Origin: Collybia mongolica
Lineage: Eukaryota > Basidiomycota > Agaricomycetes > Agaricales > Clitocybaceae
DNA: 64,000 nt
Assembly (NCBI GenBank): GCA_013420905.1
Contig: JAAXNY010000021.1
Coordinates: 341,773-405,772 of the forward strand
Direction of reading: 5' to 3'
Shown here: positions 1-64,000 of the stretch, piece by piece
Layout: each line of letters opens with the position of its first letter
Numbering within the stretch: position 1 is the first letter of the stretch
Notes under the pieces: model-generated
Database searches by the model: none
Told to the model about the DNA's origin: nothing
The model's input: the letters and a program-made list of their open reading frames with translations, nothing else
Made by a program: the position numbers and the translations under genes

Positions 1-119
1 CTGATCTTCGTTCCAATCGATCATCTATCTCTCTTCAACCACTGGCAGGCTCTTGAATTCAGGCACGTATGCCATTTACTGCTAAGCGCTGCTAATGCTC
101 ACTCACATTATCTTTAGCA

Positions 120-1879
120 ATGAATACATTCCACGTCCAAGGCCACATATCTGGAGTGGATGATATCCAAAGCGCCCGCATAAGCATCGCAAAGTCTCAC
201 CCTGCGCTCGAAATCCCTGACATTATCTCATGTATTCTCGAAAAGCTGATGGAAGACAACAATTTAAAACATACAGATCTTCTATGTATGGCCCTCACCC
301 GTAAAGCTTTCGAGGGACCTAGCCTTGACCTCCGATGGAAGGCGGTGAACAACATTATTTCCCTTCTCAAACTAATCGCTGGAGTAGTAAAAGTGCTCGG
401 TACATTGGTATACACCTCCACCTACGGTATGGTCCAACGACGCTTAAAACTCTTGGATAGTTTCTCCCAGGAGATCTCCACCCTCCGAAGCCACCTCCCA
501 GATTTTTTGACTATGCAAGCCGTATTCGTGCCCTCGTTTATGACGTATATTCGGATTTCAACGACGTTTATTCGTCCATCTGGTTATATCTATCGCACCT
601 CGAGGACGGATTACTCCCTCATCTCAGATCGATCACGATATCATATAATCCAGTTTCTTCTCTTGGAAAGAAGAGGGCTTGCCTCGTCCTTCCTATACTC
701 GCCATCTCAGGTTCCATCACATCTCTCACATTCCAAATGCCAGATAGCAGTATATATAGTGATGTGCTCGATATTGAACCCGCACTGGCAACACTCATAA
801 TATGCAACCCTGATCTTCGTTCTTTAGTGGTTTCCGCGCCGATGTTTCACGGAACTTCAGGCCCTTTCCTGTATCTGTCAACCATCCAATCAGTAACCCT
901 GAATCTCACCTCTGGAAATACAATCCCCAAGGCCCTCGACGCCTTGGGCTCCCTTCCGCGCCTCATTAACCTCACTCTGAACTCTTCCGGCCCAGTGGAC
1001 AGTCAGGTTAGGACGAAATAGCTTCCAAACTCTCAATAACATAACGCTCGCGGGGAACTTCCCATTCGTATCACCTATCCTTAATGCTATTATAGGTGAT
1101 TCCCTTGAAACCATTGCCATTCACGTGACGCACGGGGAAGTCGGGGACTTTTCGTATGACACTTTCCCAGCTTACGAAATATCTCAGTCGACTTTGCAGG
1201 ATGCAGGTGCCCGGAACACCTCGGTCCAGAAAGGCTGAATGCTAATTCGTTTGTATCCTGTATACTCCATCATCAGCTGGTAGAATCGTTGGTGTTCACT
1301 TCCCTGGATCCGACAATTTGCTTCTCTGATCTGGAAATCTTCGACCTTGCTCGTGCGTGGCCTTTATTAAGGGTGCTCAAAATTGAACACACCTCCCGAG
1401 CATACCCTAGGCCCTCAGTTTCGTCTTTACACCACTTCGTTCAATATTGTCCCCGCCTCGTCAACCTTTCCATCACCACAGAACACGATCCTGTTCGCCT
1501 TAACATCCCTAGGCCGGTTTCAAGCCACCGCCTACGCAAGCTGGATCTCCAACACACTTGGATCAAGAACTACGCTTATTTTGCCCGGTACATCGATGGG
1601 ACGTTCCCACATCTTCTTGACCTTAGCTTGATAAATCATGGGGCCCATGAAAGCCTGAGCACATATATCTTTGACGTTTGTCAGCCTGTTCGAAGAGACC
1701 AAAAGGAGCGTGAACTCGCAAAGAAAATGAACGACATCCTCTGGGGTTTCATCCTTTATCACTTAGACTGCTCAAGATATCGCCCTCATGTTGATATACA
1801 TCATTTCCACTTCACTTTAAATATAATCGAAATTTCAAATTTTCACCATGGGGGGAAAGGAGCTTATGTGTTAATGTGA
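120..1879 (+). pseudogene. Decayed F-box/LRR-like gene, first of tandem array
   Basis: The start encodes an F-box-like helix region (residues about 30-75) matching the four downstream paralogues. Exon 1 is 120-407, the donor is GTATAC, and a phase-0 acceptor lies near 460. The second exon reads FDYASRIRALVYD onward in good alignment with the paralogues, but the frame breaks near 1005-1025 and again near 1170-1190. After each break, homology continues in another frame, for example the segment matching paralogue residues KRISVDLVGC and then the open stretch 1289-1879. At least two frame changes are needed, so I call it a pseudogene. The tail past about 1740 has no paralogue match. Family knowledge: F-box proteins are substrate adaptors of SCF ubiquitin ligases. 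No function for this copy is claimed. Confidence 0.7.
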
Positions 1880-1998
1880 ACTAATATGACAGTCTGGAAC
1901 CACACTGAGTAACGTTATATAAATAATGTTTACGCATTGGCAATATCTTGCCCTATGCGTCTTCGGAAACTGCCGATTGATCCCCATCTCATACTATC

Positions 1999-3638
1999 AT
2001 GAATTCCGTAGATCTGAATGAAGTCCCGGGTACTCACATTCGTAAAACATCTCACAATGCTTTGGAGATCGTCGATATTATTGACCAAATTTTGCTTAAA
2101 CTCATCGAGGATCCGCAGACCAAGAAGACCAATCTTGTTACGATGGCACGATGTTGCAAGGCGTTTGAGGATCCTAGCCTCAATCATCTATGGGCGAGTA
2201 TGAGCAGTGTAGTACCACTGCTCAAACTCATTCATGGAGTGGAGGAGTTTCAAGGATCCCTGGCACGTCTTTAACCCTGGAATCCAACTTTGCTTTGTGG
2301 GAACTGATGATAGTTTCTGATCAGATAATCGCGGGCAAGATCAATTTTGAAGAATTGCCTCCAAGGTTTCATACCTATGCTAAGCGTATTCGTGATGTCA
2401 ATTACGATGTGGACGGAGATTTTGGTCAGGTCAATCCATCAACATGGATGCGGCTAGCACATCTTGAGGGTGCACTTCTCCCAAACCTGAAATCGTTCAA
2501 ACTATCGTACAACAACCCTTCCGCCTTGGGTAAAGAGAGGTCTCTTCTCCTACTTCCCGCCTTCGTCCGTCCAGGGTCCATTATTTCGTTCGCATTGAAA
2601 ACCTCATCAGTCGTTAATTACAATGCGCGATACAAAGTGGGTCCGATCCTGGCCGTGTTGGGTGATTATAACCTTGGGATAGAGGTTCTGGAGGTTGCAG
2701 GGACGTTTATCAGCCAATATTCCCAGATCCTCGCAACTATGCAAACGCTACAATCCATCTCCCTTGAATTGGCCCTTGACAGTATCCTTCCCGATCTTCT
2801 CACAGCACTGTCCTCTCTTCCTTCGCTCCGTAAACTTACTCTGGCATTTTTCGGTATAACACCGGATCCTGGATATCTGAAATCTCACTGGTTCCCCAAA
2901 CTCGTTGGGATAGTGTTGAAAGGAAAAATCACGTTTATGTCGCGTATGCTGGCCTCGATTAAGGCCGCCTGCCTGGAGTGCGTCGATATTAACGTGATGT
3001 ATGGTGCGGGCGATGGTGTCCAGGAATCAGTATTCCCGTCCCTCCAATTAATTCGCTTTCCGGCCCTAAAGCGGATTTCCGTTGATCTAGTCGGATGTAA
3101 TTCATCGCCTAGACTTGGTGAGAGAGATAACAAACTGAGCTTCGTGGCCTCAATTCTGGGAAACCATCGTGTCGAAGAGTTGGTGATGACTTCGCTAAAC
3201 CCATCAATGTGTTTATCGGATTTTGAGATTATTGATCTCGCCATGGCGTGGCCGTCATTGAAAGTTTTGCGATTCGAGCACATAGCACCGCCAGTTATGC
3301 AACCTACATTTACGTCGTTGGAAAGCCTCGCACGAAGATGCCCCCGTCTAGTAGAGTTATCAATTTCTTTGCGGGAGGAGTACCTTCGTGACGTTGGGCT
3401 AAAGCGCCCGTCGACCCTGCGGGAGTTGAACTTACAGCATACGAATATCAAGCGTTATGCGCACGCCGCGCAATATATCGATAAGCTGTTTCCATTCCTC
3501 TATAGATTTGACATGTTGGAACAGCATTCCTGCGAGACAATGCGGGATATTATCTTCGAGGCTTGCAAACCTGTGAGGAAGGACGAGCGGCGCCGCATTA
3601 TCATGAAAGACGTCGAAAGTGTTGACGGTATGCTTTGA
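1999..3638 (+). CDS. F-box-like/leucine-rich repeat protein (array member 2, subtype A)
   Basis: Two exons, 1999-2262 and 2325-3638, about 525 aa. The first exon holds the F-box-like segment (about residues 25-72: EIVDIIDQILLKLIE, then MARCCKAFEDPSLNHLW). The second exon holds irregular leucine-rich repeats of about 25 residues, ending in a basic tail near VRKDERRR. Sequence similarity is closest to the gene at 6208. The intron between the domains starts GCACGT, a GC donor, and ends GATCAG; phase 0 gives ...GSL/IIAGK. Expected role by family is substrate recruitment to an SCF E3 ligase; the substrate is unknown. The start ATG is the first in frame and is followed by a short variable leader, as in the paralogues. 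Confidence 0.8.
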
Positions 3639-3971
3639 TGACGAGATTGGACTGGCTAGGGGGGCGAGTAGATGTTCCTTTCCGTCTGATATCATCCTGC
3701 ACAAATCGCGGACCACAAAACAAAAAAACAATAGTGAGAACGTAAAAGGAAGGCATGAAAAGATAGTGGCTCTGAATTAGAGGGAGAGAATAAACTCGAG
3801 GTAGTGAACGTAGAAATCAATTGAAAACGATGTTCGGTTAGCTGTGTTGTGCTGATAAGATTAGATCCCAATGGCCTCTAGGAGTCTTTAGCGCATGGTG
3901 GGGGCGTTTCGACGAACGTTGTACCCTTGCGTCTGCCGGGATATTCCGACCAATCTTTTGCTCTAACAACT
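3639..3971 (+). other. Intergenic spacer between array members 2 and 3
   Basis: No open frame with homology is seen. It contains the GATA-type element shared with the promoter of member 5 (annotated separately) and a CT-rich stretch just before the next ATG. Confidence 0.6.
3851..3870 (+). promoter_or_regulatory. Conserved 20-bp GATA-containing element upstream of member 3
   Basis: GCTGATAAGATTAGATCCCA occurs here and again, identically, at 8770-8789, in each case about 70-100 bp before the start of a subtype B gene. It contains GATAAG, the core recognised by fungal GATA zinc-finger factors. It is absent upstream of subtype A genes. Retention after duplication is the simplest explanation; a regulatory role is inferred. 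Confidence 0.4.
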
Positions 3972-5655
3972 ATGTCTTCCACAGATCAAAGCGTCGCCAA
4001 AGCTTCTACCATTCATAACATACCTCACAGGGCTCTACGCGTTGAGGATATTGTTGATCAAATACTGCAAAAACTCATTGAAGGTGATCAAGCAACCAAA
4101 GCCGGCCTTCTTGCGATGGCACGATGTTGTAAGGCTTTTGAAGATTTGAGCCTTAATCATTTATGGGCAAGAATGAGGAGCCTAGTACCGCTGCTCAAAC
4201 TCATACATGGAGTGGAGGATTCTCAAGGAACCCTGGCACGTCGTCCACATTATATTTCAAAATCAGTCCGAATTGCTGACTCACAGTTATCGTTTCGTCA
4301 ATCAGATAATTGTAGGACAGCTCGAATTTGGAGAGTTACCCTCACGGTTCCACATCTATGCTAAACGAATTCGCACACTCGATTACGATATAACAGCCAA
4401 TTGCGGCGATATAGATGTATCGACATGGATCCGGCTCGCTCAATTAGAGCGTGCGCTACTCCCGAATTTGAGGTCTTTGAATATATCATGCACTATAGCA
4501 AGGGGTGCAACGTCTGCAGTGGAGAGAGACAAAGCTCTACTCCTCCTGCCTGTCCTTGCACGACCATCAGCAATCAACTCTTTCACTTTTCAAATGCTTT
4601 CGGCAACAAGTCATAATACCCGGTCTGAAGTGGGGCCTTTCTTGTCTATCCTGAGTGATTACAAGCTGAACATTGAGACGTTGGTTCTGTCTGGGACTTT
4701 CACCACTAGATATACCGACACCATAGCGATTATGCAATCGTTGCGATCCATATCCCTTCAGCTATCCCTTGATAGCGTCCTTTCCCCAGTCCTCGCCGCT
4801 TTGGCCTCCCTGCCCCGCCTGCGTGCGCTAAATTTAGAATTTATGGGAGTTACGCCAAGTCCCTCAGAGATGGGGTCGCACTCATTCCCAGGTCTCCTGA
4901 AGGTCGTAATCAGGGGAGGGATATCATTTATATCACGCACCTTGGCTTCGATGACATGTCCTTGCATAGAGCAAGTCGATGTTCAATTGATTCTTATCAA
5001 TGCGCCTGGAGCAACCGACATTCCGCCAGCCCAGGAATCAGTCCTACCATACCTCCAGTTGTCTCGGTTTCCAACATTGAAACAGATTGTCCTCGACCTT
5101 TCGGGATGTGCTCCACCTTCTTCTAAGGGCCAACGAGAGAATAGACTGAACTTTGTAGCGCCAGTGCTGGGCAATCGGGGCATAGAGGAGTTCGTGGTGA
5201 CATCTCTGGGAGCTCACATGTGTTTCTCAGATCATGAGATCACCGAGATCGCTACAGCGTGGCCCTCTTTGAAAATTATGAAGCTCGAACATGTTTCGTT
5301 ACCTGCTGAACAACCCTCGTTCGCTTCGCTCGATCACCTTGTACATCGGTGCCCACATCTCTCACAGGTTTCAGTGACTCTATGCGAAGGGGAAGTCCAT
5401 GATCTAAATCACGATACAACATCAAAGCCCGGGACGGGTATGTGGGAGTTAAACCTGCAACACACCATGATCAGTCGGTATGCGATTGTTGGGCGGTATA
5501 TTGACGAACTATTTCCCTTCCTCAATAAGTTCGCCATGAATCAACCACAAACCTGTATATATATGCAGGATGTCATATTCCAGGCATGCCAAATTGTGAG
5601 GAGAAGTGAGCAGAAGCGCCGGAAGAGAGAGGAAACACAAAGCGGTAAATTCTGA
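3972..5655 (+). CDS. F-box-like/leucine-rich repeat protein (array member 3, subtype B)
   Basis: Exons 3972-4235 and 4306-5655, about 538 aa. The F-box-like part is at residues about 25-75 (RVEDIVDQILQKLIE, MARCCKAFEDLSLNHLW), followed by LRR-like repeats to the C-terminus and a charged end (RRSEQKRRKREE). The 70-nt intron begins GCACGT and ends AATCAG, in phase 0, at the same position as in the paralogues. It is closest to the gene at 8858, sharing for instance GRYIDELFPFLNK and the TDIPPAQESV region. The start was chosen by alignment with paralogues (MSSTDQ...). A longer in-frame upstream extension from 3927 is possible but not conserved. Probable SCF adaptor; target unknown. Confidence 0.8.
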
Positions 5656-6207
5656 AGGCGAAATGATTTGTAACGGGGTCTTTTTGTCAATTTCATGCGT
5701 ACATCTATTTTTCGACAGAGATAAAGGGTATTGGTAACGACCTGCATTCATAGGTGGATCTACCTACGAGAGTCACCTTTGTTTTTGATAAGGTCTGTAG
5801 TGCGATCTTCAAACAATTGATGGCCTAAATTTGATTCCAAACACAGAAAATTGTGGTGAAAGCATGGAATAATAGAGGTCCTGTAAAGGCGTCAGTTAGC
5901 AATGATCAAAAGGTTATGCATCGTTTACGGTGACGCCCAGCCGTCTGCCAAACGATATTTAGGACTATATATGTTAAGTATACCACTTTTAGCCCCATCC
6001 TTATTCCGGAGCAGCTGTATGGGAGGTATAGTAGGTAAAAATAAACAACAAGGAACGGCCAAAAAGGACCAACTTTATCTTAGTACTCATCGGATTTTAG
6101 CGTTTTACATAGTGCGCTGCCCATACCATACAGCTGTGTCGTTTCGGCAAAAAAACTCCCACCTTGCGTTTCCGGGAAGTGCCGGTCAATTCTTATCTTA
6201 CACCATC
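5656..6207 (+). other. Intergenic region between array members 3 and 4
   Basis: An open frame runs in from 5902 but only the part after 6208 resembles the paralogues. I see no other gene. The last 60 bp resembles the leader of member 3 (CTTGCGT, CCGG, TCAATCTT-like words), in agreement with duplication. Confidence 0.5.
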
Positions 6208-7889
6208 ATGTCTTCCGCAATTCAAAACGAATTTCAACCCACTCCTATTCGTAAAGGATCCTACACCGCTCTAGACATCGTCTATATAATTGACAATATT
6301 CTGCTCAAACTCGTCGAAGATACGCAGGTCAAAAAGGCCGATCTTGTTTCGATGGCACGATGCTGTAAGGCGTTTGAGGATCCCAGCCTCAACCGTCTAT
6401 GGGCGAGTATGAGCAGTGTAGTACCACTGCTTAGACTCATCCATGGAGTGGATGAATACCAGGGATCCCTGGCACGTTTCTAACACTATAGTGTAATATT
6501 AATTATAGACCTCTGACCATGAATTTCGACCAGATTATCGCGGGGAAAATCACCCTAGAAGAGTTGTCTCCGCGGTTCCACAGCTATGCTAAACGTATCC
6601 GCCACGTCTGTTACGACGTGAGAGGAGACTTCGATCAAGTCGATCCGTCAACGTGGATACGGCTAGCCCACATTGCCGGCGCACCGCTCCCAAACTTGAG
6701 ATCGTTCAAATTATCCTATTCCAACCCATCGACTCTGGGGAGAGAGAGGTCTCTTCTCCTCCTGCCTGCACTCATTCGTACAGGTTCTATTTCATCCTTC
6801 GCATTCAGAATGCCGTCAGTCGGTCATCATGATCGACATGAAGTTGGTCCAATTTTGACCCTCCTGAGTGATTATGATTGGGGATTGGAGGCCCTCGTGG
6901 CCTCGGGAACGTTTCTGGGAAGATACGCAGAGATACTGGCAACCATGCAAACACTGCGTTCTGTATCCCTTGAATTATCCTACGATAGTGTCCTCCCCAA
7001 TATCCTCATGGCGCTAGCTTCCCTTCCCCGTCTAACTGAACTTAGTCTTGAATTCTTTGGTGAAACGCCGGATCCCAGTTGCATGAAATCAAATTTATTT
7101 CCCAAACTCGTCGGGATTGTGCTGAAAGGAAAGATCACGTTTATATCGCGTACCCTGGCCTCGATGAAGGCTTCCTGCCTCGAATGTGTCGATATCACAG
7201 TAATGGATGGTGCGAGAGATGGTACCCAGGAGTCGCTATTGTTATCCCTCCAATTATCCCACTTTCCCGGGGTGAGACGGATACTTGTTGATTTAAAAGG
7301 GTGCGACTCGTCTCTCCGTCATGGTGAGAGAGACAACAAAGTGAGCTTTGTGGCTCAGATTCTGGGAAATCGTAACGTGGAAGAGTTGATCATGACTTCG
7401 CTCGAGCCGTCGATGTGCTTGTCGGATTATGAAATCCTTGACCTCGCCGCAGCATGGCCACTGTTGAAAATCTTACGGCTGGAACACACAGCATCACCGG
7501 CTATGCAACCTTCCTTTGCATCACTAGAAATCCTTGCAAGACAGTGTCCCCATCTCACAGAACTATCAATTACTTTGCGAGAAGACTATCGCTATCCAAT
7601 CCTCGACGCCATGCTGACTCCCGTGCCGCCCTTGGAAGGATTGAATTTACAACATACGAAACTCAAGGGATATGCGCGCGCTGTGCGATATTTAGGTAAC
7701 CTGTTTCCTGACCTGCACAAGCTAAGTATATCGGAACGGCGGGCCTTCGTGGCGATTCAGGAGATTCTTTGCGAGGATACCCAACTTTTGAGGAAGGTTG
7801 AGCGTATTCATATGGAGAAGGATGATGAAGAAAATTACAACGGTAAGCTTAGGTGGCGAGGTCAGTCAGGTCATGGTGCAAGCAGATGA
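6208..7889 (+). CDS. F-box-like/leucine-rich repeat protein (array member 4, subtype A)
   Basis: Exons 6208-6471 and 6534-7889, about 539 aa. The F-box-like segment (ALDIVYIIDNILLKLVE, MARCCKAFEDPSLNRLW) is followed by LRR-like repeats. The 62-nt intron has the GC donor (GCACGT) and acceptor GACCAG, phase 0, giving GSL/IIAGK as in member 2. It aligns with member 2 almost end to end, but the C-terminal 20 residues (NGKLRWRGQSGHGASR) differ, perhaps because an old stop was lost. The start is set by alignment; the longer frame upstream from 5902 is not conserved. Role by family: substrate adaptor for an SCF ligase. Confidence 0.8.
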
Positions 7890-8857
7890 CGTTTTTTCAT
7901 TCAGGCGGCAAAAAAACCAAAGAGGGCGACATCTACTTTGGCTCTTCCTCTAACCCATTCCGGAAGGGGGAGAAGAAGGGGAAGCGGGGTAAAAGATCAT
8001 AATATAATATAATGGATGACGAACGAGGCGTCTAGATTTAAAGAATTGGAGAAAACAGCTACTATGCGAAATTGGAAACATCAAATCGATCTTCCAAGAA
8101 TGGCAGGCTATTACAAACCCCAAACACATTTCCATAAAAAAAACGCAACTGTAATGTGGTTATGCGCTTCAGTTGAGTCATTCTGGTATTGTGCGAGGAA
8201 GTTGAAACCTTTTCATATGTGTCTCCTGACACCACCATGTGGCATTTTGAGTTTGTACACTGTGCAATCCTGCAGACAGAAGAATACATTATTACGACGC
8301 CCAGAGATCTAGTAAACTAATCTGGCTCAACGCGGATGTTTCATACATATGCAGTCGGGCACGTTTTGGGTCCGATCTCCAGCGCCAAGTGTAACACTAG
8401 GTAATATGACTTACAGACAGTTCTGCGGGCACCAATATATGTGTCTTGCAGGCATTTCCCCACCGAAATACATTCCTAACGCCATATCTCTGTCGCGCGA
8501 ACCCTATCCTTAAAAAAAATGACGGGTAGATTTACGGGAGTTGAAGGTAGGTTACACGAAGAATACCCCGAGGCTTTTGTGATTTCCCAGACGAAGAAGG
8601 AAAAATTCCAGTTGTGGCGTTTGAGTTTTGAGTGTGCGTAAACGTCGGTTGCAGTTTCATCCGGGGGACCCCGGACTGACAGAACGCAGAGTTTTACGCC
8701 CAAATTATAATGTGGTGTTGACACCACACCAACACCAGCCCCTAACTTACCTTGCCTTGGTTGTATCGCGCTGATAAGATTAGATCCCAAAATATCCTAT
8801 GATCCTGAACCCTTGCACGCACCGGTAAATTCCATCCAACCTTTCTTTCCCACAACC
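7890..8857 (+). other. Intergenic region between array members 4 and 5
   Basis: About 970 bp with only short unrelated frames. The only thing I can support is the 20-bp GATA-containing element at 8770-8789. Confidence 0.5.
8770..8789 (+). promoter_or_regulatory. Second copy of the GATA-containing promoter element
   Basis: Identical over 20 bp to 3851-3870 and placed 68 bp before the ATG of member 5. The flanks have diverged, so the identity stands out. Confidence 0.4.
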
Positions 8858-10532
8858 ATGTCCGAGTCATCCGCAAGTCAAAACGACACCAAGGATTCGA
8901 CTTACTCTAAAACATCTAACACTGCTCTACGAATCGAGGACATTGTTGACCAAATACTCCTCAAGCTCATCGAAGGTGAACAGGCAAAAAAAGCCGACCT
9001 CCTCTCAATGGCACGATGCTGCAAGGCATTTACGGATCCCAGCCTAAACCATTTGTGGAGGAGTATGAACAGTGTCGTACCACTTCTTAGACTTGTCGAT
9101 GGGGTGGAAGAGTCTGAGGGAACCCTGGCACGTCGTTCACATCGTATCTCGAGATTGCTTTGAGTTGCTGATTTGCAGTTATCACGGCGCCAATCAGATT
9201 ATCGCAGACGATCTCGAATATGGAGAGTTATCTTCGCGGTTCCACAGCTACGCTAAACGAGTTCGTACTCTTGAGTATGATTTGGCGGCTAACTTCGTCG
9301 ATATCGATGTATCAACATGGATGCGGCTAGCCCAACTAGAGAGTGCGCTACTCCCAAACCTGACATCATTGAGAGTATCCTGCACAATAGTTGGAGGTGC
9401 GACATCCGCAATAGAGAGGGATAAAGCTCTACTCCTCTTGCCGGTCCTTGCACAGCCATCAACCATCAGATCTTTCGCTTTCAATGTGCCTTCCGTAACC
9501 AGTGATAACGCTCGATTCGAAGTCGGACCCTTCTTGTCCATCCTCGGCAGTTACAAGCTCAGCCTTGAGAGCCTCGCTGTATCGGGAACTTTCACCACCA
9601 GATACATAAACAGAATTATGAAGATGCAATCGTTGCGTTCTGTATCCCTTCAGTTAGCCCTTGATAGTGCCGTTCCCGCGGTCCTCACTGCTTTGGCCTC
9701 CCTCCCTCGTCTAAACACGCTAGACCTAGAATTCATGGGAAGTATGCCAGGTCGCACAAAGATGGGATCACATTCATTCCAAAGTCTCCTAAAGATCGTG
9801 CTTAAGGGAGGAACCTCGTTCATATCACGTACACTGGCATCGACGACATGTCCCTGCATGGAACACGTTGACGTCCAAGTGATGTCCTTCAACATGCCTG
9901 GGGCAACCGATATTCCTCCATCCCAAGAATCTGTCCTATCATACCTCCAGCTATCTCGTTTCCCAACACTTAAGCATATTGTTCTCGATTTATCAGGATG
10001 CGCTCCACCTTCTCATAGTGGACAACGACAGAATCGACTTAACTTTGTAGCGTCAATACTGGGAAATCGTAGGATAGAAGAGCTCGTGTTGACCTCGCTA
10101 GGTCCAGAGATGTGCTTCTCGAATCATGAAATCGCTGAGCTCGCTACCGCGTGGCCCTTCTTGAGAATCCTGAAGCTTGAACATATGTGGCCACCGGCAG
10201 AGCAGCCATCCTTCACCTCACTAGACCAGCTTACGACTCGGTGCCCCCATCTTACAGAGATCTCAATGACTCTGTGTGAGGGGGACATCGAGGACCTTGA
10301 TTTTTTCGTCGCATCGAAGCCTGGGGTATGTGCATGGGAGTTGAACCTGCAACACACATCCATCAAGGAGTATGCGGTTGTTGGGCGATACATTGACGAA
10401 TTGTTTCCCTTCCTCAATAAGTTGACGATGCACGAGCCACAGACTTGTCTATACGTACAGGGTGTTATTTTTCGGGCATGTCAGATTGTGAGGAGGAGAG
10501 AGCAGGGTCGTCGGAGGCTGAGAGACGCGTAA
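8858..10532 (+). CDS. F-box-like/leucine-rich repeat protein (array member 5, subtype B)
   Basis: Exons 8858-9127 and 9198-10532, about 534 aa. F-box-like region at residues about 27-77 (RIEDIVDQILLKLIE, MARCCKAFTDPSLNHLW), then LRR-like repeats and an Arg-rich C-terminus. The 70-nt intron uses GCACGT as donor and AATCAG as acceptor, phase 0. It is the closest relative of member 3 throughout, including a shared 4-residue GATD insertion before IPP.QESV. It is the last array member on this side; a further two decayed members lie on the other strand at 35.8-38.5 kb. Confidence 0.8.
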
Positions 10533-11330
10533 AATCCGGAGGTGAGGAGACCTTTTGACTAGCTTTGGGTTTGTCTCGTAGATTCACCGCTATAGTTACC
10601 TTTTCGCGAGTATGAATGAGAGCGCGTTAGCATCAACTTGTATCAGTCAGTTTGACTACCTATGAGTGTCACCATGTTGCATGGCTGGATTGGAAACGTA
10701 ATCCATGAGCATTCAAACATGATCCCGACCACCAACATCATAGTGGTAAATAAAACATATTAATAGGGAAAAAGTGCCATGCTGGCGGCACACTACGGCG
10801 GCGGCATCATTTTTACCTGAAGAAAACGTGGTGAAAACGAGGCGGAAAGGGTAGTTGCTATGGCAATGCACCTTTCTATTTTTTTACACGAGCCTTTTGA
10901 CTGCAAACAAAGGCTGGCACCGCCGCAGTGGCAGTTCAAAGGCTATGCGCCCGCGTCTAAAAAAATACCTGACGGACCAAAAGACTCTGGCCAAGGACAG
11001 GATCGGAGTCTAAGGCGCGACCACGAGAATTTCAGCACCTACAAGATGTCCTCGAGATCATAAAAGCCACATATAAATCAGACTGTAAAGTGTGTAAAAT
11101 GCCCTTCTCAGCTTCAGCCTTCTCTGCTGTGTTATGATGGCCCAGACTTAAGTCAGCACGTGGCGTACTGCCACACGTCGTGGCAGCACTGGTTAGCCTG
11201 TCAAGAATCCTGAGTTTATGTAGCCTCATAGCCTTCATTCTCAGGAGGTAGATAAGGGGATTGGGCTGCTGTAAAAACGACAAACATTTGCTCTGGAGTT
11301 TAAAACCAAGCCGCCATCTCTTGACATTCT
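10533..11330 (+). other. Intergenic region after the F-box array
   Basis: No gene recognised. Only short frames without family resemblance. Confidence 0.5.
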
Positions 11331-12205
11331 ATGCCTGCTGCACACGATATATATGTAGAACAGTTACGTGACCTGCGTAGAGGCCATCCGCTGTACCATC
11401 CCGAGCCACGAACAGAGGGCCTTGTGGAGATAGGAGATGTCGGATACGTCAAGGATGGTGCATTCCGCCGCCTCTTCAATGTTTCTCGACCCCCCCATGA
11501 TCCCGTTCAGCGCATTGGCGTTCCAGATGACTTCATCCAGTTGAACTTGGGCACGATGGATAGATTCGACGCAGTATTGGAGCCGGGGCCTCTTCATAGC
11601 AGAACTATCTCCACAATTTCCACGGAGGTTGGAACTCCAGGGTGAGTTCTTGTGATAACCATTTAACCAGGTGGCTAACTTTAGTCTATTGTAGTGAAAT
11701 CCTTCCCGCAGAAGCTTCGTTTCACTTTAATTGTTCTTCAAAACGAGGCGCAATACTCATGCTGGAGACACAGATGGACCGCGCAGAAGCTGTCCAATCT
11801 CGCCGCCTCGAAGCCTATGTCACGCAACATTGTCGTTCTTGGCATGCTTTCGCCAGAGACTTGGATATTCACATAGGCTTCGGCGACCTTATGCTTGTAA
11901 CTGAGTGCTCCAAAACAGCAGCTTGGTCGTCTGCAGTTTACTCCAATAATTCAACGGAGTTCGGTCTTTCATTTTCGATTGGAATACCATTCACCACTGC
12001 CGGAGTTGCCGCATCAAGGTCTCTCGAGAAAATTGGGCCAGTTGAACGCCGAAGAAGCCAAAAGCGAGCGAGAAGCCATGATCTGCCGCTTCCGAAGGAC
12101 CATACAGTATTTATCAAGGCATACAGGGTCGGGATGCGCCAGATGTATTATCGATCCCTTGTGTCTCTTTTCACGAAAGCCCGAGCCTCGGGTCTCACCG
12201 AATGA
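11331..12205 (+). CDS. Hypothetical protein of an agaricomycete-expanded family
   Basis: Exons 11331-11641 and 11695-12205 joined by a GTGAGT...TTGTAG intron (53 nt), about 273 aa. The N-terminal half has a pattern I associate with an expanded mushroom family of unknown function: HPLYHPEP, then a GDVGYVKDGAFRRLFN motif and a PxDDPVxxxGVPxxF-like segment. The second half reads CSKTAAWSSAVYSNNS and FSIGIPFTTAG, a typical continuation of that family. No catalytic motif, signal peptide or membrane segment is visible. The match rests on remembered family features and was not searched. The protein ends shortly after a basic stretch and may be shorter than its relatives. Confidence 0.6.
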
Positions 12206-12655
12206 GAACGGGAGGGTAGGGGAGGAGTAAGGCCACAGTCACCGAGCTCATCACAGAGCCCTCTTTCTCCCGCCAGCCCCTCTGGATCTTTCGTTGTTGG
12301 GCCTTACGAATCCGTTTGTACAATTTTATTTCGTATGACGCAATGTTCACGACAAATACCAGGACTTCCATGCTTCAACCGCTTTGCTTGCACTTGAGAT
12401 GGAGGTACGATATCGTGGCTATTTCCCTTTAACAGCATGATGATTGACGTGTATTTGGACAGAAAAATAACGATCCAGAGTTTGTCATACTTCATGACGA
12501 CGTTTGGTGCTCAGCAAACCCTGGCTCCGAGGAATCTCGAATCATAGATGACTTTCTATTTCAGTGATGAGGTTTCGAACTATCTAGTAATATTTTCCGA
12601 TCTATTCGGCAATGAACTGTGAGCTGATTCTAAAGATTCCATTACACAGAATTCC
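12206..12655 (+). other. Intergenic region
   Basis: No gene seen. Confidence 0.4.
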
Positions 12656-13608
12656 ATGTTGGGTGAAATACCCTATGATATGGAACTATCTTCATCCGAC
12701 ATGGACGGGCCCTCACCATCATGCTACCATTACCCAGAAATGTCGGAAATCAGCAGCCTTGATGAAGACATGATATCGTGCATTCAATTAATAGTAAGGC
12801 AATCAGGTAACCTGTTATACGAATCAAGCTGACTTGCATATCAGGATCCAGTCTCGAGCCTTTCCGAATCTTCAATTGACTTGGCCTCTCCAGCTGTGTT
12901 GGAGGAAGATCTTTTATACAGTCTGAGAAGAGGCGAAAACACCAGCATGGGCAACAGCGAATACGTCACATACCCATGGGAATACACTGTACGGATTGAC
13001 GAATGGGGCACTCCTGACATCCGGGAACCAATTTCAGTGAAGGACGAGCTTGACCAACTCTCAGATGGAGAAAATGAACCCTACGTACAACATGATCCCG
13101 TATCCAGTGGCGTTCACATTGGTGACCACGAGTTTGAGGTTCGTCAAAATACATTCATGGTACGTTCCTCCTTGTGTCTTTGCTTAAAGACAAAGCTTAA
13201 AACAATACTTCAAACTTCCAGAAAAACAAGCGCAGCATGCACTCAGAACCCGAAGGAAGTCGCTTAATACAGCTAACCGTCGCTGGCCCTCCAGCCTGCA
13301 CCAGCTCCTTGTGCACATCGTCAAAAGGATCTAGACGCAGGAACCTAATATTACAGAAAATAGAGGAGAGAGAATCGACGTCCCAGCTTGAAGGGACAAC
13401 TGCGTCGACCAGGGAGATAAAGGGGCAAATGGCAATGATCGGAAAACGGAGTTCCCAGCTCTACGGGACGATTACCCCGTCCGAGAATCTAAGGGAGGCA
13501 ACGGTCGTAATTACGGAATTCGGGGGCGTGCCCGATTCTATAGTTACCCGGTACAGAAATGACTGGGAAAAAAAGGGAAAGGGCAAAGGTGAAGTGGACG
13601 ACGATTAG
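12656..13608 (+). CDS. Hypothetical acidic protein, three exons
   Basis: Exons 12656-12793, 12845-13159 and 13222-13608 join in phase 0 with good splice signals (GTAAGG...CAG and GTACGT...CAG) to give about 279 aa. The first two exons are rich in Asp, Glu and Ser. The third is more basic and ends in a Lys/Gly-rich stretch (WEKKGKGKGEVDDD). I recognise no domain. A P-loop segment starts about 120 bp downstream in another frame, so this could be the 5' part of a larger gene whose last intron I have not placed. Function unknown. Confidence 0.45.
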
Positions 13609-14230
13609 TGTGGACTTGTCTGATGAGCTCTCACCAGGGACCTCAGCTCACTCCCCGATTCGTTCTTTTCCATCCAGCCACCATCCGAGAACCAGGGTGG
13701 ACCCGCGACGCGAGAGAACATCCATCAGCGTCCTAGGAGGTGCTGGGTCTGGGAAATCGACATTCATAAACATGGCGGCAATGGGCCCAGCGCCCGAAAT
13801 GTCTAGCCCCACGGAAATCTGCAAGGTTTGAAGATCAAAACTCTTCTAAAGTTACATTTCACTGATACAGTTAAATATCCAGGCCTTCGCTGAGGAGTCC
13901 TCTCCTTTTGTCCTATGTTCGCGTGAGGCCAGATCAGAAGCTTGCTCGCTTTTTCTACCCTACGTCGCACCGCCAACAGATCTAGTACTCTACCGCCCGA
14001 TGGATAGCCCTCGTGTCATGCGTGATATACCTTTGAGTGGAACAGATCAGGCCTTGTTTCGCTTCGAGGCTCAGAAACCTAAGAATTTTCAGTTTGCCAA
14101 AATATTCAGAAGTTGCAGGAGTCCGGGGGTATCCCCGAGCCATCTGACCAGGATAATGGTACTGACCAGGATAATGGTACGTTGTTCAGATTGTTTGGGC
14201 TATATGACATCTTCTCACTTTTGCCTTTAG
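13609..14230 (+). pseudogene. P-loop NTPase-like fragment
   Basis: The frame covering about 13720-13828 encodes VLGGAGSGKSTFIN, a Walker A/G1 motif (GxxGxGKS/T) of the sort seen in many small mushroom P-loop proteins. Downstream Switch/Walker B motifs expected of a GTPase are not evident. Following frames (13860-14230) can be joined only with guesswork, and a 14-nt direct repeat near 14148-14177 repeats CTGACCAGGATAATGGTA. I treat it as a remnant. It may be the 3' half of the preceding gene. Confidence 0.35.
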
Positions 14231-16993
14231 AACCTTGTCCCAAAGAATTCTCTCAATGAGCATCAACATCCTGCGCGGCGCGCGGAGATTATCCAGGGAA
14301 ACGACTGTGTACAGAGAGCGCACGGCACATCGAAGATCGGTATGAAGAATCGTAACATACCGCAGAAGGTCCTCGTCCTGCTCAGGATCAGGGAGTATTC
14401 CATGTTCAGGCGAGGTACCAGTGTAGGTTCTGACAAGACTGCTACAGCAGAGCGAGGTGTCCTCATTTCGGAGATGTGGGCGTTAGCAACTAGTGATGAA
14501 CGAAAGGTAACTATTTTGTGAAATGCATTGCTTCGGTAGCTGATGATTCCTTGTCCTTATAGGATTTTTCCCGAATTCTATTCTGAATCACACGAGGATC
14601 GGAGTAGCTGGACTCGCACCCATAGTTTTGATCATTTTACATATAAGTTTTGTTTGCTTGTAGGGCTTTAGGACATTGTGGATCTGTATGCATTTTTTGT
14701 ACTCTATCAGTAAACTTTCGGGGTGTGGCGTGTATTACAATATATATTTTTCGGATCCATCCTTGGATTCTTGGCCTGGTGATGTTCGTGCAAATATACG
14801 AGATCTATCAGTTGCAAAGATAAGTAAAGGGTACTACCAAATTTACTACTCTCCGCTGTACTAATCAGCACCAAAAGTCGTCCGTTATACATCACACATG
14901 TGTCCCAGGCTGGCCCTCTCCGAAAAACTGGCAGCGGTCAGACCCGAAGGTTTATACCTATGGAGATGCAAAGAGCTCATGAATGTGTGGGTACCGTATG
15001 AGCTAAAGAAGAGAGGGCAAAAAAAAAAAGGGGGGGGGGAAGAAGAGTGTGACGGCTGAGAGTCTCAGCACCTTGTCCTCACTTTTACGACGTGCGGCCC
15101 ACTGTCTCCGAAGATCGACGTTCATGGTAAATGTAAAACCCGTGCGTTCGGTGGGTTGAGCGATCTATAATTGCATTTGCGGTCTCTCCTGTATGCCGAG
15201 GAGGAGAATTCGGATGCATGTCCAATTTGTATTGTAAGATACATAAAGCACCATTTAGTAACCCTATGTCAGCTCTCGATCATGAAGGAAGAAGCGAATT
15301 CTTGCATACAACGGCCCGACGATGTCGCTAATCCTCTCTATACGTCGCGGTGACCGTGTCGAACTCATACGCGCTCCATACTGCAGTCACAACTGGCATA
15401 ATTTCACAGGGCCACCCTCGTAACCACTGTCTCACATATACGTTGTACCACTATGTGTCCAATCAGGACCCACACGGATTACAAGGCTGGACCCATAGGT
15501 CTCGGTCCTTGCCTCGTCGGAGTCGGTTGGTTATGGTGATTCCAGGGCATTGCACGTCAGGGGCCAGGATGGAAGTTGAAAGAGTGTAACGACCTATGCT
15601 GTGTCCAGTTCTCGTTGCACCCGTAACCACACCAACCATCAACGCACAGACACAAACGTTATAATTATAAGTATACGCGGGGTGGTAATTGGATAGGCCG
15701 GACTACCATGGCCACCAATCCTGGCCAGGTGTGTTCCTTATAGGATTCGATAAAATGTCCCTGTGTAATGAACCGTCCGCTTTCCGTGAAGTATGAGGCG
15801 GCGATTCGAGAGGAGTGTGCATTTGGATGAGGCTTTGTTGTCGGATATATTGGTGTGGGGGTGTATGGAAATTGTGAGTGCTTGGATACGCCCCAAACTG
15901 AATGCGACGCGACCAATATTCTTCAGTTTGCAGGGAATAGGGATTGGTGCAGATATAGATAGGGGATTGACAACTACTGTCACTGGATGTACGGAATCTG
16001 AGACCAAGTGTGAAGGCCAGCATACACACAGGCACGGTGCGAGACGCGGACGACATACATATTTTGTAGCGTAAGAGTGTCCTCATACAACCAGAGAACG
16101 ACACCATACAATATCAGTACCCCCAATATCCTCACCTCATCTAATCTCGCACCGTAAAGACTCCGATCCCAACCGCGTTCCTTTTCTCTGCCTGGGTCTG
16201 GGGTGACATGAGTATACGCACCGAAAATCAAGCGCTGAGGTTCTGAAGAGACGCAGCTCACTTGGCTCAAGGCCAAACGTGTAGCTCCGAGACCTGAAAC
16301 ACGCCACTCGCAGCCCGTAGCGCACCAGAGAGTCAGCGTACATAGACACAATTCAGGGTATGGATAACATACCCACTTGGCTATGCCTCACTCCCTTTTC
16401 CAACTTCTCCGTTCTCGCTCAACAAGTCCCGTTCTGAGCGTCCATCCCTCGACTTTCCAAAGGTTTGAATGCGTATCGCTCTACGGCAGGTTCTACTATA
16501 CGGCGAGGAGCTCCCGAAATTTAAAGGCTGGTTCGTGGACGTTGGATGCGACTGCCTGGAAACGGTAAGAACACCAAGGTATTTGCTAGTTCACGACTCG
16601 TATGGAATGTCGATTGGCTTCGAAGGTGATGCAGGATTTGAAGTGCTAAGTATTTAGACGTTAGTGATAAGATTGACTGAGAAGCGGCACGGACAAGGCG
16701 TTTCATACTTTTTAACCTCGATTGGACGAAAAAGTTGAAGTCCGATGTATCCTTGAGCCACGTGGCTAAGGTACGTACAGTGCCGAGCCTGATCCGAACT
16801 GGGTTACGTCAGCACCTGAGCTCATCATCCCAACATTTAAAGGGAGACCTCCAACGCCGGGTGCCGCTTCTACGTTGTTTTACTCTTAGCACAGTTGTTC
16901 TTTGCAGTATACCCGCTAACCTACTCCTATCTGGTGCCACCATACACGTCCACCCCACTGCCAATCGGGCCCCTCTCTCCGTTCGCCTCTCCA
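14231..16993 (+). other. Region without recognisable genes
   Basis: Many short frames on both strands, none with convincing composition, splice structure or family resemblance. It contains an A9G10-type homopolymer pair near 15019-15040. Confidence 0.4.
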
Positions 16994-17932
16994 CTAAATA
17001 TGACCTCCCTGGAGAGCACCATCTTTTCCAACGCAGGAAGGGTTGAACTGAATCCAGACGAAGAAAAACAAGTTGATCTGCCGATTGGGTTCTACCCGAA
17101 GTGTCACGATCAGTGAACGAAGCTTCGGCATTGATATACTGCTTATATCGTCCGGGAAGGATCCAGATCCCGGGAATGCGTTGATGATAACAAGGCTGGT
17201 GCCCCAACAAAGAATTTCAATCAATGTCAGGGGGGGATAGTGAAATCGGGGAACTGAAGGACTATAAGCTGAGCCCATGGGAAACGATCCAGAAAATCTA
17301 GGTTCGTAAGCTGCAAGTAACCACCACGATGTCCCCGCTACGTCAACAGCCCAGAGCTGCCGAAAGTGCGGAAACGGAGCGAGAATGGCCTCTAGGTTGG
17401 TGGCGGGCCGCGGGGAAGCTCCACAGCGTATACGAAGAGAGTTTCCAGGAAACGGTACATTGGCCCTTGGGCGCATATGGAAGGATGTTGCGCTATAGCT
17501 AGTGCGAGTCAGTGATGATGGGTATTCAGTGGATGAGGCTATGATGAACGTTTTATTTCTAGTGCTGTACATGTGGCGGTGCACACTGTTGGCCGAGCAG
17601 ATTGATCGGAATGCTTTGAATTCACAACAACACAACAACTGAGTGACGGTGCGCGAAGCTGCTGTGTTAATCTGGAACGACGCTGCAACAACCTCTAAGA
17701 TCCTAGAACTGAGCACTGGGCCTTCACTCCTCTCCCCTTCGCGTTTCCTCTTCGGACTCCTGGTCCTTTCTGTTCTAATTCCGTACGCTAGTCGTAAGGG
17801 GTAAATAGCTGGTGAGAACGCTAGTGGAGCACTAGCTCGCTGCTTGGCCTCAAAGATAGTATGGTGGACGCGGTTGAATGAGGGTTGGGAGTCGTAGTAA
17901 TCCTTATTGATATCAAACCATAGCAAAACCAC
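16994..17932 (-). CDS. Hypothetical protein, possible degenerate LRR/F-box relative
   Basis: A single uninterrupted frame of 312 codons on the minus strand. The C-terminal half has leucine-rich spacing (FPHFRQLWAVDVAG, PPLTLIEILCWGTSLVI, MPKLRSLIVTLRVE) resembling repeats in basidiomycete F-box proteins. The N-terminal half is low in recognisable features. No F-box is visible. A short competing frame runs on the plus strand over 16735-17046. It could be a remnant or chance; codon use is unremarkable. Confidence 0.3.
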   Translation of the reverse strand: MVLLWFDINKDYYDSQPSFNRVHHTIFEAKQRASAPLAFSPAIYPLRLAYGIRTERTRSPKRKREGERSEGPVLSSRILEVVAASFQINTAASRTVTQLLCCCEFKAFRSICSANSVHRHMYSTRNKTFIIASSTEYPSSLTRTSYSATSFHMRPRANVPFPGNSLRIRCGASPRPATNLEAILAPFPHFRQLWAVDVAGTSWWLLAAYEPRFSGSFPMGSAYSPSVPRFHYPPLTLIEILCWGTSLVIINAFPGSGSFPDDISSISMPKLRSLIVTLRVEPNRQINLFFFVWIQFNPSCVGKDGALQGGHI

Positions 17933-20480
17933 TCGGAATCATGCGAAACTCTTGCGTTCCTCAAGGTATAGCATGCGATGTAATTGTTCGTCTATAGATT
18001 AGTGCTCTCATTATGCTTACTCAAGATCTGAAGGAGATATGTAAGCATAGGAATAGGTGCCGTGCGTCATATACATTTCTCGTGGAGTCAACGGCAAGGT
18101 ATGAACAAAATCAGGTAATATATATAAAACCCCATACCAGTACACAAGCCAGACGAACCAGCTTACACAAAGCAGGTTAAAATCGCGAATATCCATCAGA
18201 CGGTACATGGCACATGCCCGGGCCCCGGTGCACTCGGACGACGTCCCGAATAAACTGATCAGCAAGGTGAGGTCTTTTGAGAGTTTCCGAAGCCGAACCT
18301 AGCAGAAGGCTTCTACCACAGGAGACCCACCTATCTCCCTAAAGTGTTTTGGCCAGTATGATTCATGCTTGAGCGATATTCTATTACCACGTTGTGAAAC
18401 GCAGTAGACACCGCAGACTATATCAAGCATCTCCTGGACCCTGACAGATCCCATCGTCAAAGAGGTGCCGATCTCCATGGCATAGCACAAGCCTTGGGCC
18501 CCTGAGTACGTCACCGTCAGGTACAGCTTTCAGATGCGAGCCCACCCACAATCCCACCAAGCAGCCTAAGGACGCGACTCCGGGGGAGAGGAGAAGATAG
18601 TGGCCCGGATCTGCTTATACGCAGTGTAAGCCTGGGCTGTAAATGTGTATGTACCCTGATGGCCGCCGGTTTCCCAGCCCCGTTGAATGCTCCTTTGTTG
18701 GAGCCGAGGTGGAGGTGGTGGTGGTGGTGGTGGATGGGCGGCGCTCGACAACAGTGCGAAACAGAATCCCCTCGGGCCGGGAATTCAGCGGCGAACAATT
18801 GTTGACATTGTATACCCAATTTTTTCCGATAAACCTGGAGTACGGCGGTCGCGCTCGAAACAACGATGAACCAAGGAGAGGCATCCGTTGGATCCTGTGG
18901 TAGGGCGGAGGATATACTGTTAGGATCGACACGATTTAGCGTGACTTTGTTCGTGTCGATGTAGTTTGATACCGTGTGTTTGAGATCCAGGGTTTTAGGT
19001 TAGGTTCCCTATTACATCCCCGGGTTTACTGCGGCGTTGAAGCAACCAACAATGCTGTCGAATTCCTCTTCCGAAAGCCCCCACGTCGCGGTAAAAGAGG
19101 ACTTCCGTGATCAAGGGGTGGTATCTCCTCCCTATCGTAAGGTTTCACTGCCGCAGTGTACAGAAGCATTCCCAGGTTCGCCCAATCCGATGTGGAAGCC
19201 ATGCCGATTTTTGAGGTACACCTGGAGACCTGGAGTGTCAAATCCGAACGGTTTCTTCGAGTGGGATTCTTGATCTGCTACTGTGCCTACTAAGTTAAGA
19301 GATAGCAAGGCAGGTTATGGCGATGGAGACTTACGTGGGGGGAAATGAGGCGACATGGGTTCCGTATCCACCAAGCATTGCGACGTCCATGTTTATGTAT
19401 TTCGAAAATTTGGGAATTCGGTGACGGTTTCGCGAGGCGGAGCGGAATAGCAATGATCACTGTATGGAATGTTCACTGCCGAGATGATAGAAAGATAAAG
19501 GAAGGGCATACATGTCGTTCGTCCTGGAGCGCCCCACGGAACCACTCGCTGTGCTTCATGAGTCGGCTACGATACAACTTGCAACGTGTTTCCCCAATCT
19601 GAACGAAAACCATCCCGTCCGCGAGCCAGTAGATAGTGTTTCCGAGGCATTGGGACGTTCGTCAGGTTTGAGTCTTGACGTGATCTGGAGAGCTACCCTC
19701 CGTACTTGGTGTAAGGTAATGGATGTGATCTAGGGTCTGGGCTGGTTCGTTTCGTGATCACTTGACACCTTGCCTTTTCGAGTTCGGGGTTCCGTGTGTA
19801 CTAAAGATTCTAGAAGTAGAGCCGAAGAAATTTGGAGACGGGGATAGAGTCGTACATTACTGAGTATGGGACGTAGCGTCGTCTTCAATGTGGATGGTTT
19901 TAAGTGCTGTCTGGAAATAGCGGGTCCGCTTCTGCTTCCGGTATGTGATGTCGTCCCCCAATAAGCCCAGGGTATTGACTCCCGACAAAAGATCAATTGA
20001 CGTCGGGACTTGGGGTAAACCGACTATGCTGGGGTTGGAGTTAAGTAAACTAAAATGTCACAGACCTGGTGTCGCGGAGCCAAAAAAAACACGTGTGGCT
20101 GTGCCTTGCAATTCGGATCCGCCTGAAAATTAAATAGGTGGTCGGATGGTTTGTAATGTGTACTTTAACTACATACCTCTTTACCTTTTTTTTTTTGGGG
20201 GGGGGGGGTTGTTTTGAAACTGCCATTTCCAACAGCCCTGGTTGAGTACAAGTACGCGTTGACTACTTGTACGCACTTCACTCCTTTGAAAAAAAGAAAT
20301 TGGGTACGAAACTTTAATTAGACATGGCTTCAAAGCGACCGTAGGTAAGTATGAACAAAAGAAAACAGAGTAGGAACATGTAATAAAATATCTCCAGCAT
20401 AAAGCGAGTCCGCTGACGAGCTCTAATAGACAACACGATGATGATAATGTATATACAAGTGAGAGGCGAAGAAAGTGCGA
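17933..20480 (+). other. Region without recognisable genes
   Basis: No supported gene. It contains a (GGT)n-like run at 18708-18733 and a T11/G12 homopolymer pair at about 20186-20208. Confidence 0.4.
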
Positions 20481-23400
20481 TCAACTTCTCGGAAGCGAGA
20501 TCGCGCCCGGCGTCGACACCAGGCGTGGCGTTTGTGTTTGGCGTTTAACCTGCGCCTCCATTTTGATACGTTGTTTGCGAACATCGTCGTCCTTGAGTTT
20601 GACGGACATGGCGAGGGATATGAAAGCGTCGGCAGATGCTGGAAGGAAGGAAGGAGAAGGACGTTGGAGAAGACCGAGCAGTGATTCTTCACTGGTACAC
20701 TCTAGGATTTGACGTCGGAGGCAAGAGATGAGAGCGAGGGCAACACGGATTAGGCAAGGGACGCCTGAAAGATAGGTGTGAGATTTAAATAAACGGCAGA
20801 ATCCAAAACATGGTTACCTTCGCATAAGAAGATATCCCAAACCCGGTTGAGATAGTCGTTCGGGAGAGTACCAACGAACAGCGAAGTAAACCTGAAAGCG
20901 AACGCGTCAGTGAAAATCGGAGGTGTAGCGGAGAATTTTACGTACCAAGGTCGACAAATAGAAGCAGGCAGTACACCCATATCGATGAGCACTTTCTTCG
21001 AGACAGCCGAGTCGGCGCTCTCGAAAGCTCGGCTAAATAGAGCTGCGTCGACCTCAATTTGCGTGGTGCTCGATGAGAAGTATGGACGTATATGTGTGTC
21101 CATGATCGACACGAATATCCAAAACGCATCTTCCTCGGGCGCGATGAGTAACAACTGGCCAGTTATCAAAGTTAAACCTAGGAAGCATTTATAAGCGTCA
21201 TCATGTGCAACGGCTGTAGACTACTGGCGTACCTGTGGTGTATTGAATGTCCGGCACCATGGTGAGATATGCCTGTAACAGTCCCAATACAGGACCCTGC
21301 GTGCTCTGCAGGTGCGGGTGATCCGTGAAGCACCGCTGCACATCCCTTTCGATATTAGCAAACGCGGGAACCCTTCCCCGAGCGCCCAGCTGTGTATAGA
21401 CACCATCCACACACCTCGCCTTCCCATCCGTAAGGTGCATCCAAACGAGGTATCGTACAGAAGAAGGTACGCCGTCAAACAAAAGCTTCTTGACCTTTTT
21501 GCTCTTCTTCGACTGCGACGGAGGCACTGCGGCCATAACTGACATCCACTTCTGCTCGCGCTGACGATGTGCATCCATCGATGTTTCCGATTCGACCGGC
21601 ACCGGAGGAGGGGTCGCTTTCATAGGCTGCCACGTTGTAGAAGCATCAGCGGCGATAGTTGGAGCCTTCGGGACATTGAGCGACATAGTCGGGCTAGCAG
21701 AACGGAACTGATCCTGCCGCACGTCGACGGACGTCTCTCTTCCCATCACACCCGAATCCTCGCTTGAACGTGCGGCCTGGAATTGCGCGAGGTTCGGGCG
21801 AACTAGCTCAAAGTCCATGTCTTGGACCTGCAAAGTATCACCATCGGCGCCATGCGCCCCCAAGGCAATGCTCGAAGCATCGTCGTGACGACCGATAGTA
21901 CGGCGAAGATTCGGAAGGGAGAGTTTTGTGCGCAGTGAGTTCTGCCGTCCAACTGTAGGTGGCGAAATGACGCCGGATCGGTTACTACGGATGGAAAGAG
22001 CGTCTGTGTCTACCGATGGGCGACCACGAGGAGCAGATGCGGTCGAGTTGACTTCTACACCCGGTTGTTGGGAGGAATTGCTTGGAAGAGACGTCGAGGA
22101 TTCATCACCAGAAAGCGGGCGGGTCACATGTAACCGGCGGGGGCTAGGTGAGTCGCTAAGGTTCGAATGAGAGGCGACGTTGCGAAGCAGGAGGGTAGGG
22201 CGATTGCTACCAACTGAAGTTGTGGGGGATTCCGGTACAGACGGCACAGAGAATCCCGAAGCGAGAGGACTGCTCGGTGGTTTCACGCCACGCGAAACCC
22301 CAGCGCCAAAATTGTTGTTTTGCGGTAGGGCAAGTGCAGATGACCGTAATGGAGAAGGCTTTGGAGCATGCTTCCCTGTTGGGCTCGGGGGTAACGACGT
22401 CGTCGGTAATGACGGGCTGAGCGACTGTTTGACCTCCATCGCAGACGGCATCTCAATCGGTTGACTCCCTTCTTCCCGACTGCCGAAACGAACATCAAAA
22501 AACGATAGCATGAAAGAGCACATTTAGAACGTTACCTTCGTTGAACAGGCAATGGCACCTCCACCGCCGTCGAATTGAACCCCGAAAAACTCCTCGACCT
22601 CGGTCTCGCCCCACCCGCCTTGGGGAAAAAGTTCGCTCGCGGAATAACACCACTCGACCTCTGATCCACCGACGCAGGCTTATTATCCCCACCATCGCTT
22701 TGAATCCCAGGAGTCTCCTGCCGCGCCTCCACCGCCATACCAAACGTGCCTCGGACAGGACTCGGAGGAACCACGGGCATGGGCGTGTAGATACGTGCCG
22801 GTGACCCAGGCGGGGCCGTTGCTGGCGGCGGCTCGGTCGTAAAGACCATCAAAACCGGGCCGTTGGAAGCCGAGAGATCCTCCATCGTTCTCCCGTATAT
22901 CGTTGGGCCGCGCCCCGCATTCCCAGGTCGAGCCGGCCCCAGACCACCACCGCCCGCCAACACCATCTTGATGATCTGGATGACGCCGCCCCGTACCTGC
23001 TGCTGCGCAGGTGGCGGGGGCTGCCGCTGTACAATGTACATGGGACCGGGCGAATGTGCAGAAGGCGCTTTGGGCGCATTGGGATGAGGCAAAAACAGTG
23101 AGCGGCGTTGTCCTTGGTCGAGCTGCCCCGGCTGCCCACCACGGAGTTCGGAGAGAGATGGGCGAAGGTGAGATGTGGGCGGTGGTGTAGACGATGCTGG
23201 AGGTACTTGGAGGGATGGCGGACCTGGGTGTGTGATAGGCGGAGTGGGCTGTGGGACGGAAGGGACCATGGGTGAGGGAGGTTCGGCAAGGACAACATCA
23301 TCTTTGGATCCTTTCCTCTCCTCGGTAGGTGACGGTGTCCGATTCGCGATGCTCAGTGACCCAATCCGCTGTTGCGAGACGAGCTCCGGCTCAGGTGATG

Positions 23401-26400
23401 GAGATCCCTGAACCACCGTCTTGAAAGTCCCTCTAGCATGCGCAGGGGACGACGGCGCGGAACGCGTATGTGAGTGCATTTCATCATCGTCCTCAACAAC
23501 AACCCGTCTCCCCGGCCCGTGTTCGTGGTGGCTATCACTCGCCACAGGCACAGGCGACGGGCGCCTATCCACCTCTATACGCTGTCGCAACGCACTAGCA
23601 GCACCCGCACCCGCACCCGCGGCCGAAGACTCCCCACCCGCACCAAGCGCCCGCGAAAACACATCCAAACCCCCTGCCCCCTGGAAGTACGAAGCACTCG
23701 CGGGGGTGGTATATCCGCGTCCCGTGAACCCGTCACCCGTACCCGTGTACCCCGTGGCGCTAAAGTTCGACTCCTGTCCCGGAGACGGGACCGGCGACCC
23801 CCACGTCGTATGGAGAAGCTGGAACTTGGCATCCTGCGCGCTGGTGGGCGGGGAGAGGGAAGAGGGACCGTGTCCGTAGTTCGCCCCATCCGGAGCTGCG
23901 AGGTTCAGCGGTGCCGGTCTGTTTCCAGAAGACGCCAGGTGGCCACCCGAATTACGTGCCGAGGAAGACGTCGATGTCGAAGTGGAACCGAGTGGCTGTG
24001 ACAGGTTCGGAGCGGGATGAGAAGACGGTGCAACGACAGCGGAGCGAACAGAGCCACCGCCGATACTCGACTGCGTATACACCGACGCGTCCGACTCGGA
24101 GCCGCCGAGCGACTCGTTCCGCGCGTGTCGTTGGCCCTTGACATTGAGGTGGTCCCCATCTTGGTGTGGGTGTTGTTGCGGGACACGAGCTGCTGCTCCA
24201 CCAGAAGCGACACTGTGCTCCGTGATACTCGGAACGCCAGGTCCAGGCCCGGCAGCCGCACTCGACCCCGCACGCGCCCTGATCAAGCTCTCAACACTAG
24301 GCCTCCCATATCCGTCCCCACTCGGCCTGCTACCCCCATGCGTCTGGGACGTCGCCGAGTCGGCCCTCGACCTCGCCTCAGGGTTATCCACAAACACCGG
24401 GTAATCCCCTGCCACCACACTCGCCGCCGCCGCCGCCTTGGACGACCCCACACTCATCCTCCTCCCACCCAGCCCACTCTTCGCTGACGTCCCACCAAGA
24501 CTCTTCGTACCAACGCTCTTCCCCGACGCTGCGCTCATCCGGCGGGCCCGCGAGCCGGACGCCACGGAGACGCCGCCCATGGAGAACCGGGAGTACCTGT
24601 AGTCGTCGTAGATATCCGACGCGCCCTCCCAGTCGGACGTCGACCCCGCAGAAGGCGCCAACGACGGCCGGCGCTCGCGGTCGTGCTCCAGGCCCGCCAG
24701 GTCGTGCAGGCTGTCCTGCGTTAGGGAGTAGGTGTGCGTGTGCGTCGGCGGGGCGGGGAACTCGTACTGCCCGCCCGATTTGCCTTTGCGAGACGGGGAG
24801 AGGGGGGCCACGGGCGGGAAGGTCATCTCTTGCGGAGAGCGGGTGGTCGACGCCGGGAAGAAGAGCGGGGAAACGGGCGAGGCGACGGCGCTGTCGCTGT
24901 GGGTGGATACATGATGCTGTTCGTGGGTCTCCACACTTCCGTGGCCGGTCTCTGTATCCTCGTACCGTAGCCCATCGACATCGCTCCCACTCGCATTGGA
25001 TCCGGGACGACTATAGCGGCTCGAGGCACTACTACTGGCTCCACTGTCCCGGCGGCGTGATACCCTCCTGCTCGCCGGGCTTCCCGTGGCCTTGCCTCCC
25101 ATCTCCATCTCCCCCGCCTCACGCTCAAGCCCCGCCCTGCCTTCCCGCCGAATCCTCTCCAGCTCCTCGTCGTCCCCATCCGAGTCCGAATCGCCATCAA
25201 GAGCACCCCACGCCCCGCCGCCCCCGTTCGCAAGGTCCTGCAGGAGCGTGAGCCCGATCCCGACCTCCCCGTCTGAGTCTGGGTCGGGCAGCACGTGTGC
25301 AAAGGTGGTGGCGATGGACGTGTCGAATGCTGAAGACGTTGAGGTGTCGGGTGGCGTGGGGTGGTAGTAGTCGTGCTTTGCGATGGGTGTGGGGGTGTCG
25401 AGCGAGGCAGGGACGTGCTTTCTGGGAGGAGTGGATGGGGTAGAAGTGGGGGGTGTGATGGGTAGTGATTCGGCTGGGGGAGTGAGTGGGAGAGGGTGTA
25501 CAGTGGGTGCTGTTGAACGAGGTGAATGATGGGCAGCTGGAAGAGACGGTGAGGGGGGTGGTGGGGAGGAGTATATGGACGATACTATAAACGTCGAGTG
25601 CGGGGCTGGTGGCGCCGACGTCGACGCAGGGCGACGGGATGGTGATGTATTGGATGTTGGTGGCCTCGGAGGGGATGAAGGTGATGACCTCACCGAAGGC
25701 TCCACCAAAGTGGACGTGCTGGACACGGAGCTCGACGTGATATGAACAGGTGGCGCCATTACAAAAGGCGCCCCGGCCTGCATGTGTACAAGCGCCGCGT
25801 GTGGTGGTGCCATATCCATTGCGTCACCAGCCTCGGATAACTGCATCCTCTGGAACCGCAGGGGCTGTGTTGGTGAGCCAAAAGGTGGCGTCGATGGCGC
25901 AGACATGGACCCGTTGGTCGTCAGGTGCTTGTACGGTTGCTCCTGACGTATGTCCGGACTTGACACCTGTGAAACACTGAACCCAGAACCCAGGATGTCT
26001 ATGGAGCCACGAGGAGTCAGGGTGACCACTCTTCGATGCGCATACGGTCCAGGAGGGTCCGAGGGTGGCTTTGGTGAAGGGGTATGGCCACCAGAGGTTG
26101 GCGAGGGCGACTTGGCTTGGTTCGACACGGACGAACGTTTTGTCATTATGGGTTTCTTGAGGCGGGCGTGGAACCTGACATCGTTGCCGTTGAAACGACC
26201 CACCACGCCTTCGCAGTAGCCCTACAAGTCGTATCATGTGTTATGAAAGACCAGCTATGAGTGTTGGCTCGTAAACGTACCAGGTATAGATTAGAGCGGT
26301 CGGGTATCTGCATAAGTACAGTAATTTCATCCTCCTAGACCGTATCTTCAGTTTTGAGCAAGAGATAAACAACGCCAACCCGCGCCTCGCACCTTGAGAA

Positions 26401-26509
26401 ACATGAGATCCTCCGCTGATTCTGCCACACAGTCCAACACCGCAGTGCACTTCCCGATCCCGCCTTTTGCCGCGAACCGCGTCCACCGCGCCAATTCTGA
26501 GGCGTCCAT
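20481..26509 (-). CDS. Long SH3-like/TBC-domain Rab GTPase-activating protein
   Basis: Reconstructed exons (minus): 26509-26393, 26334-26281, 26221-22536, 22479-21233, 21177-20946, 20891-20818, 20764-20481, with GT...AG introns that all keep frame. The N-terminus reads ARWTRFAAKGGIGKC, EDEITVLMQ and GYCEGVVGRF, an SH3-like fold. About 1,300 low-complexity Ser/Pro residues follow, then a TBC domain. Its arginine finger motif IxxDxxR is present (NIERDVQRCF). The usual YxQG glutamine finger reads YTTG. Later TBC motifs are EEDAFW and FTSLFVGTLP...RVWDIFLCEG. TBC proteins speed GTP hydrolysis on Rab proteins and so control membrane traffic. A frame change is needed at about 20641-20675 (tiny intron or frameshift). 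Protein length is roughly 1,850 aa. Confidence 0.8.
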
Positions 26510-29071
26510 CGTTAAGTTGAGGGCTCCAGCGCCGTGTGTCGCTAGTTAACGGGGAGGAAAAGTGGGGAAGTGAGGGGGAATGGAAGGGTTGTAATGTATT
26601 GTGTGGCATGACGGGCACGACTTTTCAGAGGCTGTTGCCAAACAAACGCAGCCTCGTGGCGCGGGATCAGCTCCTTCATCAAAAAAAGGTCCATCTTTTT
26701 TCGCCAAGGCCAGTTTCTTCGAAGGCGTCCTCTCGTCTTACCCTAACGCTATAACGCCCGTCAGATGGCTCTGGCCACACCCAGTACTCGACCCACAGTA
26801 TCCCGCTGGAATATGCAAGTAACACTCACCTACGTCCGTAGATCGACATAGTTTGAAGTCGCCATCCAGGGGCCTTGATGTTTCAACAAGCTAGATGGTA
26901 TCAGCATCGAATATCCTTGCTGATACCCACTAACAGTCATTCGTTAAGCAGTGCTTCCATCTTTCATCGTTCCATGATACGCCTCGAAAAAGGCTGTAAA
27001 ACACAACAGAAGGACGGAATCAATTGCCACGTCCATCACATATCAAGCAGACCCTCTCCCCCTTCGGCGAGTACACCCCGCTCCCCCTACCCCTCACCAG
27101 CCCAGATTCCATCCTTACCTTGTCGTTCGCAAACGACTCTTGCGTTTTTTAGGTGTGGCACGGCCAGCCATCATGAACGGGGTGGTGGTCCCCTTGAAAA
27201 CAAGCCCATCATTCACGACGTCTACTTTTAGCTTTCTTATAACCCCAGGCAGCTCTTTCCTAATGTTCCATGGTTCTAGAGCGCAAGAAAGGTCATCACC
27301 TGTTCACTTCTATAGTCTCTTATTCGCTCGAGGACAACCTCTTAATGGACGGTACCAACGCCACCTCTTTCAGACTCATCAGGTGATTAGGACACATCAG
27401 CTTGTATCTCCTGCGGTCCAGCCGCTGTCAAGAAACGCCTCGGGCATCGACGCCGACATTGGTCAACGCACCCACGTCCATGGGCTAAGCGCTAAATGCC
27501 CACAGAGCTTGTTCGGTTTCACTTGTGCATCACCATCACCCACGTCCACTCGTAACGTTCGTCTATCACCTGCCCTCATTCCCATCATCCTAAAAACTCT
27601 GGGCTCGTCAATGACTTCGCTCACACAGCCCGCACCGGCTACTTCACCCTCGCCATAGGTACCCGGGATCTTCATGCCGCAGCACGAACCACTCGAGCGA
27701 CCAGGGGGTTAACGATGCCGCCCCTTACCACGTGGAGCTCCCAGAATACCCACTCCTCGCGAGAAAATGATACCATGGCCGTGGGTAGACGACAAGACAT
27801 TCTCCGAGGCAGATCCCGAATCTGCTCCGAGATTTTGGAAGCACACTCTGCCGCGGAGGGGGGTGGTCGTTCGTTGTTGTTTGTCGGAGGAAATTAGATC
27901 CGCTCCCGGCGGTGGGTGTCTATTTTTCGACAATGTATGCTCGTGGAATATCTAAACGGAGGTCGTCCCAGAATAGAACGGTGGCCGCCGTCTGGAACTC
28001 CCCTGCCACCTGTGATGGGACGTAAACATGTGAATGACGACGTCAAATGGTCGTTATTCGACATAAATGAAATATATTTTGGGTTGAAGATCACACGAGG
28101 TTCTTCGCTGTTCTTCGGCACCCCTAAGCTCATGTTTATTTTGTAGTTGATGAAAACATCTTTTGCGTGGGGCCTCGCCGTATTTTTAGTCAAAAATCAG
28201 CACGACCCGTCATGAGGCCCTTCGGTACCGAAAGAACCTTGATTGTCGGGATCATAGTTTGCTGGAAATATGTCGCAGAAGATTGAGTTCTGTCAGTAGA
28301 ACTATCGCGGGATCTATAGGCAAACCATCGTCACCCACCGGCGCGATGCATGGAAGTGGAGACAACCTTCTTCCGATGCGAGCGTGGGCGTTTCTTGCCC
28401 TTACTGAGGTGATTTAACGTTTCCATTGCGCTGGTTTGATTTGGGCTGTTGTAGGCCGGGCGACAGAGGGATCGTCCAACTGAGCATGTTGTATTGAGGC
28501 TCGTGATGGTCGAGGTAATGGAACTTGCGTTGGGATTATTTTGGGCCTGAAAAAAAAAAAAAAAAAGAAAGTTATGATAAATTCAGAATCGTAAAGCCCC
28601 TGAAGGATGGCATAATTGAGCGTAATTTTGCCTACCAACGGGGTGCAACACGCAATTCATATCCTCCCTCCGCCTCACACGATGCGTGGTATTTCGGGCG
28701 CCGCTGTGAGATCTTGCAGTTGTGCCCGAGGAAACGAGGCAGTCAGCTGCACAGCGACATCGCTCTTATCCCTTCCCCCGGCTCCCGTCGTCTTAACGTC
28801 TCCAGATCCTATGTAATTCACGACGACAGGAACCCAAAAGGAACCAAAAAAAACCCTTTCAATCACCATCACGGAATTTTTCTCCATGTGGACCAGCTTC
28901 GGCAACCCGGGCCCCATGCCGGCAACTTGTGTGGCCGCCGATGATTTCCCAGGAGAGCGCAAAATTCCAAACTTCCGCCGATCACTTACTCTTTCACAGC
29001 CGTTTTTATCGTCCACAAACGAGCACAACGACGACAATAGCAGCCGGCCTTGCTCACCAATAATCACAACG
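26510..29071 (+). other. Intergenic region between the TBC gene and the Zn-cluster gene
   Basis: Several plus-strand frames (26875-27231, 27140-27658) lack family resemblance or a consistent splice structure. I see no supported gene. The last 300 bp is probably the promoter/leader of the transcription factor gene. Confidence 0.4.
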
Positions 29072-32000
29072 ATGCCCGCAGAACCGACCAAAGCCAAAGT
29101 CAAACGACGGACAAGCAGGAAGGATTTCGACGAATACCGATTCGACGGGAGCCACGCGCGCGAGCTGGAACTGAAACGGAATCGAGGTGCGTGGACTTGT
29201 GGCTCTCCCTCCAATTTTTTTTGACGCTTGGCGTTGGATTCCGTGCAGGCGAGGTATGTCGCTGGAACAACTCTGTGCCTTGGTCTATACTGAAAGGATA
29301 TAATATAGGTTAGTTGCGCCGAGTGTCGAAGGTGGGTGCGATCATCGCACGCAGGCCGACCTTCGCTCCCCACTCAATCAACGTCTATTATACTTCTAGG
29401 CTCAAAATCAAGTGCGATAAGCAGATTCCGTGCCAATCGTGCCAGGTACGTCTTCGAACACTCTGCAGATTGGATTCGAATTGACGCCCGCCGCAGAGGA
29501 GAGGGTGTGCAGCGTTGTGTCCGAACGGTGAGCCATTGGCGCACGAACGGTGGGTATCGGCGTTAACACGACGACAGGGAGCCTCTCAACGGGTCAGGGA
29601 ACACGGTGCGTGGCATCCACACCCCCCACAAACGTCATACTCATCGCCAGCATCCGCAGATTCGTCCTCGCAGCAACAGAGCACCTCCATCGGCGCATAT
29701 CACATCTCAGTGGGAGGATCAGGCAACTCGAGGATGCCCTCGCGTCGTTGCAAGCTAAGCATTCGTCCGAGCCGCACCCTCTGCTGCATGAGGATCTCTT
29801 GGTCCATGACGACACGGAGGACAATTCGCCCGGGGACGACGCTATGGGAGGCGAAGGATCGGGAGGGGGAGGTGCTGGTGGAACCGCCGCTCCTGATGTT
29901 ATCGATGCATTCGGGACATCGAGGTTCTTCGGACCTACGGGTGGCTCAGAGGTGCGTCCCCAGAACCCCCAACCCCCTTAAAATCTGACTCAAAACCCTC
30001 GTTTCGCGTTCCAGAGTCTCCTAATCGTAAGTGACCCCTCCCCAACATTGATCGATGCTTTACTAAACGGCACCACAGTCAAACCTCCACGCCTCCACGC
30101 CTGTCACACCCCAAACGCCCGAATCCATGCGCGGATCCTCCTCACCGTCCGATGCCGCCAAACCCGGCTCCTCACTATCAACAAACCCCTCTTCCACCCA
30201 CCTCCCGCACGCCCTCCAACCACCCCACGCCGACCTCTCCCTCTTCTCCCATTCCTTCCCATTCACGCCCCTCGGGCTCCCCCCAGACGTCCAGCGCCTC
30301 GTCACCTCCCACCTCCCCCCCCTCCCCGCCGCCCGCTTCCTCTGCAAGACCTACTTCGACCAAGTCTCGTGGGTTTTCCGCGGCGTGACACGCTCGCAGC
30401 TCATGGGCGACATGATCCCGGCCATCTACGGCGTGGAGCGAAACGACTACGGGGGGCCGGGGCACGAGGATGCGACGCCGGAAGATTTTTCCGGCCCACA
30501 CGACCTCGCACTCCTATTCATGGTCTTCGCCATCGGCGCACTGGTTATGCCGGAAGAACCGGGCGCGCTCGACGGGCTCGAGCTCCCCGCGGGGTTGGCT
30601 CCGGCAGCGTCGAAAACGACCGCGCACACGCGTAACGCGCTCGGGGAGCACTACCACCAGGTCGCGCGCGCGGCGATCGCGCTGCAGCCGGTGCTTGAGA
30701 AGCCGTCGATCGTGACGATCCAGTCGCTCCATTTGATGAGCATCTATAACGCAATGAGTGGAAGTGATTTGAGGAGCGAGACGAGCATGGAGATGACGTG
30801 GAGTCTGATTACGCTTGCGGGGCATTTGAGTATGACGGTATGTAGGTCTTTTTTGCGCTCTTTGAGAACTCAGGTCGATTTAATTTGTATCTAGATCGGA
30901 CTCCGTGAGTATTGCTGAACTTTGAGAGGCCGGCGTTGATTGGTGGCCTCGCGTAGATCGTGATAGCGCCCGCTGGGGGCTGTCCCCAAAGATGGTCCAG
31001 CGCAGACGGATTCTGTTCTGGGATCTGTTTGTCGCGGATGTGTGGCAGGTTAGTGTCTCATCTTCCTATCTAACAGTGTTCTATGGACGTCGCATCGGGA
31101 GAGTTCTGATTATTCCACCCTCTCGAGTCTGGTTACCCGATACCCTGTACTAATTAATGTCATCTTGTAGAGCCTCAATACTGGACGGCCACCCTCCTTC
31201 TCCCTGGCCTACATCGACTGCAGTTTCCCCCAGCCGGAGGAAGGTAGTAAAGGCGAGGGCGCCGAGGGAGGTTTTGGATCGGCATGTAAGTCCCGTTTTC
31301 TGCCCTCAGAATAACGCGTCGAAGCACGTGGTGTCTTGACGTCCCCATGTGATCTCCCGACCGTTGGCGCTAAACTAACCATGGCTTCGTCACCACCGAA
31401 CATTATACCATGATAAAACCCACTCAAAAATCATACCCTTTCTGTTGACCTAACGTTAACGCTTTTAATTTGCAGTTGGTATCTGGCAATGCCGTTTCGC
31501 CGCGGAATGTGTCGCAGACGTTACTGCGCGGACTTTGACAGCAGAAGCACCGAGTTATGCGACCATCATGGAGCTTGATCGTAAAGTTCGCGAGTTCCCG
31601 TTGCCTGAGGGTAGTGCTGGAGCCGCAAGTGACGATCTGGCAGTCTCTTTTCAACTTTGCGTGCTCGATCATATTCGAGAGACTGGTGCGTGTCCCCTTG
31701 ATGCTAGTCCGTATTCCTGTGGAGTCGTATCACTGATGATGTAAAATTTCCTTGCATAGTGCTTATGTATATCCACCGGAGTTTCTTCGCGCAGGCCATC
31801 ATTGAACACCCTGTGAACCCGCTGAAGAGCGCTTATGCTCCCTCGTTTCTGGCTGCGTACCGCGCCTCGTCGACCATCTTGAAGAGCGTAAGGGAACAGT
31901 TCAATGTGTGGCCCAACTCGTGTTCGAGGTTCTGGACTATGTGGACGTTTGCTTTTTCTGCTGCGGTACGTTTCGAGCTTGATATTCCTTTTCTTTCTTT

Positions 32001-33229
32001 TTTATTTTTTTTACAAACTTCTCGACCCCCGTATCTTGTTGCCTCTGTATAGCGTGTACAGCTCTTTCTGATGTAGTTTGATAGGTAGTTTTTGGGACGG
32101 TCGTCACGCGTGGACCGCGCTCGCCACTGGCGCAGTCGGCCATGTCAGAATTAGAGCAGGCGTGTGTCCTGTTCAAGAAAGCGTCAGTTTATAGTATCCG
32201 AGCCACAAAGGCCCTGGTAAGTTTTGCCACCTACGTCAGGGCCTGTTCCGTGGCTGATTGCTCCTCTTCTAGCCCATCCTGATGAAACTCAACGAAAAGG
32301 CAAGGTATGCTCTCGCTGCTGCTCAGAAGGATCCGACGCCCATGTCCGGAGATAACGGCGGGCTTCTCTGGAACATCAAGCAAGAAGACACGGACGACGA
32401 ACTTTCTATATTCGCGGGCCATACGCGATTCGTGTCTGGTAAACGAACTATGACCCAGCCCGATACTAACATGAACGCGAACTACTATCCTCCGCCGGCC
32501 CATGTCCCCCCTGCCCCCGCACCAGCCCAACAACATCGCGTCAGCGCTCCCTACCCAAGGCCGGAACTATCGCGCCCGATTGACAGCTGGGCCCCCCCGG
32601 CAATCCAGCGTGAGGAGTTCATGACGCTTCCGCCCCTTGAAGAGATGGAATCTCAGTTACAATACCAATACGTACCGTCAGAACGGACACACCAACTCGA
32701 GCCCCCGGCCCAGTATGGCTGGTCCAGTGAGGCTTCTCGAACCACCATACAGCCCGCTTCACAATCATATCGTTCCATGGAACCGCCTGCCGCACCGATA
32801 CAGTATCCGACGGGGAACATGGAACACTATGTTGCGCGTCCTCCGCCGTTGATATCGGCGTCTGTGTCGCAACAAGTTCGATCGCAGCATCCTCACATGC
32901 CACAACAGCAGCTTCATCAACGATCCCTAGAACAGTCCCACCATTCGCACTCTCATTCCTCCCAGCCTCAGCCTCAACAATATTTTCAACCGCACCAACA
33001 ACAGCCTAACCCTCATCTTCAGCACCACCCAGAATCGTATCATCAACAACACCCGCAATACCAACACCACCACTATGCCACGACCCCGGCTTTCCAATCT
33101 CACGGACCGCCGCCTAACGCAGAGTTGTCTGATCTGGGATTGGCGGCGCGCGATTCGCGCTTAGATGAGAGGTGGAGTTCGTTCATGGAGGATTCGGGAC
33201 TGTTGGAAGGGATTGATTTCCGAGGGTAG
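29072..33229 (+). CDS. Zn2Cys6 fungal-specific transcription factor
   Basis: Sixteen exons inferred by phase and homology. The start MPAEPTKAKVKRR leads into the zinc cluster CAEC-x6-CDKQIPC-QSC-x7-C, which is split over four small exons (29249-29253, 29309-29331, 29400-29445, 29497-29527). A coiled linker follows (HRRISHLSGRIRQLEDALASL), then the fungal_trans middle domain (about 30300-32200: HYHQVARAAIALQPV, TIQSLHLMSIYN, RDSARWGLSPKMVQRRRILFWDLFVAD). The C-terminus is Gln/His/Pro-rich with an acidic end, probably activating. Such factors bind DNA as dimers in the nucleus. Exons of 5, 12 and 10 nt are required to keep the conserved frame. Targets are unknown. The neighbours (BTB protein, TBC protein) do not suggest a pathway cluster. 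Confidence 0.85.
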
Positions 33230-33715
33230 CCTGAGTAGAATCGCTTATCATCTTTTTTAACGGACATTTATTTTGTTTATATCACTCGTCTTACGCTACG
33301 GTAATGTATTTGTAGAATGTATCGATTTCAGACCGATTAAGCGGGAACTGACTTTGCTCCACTTTTAAAAGCTCGGGCGTAACTTTGAGTTGGTGAAGAC
33401 CACGCATGTGGGGCCTGCTGTTTGGTATGTCACTTACCCACCAAACGTTGCGCGACGGCCACATGGGCTTGATTTGTTCATAACTTGAGTGCGTCGTCAC
33501 GGGGAAATATCGCAAAACATTCTTGAGGAACCGAAGGCGGTGCCCATCAGATAATGTGTGTTTGGCAGAGTTGGTACCTGTCTCCCATTGACGCGCTATT
33601 AAAACATAGCCACACGACGCGAGAATATTCGTGGCAACTTCAACCACTCAAACGTGTTGCCGAATTTCCACCATTTCTGCATGTTTTCATCCTGGACTCA
33701 AAGGATATATTGAAT

Positions 33716-35641
33716 ATGCTCCGTCCTCGGCCGGAACTTCGTCGTACGACAGTGCGAATCAAACGTACTGGTGAGGAGGGAAACGATGGAGGGGGAGCAG
33801 AAAAGAAGCCAAGAGTCAAGGACGAAAGTATACTATCAGGTGCGTATCCACCAGAGATGTTGCTTTCCCTCACATGAATAAAGCTTTGCAGAATTTCCGA
33901 TGCCTACAAGTCTCAAGCTGTCGCCCAACAAGCAGTCGCCCAAGAAAACGTCACCGAAGAAGAGCGTCAACGCAACGATTTCCCCTGGATCGAGAAGCGC
34001 GACTGAGCTTTTTGTACGCAGCATGTTTGCGAGGAGCCTATCGCATCCTCCAACCTATGCAACTCGCTCAAATGTCCCAACGTCGAAAGTGGAATCCAAG
34101 TGGATTGATACGGAATCCGAGGCCTCATTGAACGGTGAAACCTTGGAGGATACGGTCTGCAACTCGGAACAGGAGTTTGGAAGTAGGCTGCGCATAGACC
34201 CCGCCGCCAGTTCACAACCGTCAGGCTTAGAGAGTCCGCACCCATATTCGTCTCCTTCCCTCGATCCAACCCGAGAGTTCCTCCCTTCCTCCTATGTCGT
34301 AACAGTGTCGAACCCAAGCACGGATACGCTCTTGTCATCACGAGCAGAGGCTATGTTCCCAAAACAACAACCAAACTCACAAACCCCCACTAGCATGGTA
34401 AATCAAGTCACAGAGCCATCGCCAGGCAAACGGAATAAGGGAAGGGAACGAGGACTTGAGAAAATTGACAATAAGGATGAAACCATGACGAACATGGTCA
34501 TGTCTGAACTTGAACCTCAAGCACCGTCCTTCGAACCCTCTCACCCATTCGCCAATGTGACTACAGACACCCCGCGCTGTGGCAAACCTTCATCCTCATC
34601 CCCGCTCACAAAGCGTAAACGCACGCCTGATGATACTACCATTCCCGCTCCATGCGAGGAGCCACACCCCGAGAAGCGCGTCAAAACGAAGGAAGGCTAT
34701 ACAAAGCACACAGTTTATTGGGCTGTTGATGGGAACATCCTCATTCAGATCGGTCAAACACGCTTCAACTTGTACCGAGGCTACTTGGCGAAACACAGTG
34801 AATGGTTCCGTTCAATATTGGAGGCTTGTGGCGGTGTGGAAGACCCCAGGGAGGACGCTACTCTCAACCAACATGGGGATCGAATAATCGTTCTCGATGA
34901 CACTGGAGTAAGTGTGAAGGATTTCGAATACCTTCTTGGAGCGCTCGATGAGTCGATGTAAGTACGTCCTCAGACTTGCCTACACACGCTTATTCTTTCA
35001 ACAGTGACTATTGCTACTCCCCACCTCCCTTCCCTACTGTCGCCGCCATCCTTCGCGTTGCTCACACCCTCGATTTCCCCAAGTACGCCGCATGGGCAAT
35101 CCAGTACCTCACGAACATGTGGCCCACGTCCCTCGCAAGCGTGTCAGCATCCCGAATCCCGTTCGCCAAAACCAGTGTTGCTCTCGCCCGACAGTGTGGA
35201 CTATCGCCTATCCTCAAACGCGCATTATATGAGCTCGTACGCCAGGACGGGTTCGGTCAGGACGACGACGCGACGCTGTCCCCATCCGACTACCAGGCAC
35301 TCCTCCGTGCGCGGGAACACCTCGCATCTGCGTGGATTAAGGCTGCTGCATGCCCCACGGCCCAGTTCGCAAAGTGCCTATCCGATGTCCCGCACTGTGC
35401 AGCGCGCGATGCCAACAGCCTGAACAGCGCGCACATAGAGTTGGTGCACGCGTCGGGGATTTTCGCGGTGCATTTGTATGATCCGATTTGCGGGTTACAA
35501 ACACTGGCTGAGGAACCGAGGCTGAATGAGAGATTCTGTCATACGTGTGTTGAGTTGCGTAAGGACTCCTGGATGAAGGAGCGGGAGAAAGTCTGGGCAG
35601 ACCTTGACATGTGGCTGGGATTAGAGACTGTTGATGCGTGA
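33716..35641 (+). CDS. BTB/POZ-domain protein
   Basis: Three exons: 33716 to about 33839, about 33892-34957, and about 35005-35641. Junctions give ...ILSEFPMPTSLK and DESIDYCYSPPP. The first 260 residues are Ser/Pro/Lys-rich and probably disordered, with basic clusters (KRKRTP, EKRVKTK) that could be nuclear signals. The BTB fold starts at about residue 300: VDGNILIQIGQTRFNLYRGYLAKHS..., then IIVLDDTGVSVKDFEYLLGAL, then helices with VAAILRVAHTLDFPKYAAWAI. The C-terminus contains HIELVHASGIFAVHLYDPI. BTB domains mediate dimerisation and Cullin-3 binding in some proteins; the partner here is unknown. Mushroom genomes carry many paralogues of this type. Confidence 0.8.
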
Positions 35642-35828
35642 TGGCTACACTGCTTGCTCATATATAGATATAACTTAGTAACTGATTTAAAACTAATATT
35701 AACTTCACATCAGCCTATTGGGAGTGAATTGCGAAAGCCCTTGTAATGTACGTTAGGCTCAAAAAAGATGTCATATTTATCCCAGTATGAGAGACCATTT
35801 GGTAGCTATTACTGTGGTGCTAGAGCGT

Positions 35829-36697
35829 TTATGGTGATGCAGGGATTTGGGATTGAGAACGTAGTAACGGTCCTGCTCTTAATATAGCGCGCAACCTTAA
35901 TAAGAAGTGCATTTCCTGGTCCTTTCTGACAGGCTGGCAAGCTTTAAACATTATCGCAGAAATGAGAGTACAATATCTCTCCGATAGCAACAAAAAATGG
36001 ACAAGGTCCGGAAATAACCGTCGATATATCGCGCCATGTGCGCTTGAAGGTCCAAGTTCTAATTTCCGGAGATGATGAAACGATATATCCTCTCGGATGT
36101 TTGTTAGCGTTAAATCTTCCTTCATTGTGATTGACAATTCGGTGACTTGGGGACAACCCTTGACAAGGTAATACAGCAATGCTAAATCCGGTTCCCGAGC
36201 GGGTTTTCACGATATGCTCAATTCGCAGAACTGTGAGATGAGGTCACGACGTTGCAATTTATGCGATTTCTTCCCTGGATACACAGTGTTTTGGGTCCAG
36301 CGATGTCAGCACAAATGTCTTCATAAGCTTGAGGCGCGGTACGTATAAAGGAAGGTCCGTCGATATTTGTCACTCAGCATAACTGTCAAAATTTTTTCCA
36401 TAACTGATTACAACCGTTTGCAACGCATATCCCCGCCGATGTATGTGTATCATGACGAAGGAGGTCATTAGAGAACCCCTGTGGAGTAAGGAAGAGCTGT
36501 TTGAGCTGTGGGGCAGCGATATAATATAGAACACTCTCTAGATCCTCTAAGAGTGAGTTTGGTGAGGTTAGGGTTTTCCTAGTCAGAGTCAGCAGCACAG
36601 GAAAATAACCCCACCGCGGAGGCCTAAACACTCGTGGTGGTAACGGGAAGTGCGTCGGTCTACGGTGGAATAGAGTTGTATATATGAAACGAAGCAC
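35829..36697 (-). pseudogene. 3' remnant of an F-box/LRR paralogue
   Basis: The minus-strand frame 36179-35829 encodes LRR-like sequence and the family's C-terminal block (HHLRKLELG, then RRLFPDLVHF, IMFKACQPVRKDQ) matching the tandem array members. Upstream, fragments in other frames to about 36697 resemble the middle of the protein (LLHEDLESVLYY, QLKQLFLTPQG), but no continuous frame exists and no F-box is found. It is therefore a truncated, broken copy next to another broken copy. Confidence 0.55.
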
Positions 36698-36869
36698 TAG
36701 TATATCGCGTTTTACAACAGTAATGTGCTCGTATGCATAGCATATTGCAATTTATATGGAAATGTTCAAGCCATTTGAATATTATCGAAGCGGTGAATGG
36801 AAATATAGAATCAAGAGCGAATCAAAAGCTTGGTGCCAAAAACATACTATCATATCCGTACCTATGGAA

Positions 36870-38516
36870 TCACTTTTCACTGGAACTTCTAAAGCGTTCG
36901 CGCCTTCGTTGATCCCTTCTAACAGGCTGGCAAGTGTGAAAAATAATCGCGCAAACGATAGAACAATCGCTTTCCGACAATGCTTTGAAGCTACAAAGAT
37001 CTGGAAATATTCCGTCGAGGTAGCGTGCCATATGTGCATGATCGGAGATTTTTGTATATTGAAGATCTAACGCCTTGAGACGATGAAACGACACGGGTTC
37101 CGTACTTATTGTTGATGGGAACCCTTCCTTCACAGTAATGGCGACTCTGATGAGACGAGGACATTTGTTAGCAAGATAGCTTAATGACGCCAGCATCGGC
37201 TCATGAGCGGGCTTCGCTACATGCTCGATCCGTAACACTCTGAGGTGAGGCCATGCTTCAGAAATGGCCAAGATCTCTGCCCCTGTTAAACATATATTCG
37301 GATCGAGCGAGGTGAGCACAAACGTCTCAATTTGCGCTAACCGTCGCACGTTCCATGTGAGGTTGGTAATACTTGATGATCCTGTACGGACTTGGGGATA
37401 TGCATCCCAGTTGATGACGATATCGGTCAATTCAGGGTACGCTGAAAGAGAGAGCTGGTCCCTCGTTGGAGCGCAACTGGGTGATAGATCAGGCGCGCAA
37501 CTCATGGTAAAGTGCCGGAGTTTTGAGGCGGTTATCAAATGTAAGAAGTGTTCCGGAATGGATTGCCCGTTGAGAGTAAGTTTCGTAAGATTGAGAAATA
37601 GGTAGGCTGTGCCAGAGCCTGAGGATGTTATTGAATCGGATGTGAAGTTGAGAGCAAGCTCGATGAGGTTGGGCAGGCCGCTCAGTAATGCGAGAAGACG
37701 GTTTATTGAAACAGCACGGAAGGGTGTCAGAGCAACCGACCTTAACGTCATTATGCCCAGAAGACGATCAGTATACTCACTCCAATATGGCATTGATAGC
37801 GAAAGGCCTACGATGCCGGGATTGAGGTCGGGGAAAAGGAATGATGCAGGATATAACCCATTGTTGCTATTGAAAAAACCGTGAGTGTGTCGAAACCAAT
37901 GGACCCAACGGGGTGAGAATGGAGGATAACAGGGAGGAGTAAAAGAGACCTCTCCACCCTAAGCATTGAAGCGCGGTGATATGATAACCGAAATGACTTC
38001 AACTGAGGGAGCAGGCCTCCCTCTAGTGTCACGAGTCGCAGCCAAGACGATGGGTTTATCGAGTGAAAATTGCCTGTGATCGTGTAGGTGAGGTCAGCGA
38101 TGCATTTTGCATATCGGAGTACTCTGGGAGGGAGCACTTGTAGATCTTCAGCTTCGGTTATATACTGGGGTCAATCACATTATTGATCATTGTCAATAAA
38201 TCTTCAAAAGTCGTATGAAATTGATGCGTACGATGACGCCGTTAACCTGCACTGTCTCTTGTAGTAGAATGAGGAGGGGGATAAGAGATTTCATGTGTTT
38301 CCAGAGATAATCAAGACCAGCACTCGCAAATCTTCTGCAATAAAGGGCTGCGGATAAAATGCTGGCACTGTCGCGATGTCCGTGCCTAGTTACGGGCTCT
38401 TGTTCATCATGGTCCCCCTCAGGTTCATCCCTGTTACTTTCTTCAGCCATAGTTGAGAAGATGTTCTCAATGATCTCCTCGATATAAAGTGCGCGATGGG
38501 GTCGTCCCAAAACCAT
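36870..38516 (-). pseudogene. F-box/LRR paralogue with a homopolymer frame break
   Basis: Exon 1 (38516-38232) has the F-box-like segment (ALYIEEIIENIFSTMAEE, SAALYCRRFASAGLDYLWKHM). A 67-nt intron (GTACGC...CCCCAG) precedes YITEAEDLQVLPPRVLRYAK. This intron sits at the aligned position of the array genes but keeps a GT donor. Frame runs to a T6 homopolymer (37873-37878), where one extra T would restore a continuous protein (NSNNGLYPASFLFPDLN...MPYWSEY) to the stop at 36870. The remainder aligns with the array proteins to the end (CQPVRRDQRRRER). Either a recent pseudogene or a one-base sequence error. A working protein would be about 540 aa. Confidence 0.65.
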
Positions 38517-39353
38517 GCGTCTCGCGATTCGGAATGGGTCGAGTTGCCGGGTCGTGTGAGGAATGCGTCTGGGCTGCTCTTGCTTGGGTTCTGCTTAGCA
38601 TGACTACGAAAATTCCCACGCTTGAATCAGCATGGGACCGACACGGGTTATTCAAAATATATATCCTCTCTATGCTGATTCACGGTGAAGTGGTAGACCG
38701 AGTCCAATCGATCAGCCTGTTAGGGAAGCACTCCAAGACTTTCTTGAAAGCCGCTGCCTTTTAAAATCCAGAGTGCCCATCATTCTTTTCGGCGTTTTTC
38801 ATGTTTAACTCCTTCCGAATCGTTGTGTTCGCTCTTTTGCCCTCAAAGACACAACATACTCGACAGACTGCTCACATCGTGCTCTCTGACGCGGGGTTAC
38901 ATTCCTTGTGACATAGTCCTTGGCCGACTGGTACGATGAAGTAGTACTTAGCGAGAATGAAGATTCTGAGTGTAGAGCAGGGTCTTGTAATACAAGGACG
39001 ATCCCGCTGCCGTTTACCACACGTTCTACGTCACGAAATCAAACACTCATGTTCCTTGATTTTTTTCCAAGGCGTTTCTCCATACTCCCTGGCTTTGATC
39101 AAGGAAATCTGAAGTTCAAACCACGACTCTCAGACCTGAGGATCAGCGGTCGACCTTACAGTCCTGATAGGAAGCATAAGCCGACTCACAAAGGTGGTGA
39201 GCTTCGTTCACGCGAGCCGGCCAAACTCAAACAGTATGGCACAACACTGAAGCCAGGAAAAGACTAAAGAAAAGCACCGGAATTACAACTGAAAACACGT
39301 ATCATCTACTCGTACTCGTAGTCATATCGCGCACGCCCACACCGACGTGGCAC
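38517..39353 (+). other. Intergenic region
   Basis: One plus-strand frame of 115 codons (38920-39267) has no recognisable domain and no splice partners. I do not call a gene. Confidence 0.4.
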
Positions 39354-41892
39354 CTAATTTATTTTGACAGTCTTTGAAACGAGAAGAAAAAGACCCACAA
39401 GTCAGCACACGATCACGAGTCCAAACAGCACAAGAACGTACTTTAGCGTATAACGACCCAACAACCTTGCTGACCTGCTCCAGCGTCGAGATCGCCGCGC
39501 CGTACGTGTTCTACAACGCAACCCCAATCCATATCAGTATCGGTAAGCCACAATGCGGACGGATATGAATAATAAGAATCCTGAGTATCGAATCCGAGGC
39601 AATCACCACCAACTCAATGATGTGCCCCAAGGTGCCGTTTCTACGGCACAAATGGGCCGAACCGTGAAGAACAGAGAAAGAAAGAAAGAAAAAAGAGGCA
39701 ACACTCACGTCCGCCTCGATCTCATCAAAAATCAAAAGACACCCGCGGCCCTGGTCCAGCACGCCATAGAATACCTTGTCAAGGATCATCTGCGACAACC
39801 TAAAATGATAAAAACCCGTTAGCAATTCGCACCACACCACCGTGATTCGCAAAATCGCAACGCTCCACAGCACCAAAGCACCAAACAACCAACGCTCTCC
39901 TGTGCTTCCCCGAGCGAAGAAGTGGCCAGAGGCTGGGTACGCGGGAGGTAAGGGCCAGTGCTGAACGACAATCGAGGGCCCCGATGGAAAGAAACGACAC
40001 AGAGATAAAAACACTCACTTGGCCTCAACAGCCTGTCTCCCCTGCCCCACGACCTGCGCGACGTGCTCAATCTCGACCACAGAGTACGGCTCGACGATGC
40101 GCAGCAGGTTCTGCTCGAGCAGGGTGTCGTACAGCGCGGCGAGGTGTGAGCGGATCGTCGGGTCGAGGGAGAGTTCTGGCGGGATGGAGTGTCAGTATTT
40201 GTTTGTTGTTATGTGCAGTGAGAATTGGGGGCGGGTTAGGGGAGGGAAGGAAACCACCCACCATCCTTATAATCCCTCAACGCCTTTTCGAAATCCGCCA
40301 AGTTCCTGTCCTGGTGCGCGCGCGCGATGGCACGCATGCTCTCCACCTCCCTCAGCTGCGCGTATTTGACCGCTAGTTTAATTGTTAGGAGGGCGTTGAC
40401 GTCTTCTGGCTGGTGGGTGGGGATTAGCGTCGGACGCGGGGAGGGGAAATGGATGAGGAAGGAAGAGGAAAGAAGGTACAGTTATCAGAAAGGCAGGAAT
40501 AAAAAAGCAGGGATCGGAAACGGGGCTGTGAGCACAAAGCCAGATGCTACCGATCCCAGTACAGGGCATACAACCGCAACCACAAACCACAACTTTCCCA
40601 AAACCACCCGCCAACCTGATCCCCAAACCGCAAACCCCAACCCAACCCAACTCTCAAACCGCAAACCCCAAAGAAACCCAACTCACCAAATTCAGCATGA
40701 CCTTGCACAACAACATGTACTTCAACGCGCCCAACGCCCTCTCGTCCCCTTGCCCGCTCATATTTTCAAACGCCTCGAAAAAGTACGAGTACGCGGTGGT
40801 ATAGTCCTTATCCTCGGCGTGGAGGATGCCGGACTGGAGGTCGAGCGCGGCCTGGAGGGCGGGTGGGCAGTATATTGAGTTTGCAGCGGTGCGGGAGGAG
40901 GTGAGTGCTGCCTGTAGGGGTGTGGAAGCGAGGCAAGGATGAGGGCGGGGACTGGAGACCAAGGGATATAGGGTTAAGGAAGACGTACCTTTGCCTTGGC
41001 AAAGTTGCCAATCCCACGATACACCCTGCTCTCGAGGAGGTGAACTTCGGTGAGGATCATCTTATCGTCGAGCCGCTTGAGCTCTGTGAGGAGCGTGTCG
41101 ATGAGCTGAAGTGCGGGTTTGGGCTGGCCTGCTTCGAGTTGTCTGCGGGTCGTGTGGTATTTCGTCAGCGTGGAATACGCGGGACGGGGTACAGGGAAGA
41201 AGATAAGAAGGAGGGACGTACAGGGCGGCAAGCCGGGTCTCGAGACTGTGTTTGAGGAAAATACGCTTCTCCTGCTTCGCCCATGCGATGTTGTCGGTGA
41301 GGGTTGCAATCTGGATTTCGCGGCTGTTGGGGATAGGTGTGAAGAAGTCGAGCAGGGTCCGGACTGCACGACGTAGTTAGTGTTAGGATCGTCGTCGGAA
41401 TGGGGAAGCGGGTTTAGGGTTTAAATTTGGATTTGGATTCAGGATGCGGGTTTAGTGTTATGGGAAGGAGAGAAAGGACGTGACGTACTGAGTTTTGCCG
41501 TCTTCGCTTTTGCGGTCGACGACATGAACGAACGAGAAAGGGTTATCACCTCCGACAGGCCTTGTCCATTCCTACCAGGCCACACTTCCATCAGTACCCG
41601 ATCGCACTCGCTACTTGACAGTGTTACGCACTTTTCGTCCCTATATAGTTCACCAAGCTTAACAAGCGCCGTCTCCTGATCTCTCAGATTCTGTGAGCTC
41701 TCGCCTTCAGTCGTCGTCGCTGAGCCTCCAATAAGGCCAAATCAGCCTCAACACCTTTCCAAACCGTGAAAAAGACACACCAGCAGCGTTCTCGTGCAAA
41801 ATCTGCTTATAGAGCTTCTCAGCCAGCCTAGGGTCCATCTTCACACTCGCCTCTGCGCGCGCGAGTAAATCAGAGGACGACGATGCAGACAT
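39354..41892 (-). CDS. RPN6: 26S proteasome lid subunit Rpn6 (PSMD11)
   Basis: The multi-exon gene starts at [16 protein letters not shown] and ends ...SLYAKTVKIN. Recognisable Rpn6 blocks in order are [41 protein letters not shown] (read across an intron), [64 protein letters not shown] and the PCI-domain end [24 protein letters not shown]. Rpn6 is a PCI-domain scaffold in the 19S lid that clamps the regulatory particle to the 20S core. Introns are about 45-190 nt. The last intron lies between LYAK and TVKIN. The gene is head to head with RPN7 (249-bp gap). Confidence 0.9.
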
Positions 41893-42141
41893 TGCGAAAA
41901 AAAAAAAAGGTAGGAGTGCTAGGAACGTGCAGCAAAGGAAACGAAAAGAGATTGAGAAACGAGGAGCACAGCCACAACACGGACGCGTCATCCTCACGTG
42001 ATCGATCGACGCGTAACCCAATTTTTTCGTTCCTCTTGCACGACATCCACGACCATCCCCGCGTTCCTCCTCCTTAAATTCCCGCGTTTGAAGACTTTAA
42101 GGACCTCATACCAGACGATACAACATATATAACGCTTAAAG
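41893..42141. promoter_or_regulatory. Shared divergent promoter of RPN6 and RPN7
   Basis: Only 249 bp separate the two start codons. The gap holds a CACGTGA E-box-like core at about 41995, next to a GATCGATCGA inverted word, a poly-T run and a TATATAA-like box about 20 bp before the RPN7 ATG. No yeast-type Rpn4 box (GGTGGCAAA) is seen. Co-regulation is inferred from arrangement. Confidence 0.5.
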
Positions 42142-43985
42142 ATGGCAGACGAAGTCGTACTCCCGATCCCCAACCTCGCCCTCCCGCAAAACATGTTCGT
42201 GCTCTCCAAGCCGACACATGCGCATCTCCACGAGACGGCGCGTGCGGAGCTCCTGGCTGGTATAAAGGCCGACAGTATGTACCTCCTGGCTCATGTCCGT
42301 AACACGACTTGATTCATCGTCGGAACTCCCTGCAGATATGGCCCCATATTATAAACTCATCACATCGACGCCCGCACCAGCCCTCCCGCTCGATACAGAG
42401 CTGCTGCGAGAGATGGAGGCGGCGAATGAGGAGGAGCTGAAGAAATTGGACCAGAGGCTTGAGGAGGCGCGCAAGACGGAGGGCGAAACGGAGATTTCGG
42501 ACGCGCTCAAGGCACGCGCGAATTATTTGACGCGGATAGGGCACAAGGTACGTGCGACCTGCCCATTCCTCCCTCTGTATTGGTGTACCAGGATCCACAC
42601 TCAAGTATACTGACATGTTGATCGTCTTAGGATCAAGCAATCGAAGCCCAAACCCTCGCCCTCGAAAAAACGCCCGGGCTCGGGTCGAGAATCGACATTG
42701 TGCTCACGATCGTTCGAATTGGGTTCTTCTTCGCGGACAACGAGCTGCTCACAACGCACCTCACCAAGGCTGATGCGTACGTCCTTCACTCCTTCTTTCC
42801 CAGCGCCCAAAAGTTAACCCCCGCCCAACAGACTCATCGAAGAAGGCGGCGACTGGGACCGCCGCAACCGCCTGAAAGTCTACACTGGCCTCCACGCACT
42901 CTCCATCCGCCAATTCTCCCGCGCGGCCACACTGTTCATCGACGCCCTCTCCACCTTCACCGCGTCGGAGCTTCTGCCGTATAATGATTTTGTGGGGATG
43001 ACCGTCGTTGCGGGCGCGTTGACGTTAGGAAGGGTGGAGTTGAAAAAGAAGGTGCGTGTGTTCGTCAGAGTTTCGGTGGCGGGGTTTTGAGGCTTTATGT
43101 TCCGCGAGAGGTCTGGGGATGAGGCTCGTAACGGCGCGAAAATCAATGCGAGCGCAGGTCTTCTCGTCTAGCTGCCGGCCTTACAACTATTTTTTCCGTT
43201 TTATCTCTCTTTCGACCCATGCCCCCAATATTCGTCCTCGCTACCCAACGCCCCACGGAACCCACGCTAACGCTCAACTCCCCGCACAGATTATCGCGGC
43301 CCCCGAAGTGAACCAAGTCCTTCCCGAGCTCCCGGTGCTCGGCGACCTCGTCAAGAACCTCTACGACTGTCACTACGACAAGTTCTTCGTCGCGCTCGGT
43401 ATATCTCTCCCTCCTCCCCACCCACCACCACCCTGCTAACCATCCCACCTCTCCACAGCAACCCTCGAACAGACGCACCTCCTCCCCTCGCGGCTACTCG
43501 CGCCGCACGCGCGCTTCTACGTGCGCGAGATGCGTATCCTCGCGTACACTCAGCTCCTCGAGTCCTACCGCAGCCTTACGATGGCGAGCTTGAGCACGGC
43601 ATTTGGCGTGAGTGAGGAATTTATTGATAGGTGCGTCCGCCCTCGCTTTTTTTACTCCCATTTCCCTCTTATCCCTCTCCCCTCCCATTCCTCTTCTGCC
43701 GTACTGTGTCCCCCCACTCCCTATCCCAACTCCCGGTCTCGTCCCTGCCTCCGTTCCAGCCTCCCCCACTCTCGCCAGAACAAAGACCGACTGATATGCC
43801 CTTTTCCCCTCAGTGAACTCTCGCGGTTCATCGCGAACGGCCGCCTACACTGCACCATCGACAAGGTGCACGGCATCGTCGAGACCACGCGCCCCTCGAA
43901 GAAGAACGCGCAGTACGAGACGGTCGTGAGGCAGGGCGATATTTTGCTGAACGAGGTGCAGAGGCTGAGTAAGGTTCTATATTAG
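42142..43985 (+). CDS. RPN7: 26S proteasome lid subunit Rpn7 (PSMD6)
   Basis: Seven exons: 42142-42274, 42336-42547, 42631-42776, 42832-43051, 43290-43398, 43459-43630 and 43814-43985. All are in phase, giving about 387 aa, the usual family length. Diagnostic blocks are [109 protein letters not shown] and the PCI end [28 protein letters not shown]. Rpn7 is a PCI scaffold subunit of the proteasome lid. It is the last housekeeping gene before the subtelomere. Confidence 0.93.
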
Positions 43986-44440
43986 TGGAGTCCTTTCGTG
44001 TGTAGGTTGGGCATAGCGATTGTAGTAGTACCCGAACATTTTTTCGAACTCTCATTACATTTCTCTGCTTCTGGATTATTACGCGACGGCGCTCGTCGGG
44101 GGTATTGAAGATTAACGCAAATGTGTGGAATCATGCCTTTCAAAAGCAGAACTGTGCAGGGGAGGATTGAGGTGCAAACAGGAATGTATCCTATTGTGTA
44201 CGATTGTATATTGTTACCATACTGATTCATACATTCAGACCAGTCAGAATACCAAGGGTTCGAAACCAGTCCATCAACCAGGCTGCGCAAAACAATGAGA
44301 AGAGTATGGGTCAGGAATGACTACGGGAATTGCATCCTCTGCGACAAAATTCTCGACTACAAGCTCAACGCCGCCCCTGGTTCAAGCTCTTCCCACCCTT
44401 ACTTCTCACCCGAAAACGCGGACAAGTGTGGTTAGGGTTG
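43986..44440 (+). other. Core/subtelomere transition
   Basis: No gene. It contains the gene relic at 44273-44317 (annotated separately) and ends where telomere-like repeats begin. Confidence 0.5.
44273..44317 (+). pseudogene. Relic of exon 1 of the unknown gene at 52171
   Basis: About 45 bp align with 52192-52233 (ATCAACCAGGCTGC, CAAAACAAT, AGAGTAT, TCAGGAA) with few mismatches and one 3-nt insertion, encoding INQAAQNN(E)KSMGQE against INQAAQNNKSIDQE. The relic retains a CpG where the other copy has none. It shows that a relative of that gene once lay at this junction. Confidence 0.5.
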
Positions 44441-44506
44441 GTTATTTAGGTTATGGGGGCTTTTTTGAATGGATTTGAGACCCTAGGGTGTAGGGTAGGG
44501 TAGGGA
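44441..44506 (+). repeat. Degenerate telomere-like junction tract
   Basis: TTAGGG, TTAGG and TAGGG words (GGTTAGGGTTGG, TGTAGGGTAGGGTAGGG) directly abut the start of repeat A at 44502, matching the telomere-joined left edge of the other A copies. Confidence 0.6.
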
Positions 44507-44894
44507 GGAACGAGCAACCGAGCGAAGCGAGGTTGCGAGTGACTTTGGTACGATGAGTTGCGTTACAAACAAGCAACAGGGTTGGGGGAATCCCCCACCC
44601 GACCTGTTTCGTATAAGTACTCATCAGGCCTGTTTGTTAATGTTTAATCAGTTTCTCCGCTCGCGCCGCCGCACCGTTACGGCGCGCGCGCGGTTTTTCC
44701 GAGCGACCACAGCGTAAACCCCTCAGACACATGTTGCGCCATGTGAGGGGGTGTGCGCTGGCATGCGCGCTCGACGCGCATGGAACGCGGTCCATGTTGG
44801 CCCGCCCTACCTTAGTATTTATCCGATACGCGGATCAATTTCGGTTAGCTATTCACCGACGCGGATCAATAAAGAAGATGGATCTCGTGCCTGG
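44502..44894 (-). repeat. Repeat A, copy 1 (solo long repeat of the telomeric Penelope-like element)
   Basis: Near-identical to 58824-59214 and 63503-63880. No attached reading frame is present at this copy, so it is a solo repeat or a remnant of a 5'-truncated insertion. It carries a hammerhead ribozyme on the minus strand. Confidence 0.8.
44565..44637 (-). ncRNA. Type I hammerhead ribozyme, repeat A copy 1
   Basis: Read on the minus strand: 5' stem I strand ACAAACAGGC, core CUGAUGA, stem II GUACUUAUAC (loop CUUA), core GAAA, stem III CAGG...CCUG with an internal G5/C5 hairpin, then UU and the 3' stem I strand GCUUGUUUGU. Every conserved core nucleotide is present, including the A-U pair next to the cleavage site. 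Predicted cleavage lies between 44575 and 44574. The loop of the inner hairpin differs by one base from the other copies. Confidence 0.85.
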
Positions 44895-44908
44895 ATTAGG
44901 GTTAGGGA

Positions 44909-45455
44909 GGACGACAACACAAACGCGAAGCGTTTGGGTTGGAGGACTAGTTGAGTAGGCGGAAGGGGTCCCGATAAGGATCGATGGTTGGATTCCACCG
45001 GTCGGATCCTTTCGTCTTTTAAGACTCTTCAGATCGGGTTTTTTTGGGTATACGTGTTGCTGCGGACTTTCACTTTATTCCGAAGTTAGGCGAAAGTCGG
45101 GATACTTAGTCATCTACCTGTCAGAGGTGGCCAATGGCCATTTGCGCGCATGACAGATGCGCAGTCGCTTCCATAGCGTCTGGCAGATCGGAATAGAGCA
45201 CGACATCGCCGAAGCGGGCTTACTAACTCTGCCCGAAGGCAGTGTGTTGGGCACCAATCGGCGACCGTCTATTAACGACCTTGACAACCTGTGGGAACAA
45301 AGCCAAACGGATTACTCCGGTCAGCTGTAATGATTAGCAACCTTTCACACGTCACGGTCGTTTCGGACCGGGCACGTGGCCTTTAACCGTCCATGTCGGG
45401 TCGGTGATCGGATCAAAGTCCGGTCCGGCTCAGGCGGGTTAGGTTGGGTTAACCG
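44909..45455 (-). repeat. Repeat B, copy 1
   Basis: First of three tandem B repeats downstream of the 3' end of the inner Penelope-like element. It begins GGACGACAAC, has a CGAAGCG-centred inverted repeat, and ends in a GGCACGTGGCC region with an extra 70-bp tail shared with copy 3. It is the most diverged copy. Confidence 0.8.
44970..45038 (-). ncRNA. Type I hammerhead ribozyme, repeat B copy 1 (variant stem I)
   Basis: Minus strand: stem I CCCGAU/AUCGGG, core CUGAAGA, stem II GUCU-UAAA-AGAC, core GAAA, stem III GGAUC...GAUCC, then UU before the cleavage site (between 44976 and 44975). Relative to the other B copies the outer stem I pair changes from A-U to C-G on both strands, which is compensatory evidence for the structure. 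Confidence 0.85.
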
Positions 45456-45463
45456 GTTAGGGT

Positions 45464-45938
45464 GGACGACAACAAAAACGCGAAGCGTTTTTGTTGGAGG
45501 ATATAGTTGAGGGACGGAAAGTTACCGATAAGGATCGATGGAGGAGACCACCGGTCGGATCCTTTCGTCTTTTAAGACTCTTCAGATCGGTTTTAGGGTG
45601 TATACGGGTTGCTGCGGACTTTAGCTTTGTTCCGAGGTTAGGCTAAAGTCGGGATACTTAGTCATCTACCTGTCAGAGGCGGCCAATGGCCATTTGCGCG
45701 CATGACAGATGCGCAGTCGCTTCCATAGCGTCTGGCAGATCGGAATAGAACACGACATCGCCGAAGCGGGCTTACTAACTCTGCCCGAAGGCAGTGTGTT
45801 GGGCACCAATCGGCGACCGTCTATTAACGACCTTGACAACCTGTGGGAACGAAGCCGAACGGATTACTCCGGTCAGCTGTAATGATTAGCAACCTTTCAC
45901 ACGTCGCGGTCATTTCGGACCGGGCACGTGGCCTTTAA
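45464..45938 (-). repeat. Repeat B, copy 2
   Basis: Shorter copy lacking the 70-bp tail of copies 1 and 3. It is joined to copy 3 by GGTTAGTGTAGGGTTAGG. Confidence 0.8.
45524..45591 (-). ncRNA. Type I hammerhead ribozyme, repeat B copy 2
   Basis: Stem I ACCGAU/AUCGGU, core CUGAAGA, stem II GUCUUAAAAGAC, GAAA, stem III GGAUC...GAUCC, UU. Predicted cleavage between 45530 and 45529 on the minus strand. Confidence 0.85.
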
Positions 45939-45958
45939 GGTTAGTGTAGGGTTAGGTT

Positions 45959-46503
45959 GGACGACAACAAAAACGCGAAGCGTTTTTGTTGGAGGATATA
46001 GTTGAGTAGGCGAAAATTACCGATAAGGATCGATGGAGGAGACCACCGGTCGGATCCTTTCGTCTTTTAAGACTCTTCAGATCGGTTTTAGGGTGTATAC
46101 GGGTTGCTGCGGACTTTAGCTTTGTTCCGGAGTTAGGCTAAAGTCGGGATACTTAGTCATCTACCTGTCAGAGGCGGCCAATGGCCATTTGCGCGCATGA
46201 CAGATGCGCAGTCGCTTCCATAGCGTCTGGCAGATCGGAATAGAACACGACATCGCCGAAGCGGGCTTACTAACTCTGCCCGAAGGCAGTGTGTTGGGCA
46301 CCAATCGGCGACCGTCTATTAACGACCTTGACAACCTGTGGGAACAAAGCCGAACGGATTACTCCGGTCAGCTATAATGATTAGTAACCTTTCACACGTC
46401 ACGGTCATTTCGGACCGGGCACGTGGCCTTTAACCGTCCATGTCGGGTCGGTGATCGGATCAAAGTCCGGTCCGGCTCAGGCGGGTTAAGTTGGGTTAAC
46501 CGG
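45959..46503 (-). repeat. Repeat B, copy 3
   Basis: Lies next to the 3' untranslated part of the inner Penelope-like element and, together with copy 4 at 50542, bounds that element. It is nearly identical to copy 4 in the shared part. Confidence 0.8.
46019..46086 (-). ncRNA. Type I hammerhead ribozyme, repeat B copy 3
   Basis: Same stems and core as copy 2. Predicted cleavage between 46025 and 46024 on the minus strand. Confidence 0.85.
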
Positions 46504-47033
46504 TTAGGGTTAGGTTCGGTTAGGTTAGGGTTCGGGTTAGCTAATTCGTTCAATGTCAGATTGACGTAGATCGGATGCATTAAGCAAACAAGTACTCACG
46601 GTTAGGGTTAGAGTTAGGGTTAGTATGTCTCTAAGAGCCTCGGTTAATACCGTCTGTCGTTAGGACATAAATCGTGGTACTTACAAAGTATCAACAACGG
46701 TTTAATTTTTACCGCTAAGAATAGATGGAAACAATACCCACGGGCCGCAACAAGAGCGTCCCCGAGGGTAAACAAACGCACGCACGTAAGCGAGCCGTTC
46801 CGGGTCTAAGGAGTTCCCCGCACAGGGAAGGGGATCTACCGGTATATCTCCGCCGATCAAATTCGGCTGCTTTTCGCCACATTGGACTACTTAGACTCAC
46901 GCTGTCATAAGACCAGCGGTCGTGGGACCGATAGAGATCTGATAGGTTAACTCCGACCAGGGATGGCAAGAAGCTCACACGCTGCTACGCCCCAAAGCGC
47001 CCGATCAACTTGGACCGGGGCAACAGGTTAAGT
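46504..47033 (-). other. 3' untranslated region of inner Penelope-like element, with telomere-like tracts
   Basis: No gene. Telomere-like words cluster at 46500-46540 and 46600-46625, then unique sequence runs to the stop codon of the reverse-transcriptase frame. Confidence 0.6.
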
Positions 47034-50000
47034 TCACACGACGTCCTCCACTCGAGTGGGTTCGCCGCGGATATTGTATAGGAACGACAGATTTTGTCTT
47101 TCTAGAGAACCGGTCGAGCTAGTGTCATCACTAGAGTCATTAGCTGGTTCGTCATCGTTAGATTCTAGGGACATATTCTGTTCCAGAGCTTGTTCTTCCA
47201 TCTTGGATAATACAATTTTTTTCCAAAGACTAGTAAGGTCAAATAAATTGCGTGTCCGCTTCTTGGACACGATGAATCGACGTTTGTCGAAACCTATTTT
47301 CGTAATGTCAGGGATAGGCGCGAGCCCATCCGCCGTCTCGATCAAAGAGTTAAACTCCTCAACCGAGGACTTCAGACCGTGAAGATCCGAACTGAATTTC
47401 GGGAACACAATACCATATCGGTTATGTGTGGCGGCGTTAATCCAACCCCGCCAGGTTCCGAGAACTGTATCTCCGAGTTTCTTAGCGTTAAAGTAATCCC
47501 ACGCAAGGTTATATTCGGACTTAAGCACAAGAATGTCACTAGAGCGTTGCCGTGACTCAGAATGGCGTTTTTCCCACCGTTCTCGTACATTATGCTTAAT
47601 CCAGGAATAGACCAAGTCAGCTGGATAACCACGTTTAATATAAAGGGCAGCCAAGCCCGATATAGCGTCCTGGTAGTGTGTATAAAGACTACAGAGTGTG
47701 GCCAGCCGTGACATTTCTCCCACGAATGTCCCCCGTTTCACATCTAGGGGGTGGGAAGAAATCCATGGGATTCTTTCTTGATGCGAACGTGCTTTGCGAT
47801 AGGGCATCCACTGTAACTCCGAATATTGATCGCGATACAGGGTTAAGTCCAGGAAAGGCTGATGCGATTCCGACACGTTCCATTCAATAACACAGCCATC
47901 GAATTGAACACACGCGAGGTGATTGAGTGCTTCCGCTTCTGAGGAAGCATATACAATCGCCGCGCAATCATCGATGTAGCGCCCGTAAAAAGGTACGAGC
48001 GTGTTAGTCAAGATTCCACAAGATTCTTCGAAGAACCAGCCAAATAGATTGGCTAAGTCCGGAGAAGACGCAACGCCCATAGCTAGGCCGCGCGTTTGTT
48101 TATAGAATTTATCTTGAAACTGTGTGATCAGGTTACTGTTTCCAGTCGTGAGACACCGAACAAAGATGTCGTATTCATGTAACTCTTGTTTGGTAAGCCG
48201 GTCTTTACACGTGTCGAAACTTTCGCCAAAGTAGTGCCTCTCGTAGAGATTGAGTATGACCTCAAAACATCTCTCTATGGGTATATTTGGGTAGAAAGCG
48301 ACTACGTCGCCGGTAACGATGTAGAATCGTCGTCCACGTTGGAATTTTACCTGCCTTAATTTTAACACCAAGTCTTTTGTTCCGTGTATAACGGTTGGTG
48401 CCGATTTCACAATCGGTTTAAGGATTTTACTCACGTACTTCGCCGCAGGGTTTTGGATCGCACTATGACATGGAATGATGGGCCTCATCTTGACGGGTTC
48501 CTTGTGTATTTTGGGAATTCCGTAAAAGATGGGAACGTTGTGCTTTTCCCCTTTCGGGGTTATTTGATGTCGCATAAAGGTGCAGACTTGCGGGTTGGAG
48601 ATATGCGCTTCGCAAAGCTTTGCTATTTCCTCCATTTGGGTACATTGAGTTTTTAAATAACTATTTGCTACTAGCTCGTGTAAAGGTAGATAATTACTTT
48701 CATCGGCCAATAGATCTAAACATTTTTCTATGATCCAGTCTCGTTTAGATACAGCTATTCCCAGGTTCTTATCTGTGTTCGTAACCACGTATTTGTTATC
48801 AAACAAGAACTTTCGAATGCGGGATACATTGGGCTCTAACGAGTAAAGGCGGCCCTTTGCTTCTTCACGGGGCATATTGCGGATCGTTTCATATACGAAG
48901 CCGCGGCCACGGGTGAGTCCTAATTCGAGATAGCTGGGTAACTTTGGGGGTTCTGCCGTTGATATGTGAGGTACCTCAAAGTCGGGATCATAGGGGGCGT
49001 CGTCGTTTTCGAACGTAAACTTAAGACGCCAGCGAATTCTTCGATCGAAGTCGCTCCACGCATCTTTCAATAGTTGAGTGTTGCGCGGTGTGGGGAACAT
49101 AAAGTTCATTCCCACACTAAGGTCATGTTCGATTTCGATTGGCAAGCTTACTTCAGGGGAGCGGTGAACATATGATTTATACTGGGATGCCGTAATAATG
49201 TTTACAGGAGTACGTAATAATATGTAATTAATAGCGTCCGGGTAAGATAACGTTAGTATGAAATCCGGGTAGGTAGAGGGATGATCGTACCGGAATACGA
49301 CATTGGGGGATAGACGCGTGTCTACCGGCCCCGTCCCTGTCCTCGACCCGGCTTGCCGCCTCGACCGCGGTTGCCTCCGCGGAGAGGTTTCCCGCCCCGA
49401 ACTGCCGATACCCTGGCCTTCTTGGCCGGTTTGGGTACGTATGGTTCGGCGGCCCTCGAGCGTTTCAGCTTCGATGAACCGGCGGCGGTGTTGTTGCGAT
49501 TGGGCGAAGGCTTGGACTTCTTCCCCTGATCCTAAAGGGGAGTCTAAAGTTAGCCGAGAAGAAGAAGCGAATGCGTTAGCACTTACTTTTCCCTTGGCGC
49601 CTTTACCGGAGGCCTTCGCAGCGTTGAGCTTTTTCATTTGGGCGGCTACTGCTTTGTCGACCATCGACTGTACCGTCGATTTGTCATTGCCGGAGAGATC
49701 GGTCATCTCAACGTCAGCCGCTTGCTTGAGCGTTACCTTTTTCTTAAAGCGGAGGGCCCGTGCGTCCTCCTGCATTTCCGTGATGGTAACTACACGGTAG
49801 GCATACACGACGCAGTCGTCCCTGACTTGTTTGCCAAGTTCGAACTGCGCGTCGCTCATCTTAAACCCCTGCAACTCCGGTTCCCCGGCCGCGTTGGTAA
49901 CAAACATCGGTACCTCCGATGCTTTCAGGCGCTGCGAATAGTGGGCTTCCACTATCGGCTGAAGTTCCTTGAACAGGTTCCTCGGTTTAATAGCCTCACT

Positions 50001-50435
50001 TAGGAAAGTGACCTCGTCTGTCTTGGCGCGGATCATGTTGGTGAGATTCTCCGCGAGGTATTTCTTATGGGCGGCGTCAAGGGCGGCTTTATGGGCCGCG
50101 GCTTGGGCGTCCGCGCCGAAGTCCTTGCTCATTTGGACTTCGGGGGCTTTAGATCGTAAGATCGTGGGATATGTCCCAGCAGCCTCATGCTGCTGCCACT
50201 TGGCAAGAGTGGTTCGCGCCGCAATCAACTTTTCAGTTGTAGTGCGGACGCCCATAAGGGGCTCGCGAAGGACCTGACGATAGTCAGACGGGATCAGGGA
50301 AATGAGCTCGTCAATCGTATTAGCCCCTTGCAGGACGATATGACGGGCCATCTGTGATGCCGAGCTCGTTACATCCCCATCGATGATGACGGAGGCTGCA
50401 GCGAGCGGGGAGAAAGCTCTAGCGAAAGATGACAT
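47034..50435 (-). CDS. Penelope-like ORF1-reverse transcriptase fusion, inner element
   Basis: 1133 aa. Residues 1-280 form a helical, Lys/Ala-rich ORF1-like region shared with the outer element (LDAAHKKYLAE, SKAPEVQMSKDF). Residues about 280-380 are an Arg/Ser/Gln linker encoded partly by a retained intron. The RT follows: FYGIPKIHKEPVKMRPIIPC, GDVVAFYPNIPIERC (motif A Asp), RGLAMGVASSPDLANLFGWF (motif B), and YIDD at residues about 820-823 (motif C), then HPLDVKRGTFVGEMSRLATL, typical of Penelope-like RTs. The C-terminal 230 residues lack the GIY-YIG and CCHH motifs. It makes cDNA from the element RNA. The start is the first ATG about 170 nt after the upstream ribozyme cleavage site. The frame is intact, so the element may be recently active. 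Confidence 0.88.
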   Translation of the reverse strand: MSSFARAFSPLAAASVIIDGDVTSSASQMARHIVLQGANTIDELISLIPSDYRQVLREPLMGVRTTTEKLIAARTTLAKWQQHEAAGTYPTILRSKAPEVQMSKDFGADAQAAAHKAALDAAHKKYLAENLTNMIRAKTDEVTFLSEAIKPRNLFKELQPIVEAHYSQRLKASEVPMFVTNAAGEPELQGFKMSDAQFELGKQVRDDCVVYAYRVVTITEMQEDARALRFKKKVTLKQAADVEMTDLSGNDKSTVQSMVDKAVAAQMKKLNAAKASGKGAKGKVSANAFASSSRLTLDSPLGSGEEVQAFAQSQQHRRRFIEAETLEGRRTIRTQTGQEGQGIGSSGRETSPRRQPRSRRQAGSRTGTGPVDTRLSPNVVFRYDHPSTYPDFILTLSYPDAINYILLRTPVNIITASQYKSYVHRSPEVSLPIEIEHDLSVGMNFMFPTPRNTQLLKDAWSDFDRRIRWRLKFTFENDDAPYDPDFEVPHISTAEPPKLPSYLELGLTRGRGFVYETIRNMPREEAKGRLYSLEPNVSRIRKFLFDNKYVVTNTDKNLGIAVSKRDWIIEKCLDLLADESNYLPLHELVANSYLKTQCTQMEEIAKLCEAHISNPQVCTFMRHQITPKGEKHNVPIFYGIPKIHKEPVKMRPIIPCHSAIQNPAAKYVSKILKPIVKSAPTVIHGTKDLVLKLRQVKFQRGRRFYIVTGDVVAFYPNIPIERCFEVILNLYERHYFGESFDTCKDRLTKQELHEYDIFVRCLTTGNSNLITQFQDKFYKQTRGLAMGVASSPDLANLFGWFFEESCGILTNTLVPFYGRYIDDCAAIVYASSEAEALNHLACVQFDGCVIEWNVSESHQPFLDLTLYRDQYSELQWMPYRKARSHQERIPWISSHPLDVKRGTFVGEMSRLATLCSLYTHYQDAISGLAALYIKRGYPADLVYSWIKHNVRERWEKRHSESRQRSSDILVLKSEYNLAWDYFNAKKLGDTVLGTWRGWINAATHNRYGIVFPKFSSDLHGLKSSVEEFNSLIETADGLAPIPDITKIGFDKRRFIVSKKRTRNLFDLTSLWKKIVLSKMEEQALEQNMSLESNDDEPANDSSDDTSSTGSLERQNLSFLYNIRGEPTRVEDVV
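49322..50435 (-). CDS. Spliced ORF1-only (Gag-like, RGG-tailed) product of inner element
   Basis: A 55-nt intron (49586-49532, minus) has GTAAGT, an internal GCTAAC branch-like word and a TTTAG acceptor. Removing it joins 50435-49587 (283 codons) to 49531-49322 (70 codons including TAG) in phase 0. The new tail is strongly basic and ends in RGG-type repeats (GGNRGRGGKPGRGQGRGR), a typical RNA-binding composition. Without splicing the frame stays open into the reverse transcriptase. An alternative acceptor 12 nt upstream gives the same frame. Inferred role: RNA-binding nucleocapsid-like protein. Confidence 0.65.
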
Positions 50436-50541
50436 ACTGACTAAAAACTGGAGGGGGGGTCCCTGAAGTAATTTGGTGCGAAGGGGAGTACGGTACGTGT
50501 AGTCAAAGGCGGGGAACTGAATGCTATATATGGGTTAGGGT

Positions 50542-51011
50542 GGACGACAACAAAAACGCGAAGCGTTTTTGTTGGAGGATATAGTTGAGTAGGCGAAAAT
50601 TACCGATAAGGATCGATGGAGGAGACCACCGGTCGGATCCTTTCGTCTTTTAAGACTCTTCAGATCGGTTTTAGGGTGTATACGGGTTGCTGCGGACTTT
50701 AGCTTTGTTCCGGAGTTAGGCTAAAGTCGGGATACTTAGTCATCTACCTGTCAGAGGCGGCCAATGGCCATTTGCGCGCATGACAGATGCGCAGTCGCTT
50801 CCATAGCGTCTGGCAGATCGGAATAGAACACGACATCGCCGAAGCGGGCTTACTAACTCTGCCCGAAGGCAGTGTGTTGGGCACCAATCGGCGACCGTCT
50901 ATTAACGACCTTGACAACCTGTGGGAACAAAGCCGAACGGATTACTCCGGTCAGCTATAATGATTAGTAACCTTTCACACGTCACGGTCATTTCGGACCG
51001 GGCACGTGGCC
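50542..51011 (-). repeat. Repeat B, copy 4 (5' long repeat of inner element)
   Basis: Same sequence as the tandem copies. It lies 5' of the reverse-transcriptase frame and is joined on its left by GGGTTAGGGT. It stops at GGCACGTGGCC, where the AT-rich block begins. Confidence 0.85.
50602..50669 (-). ncRNA. Type I hammerhead ribozyme, repeat B copy 4
   Basis: Stem I ACCGAU/AUCGGU, CUGAAGA, stem II GUCUUAAAAGAC, GAAA, stem III GGAUC...GAUCC. Predicted cleavage between 50608 and 50607, about 172 nt before the ATG of the element frame, which would set the 5' end of the element RNA. Confidence 0.87.
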
Positions 51012-51027
51012 TAATAATCTGATCCAA

Positions 51028-51047
51028 GGATGTTCACGTGAACATCC
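51028..51047. repeat. Perfect 20-bp palindrome at the left edge of the AT-rich block
   Basis: GGATGTTCAC followed by its exact reverse complement. It sits between the end of repeat B copy 4 and the start of the tandem AGTTCCGCC array. Confidence 0.6.
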
Positions 51048-51715
51048 AAGTGCTGCAGTTCCGCTGGAGTTCCGCCCCAGCCTAAGAGGCAAGTTCCGCC
51101 AGAGTTCCGCCTGCCAAAATATGAGTTCCGCCAGAGTTCCGCCAGAGTTCCGCCAGCCAAAGAGATGAGTTCCGCCAGTGGTGCAGTTCCGCCAGAGTTC
51201 CGCCTGCCAAAATATGAGTTCCGCCAGAGTTCCGCCTGCCAAATATGAGTTCCGCCAGAGTTCCGCCAGCCAAAGAGATGAGTTCCGCCAGTGGTGCAGT
51301 TCCGCCAGAGTTCCGCCAGCCAAAGAGATGAGTTCCGCCAGTGCTGCAGTTCCGCTGGAGTTCCGCCCCAGCCTAAGAGGCAAGTTCCGCCAGAGTTCCG
51401 CCAGCCAGATGATTTCCACTGGAGGTCCACCACCAGGTATGAGTTCTGCCAGAATTCCGCCAGTCAAAGTACGAGTTCTACCCTAAGGCATGAGTTCCGC
51501 TAGGCTAAGAGGTGAGTTCCGCTGGAGTTCCGCCTGCCAGGTATGAGTTCCGCCAGAGTTCCACCAGTCAAAGTAAAAGTTCCACCCTAAGGCATGAGTT
51601 CTGCTAGGCTAAGAGGTGAGTTCTACTGGAGTTCTGCCAGTCAAAGTGCAAATTCTATTATAAAATATCAGTTCTGCCAGAGTTCTGCCAGTCCAGGAGG
51701 TGAGTTCAACCAAAC
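51048..51715 (+). repeat. Tandem AGTTCCGCC-type array with a C-to-T decay gradient
   Basis: Higher-order units of GAGTTCCGCCAGAGTTCCGCC plus short spacers (GCCAAATATGA, GCCAAAGAGATGA). The left two thirds keep CCGCC. From about 51555 onward the same words read CTGCC, CTGCT or CCACC. Minus-strand translations of the repeats are repetitive artefacts. Confidence 0.75.
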
Positions 51716-52170
51716 CAACAAAGGAATTAACTATTTCTTGTTATGTTCATATATAGAGATAGTTCTATTATATAAGTACTAGAATTTATATACTCTAAAG
51801 TATATATATATAGCTGTATCAACTATATAGAGTAGAAACCCACCCTTTAAAATATTCACAATCTACTATCTGTTGTACAACAGTTTTTATTATATTTTGA
51901 CAGACATGTAAAAAAAAAATGTTTTTCTATTTTTAGTTTGACAGATCTGTGATGGGAAAATTTTAAAATTAAAGTTTGACAGATCTGTGATGGAAAAATT
52001 TTAAAATTAAAGTTTGACAGATCTGTGATTGAAAATTTTGACAGGTTTGTGATGGGAAAATTGGTTATAAACCCAGAACTTTTCAGAAACAAATTCCCCC
52101 CCCCCCCAAATTTTAAAACTCAAACCACTACTACCTTTTAAATTTTCCAACCCAAATCCTACTTACCAAA
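51716..52170 (+). other. AT-rich leader of unknown gene
   Basis: It contains the 38-bp tandem repeat (annotated separately) and a C11 run at about 52097. No coding potential. Confidence 0.5.
51936..52065 (+). repeat. 38-bp tandem repeat, about 3.4 copies
   Basis: GTTTGACAGATCTGTGATGG plus an A/T-rich half recurs at 51936, 51974 and 52012, with a partial copy after it. It is immediately upstream of the first exon of the unknown gene and may be part of its promoter. Confidence 0.65.
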
Positions 52171-55100
52171 ATGTCAGGACTTGCACAAATGATCAACCAG
52201 GCTGCCCAAAACAATAAGAGTATAGATCAGGAAGCTTTAAAAAAATCTGTAAGTTCCAAGTTTTAAATTCCAGTGAAAATTAAAACTTATCCAAGTTGGA
52301 CTTGTAGGAAAAAGTCAAAAAGTTCTAACTTTCCAAGGATTTTAAAACTTACCAATAAAATTTTTGTAGGAAAAAAGTGCCAAGGCCAAGGCAGCCAAAG
52401 CTGTGAGTACTATTTCAAGTTTTAAATATATCTGTCTTTTAAAACTTAGGCTTTGTAGGCTGAACTCACAAAGGTTAGTTCTAACTATTTGGAACATTTA
52501 AAACTTTTATCTTATGGTTCAAACCAAGGCCAAGGCCAAAACTCAGAAGAGAAAAGCAGTAGAAGAAGAAGAAAGTGCTGGTGACAATGGCAATGCCACC
52601 AAGAGTCCTAAAGTGAGTTCAATTACACTGTCTATCTGTCTTAACCTAATTTATGCCTGTAGAACAAAAGGTTGACTAAGAAGAGGTTTATTTACAAGTC
52701 CAAATCTACCATCTCAGATTCTGTGAGTTGTTTCTTAGTCAATTTGAGATCTGTAAGTTTATATGCATTCAGGACAATGAAAGGCCCTTCATTCCAGTCA
52801 AGCTTCCCAGTGAAGCTGCTCAGGCCAGTCCTAAATTTAAGACCTTGGGTTTTACAACTCTAAATTATATTTCTTATACACAGAAGAGAGCAGATAGAGC
52901 AGCAGCAAATATTGCTGGAGGAATTGTTAAACCCAAGCCTTCAAAGAGGTTAGAGAATGCAACCAGAAATACTGCTAGGCAGGACTTGGTAAATCTAACC
53001 CTGGGTTCCTCCAAAACTACTCTAATATATATTTATAGGATACTATGGTAGTAGATGAAGCAATAGCTGCTCCTGCTCCACCTGCCAGCAAAGGCAAATC
53101 AAGAGAGATACCTATTGATGTCCCAGATGTTGATATGGATGAGGTTAGGTCTGATTCAGAGATTGAGGCTAACCTGGTACAAGAAGCCATGGCTAGGAGT
53201 AGGGCAGAGTCTCACAGAAACAGAGTAAGTACTGGGTTATTTAACCTATACAAGTTATCTAGTCTTACAACATATAAAAGGCTGGGCCTTCTCACCAGGC
53301 TAGAAGACCTCCATCTCCTTCAATGGAACCTACTCCAGTCCAACCTGTTCAAAAGGACTTGACAAAAATAAGTGAGGCAGAAGCAACAGAATTTCTAAGA
53401 AAAGAGTTGGCTACTTTCCTGGAGGGTTATGCCATTGGAACCTTTGGAAATCTCACAGGCTTTAGTACAAGCCCTATTCTAAAGCTAAAGCCTACCAACC
53501 TTAGATCAGGTGCAGATAAAGATCTCAAAAAACTCTGGGAGCAGGCTGGACAAGGATCCAACCTTAGGCATTTGGATCCAGAAAATGCCATGACTGTAAC
53601 AGTCAATATGACCTATCTGGACAACTCCTGCCTTACCAGGGACCCAGCCTCTAACAGCTTTAAAGATGTGAGATGGTTAGCCTTTCCTGCTGGCCAAAAA
53701 GGTATCTATGTTTTGGAAAATGGCAACCATAGATACCTGCTTATCCAAAAATACCTGGTAAATGCCCAATTGGAAAGGTTGGAGAAGTTGGAAGAGAGAA
53801 TTGCAATAGCCAGTCAAAGAAATGATGCAGAAGGTGTAGAAGGCCTGAGAAAGGATATCCTGGAAGTCAAGGAGCAAGGAAGGGAGCAAAGCAAATGGCT
53901 TGTCAAGGTTTACAATCAAGGTAACTCTAAAAGTTTTAAAAATATTACACTTTTAAAACTTATGTTGTTCAGAAAAAATCAGGAAGCACCCACATGCTGA
54001 GAAGCTCAAGAACATCTTGGCTGCCAATCAAAAGCAGTTTATGAAGGAGGACACTGCAGAAGACACATTCTACATGCTAATGAACTCCCTTAACAATTTT
54101 ACTGGACATAAGACAGCTCTGGCCATTCCTAAATACCTGGCAAAGTCTACCAAGCCTGTGGACCCCAAAAATGATCTATTTTTCAAAAACCATGATCTAA
54201 TTCTAGACTTGGCCAGTCTATTCCAGTACCCTCACCTACTGGCTTCTAGAATGGTCAAAGTCAGACCCATGGTCAAGCTTAGAGATGGAGGAGATCTTGT
54301 AAGCTAAGATTAGTTCTGTGATACTATAACTAATATTGAACTTTAGATATTGAAGTGTTTATTGCCTGCACTGTGTCTCACCCTCCATGTTCTCTTGATT
54401 GAACCTACCCTGGAACCTTTCCAAAAAGGTAGAAAGATGCCCCAGGAGACCTTAAATTATTTTCTGGGGAATGGTGGGAGAATTGACTCCAAGATTCTGA
54501 ATAGTGCTTTCTTTGAGATGGCTGAACAAGCTTTCTTGGACAACTTGGTGCCAGTTTGGAAGCATTGGGGAAGCAATGCTGAGCAGGATATGGTTGCTTT
54601 CCAATCCAACTGGTTGGATTATGTCAAGGATATCCAACAAGGCTTGGATAAATGGATCTTGGCCAGCAAAGCCTTAGCTCCAGGTAAATCAGCACTCCAC
54701 AAACTACTGGATGCAATGCCTGCCAAGATACAATGGATCCTACAGGGACACCTCCTTAATAGGAGTTCCCTTACAATTAAGTTACCTTTTCCACTTCCAA
54801 TCATTTGTCCTGCTCTATGGACACATATGGTGTCTAGCTTGAGCCAAATAACTCCAGCTATTTTTGAGGCAAGCATTCTAAGTTTTAATAATATCTGACT
54901 TTTAAAACTTAACTGATTTACAGGTTGTAAACTGGATGGAGCCTTTCCTGCCTCAGATTACTACAGTCAGGGAAACCAAGGCTAATCCTACTGCCAAAAG
55001 GATTACAATCCATCAAGCCTTGGTAAATTGGCTTACCAGACATTTTCCCCAGCTGGACAAGCACAATTTAGACAAGGTTATAAATAAAGTAAGCATCCAA

Positions 55101-57024
55101 AATTCTTATAAATTATCTAACCCTTGTTTACTTGTTGTCTAGATCCTCCAAGTCATTCTAAACAGGAGAACAATGGAAATACAACAGCTTGGGTTTGACC
55201 TCTCAATCCAAGCTAAGCTTAAAGTCAAAGCAGACTTCAAGCCCAGCAATAAATCCAAGCATACAGCAGAATATAGCCACCCACTCTATTACCCTACTCT
55301 CAAGCTGATCTCCTCCTGGAAAGCTTTGGAAAAGAAACACTTGCAAAACTCCCTGGCCAATAAAGAAGATCAACTGCCCAGGTGGTCCAGGCCAGAGCAT
55401 ACTCGTCCAGATTTCCAGCCTATACTGGAACTTGAAGGTGGTATTCTGGTACAGTACATTCTCAAGTCTACAGATGTGGCATTTTTGGAGACTTGCCAAA
55501 CCAATAGTGTGGCATCTGACCAGAGATACACCAACTATATTATCAAGTTGGTGGAGTACAGCAAGGCCTTTGTAACACCTATGCTGTTCAATAAGGTTGT
55601 AGGTGATCTGTCCAGGATGCCTGTTTGGCCTATCAGGCAGTCTCTGGCCAAAATCCTAAACAATGTGGACTCTGCAAGAGTTGATTTCTTCTGGGATAGT
55701 CAAACCAACTTTCCTAAGGATCCTGTTAACAATTCAGATCACAACCTGGCTGCTACTATTACCTCTCACCACTTGGCACTACAGAGGCAAGCCAAAAAGG
55801 CCTGTTTGGATATTATCAAAGCTTTGTCCAAGCCTTGCATTGCTCTAATAAGTACTGGAGAGCCTCAACTTGTCATGCATCCTCTGATGCATGAACTAAT
55901 CAACAAGACTTTGGGAGTAGGTGTTTCTGTCCAAGTGTAAATCCCAGCTAATAGTTCTATTAGGCTGTTATTGACAGGACTTTGGAGCAAATGGCCAAGA
56001 TTAGTGGGCAAACATATATCTTCAACCAAGAAGAACATGACAAGATGTTAAATGGGATGGAACTGGACTTAAACCCCAAGGCAACAGCTAAACAAGCCAA
56101 GTCTTTCCTTGTTCCTATGACTCTAGAACAACAGAAAGCTCTGACTCCCATGACTTTGGGCAGTCCAGTTATTGCATATCACAAAGAATTTGGGTTGGCT
56201 CAACTCTCTGATAGTGTTATTGGCCCAGACTCTGAGGGGGGATCTGGAGAGGATTCAGAGGCCTCACCTCAAGAACCTGAGCAGGAGTTTGAGAAGGAAA
56301 CTCTTGGGATATCAGACAAACAATCTGAGGAGGTTTCTAAAGGCAAGCCAGAAGAAGTATCAGGTCAGGTATCTTCCTTAGAGTCTGAGAATAACTCTGA
56401 GGGTGAGTCTGAGAGTGAGTCTGAGGAAGACTCTAAAAGTGGCTCTGAGGGAGACTCTGAAGAGTCTGAGGAAGACTCTGGGCAGGAAATGAATCTAGAT
56501 CCTGCACAATTGGATTTGGTACAGCCAGGTGAAAAAGTTTTAAAAGTTTCAGACATTTAAAACTTATAAGTAATATTTTAGCAAACTTTATTCTGGAGTT
56601 AGCCAGCCCACCTGCAGACTTAAACTTTGGGTTTGAAGGAAATTTACTCAGTTAGTACCAAGTTTAGTTGTCTGTATGCTAAACCTAATCTAAATTTAGG
56701 TGGTGAAGAATTACCTACTGAGCCAGAAGAGTCTGTGTTGGGTCAATCCACTCCAGTATCTGATGCTAGTAGTGGTGCCCAACAGATTGATGGGCAGAGT
56801 ACTCAAGCTAAAAAGACAAGTTAGAGCATATCTTTATTTGAAAGCTAATCCACTCTGACAATTTACCAGGAGCAGTTGGGACTTTTTTGGATCTTGAAGC
56901 AGGAGTATCAGATGATTCTGAAGATGATGAGTCTGATGAGCAACCAAACCAGGAGGACAGGAACTTCTTAGATGACAGCTCTGTAGGACCCCAAGATATG
57001 GCTTTCTATGCCAGGCTAAGGTAG
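52171..57024 (+). CDS. Large multi-exon gene of unknown function (possible ParB/Srx-like GNHR motif)
   Basis: About 15 or more exons. The N-terminus is MSGLAQMINQAAQNNK; early exons are very short and Lys/Ala-rich (52370-52402, 52459-52473, 52529-52612, 52663-52722), then KRADRAAANIAGG and IDVPDVDMDEVRSDSEIE. The conserved-looking core starts near 53350 (TEFLRKELATFLEGYAIG) and includes FPAGQKGIYVLENGNHRYLL. That motif resembles the G-x-H-R signature of ParB/sulfiredoxin-like domains; this is a weak, unsearched similarity. Helical regions run through 54017-55940. The last exons are acidic (Ser/Glu/Asp repeats at 56240-56490) and end FLDDSSVGPQDMAFYARLR. Introns are short and several contain an AAGTTTTAA/TTAAAACTT pair. 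Nearly free of CpG yet open throughout. Function not known. Confidence 0.55.
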
Positions 57025-57691
57025 CCTTGGTATATATATATATACTATTCTATGTCTAGGCTATTTGAATTTTACAGATCTAAAGATCTAACTGGCAATC
57101 TCTGATAATTATCTAAGTCCAAATGGAATTTTAAATAAAATTCAAGTTGCCAAATAGATTATCTAACACCTGATCTAAGCTTAGCATCACTTCAAAGTTA
57201 TAATTAGAGAGTTATCTAAATCTAATAATCTAATCTTACTATCTAACATCTGATCTAAGCTTAGTATCACTTCAAAGTTATAATTAGAGAGGTATCTAAA
57301 TCTAATAATCTAATCTTTCTATCTAACACCTGATCTAAACTTAGCATCACTTCAAAGTTATAATTAGAGTGTTATCTAAATCTAATAATCTAATCTTACT
57401 ATCTAACACCTGATCTAAGCTTAGTATCACTTCAAAGTTATAATTAGAGTGTTATCTAAATCTAATAATCTAATCTTACTATCTAATCAGGGCTTCTGAG
57501 TCAGGGCTTCAAAAGAAAATTTCCTAGATCATGAAAATTTTTTTTTTAGACCCTGACCTAAAAATTTTTAGATCAATAAAATTTTAAGGTTTAAACCATA
57601 TATATAGTACAGGCTTTTAAGATGCATTTATCTAACCCCCTGCCCCCCCCCATTTTTTCTTCCAGTTAAACAACTAGTCTAGCTTTACCTG
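57025..57691 (+). other. Spacer between the two AT-rich genes
   Basis: Holds the 80-bp tandem array and a C9 run near 57642; no gene. Confidence 0.5.
57161..57485 (+). repeat. 80-bp tandem repeat, about four copies
   Basis: The phrase TTAGCATCACTTCAAAGTTA (or TTAGTATCAC...) recurs exactly every 80 bp at 57181, 57261, 57341 and 57421, with few differences between copies. Confidence 0.8.
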
Positions 57692-58808
57692 ATGGTTTTC
57701 TCTTGCACTGCATGTGGTCTTCAAGGCTTTGCTACAAAAACTTTAAGGGATAATCACTCAGCTATTTGTGTAGATTTTGTTACATTAACATTTCCTGATG
57801 GACCCATAAAGGTACTGAAGAACTCCAAGGGTGGTTTTACCTGCAAATGTAGTTCAAGCAGTTGTAAAAAGCTTTATGCATCTACTAGGACTCTGAAGCA
57901 GCATGTCAAACATGCTATAGCCCAGCATAATGCAGTATGGATAGACCAGCCATCAGTAAGTTTTAACTTTTAAAACTTTTTAAAACTTACCTATTTTATT
58001 TTTTCTACAAGTCTTCTATTTCCCTTCCTCAATCTTTGGCTGTTTCAAAAGTAGCCACATCATCTGGACAACAATTGCCTCCTTTAATTATACAAACAAA
58101 TACTAACTCTCAGATTACAACCCTAACTAATATCTCTATCAATTCATACAAAGTCAGTACCTAAATTCTCATTATTAAAACCTTGTAAATGATGGATATG
58201 TTGCAGAATATCAAATGCAAAAACCCAGTTCCAAAAGTCCCAGATGTACTTCAAAAATCTTTATTATGAATTTTTCTTATATCTAACCCTGAAATGCAGA
58301 CAATACAAACCAAAAAAGTGGTGTTAGAAAAGACTCAAAGCCCTAAACCTCTGCAACATGTAGTAATTCCAGAAATAGAGGAATTAAATGTTAATGAGGG
58401 GGACCTTGAGGTAAATCTGAAACAAAACTCTAAAAACATTTTTAAATATACTTCAAGGGAAATGTCTATCTGGACTCTATTGGCCTTAGGGTCAATACAA
58501 AACTCAGCATTTTAATATGCCTGGCATGCAAAGTAGCTGTGCTGCCTGCACAGGTTACAAGGCATTTCAAGGACAAACACTCAGCTGCTGGACTGTGTAT
58601 TGACAAAGTCAAGCTGCAGAATGCTTGTGAAGAACTATGTATAAGTGAAGTATTTCCAACCATGGAAAAAGGGCCTTATACAGAGTTACAAGGCCTTGAA
58701 GTCTATGATGGACTAGTTTGTGAAGAATGCCCAAAAATATATGGCACTCCTATATCCTTCAAAGACCACTACAAAGTGAAACATGCTGGAATCCTCTGCC
58801 CATCCCTT
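57692..58808 (+). pseudogene. Truncated zinc-finger/OrsD-like gene, cut by telomere-like repeat
   Basis: The start MVFSCTACGLQGFATKTLRDNHSAIC is followed by CKCSSSSCKKLYASTRTLKQHVKHAIAQH, C2H2-like. After one or more introns come LICLACKVAVLPAQVTRHFK and CEECPKIYGTPISFKDHYKVKH. The last two resemble the paired zinc-finger motifs of OrsD/DUF3505-type domains, which in basidiomycetes are found in subtelomeric proteins, some with RecQ-like helicase domains. The frame ends 6-7 codons later at the TTAGGG tract starting near 58809, so anything downstream is missing. A frame change near 58480-58515 suggests an intron I could not place. Broken by chromosome-end loss is the best reading. Confidence 0.5.
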
Positions 58809-58826
58809 TTAGGGGTTAGGGTTAGG
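58809..58826 (+). repeat. Interstitial telomere repeat at a broken gene end
   Basis: TTAGGGGTTAGGGTTAGGG separates the truncated zinc-finger gene from repeat A copy 2. The G-rich strand runs towards the chromosome end, as at the true telomere. Confidence 0.8.
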
Positions 58827-59214
58827 GAGGAACGAGCAACCGAGCGAAGCGAGGTTGCGAGTGACTTTGGTACGATGAGTTGCGTTACAAACAAGCAACA
58901 GGGTTGGGGGAGTCCCCCACCCGACCTGTTTCGTATAAGTACTCATCAGGCCTGTTTGTTAATGTTTAATCAGTTTCTCCGCTCGCGCCGCCGCACCGTT
59001 ACGGCGCGCGTGCGGTTTTTCCGAGCGACCACAGCGTAAACCCCTCAGACACATGTTGCGCCATGTGAGGGGGTGTGCGCTGGCATGCGCGCTCGACGCG
59101 CATGGAACGCGGTCCATGTTGGCCCGCCCTACCTTAGTATTTATCCGATACGCGGATCAATTTCGGTTAGCTATTCACCGACGCGGATCAATAAAGAAGA
59201 TGGATCTCGTGCCT
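58824..59214 (-). repeat. Repeat A, copy 2 (3' long repeat of the outer element)
   Basis: Almost identical to copies at 44502 and 63503. It begins AGGGAGGAACGAGC right at the telomere-like tract and ends GGATCTCGTGCCT. Confidence 0.85.
58887..58959 (-). ncRNA. Type I hammerhead ribozyme, repeat A copy 2
   Basis: Same stems and core as the other A copies (CUGAUGA, GUACUUAUAC, GAAA, stem I ACAAACAGGC/GCUUGUUUGU). Predicted cleavage between 58897 and 58896 on the minus strand, which would form the 3' end of a unit-length element RNA. Confidence 0.87.
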
Positions 59215-59895
59215 AGATCTTATCTTCTTTTAGCCGCGCTATACTTAGGCGCCGGGCCCCATCGGCCCGGCTACTTAGCCTTTAAGGTTAAAGGTTAGCG
59301 GTTAGGGTTAGGCTATTATTCGTTAAAATAAAAGACCGTTAGCTGGTCGTTTCGACGGTTAAGTCGAAGCTACGTACGTTAGGGTTAGGATGTTCCAACG
59401 GCCATCTAAAACCGACATGTCCCAGATTTTAAACAGAGCTTCTGGTAAACGTATGTAGTGAGTGGAAAAACTGGGAGAATAGACAGTTTTTCAAGGAGTT
59501 CTTACGAGAATTGACACTTAGAGTGATTCAAGCGGGGAGTTGCTACTAGGCGACGTCCCTTAAGACGAAATAGATCTTTAAACGAGGTTCAATTTTACAG
59601 GGGGAACCCAATCCCCAACCTCAATCAACTTGGGCGCTATTACTTTTCGTAACCAGCCGGAATCCACCAGCATGCTACGCCTCAGATAGATAGACTTATA
59701 CCAAAGATCAAGAGGTAATCGTTCCGTAAAGGAGATCAACTGCGCGGGGTGAGCCGCGACAGGTGTGGGGCCTTAGCCCACAAGATCATCAAAAGTTATT
59801 TCACTTTTCGCTGAGCACAGACCATAAAGTGCAACAGGAGCTGCATTGCGACCGGTTTCCTAGGCCATCACCTCTGGGGATACCAAAGGCGCAGA
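59215..59895 (-). other. 3' untranslated region of the outer Penelope-like element
   Basis: No gene. Contains short telomere-like tracts near 59283-59311 and 59378-59390 and a GGGCCCCATCGGCCC inverted-repeat-like word at about 59254. Confidence 0.6.
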
Positions 59896-62800
59896 TTAGA
59901 GAGTTACTCCAGTAGGGTCCGCGTTCACTCCGAGCCTAAAACCTTGGTTCCAAGCAAGGACGAAGGGGTCCAACTCTGAGTCCGCACGCTCGCGCGTGTG
60001 AATGGTTTCGATCCGTTCCCTGTTCACAATGTTAGGAGTGGGGTTTATAGTTCTTACTACCGTATTCTGGGGGTTACCCACGGGCTCATTGGGTACAGCC
60101 TTTCGTGCTGCATCCTTGTCTAAGTGTTCGATAACAATCTTTTTCCAAAGATTTACGAGGTCGAAGAGATTGAGAGTGCGTTTGCGGCTGACAATCCATC
60201 GGCGCTTTAGGATATCTAGTTTCCGTATATCTGGTATTGAGGTCGTCGTACCGTTAGTGACCTGAAGACGCACGGTGTACGCCTCCGGGACTCCATCGGC
60301 CAACTTGCCCAAAGATCCAGATAATTGTGGGAACTCTATGGGGGGTAAGCGATTCCCCTCCGTAGCTGCCTGGTTATGGTTTAGCCATAACGACCAGAAA
60401 TCCGTGATTGTGTTACCCAATTCTCGAGCAGAGAAGTAATTCCAAGCAGTATTGAATTCAGACTTAAGCACCAGAACACTGTCTAGCTCTCCAGAACCCT
60501 TAGACTCTGATAGACGTTTCTGCCATCGTTCTGCCATATTGACCGAAGTCCACTGCAATACTAATTTCACTGGATAGCCACGCTGTATATAGAGTGCACG
60601 AAGCGAGTCTATAGCGTTCCGGTAGTTCTGAAATGTACTACTCAGGGTGGCTAAACGGGACATCTCGCCCACGTAAGTTCCTCTTTTTACATCTAGAGGG
60701 TGGTGAGAGATCCATGGAATTCTTTCCTGATGCGATCCACTTTTCCGATAGGGCATGTGTTGCAAGCGGTTCTGCATATCAATGTATAACATCATATCTA
60801 GGAACGGCGCTTGTCTATCAGATGCGGACCACTCTATTTCGCAAGATTCGATTTCAAGTGTTTTAACAATGCGAAGGGCCTCATCAGCAGAGGCAGCATA
60901 CACAATTGCTAAACAATCATCTATGTATCGACCGTAGAAAGGTATTCTCGGGTCGTTCAAAATGTTGCATTTCCTTTCAAAAAAGACCCCGTAGAGGTTC
61001 GCGAGATCCGGGGAATCCGCTACTCCCATTGCGAGTCCATGTAATTGAAGGTATATATATTTTTGAAAGCGAAATATAAGGTTACGATTCCCAACTTCTA
61101 GTGCAAGTATGAATGCCTGAAGGCCACGCAGTACGTGCTCGTCAAGGTGCATGAAATTGATGTAGTCAGGATCCAGTCCGGTGATATATTCAAGATACAT
61201 GTCGGTAACAATATCTATACAACGTTGAATTGGTATATTAGGATAGTAGGCAACAATGTCGCCCGTGACGATAAAGAATTTCTTCCGATTTGAAATAGTA
61301 ACCTTACTCAATTTGATCGCCAGGTCTTTGGTACCATGTATAATGGATGGCGCCGCTTTGATGAGCGGTTTGAGTTTTTTCGAAACAAATTTAGCGGCTG
61401 GATTCATGACCGCCGAGTGACAGGGTATTATAGGTCGCATTTTAACAGGTTGTTTATGTATCTTAGGGATACCATAGAAACATGGCAAGTTTGCGAGATC
61501 ATACGTTTCTCCAGCATCAGGTATGAATTGACGGAACCAATCCAATAGCTGGTCACAGGGTTCGTCGCTTAAGAGCATAGCCTTTTGGGCAAGCTCGTCC
61601 ATTTGTTCGATTGTTTTCTTAATGTAGGTGGTGGCGATGAGAGGATGTAACATCTTATAATTAGTTTCATCATCAAGGAGCTCCTTACATTTCTCTATTA
61701 GCCAGTCACGCCTAGACACCGAAATGCCAAGATTTTTATCGGTGGGTGTTAGGACATAATTGTTATCTAGCAGCCACCTTCGAATTCGGGTAGTGTTAGG
61801 CCGGGGCGTTGACGGCGCAGCTTCTTCCGCGGGTATTTTAGCGATTGTGTTTTCCACAAAGTACTGACCACGACGGATCCCTAGCTCGATATAGTCTGGT
61901 AACAGAGGAACTTTTCCTGAGGGGGGGCGGTTAAGTTCATAGTCTGGGTCATAGAGAGAGTTAGATTCTGGGTTGGAGAAGGCAAAGTATAGGCGCCATC
62001 TCAGGCGACGCGAGAAATCTTTCCAAGCGTCTAGAATTAATTTAGAGTTTCTTTCTGACTTAAACATATAATTCATTCCGACAGATAAGTCATACTCGAT
62101 GTTTTTCGGGAGATTCACACCAGGAGCGCGATGGATAACGTTCTTATATCTATTGGCATCAATTACAAATATGGGTGTATTTAACAATATATACGAGCGC
62201 GCAAGTGGGTATGGAATGGTTAGCAACCAGTCAGGCCAAGTGTAAGGATTCTCGTACCGGAATGATGGAATTGGCGGCGGTAAATCAAATACAGTAGTGT
62301 CGTTGCCTACTTGGACGACGACTTCTTGGCTCCCCGAGGGCCAGGCTTCCCAGCCTTCCCTTTCCCCTTGAGACCTTTGCCATTCTTCTTCATCGCGGCG
62401 AGTTTTGCGGCTTGGCGCGGTTGAGGAGCCTTCTTCTTGGAGGCGGTCTTCTTGGGGGCGGTAGAGGAGGATGACTTCTTGGCGGCTCCCTTCTTGAATC
62501 GGAGATCCTTGAGGGGAAGAAGTCAGAACATGAGAGTGTGAGCGACCGCGGTGACGTACCTTGGGCGCGGGAGTCCTCTTCTTGATGGCTTGGTCGACGG
62601 CCTTCTGGACTAACTTACTTAAGTCCTTCTGCTTGACGGCATCATCACCGTCGTCGACATCCATCTTGTCTCGGAGATCCTTCTTAGCCTCTTTCTTCTT
62701 AGTGACGGCAAGGTGGGCCGCCTCCACAAGGGAGACGACGCGGAGTCCGATGATAGGGAGATCACGGGCGACTAAAAGGTAGTTAGATTTGGACGCAGGG

Positions 62801-63444
62801 TCCGGTACCCAACCTGTGATCTTAACCTCTCCTTCTTCATCACCGTCCTCGAGGATAGGTCGCTTCCTGCGCGCCATCTCGACCTTGCTGGTGTCGGTGA
62901 CGGGGACGATGAGTCGGTTGTAGAGTTGCTTAGGCTCGAGGGAGGTTTGCAGCGTTGTGAGCTCGACTTCTTTGGCGACGAGAGCGTCCTTGAAGATCTC
63001 AGCCTGATACTTTTTGTGAGCATCAAGAAGTCGTTTCTTGGCTTCGTCAGCTTCGAATGACTCAACGAAATCCTTGGAGAATTGGATTTCGGGCGCCTTA
63101 GACGCGAACGTTGCAGGAGTAGTGCCAGCGGCTTGGTGGGAACGCCACTTTTCGACTGTATCGCGAACAGAGACCATGCGTTGTGCAGTGGCGCGAATGC
63201 CTTTGAGGGGCTCAGTCAAGCACTGAACGTACTCACCCGGGATGGTGTGGAGTAGTTCGTCGAGGTTGTTAGCCCCGAAGTACAGGTGAGAACGAGCCGT
63301 GTCCTGGGACACAGTGTTCGAAGATGCCTGTCTCGCGGTCGACGCTTGAGATTGTTTAACCCCAAAGTGAGGATCAACATCGGAAAGGGAGATGTTGGCG
63401 AGGTTGGAAGGGGAGAGAGCGCGAAAAAAAGCGGTGCTAGACAT
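59896..63444 (-). CDS. Penelope-like ORF1-reverse transcriptase fusion, outer element
   Basis: 1182 aa from ATG at 63444; the frame is open further upstream to 63573 within the ribozyme, but MSSTAFFRALSP aligns with the start of the inner element protein. The ORF1-like region (to about residue 295) shares DELLHTIPGEY, GIRATAQRM and KAPEIQFSKDF patterns with the inner copy. RT motifs: FYGIPKIHKQPVKMRPIIPC, GDIVAYYPNIPIQRC, HGLAMGVADSPDLANLYG, YIDD at about residues 840-843, and HPLDVKRGTYVGEMSRLATL. No endonuclease follows. The two elements are clearly related but diverged along their whole length, so they are separate families or lineages. The intact frame suggests recent function. Confidence 0.88.
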   Translation of the reverse strand: MSSTAFFRALSPSNLANISLSDVDPHFGVKQSQASTARQASSNTVSQDTARSHLYFGANNLDELLHTIPGEYVQCLTEPLKGIRATAQRMVSVRDTVEKWRSHQAAGTTPATFASKAPEIQFSKDFVESFEADEAKKRLLDAHKKYQAEIFKDALVAKEVELTTLQTSLEPKQLYNRLIVPVTDTSKVEMARRKRPILEDGDEEGEVKITGWVPDPASKSNYLLVARDLPIIGLRVVSLVEAAHLAVTKKKEAKKDLRDKMDVDDGDDAVKQKDLSKLVQKAVDQAIKKRTPAPKVRHRGRSHSHVLTSSPQGSPIQEGSRQEVILLYRPQEDRLQEEGSSTAPSRKTRRDEEEWQRSQGEREGWEAWPSGSQEVVVQVGNDTTVFDLPPPIPSFRYENPYTWPDWLLTIPYPLARSYILLNTPIFVIDANRYKNVIHRAPGVNLPKNIEYDLSVGMNYMFKSERNSKLILDAWKDFSRRLRWRLYFAFSNPESNSLYDPDYELNRPPSGKVPLLPDYIELGIRRGQYFVENTIAKIPAEEAAPSTPRPNTTRIRRWLLDNNYVLTPTDKNLGISVSRRDWLIEKCKELLDDETNYKMLHPLIATTYIKKTIEQMDELAQKAMLLSDEPCDQLLDWFRQFIPDAGETYDLANLPCFYGIPKIHKQPVKMRPIIPCHSAVMNPAAKFVSKKLKPLIKAAPSIIHGTKDLAIKLSKVTISNRKKFFIVTGDIVAYYPNIPIQRCIDIVTDMYLEYITGLDPDYINFMHLDEHVLRGLQAFILALEVGNRNLIFRFQKYIYLQLHGLAMGVADSPDLANLYGVFFERKCNILNDPRIPFYGRYIDDCLAIVYAASADEALRIVKTLEIESCEIEWSASDRQAPFLDMMLYIDMQNRLQHMPYRKSGSHQERIPWISHHPLDVKRGTYVGEMSRLATLSSTFQNYRNAIDSLRALYIQRGYPVKLVLQWTSVNMAERWQKRLSESKGSGELDSVLVLKSEFNTAWNYFSARELGNTITDFWSLWLNHNQAATEGNRLPPIEFPQLSGSLGKLADGVPEAYTVRLQVTNGTTTSIPDIRKLDILKRRWIVSRKRTLNLFDLVNLWKKIVIEHLDKDAARKAVPNEPVGNPQNTVVRTINPTPNIVNRERIETIHTRERADSELDPFVLAWNQGFRLGVNADPTGVTL
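62307..63444 (-). CDS. Spliced ORF1-only (Lys-rich tail) product of outer element
   Basis: The 52-nt intron 62559-62508 (minus; GTACGT...CTCAAG) joins 63444-62560 (295 codons) to 62507-62307 in phase 0. The new C-terminus is very basic (KKGAAKKSSSS, KKTASKKKAPQ, KGKGKAGKPGPRGAKK) and ends at TAG 62309-62307. Unspliced RNA stays open into the RT. Its position and frame effect match the inner element, although intron and tail sequences differ. Inferred nucleic-acid-binding Gag-like protein. Confidence 0.65.
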
Positions 63445-63502
63445 GGACGTCGGTGCAAGGGACGGATGTGGAGACAGAATGTTGGCTAAAGTACGGATGG
63501 TT

Positions 63503-63880
63503 AGGGAGGAACGAGCAACCGAGCGAAGCGAGGTTGCGAGTGACTTTGGTACGATGAGTTGCGTTACAAACAAGCAACAGGGTTGGGGGAGTCCCCCACC
63601 CGACCTGTTTCGTATAAGTACTCATCAGGCCTGTTTGTTAATGTTTAATCAGTTTCTCCGCTCGCGCCGCCGCACCGTTACGGCGCGCGTGCGGTTTTTC
63701 CGAGCGACCACAGCGTAAACCCCTCAGACACATGTTGCGCCATGTGAGGGGGTGTGCGCTGGCATGCGCGCTCGACGCGCATGGAACGCGGTCCATGTTG
63801 GCCCGCCCTACCTTAGTATTTATCCGATACGCGGATCAATTTCGGTTAGCTATTCACCGACGCGGATCAATAAAGAAGAT
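63503..63880 (-). repeat. Repeat A, copy 3 (5' long repeat of the outer element)
   Basis: Joined directly to the terminal telomere at 63880/63881 after CAATAAAGAAGAT. It lacks the last ~13 bp (GGATCTCGTGCCT) seen in copies 1 and 2, so the element lost or never copied its extreme 5' end before the telomere was added. Confidence 0.87.
63566..63638 (-). ncRNA. Type I hammerhead ribozyme, repeat A copy 3
   Basis: Complete ribozyme as in the other A copies. Predicted cleavage between 63576 and 63575, 131 nt upstream of the ATG at 63444, giving a defined 5' end for the element RNA. Confidence 0.88.
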
Positions 63881-64000
63881 TTAGGGTTAGGTTAGGGTTA
63901 GGGTTAGGGTTAGGGTTAGGGTTAGGGTTAGGGTTAGGGTTAGGTTAGGTTAGGGTTAGGGTTAGGGTTAGGGTTAGGTTAGGGTTAGGGTTAGGTTAGG
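63881..64000 (+). repeat. Terminal telomere, (TTAGGG)n with TTAGG variants
   Basis: A continuous TTAGGG array with occasional TTAGG units runs to the end of the window. The G-rich strand points outward, so this is a right chromosome end. Confidence 0.95.

Follow-up and report, generated by a model that had tools for sequence, protein, structure and literature searches.

A putative intron-retention switch between an ORF1 protein and an ORF1-reverse transcriptase fusion in Penelope-like retroelements of Collybia mongolica

Splice-controlled retroelements and the layout of the inner element

Many retroviruses use -1 ribosomal frameshifting. To our knowledge, the expression by Penelope-like elements of anything besides reverse transcriptase (RT) has been little studied. 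The strategy of switching products by splicing is itself already known from BARE1, copia and EVD, as described in the portions of the reports covered here. BARE1, a Ty1/copia LTR retrotransposon of barley, has a small alternative intron (104 nt) near the end of gag: its removal shifts the frame and leads to a stop three residues past Gag, so that only Gag is made, while the unspliced form holds gag and pol in one ORF, and about half of the TATA2 transcripts are spliced (PMC3735527). In copia of Drosophila and in EVD (Ty1-copia, shGAG) of Arabidopsis, the spliced RNA encodes only Gag and Pol is found on the unspliced RNA; splicing removes about 2.95 kb of pol in copia and is coupled to early polyadenylation in EVD (PMC3735527, PMC8892269). 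Among Penelope-like elements, a Pen5 copy with a spliceosomal intron in its ORF is described in the rotifer A. vaga (PMC3846280).

The window analysed here, a 64,000-nt stretch of C. mongolica contig JAAXNY010000021.1, contains an inner and an outer element. The features of the inner element are as follows:

47034..50435, minus strand: fused ORF with the intron kept (Gag-like part, linker and reverse transcriptase), 1133 aa
49587..50435, minus strand: exon 1, with the ATG and the 283-codon N-terminal Gag-like part, common to both predicted products
49532..49586, minus strand: putative intron, 55 nt (3n+1), GTAAGT...CTAAC...TTTAG, stop-free in the fused frame
49322..49531, minus strand: candidate dual-coding overlap; spliced frame, basic/RGG tail of 69 codons and TAG; unspliced frame, linker to RT
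47037..49321, minus strand: RT part with TDKNLGIAVS and YIDD

The fused ORF runs from an ATG at 50435 to a TGA at 47034, and its 1133 codons are stop-free. The initial annotation had placed a 55-nt, 3n+1 intron inside a frame that stays open when the intron is kept, and this is exact to the base (49586-49532): the intron ends are GTAAGTGCTAACGC...CGGCTAACTTTAGACTCCCCTTTAG, the length leaves a remainder of 1, and the residues encoded when the intron is kept are VSANAFASSSRLTLDSPL. As was also claimed, removal of the intron brings a basic/RGG tail of 69 codons into frame, closed by a stop codon at 49324-49322; the resulting 352-aa translation ends in ...RGGKPLRGGNRGRGGKPGRGQGRGR. An earlier TTTAG was set aside as the acceptor: the intron would be 43 nt (also 3n+1), but on a reading of the sequence the stop would come after three codons. 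TDKNLGIAVS and YIDD in the RT part are presumably RT motifs, and the first 70 RT-frame codons past the tail stop do not include an ATG.

As far as the sequence goes, this is an optional intron at the end of gag, the removal of which would close the ORF before RT. We propose a telomere-associated Penelope-like retroelement without an endonuclease, in which a single pre-mRNA with one optional 3n+1 intron would yield two proteins. Splicing would join exon 1 to the basic/RGG tail and its stop, giving the ORF1 protein alone, probably an abundant RNA-binding product; with retention, the frame of exon 1 would continue across the intron and the 210-nt overlap into RT, giving an ORF1-RT fusion. The unspliced RNA would serve as message for RT and also as genomic template. 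The purpose may be stoichiometric, with the product ratio set by splicing efficiency. Such a splice toggle with intron retention is, in our judgement, very probably the best explanation of RT production, and the scheme suggested by the initial annotation, in which splicing decides between ORF1 with an RGG/basic tail and a fusion to RT, appears to be the best-supported reading of the locus.

Copies in the genome and class of the element

The outer element has the same design as the inner one, with a 3n+1 intron, a basic (lysine-rich) tail and an open fused frame; the two elements of the window are 44% identical, and the two families 44-46%:

59896..63444, minus strand: fused ORF, 1182 aa
62560..63444, minus strand: exon 1
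62508..62559, minus strand: putative intron, 52 nt (3n+1), GTACGT...CTGAC...CAAG
62307..62507, minus strand: candidate dual-coding overlap, a 66-codon lysine-rich tail plus TAG

Both frames are open across the site in all 19 of the 19 site-spanning copies found in the genome (two families). The two families alike preserve the donor, branch and final AG, and among the inner-family copies compared the one variable base in these signals (branch CTAAC) is donor +3 (A/G). In the outer intron, the signals persist around a variable middle, and the reading of the intron as mere coding sequence was therefore set aside. Spliced retrocopies were likewise set aside, as DNA with the spliced junction (intron-less copies) was not found in the genome at ≤2 mismatches; use of the unspliced RNA as template would explain this absence.

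All 27 of the 27 genome matches lie ≤97 kb from a contig end, with the 5' end facing outwards (the two on contig C26 say little about end location, as this contig measures 45 kb), and CCCTAA repeats cap one truncated copy. The inner ORF is flanked by pseudo-LTRs:

50532..51012, minus strand: inner 5' pseudo-LTR (limits approximate), hammerhead motif at about 50600-50670
44902..46427, minus strand: three further inner pseudo-LTR copies, all bearing a hammerhead motif, 3' of the inner ORF (approximate limits)

Seven type I hammerhead motifs are present in the window, all on the minus strand and all within pseudo-LTR copies. They were located by a script written after the motifs had been spotted by eye; hammerheads were not reported by Rfam for the whole window (gathering score) or for 44400-51100 (E≤5). 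No Pfam family, RVT_1 included, was found at E≤0.1 in either full-length window protein; RVT_1 was found in two of the four relatives scanned, below the curated cut-off (P0072, E=1.2e-5; P0001, E=0.0023). A GIY-YIG endonuclease domain was not found in either full-length protein by a Pfam HMM search (E≤0.1) that missed the RT likewise. Protease and integrase were not found in the fused proteins (Pfam, E≤0.1), which does not place them among the Ty1/copia LTR elements. The label 'Gag-like' in the initial annotation fits the position and the basic tail of this part. In homology searches, Pfam gave no retroviral-type capsid or zinc-knuckle, and a PDB sequence search gave no match with the profile and a best exon 1 match of E=0.37 (ORC4).

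Substitutions, relatives and alternative routes to the reverse transcriptase

Substitutions in exon 1 and RT track the fused frame. In the overlap they track the spliced (tail) frame in three of four comparisons (P=0.0055, 0.0085 and 0.0055; the fourth is weak, P=0.17), and the fused frame is without substitution constraint in all four (P 0.43-0.78): the linker of the fusion shows no amino-acid constraint, only an absence of stops. This absence was evaluated by synonymous recoding of the tail. With exon-1 codon usage, the fused frame was stop-free at P=0.035 (inner C21), 0.043 (inner C9) and 0.003 (outer C21); in a milder shuffle of the tail's own codons, the values were 0.067, 0.099 and 0.076, respectively. 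The absence of an in-frame stop in the intron is ordinary when taken alone (shuffle P 0.57-0.69). The inner intron evolves in a coding-like manner in the fused frame (C21-C9: 7 synonymous codons and 2 conservative changes, P=0.0015), also when the splice signals are left out (P=0.010 for four copies, 0.029 for C21-C9 alone); fused-frame constraint is absent from the outer-family intron (P=0.46). Chance openness of the fused frame was set aside on the substitution and recoding tests. Judged by the second element, the recoding of the tail and the overlap substitutions that respect the tail frame, the arrangement appears to exceed chance, and the comparisons indicate that both the spliced and the unspliced readings are maintained.

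The same RT frame could be reached if the intron were always spliced and ribosomes slipped by -1 on the mature mRNA where the Gag tail and RT overlap. The 3n+1 intron puts the RT frame exactly -1 to the tail, these frames share 223-259 nt of the spliced RNA, and the junction of inner copies C21 and C26a carries GGGAAAA or GGGAAAG. However, a strict X XXY YYZ site is absent from inner C9 (which has looser forms), outer C21 and outer C11b, and frameshifting would leave both the stop-free intron in every site-spanning copy and the coding-type substitutions within the inner intron without a reason. This alternative is disfavoured, and we consider it unlikely.

Scans of viral and bacterial/archaeal genomes yielded no DNA relatives, so relatives outside this genome are known as proteins only and their +1 frame was predicted from codon probabilities. 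The Gag-like part and RT are in a single ORF in 94 of the 120 relatives listed, a count biased towards fusions because a fused query was used to collect them; the other 26 start inside or after the Gag-like part, with a contig end or a frame break as possible causes. The predicted +1 frame is basic-rich as a set (z=20.5, vs 0.8 for +2, in 90 linkers). Its z-score is >1.64 in 71 of 94 relatives, positive in 55 of 57 lineages and above that of +2 in 51, but <0.5 in seven of the 94 linkers (P0109, -2.9); the shuffles ignore kinship among these mutually related proteins, and the z-scores therefore overstate independence. Among motifs counted in the 94 linkers (found vs shuffled), YVPKP is raised in +1 (14 vs 1.8; +2, 4 vs 2.4), and YVPK alone is weak (+1, 19 vs 11.1). 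GKGK is raised in +1 (76 vs 12.2), but also in +2 (53 vs 34.2) and frame 0 (16 vs 0.2). The counts for KKK are 48 vs 23.6 in +1 and 51 vs 46.4 in +2, those for GGK are 75 vs 51.5 and 92 vs 89.4, and RGG counts are uninformative. A regular expression that counted 'AS' as GC-type donors (22/94) was unreliable and was set aside. Recurrence of a 3n+1 intron in relatives, a point raised by the initial annotation, is borne out by DNA in the two families of this genome, and the protein sequences suggest that it extends to most of the 57 lineages.

As a counterweight to the bias towards fusions, searches with the Gag part alone yielded only nine distinct proteins, eight from fungi together with P0126, even though the Gag parts of all 94 fusions would pass the E-value cut; at least two query words are common to 75 of them, and a later Gag-only search, which scored the 7995 candidates with the most common words, missed P0123 and P0125, found before. 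Five annotated fungal proteins with Gag only (P0121-P0125) are 39-62% identical to exon 1. Collybia, Phellinidium and Lactarius are the sources of five deposited proteins, all gene models, with a spliced-type tail. The fused protein P0094 and P0128 (Lactarius) have a common exon end, KAAR, followed in P0094 by 16 extra residues, past which the +1 frame of P0094 aligns with the Lactarius tail from the very start of that tail (33/40, z=34.7). This difference, 16 codons plus one base, would correspond to a 49-nt, 3n+1 intron. Alignment to a spliced tail covered thirteen of the 94 fusions and gave a +1 z-score >3 in four, including P0103, which scores alike in +2.

ORF1-only gene models in annotated fungi, like the unconstrained linker, would also suit a constitutively spliced intron, with RT translated alone (by reinitiation, an IRES or a non-AUG start) and the fused ORF incidental. 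We consider this very unlikely: the RT frame has no AUG for its first 70 (inner) or 76 (outer) codons, though this stretch is common to both families, and the fused frame is open beyond chance and in most of the relatives listed. It is scarcely credible that splicing is absent, with GT...AG there by chance and the tail reached by a +1 shift of frame on an intronless message, as this would suit the apparent constraint on intron-encoded residues in the inner family but not the signals kept in both families around a variable outer intron middle, the absence of intron residues from the deposited Collybia, Phellinidium and Lactarius proteins (gene models), or the P0094-P0128 gap of exactly 16 codons and one base.

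Significance and comparison with known systems

The splice toggle would provide a concrete expression strategy for Penelope-like elements that may recur across dozens of related lineages. It would involve a stretch that codes in two differently constrained frames, and would naturally account for the persistence of an intron in these elements. If true, the host spliceosome would control a telomerase-related reverse transcriptase at chromosome ends. We lean slightly towards a wider proposal, in which intron retention, not ribosomal frameshifting, would be the ORF1/RT switch in a whole clade of fungal telomeric Penelope-like elements, with a dual-coding overlap. As the unspliced RNA alone would be both RT message and template, copies with the intron would be favoured by an RT acting in cis, and telomere addition would be tied to the nuclear splicing state.

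The elements resemble the endonuclease-deficient Penelope-like elements Coprina (fungi) and Athena (rotifers) in having a predicted RT, pseudo-LTRs with hammerhead motifs, a chromosome-end location and no detected endonuclease domain. They would differ in the proposed splice-controlled ORF1/RT switch, of which no description for Penelope-like elements was found in the literature covered, which comprised sources other than the primary Coprina and Athena reports. As in retroviral gag-pol frameshifting, the tail frame of the spliced RNA overlaps at length with an RT frame at -1 to it; in contrast, no slippery site is common to all copies tested here and the intron frame is kept open. Unlike the large excision of copia and the early polyadenylation of EVD, as far as these are described in the portions covered, only 52-55 nt would be removed here, and the RT part would sit 3' of the tail stop.

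Another close parallel is BARE1, with its alternative intron near the end of gag: only Gag is made when it is removed, and a single ORF remains when it is retained. Here, the element is of another retroelement class in a fungal host, with no integrase or protease seen, and its shorter intron is followed by a conserved basic tail of 66-69 codons; as this tail is encoded in the overlap, unlike in BARE1, the stretch would be dual-coding.

Reading frames of the inner and outer elements

The fused ORF of the inner Penelope-like element (PLE) contains a 3n+1 intron downstream of an exon 1 of 283 codons. When the intron is retained, the open frame crosses a 210-nt stretch (the overlap) and enters the reverse transcriptase (RT); when it is removed, exon 1 is fused to a 69-codon K/R/G-rich tail (YVPKPAKKARVSAVRGG plus RGG repeats) with a TAG stop at 49324-49322. 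The initial annotation had proposed that this intron toggles the element between an RGG-tailed Gag-like protein and an RT fusion, and its coordinates and lengths proved exact when the sequence was re-read. A tblastn search of the window with the fused inner protein identified a diverged copy, the outer element, at 63.4-60.1 kb (44% identity along its length).

Features of the two elements
50435-47034, minus strand: inner fused ORF, ATG to TGA, open frame of 1133 codons
49586-49532, minus strand: inner intron within the fused ORF, 55 nt, GTAAGT...CTAAC...TTTAG
63444-59896, minus strand: outer fused ORF from its ATG, open frame, layout as in the inner element
62559-62508, minus strand: outer candidate intron, 52 nt, 3n+1, GTACGT...CTGAC...CAAG
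62309-62307, minus strand: end of the outer spliced tail, 66 codons, lysine-rich
63628, 58949, 50663, 46080, 45585, 45032 and 44627, minus strand: hammerhead motifs in pseudo-LTR copies

The label 'Gag-like' rests on position, and the RT assignment by Pfam is weak. All seven type I hammerhead ribozyme motifs in the window lie on the minus strand within the pseudo-LTRs of the two elements; Rfam reported none of the seven. Passages of PMC6155905 and PMC6431247 report hammerheads in every PLE sequence available and also in telomeric terminons, and PLEs of fungal genomes are described in part of PMC3846280 as exclusively of the endonuclease-deficient type. The motif at 45032 has a compensatory stem I change (ACCGAT/ATCGGT to CCCGAT/ATCGGG). 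A dense array of GGCGGAACTC-type repeats (51049-51640) lies immediately upstream of the inner 5' pseudo-LTR, and tandem repeats with a period of 80 bp occupy 57080-57559.

Copies across the genome and constraint by frame

The assembly (46 Mb, 26 contigs) contains 27 matches to the inner protein, some being pieces of a single element; every match is found no farther than 97 kb from a contig end, its 5' end facing outward. The window corresponds to C21:341773-405772; its right end is also the end of contig C21 and reads as telomeric repeats. The intron is spanned by 19 copies (10 inner-family, 9 outer-family), with a length of 55 or 52 nt in every one and no stop between intron and RT in any; outer copy C4 (copies are named by contig) has a stop within the RT. 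No spliced-junction DNA was found in the genome at up to 2 mismatches. Inner copies C7, C15 and C17 are without 5' parts. The C15 copy, broken approximately 3 bases upstream of the intron, is joined there via CCCTAACCCTAAA to the outer pseudo-LTR and, given this break, is not among the copies with a predicted splice product; at the end of C17, a 5'-truncated inner copy directly abuts a long CCCTAA array.

A K-rich tail readily creates stops in the fused frame. When the tails of inner C21, inner C9 and outer C21 were recoded synonymously, the probability of zero fused-frame stops was 0.035, 0.043 and 0.003, respectively, with exon 1 codon usage and 0.009, 0.014 and 0.005 with RT usage; shuffling each tail's own codons gave 0.067, 0.099 and 0.076. 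For 70 (inner) or 76 (outer) codons past the tail stop, no ATG occurs in the RT frame, so that translation of the RT would have to begin farther upstream or at a non-AUG codon. Residues such as FRY..P.T.PD..LT..YP.A..YILL.TP in this ATG-less stretch are common to both families.

In exon 1, 80 of the 106 differences between inner copies C21 and C9 occur at fused-frame third positions; in the RT, the figure is 110 of 149. In the overlap, the same pair has 8 synonymous and 10 non-synonymous codons in the tail frame (P=0.0055) vs 1 and 15 in the fused frame (P=0.43). Tail- and fused-frame values are P=0.0085 and 0.75 for inner C21 vs C26a, P=0.0055 and 0.78 for outer C21 vs C11b, and weak for inner C26a vs C9 (P=0.17 and 0.43). 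Within the inner intron, C21 and C9 differ at 9 codons; read in the fused frame, 7 of these differences are synonymous (P=0.0015; P=0.029 with splice signals excluded) and the remaining two are R/K and L/I. Across four copies, with donor, branch and acceptor excluded, variable sites comprise 7/14 third positions vs 3/27 others (P=0.010). No fused-frame constraint was seen in the outer intron (P=0.46), where splice signals are conserved and other positions drift. Because of these substitution patterns, the tail appears to be under selection as a protein and the fused linker merely to remain open, with the intron peptide perhaps selected in one family.

Related proteins

A search with the fused protein returned 221 related proteins; among the 120 matches listed, 94 have the Gag-like part, linker and RT in a single ORF and 26 have a later start. 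These relatives are known as protein sequences, and their +1 and +2 frames were inferred from codon probabilities. In the 90 of 94 linkers usable for comparison with shuffles, K/R content is 0.253 vs 0.197 shuffled in the +1 frame (z=20.5), with no enrichment in +2 (0.186 vs 0.185, z=0.8); control stretches in +1 gave z=3.5 (RT) and 0.0 (Gag). Taken singly, 71/94 linkers exceed z=1.64 in +1 and 10/94 in +2. After clustering at 70% RT identity, +1 is positive in 55 of 57 clusters and exceeds +2 in 51. Donor-like [KR]V[SR] is present in 69/94 linkers (11.1 shuffled), and GKGK is possible in 76/94 in +1 (12.2 shuffled) and in 53 in +2 (34.2 shuffled). By eye, at the protein level, KAS replaces KVS at the donor position in P0034, P0037 and P0116, which would be the reading of a GCAAGT (GC-AG) donor; the putative intron-encoded stretches of P0047, P0056, P0069, P0094 and P0105 have [IV]AD[FY]F in common, which would correspond to GCTGAC plus a pyrimidine tract.

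Spliced-Gag and Gag profile searches yielded nine distinct Gag-only proteins, five of which have a spliced-type tail: P0121, P0122 and P0127 (Collybia nuda), P0125 (Phellinidium pouzarii) and P0128 (Lactarius psammicola). These deposited spliced-type proteins are gene models. The remaining four comprise P0123, which ends shortly past exon 1, two shorter proteins (P0124 and P0129) and P0126, which has the linker. The sequence ...KAAR is common to P0128 from Lactarius and the fused P0094; beyond it, P0094 continues with 16 residues, VSANSDRYSLIADFFA; past these, its +1 frame aligns with the P0128 tail from tail residue 1 (33/40; z=34.7 in +1, -0.1 in +2). This match implies a putative 49-nt, 3n+1 intron in another lineage. 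For 12 further fusion-tail pairs, +1 z lies between -0.3 and 5.4.

Splicing as the probable source of two products

As judged from these sequences, a splice toggle is most likely the mechanism behind the two predicted products: spliced RNA would encode the tailed ORF1 (the Gag-like part), and unspliced RNA would encode ORF1-RT and also serve as template. That the RT is instead reached by a -1 frameshift is improbable, since slippery sites are not common to the copies and an open intron would be unnecessary under such a model. No description of a splice toggle in PLEs was found in the portions of the literature searched; because primary papers of 2007, 2014 and 2017 lie outside that coverage, its novelty for PLEs is not proven. 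The closest working analogue of the splice toggle is BARE1 (described in part of PMC3735527).
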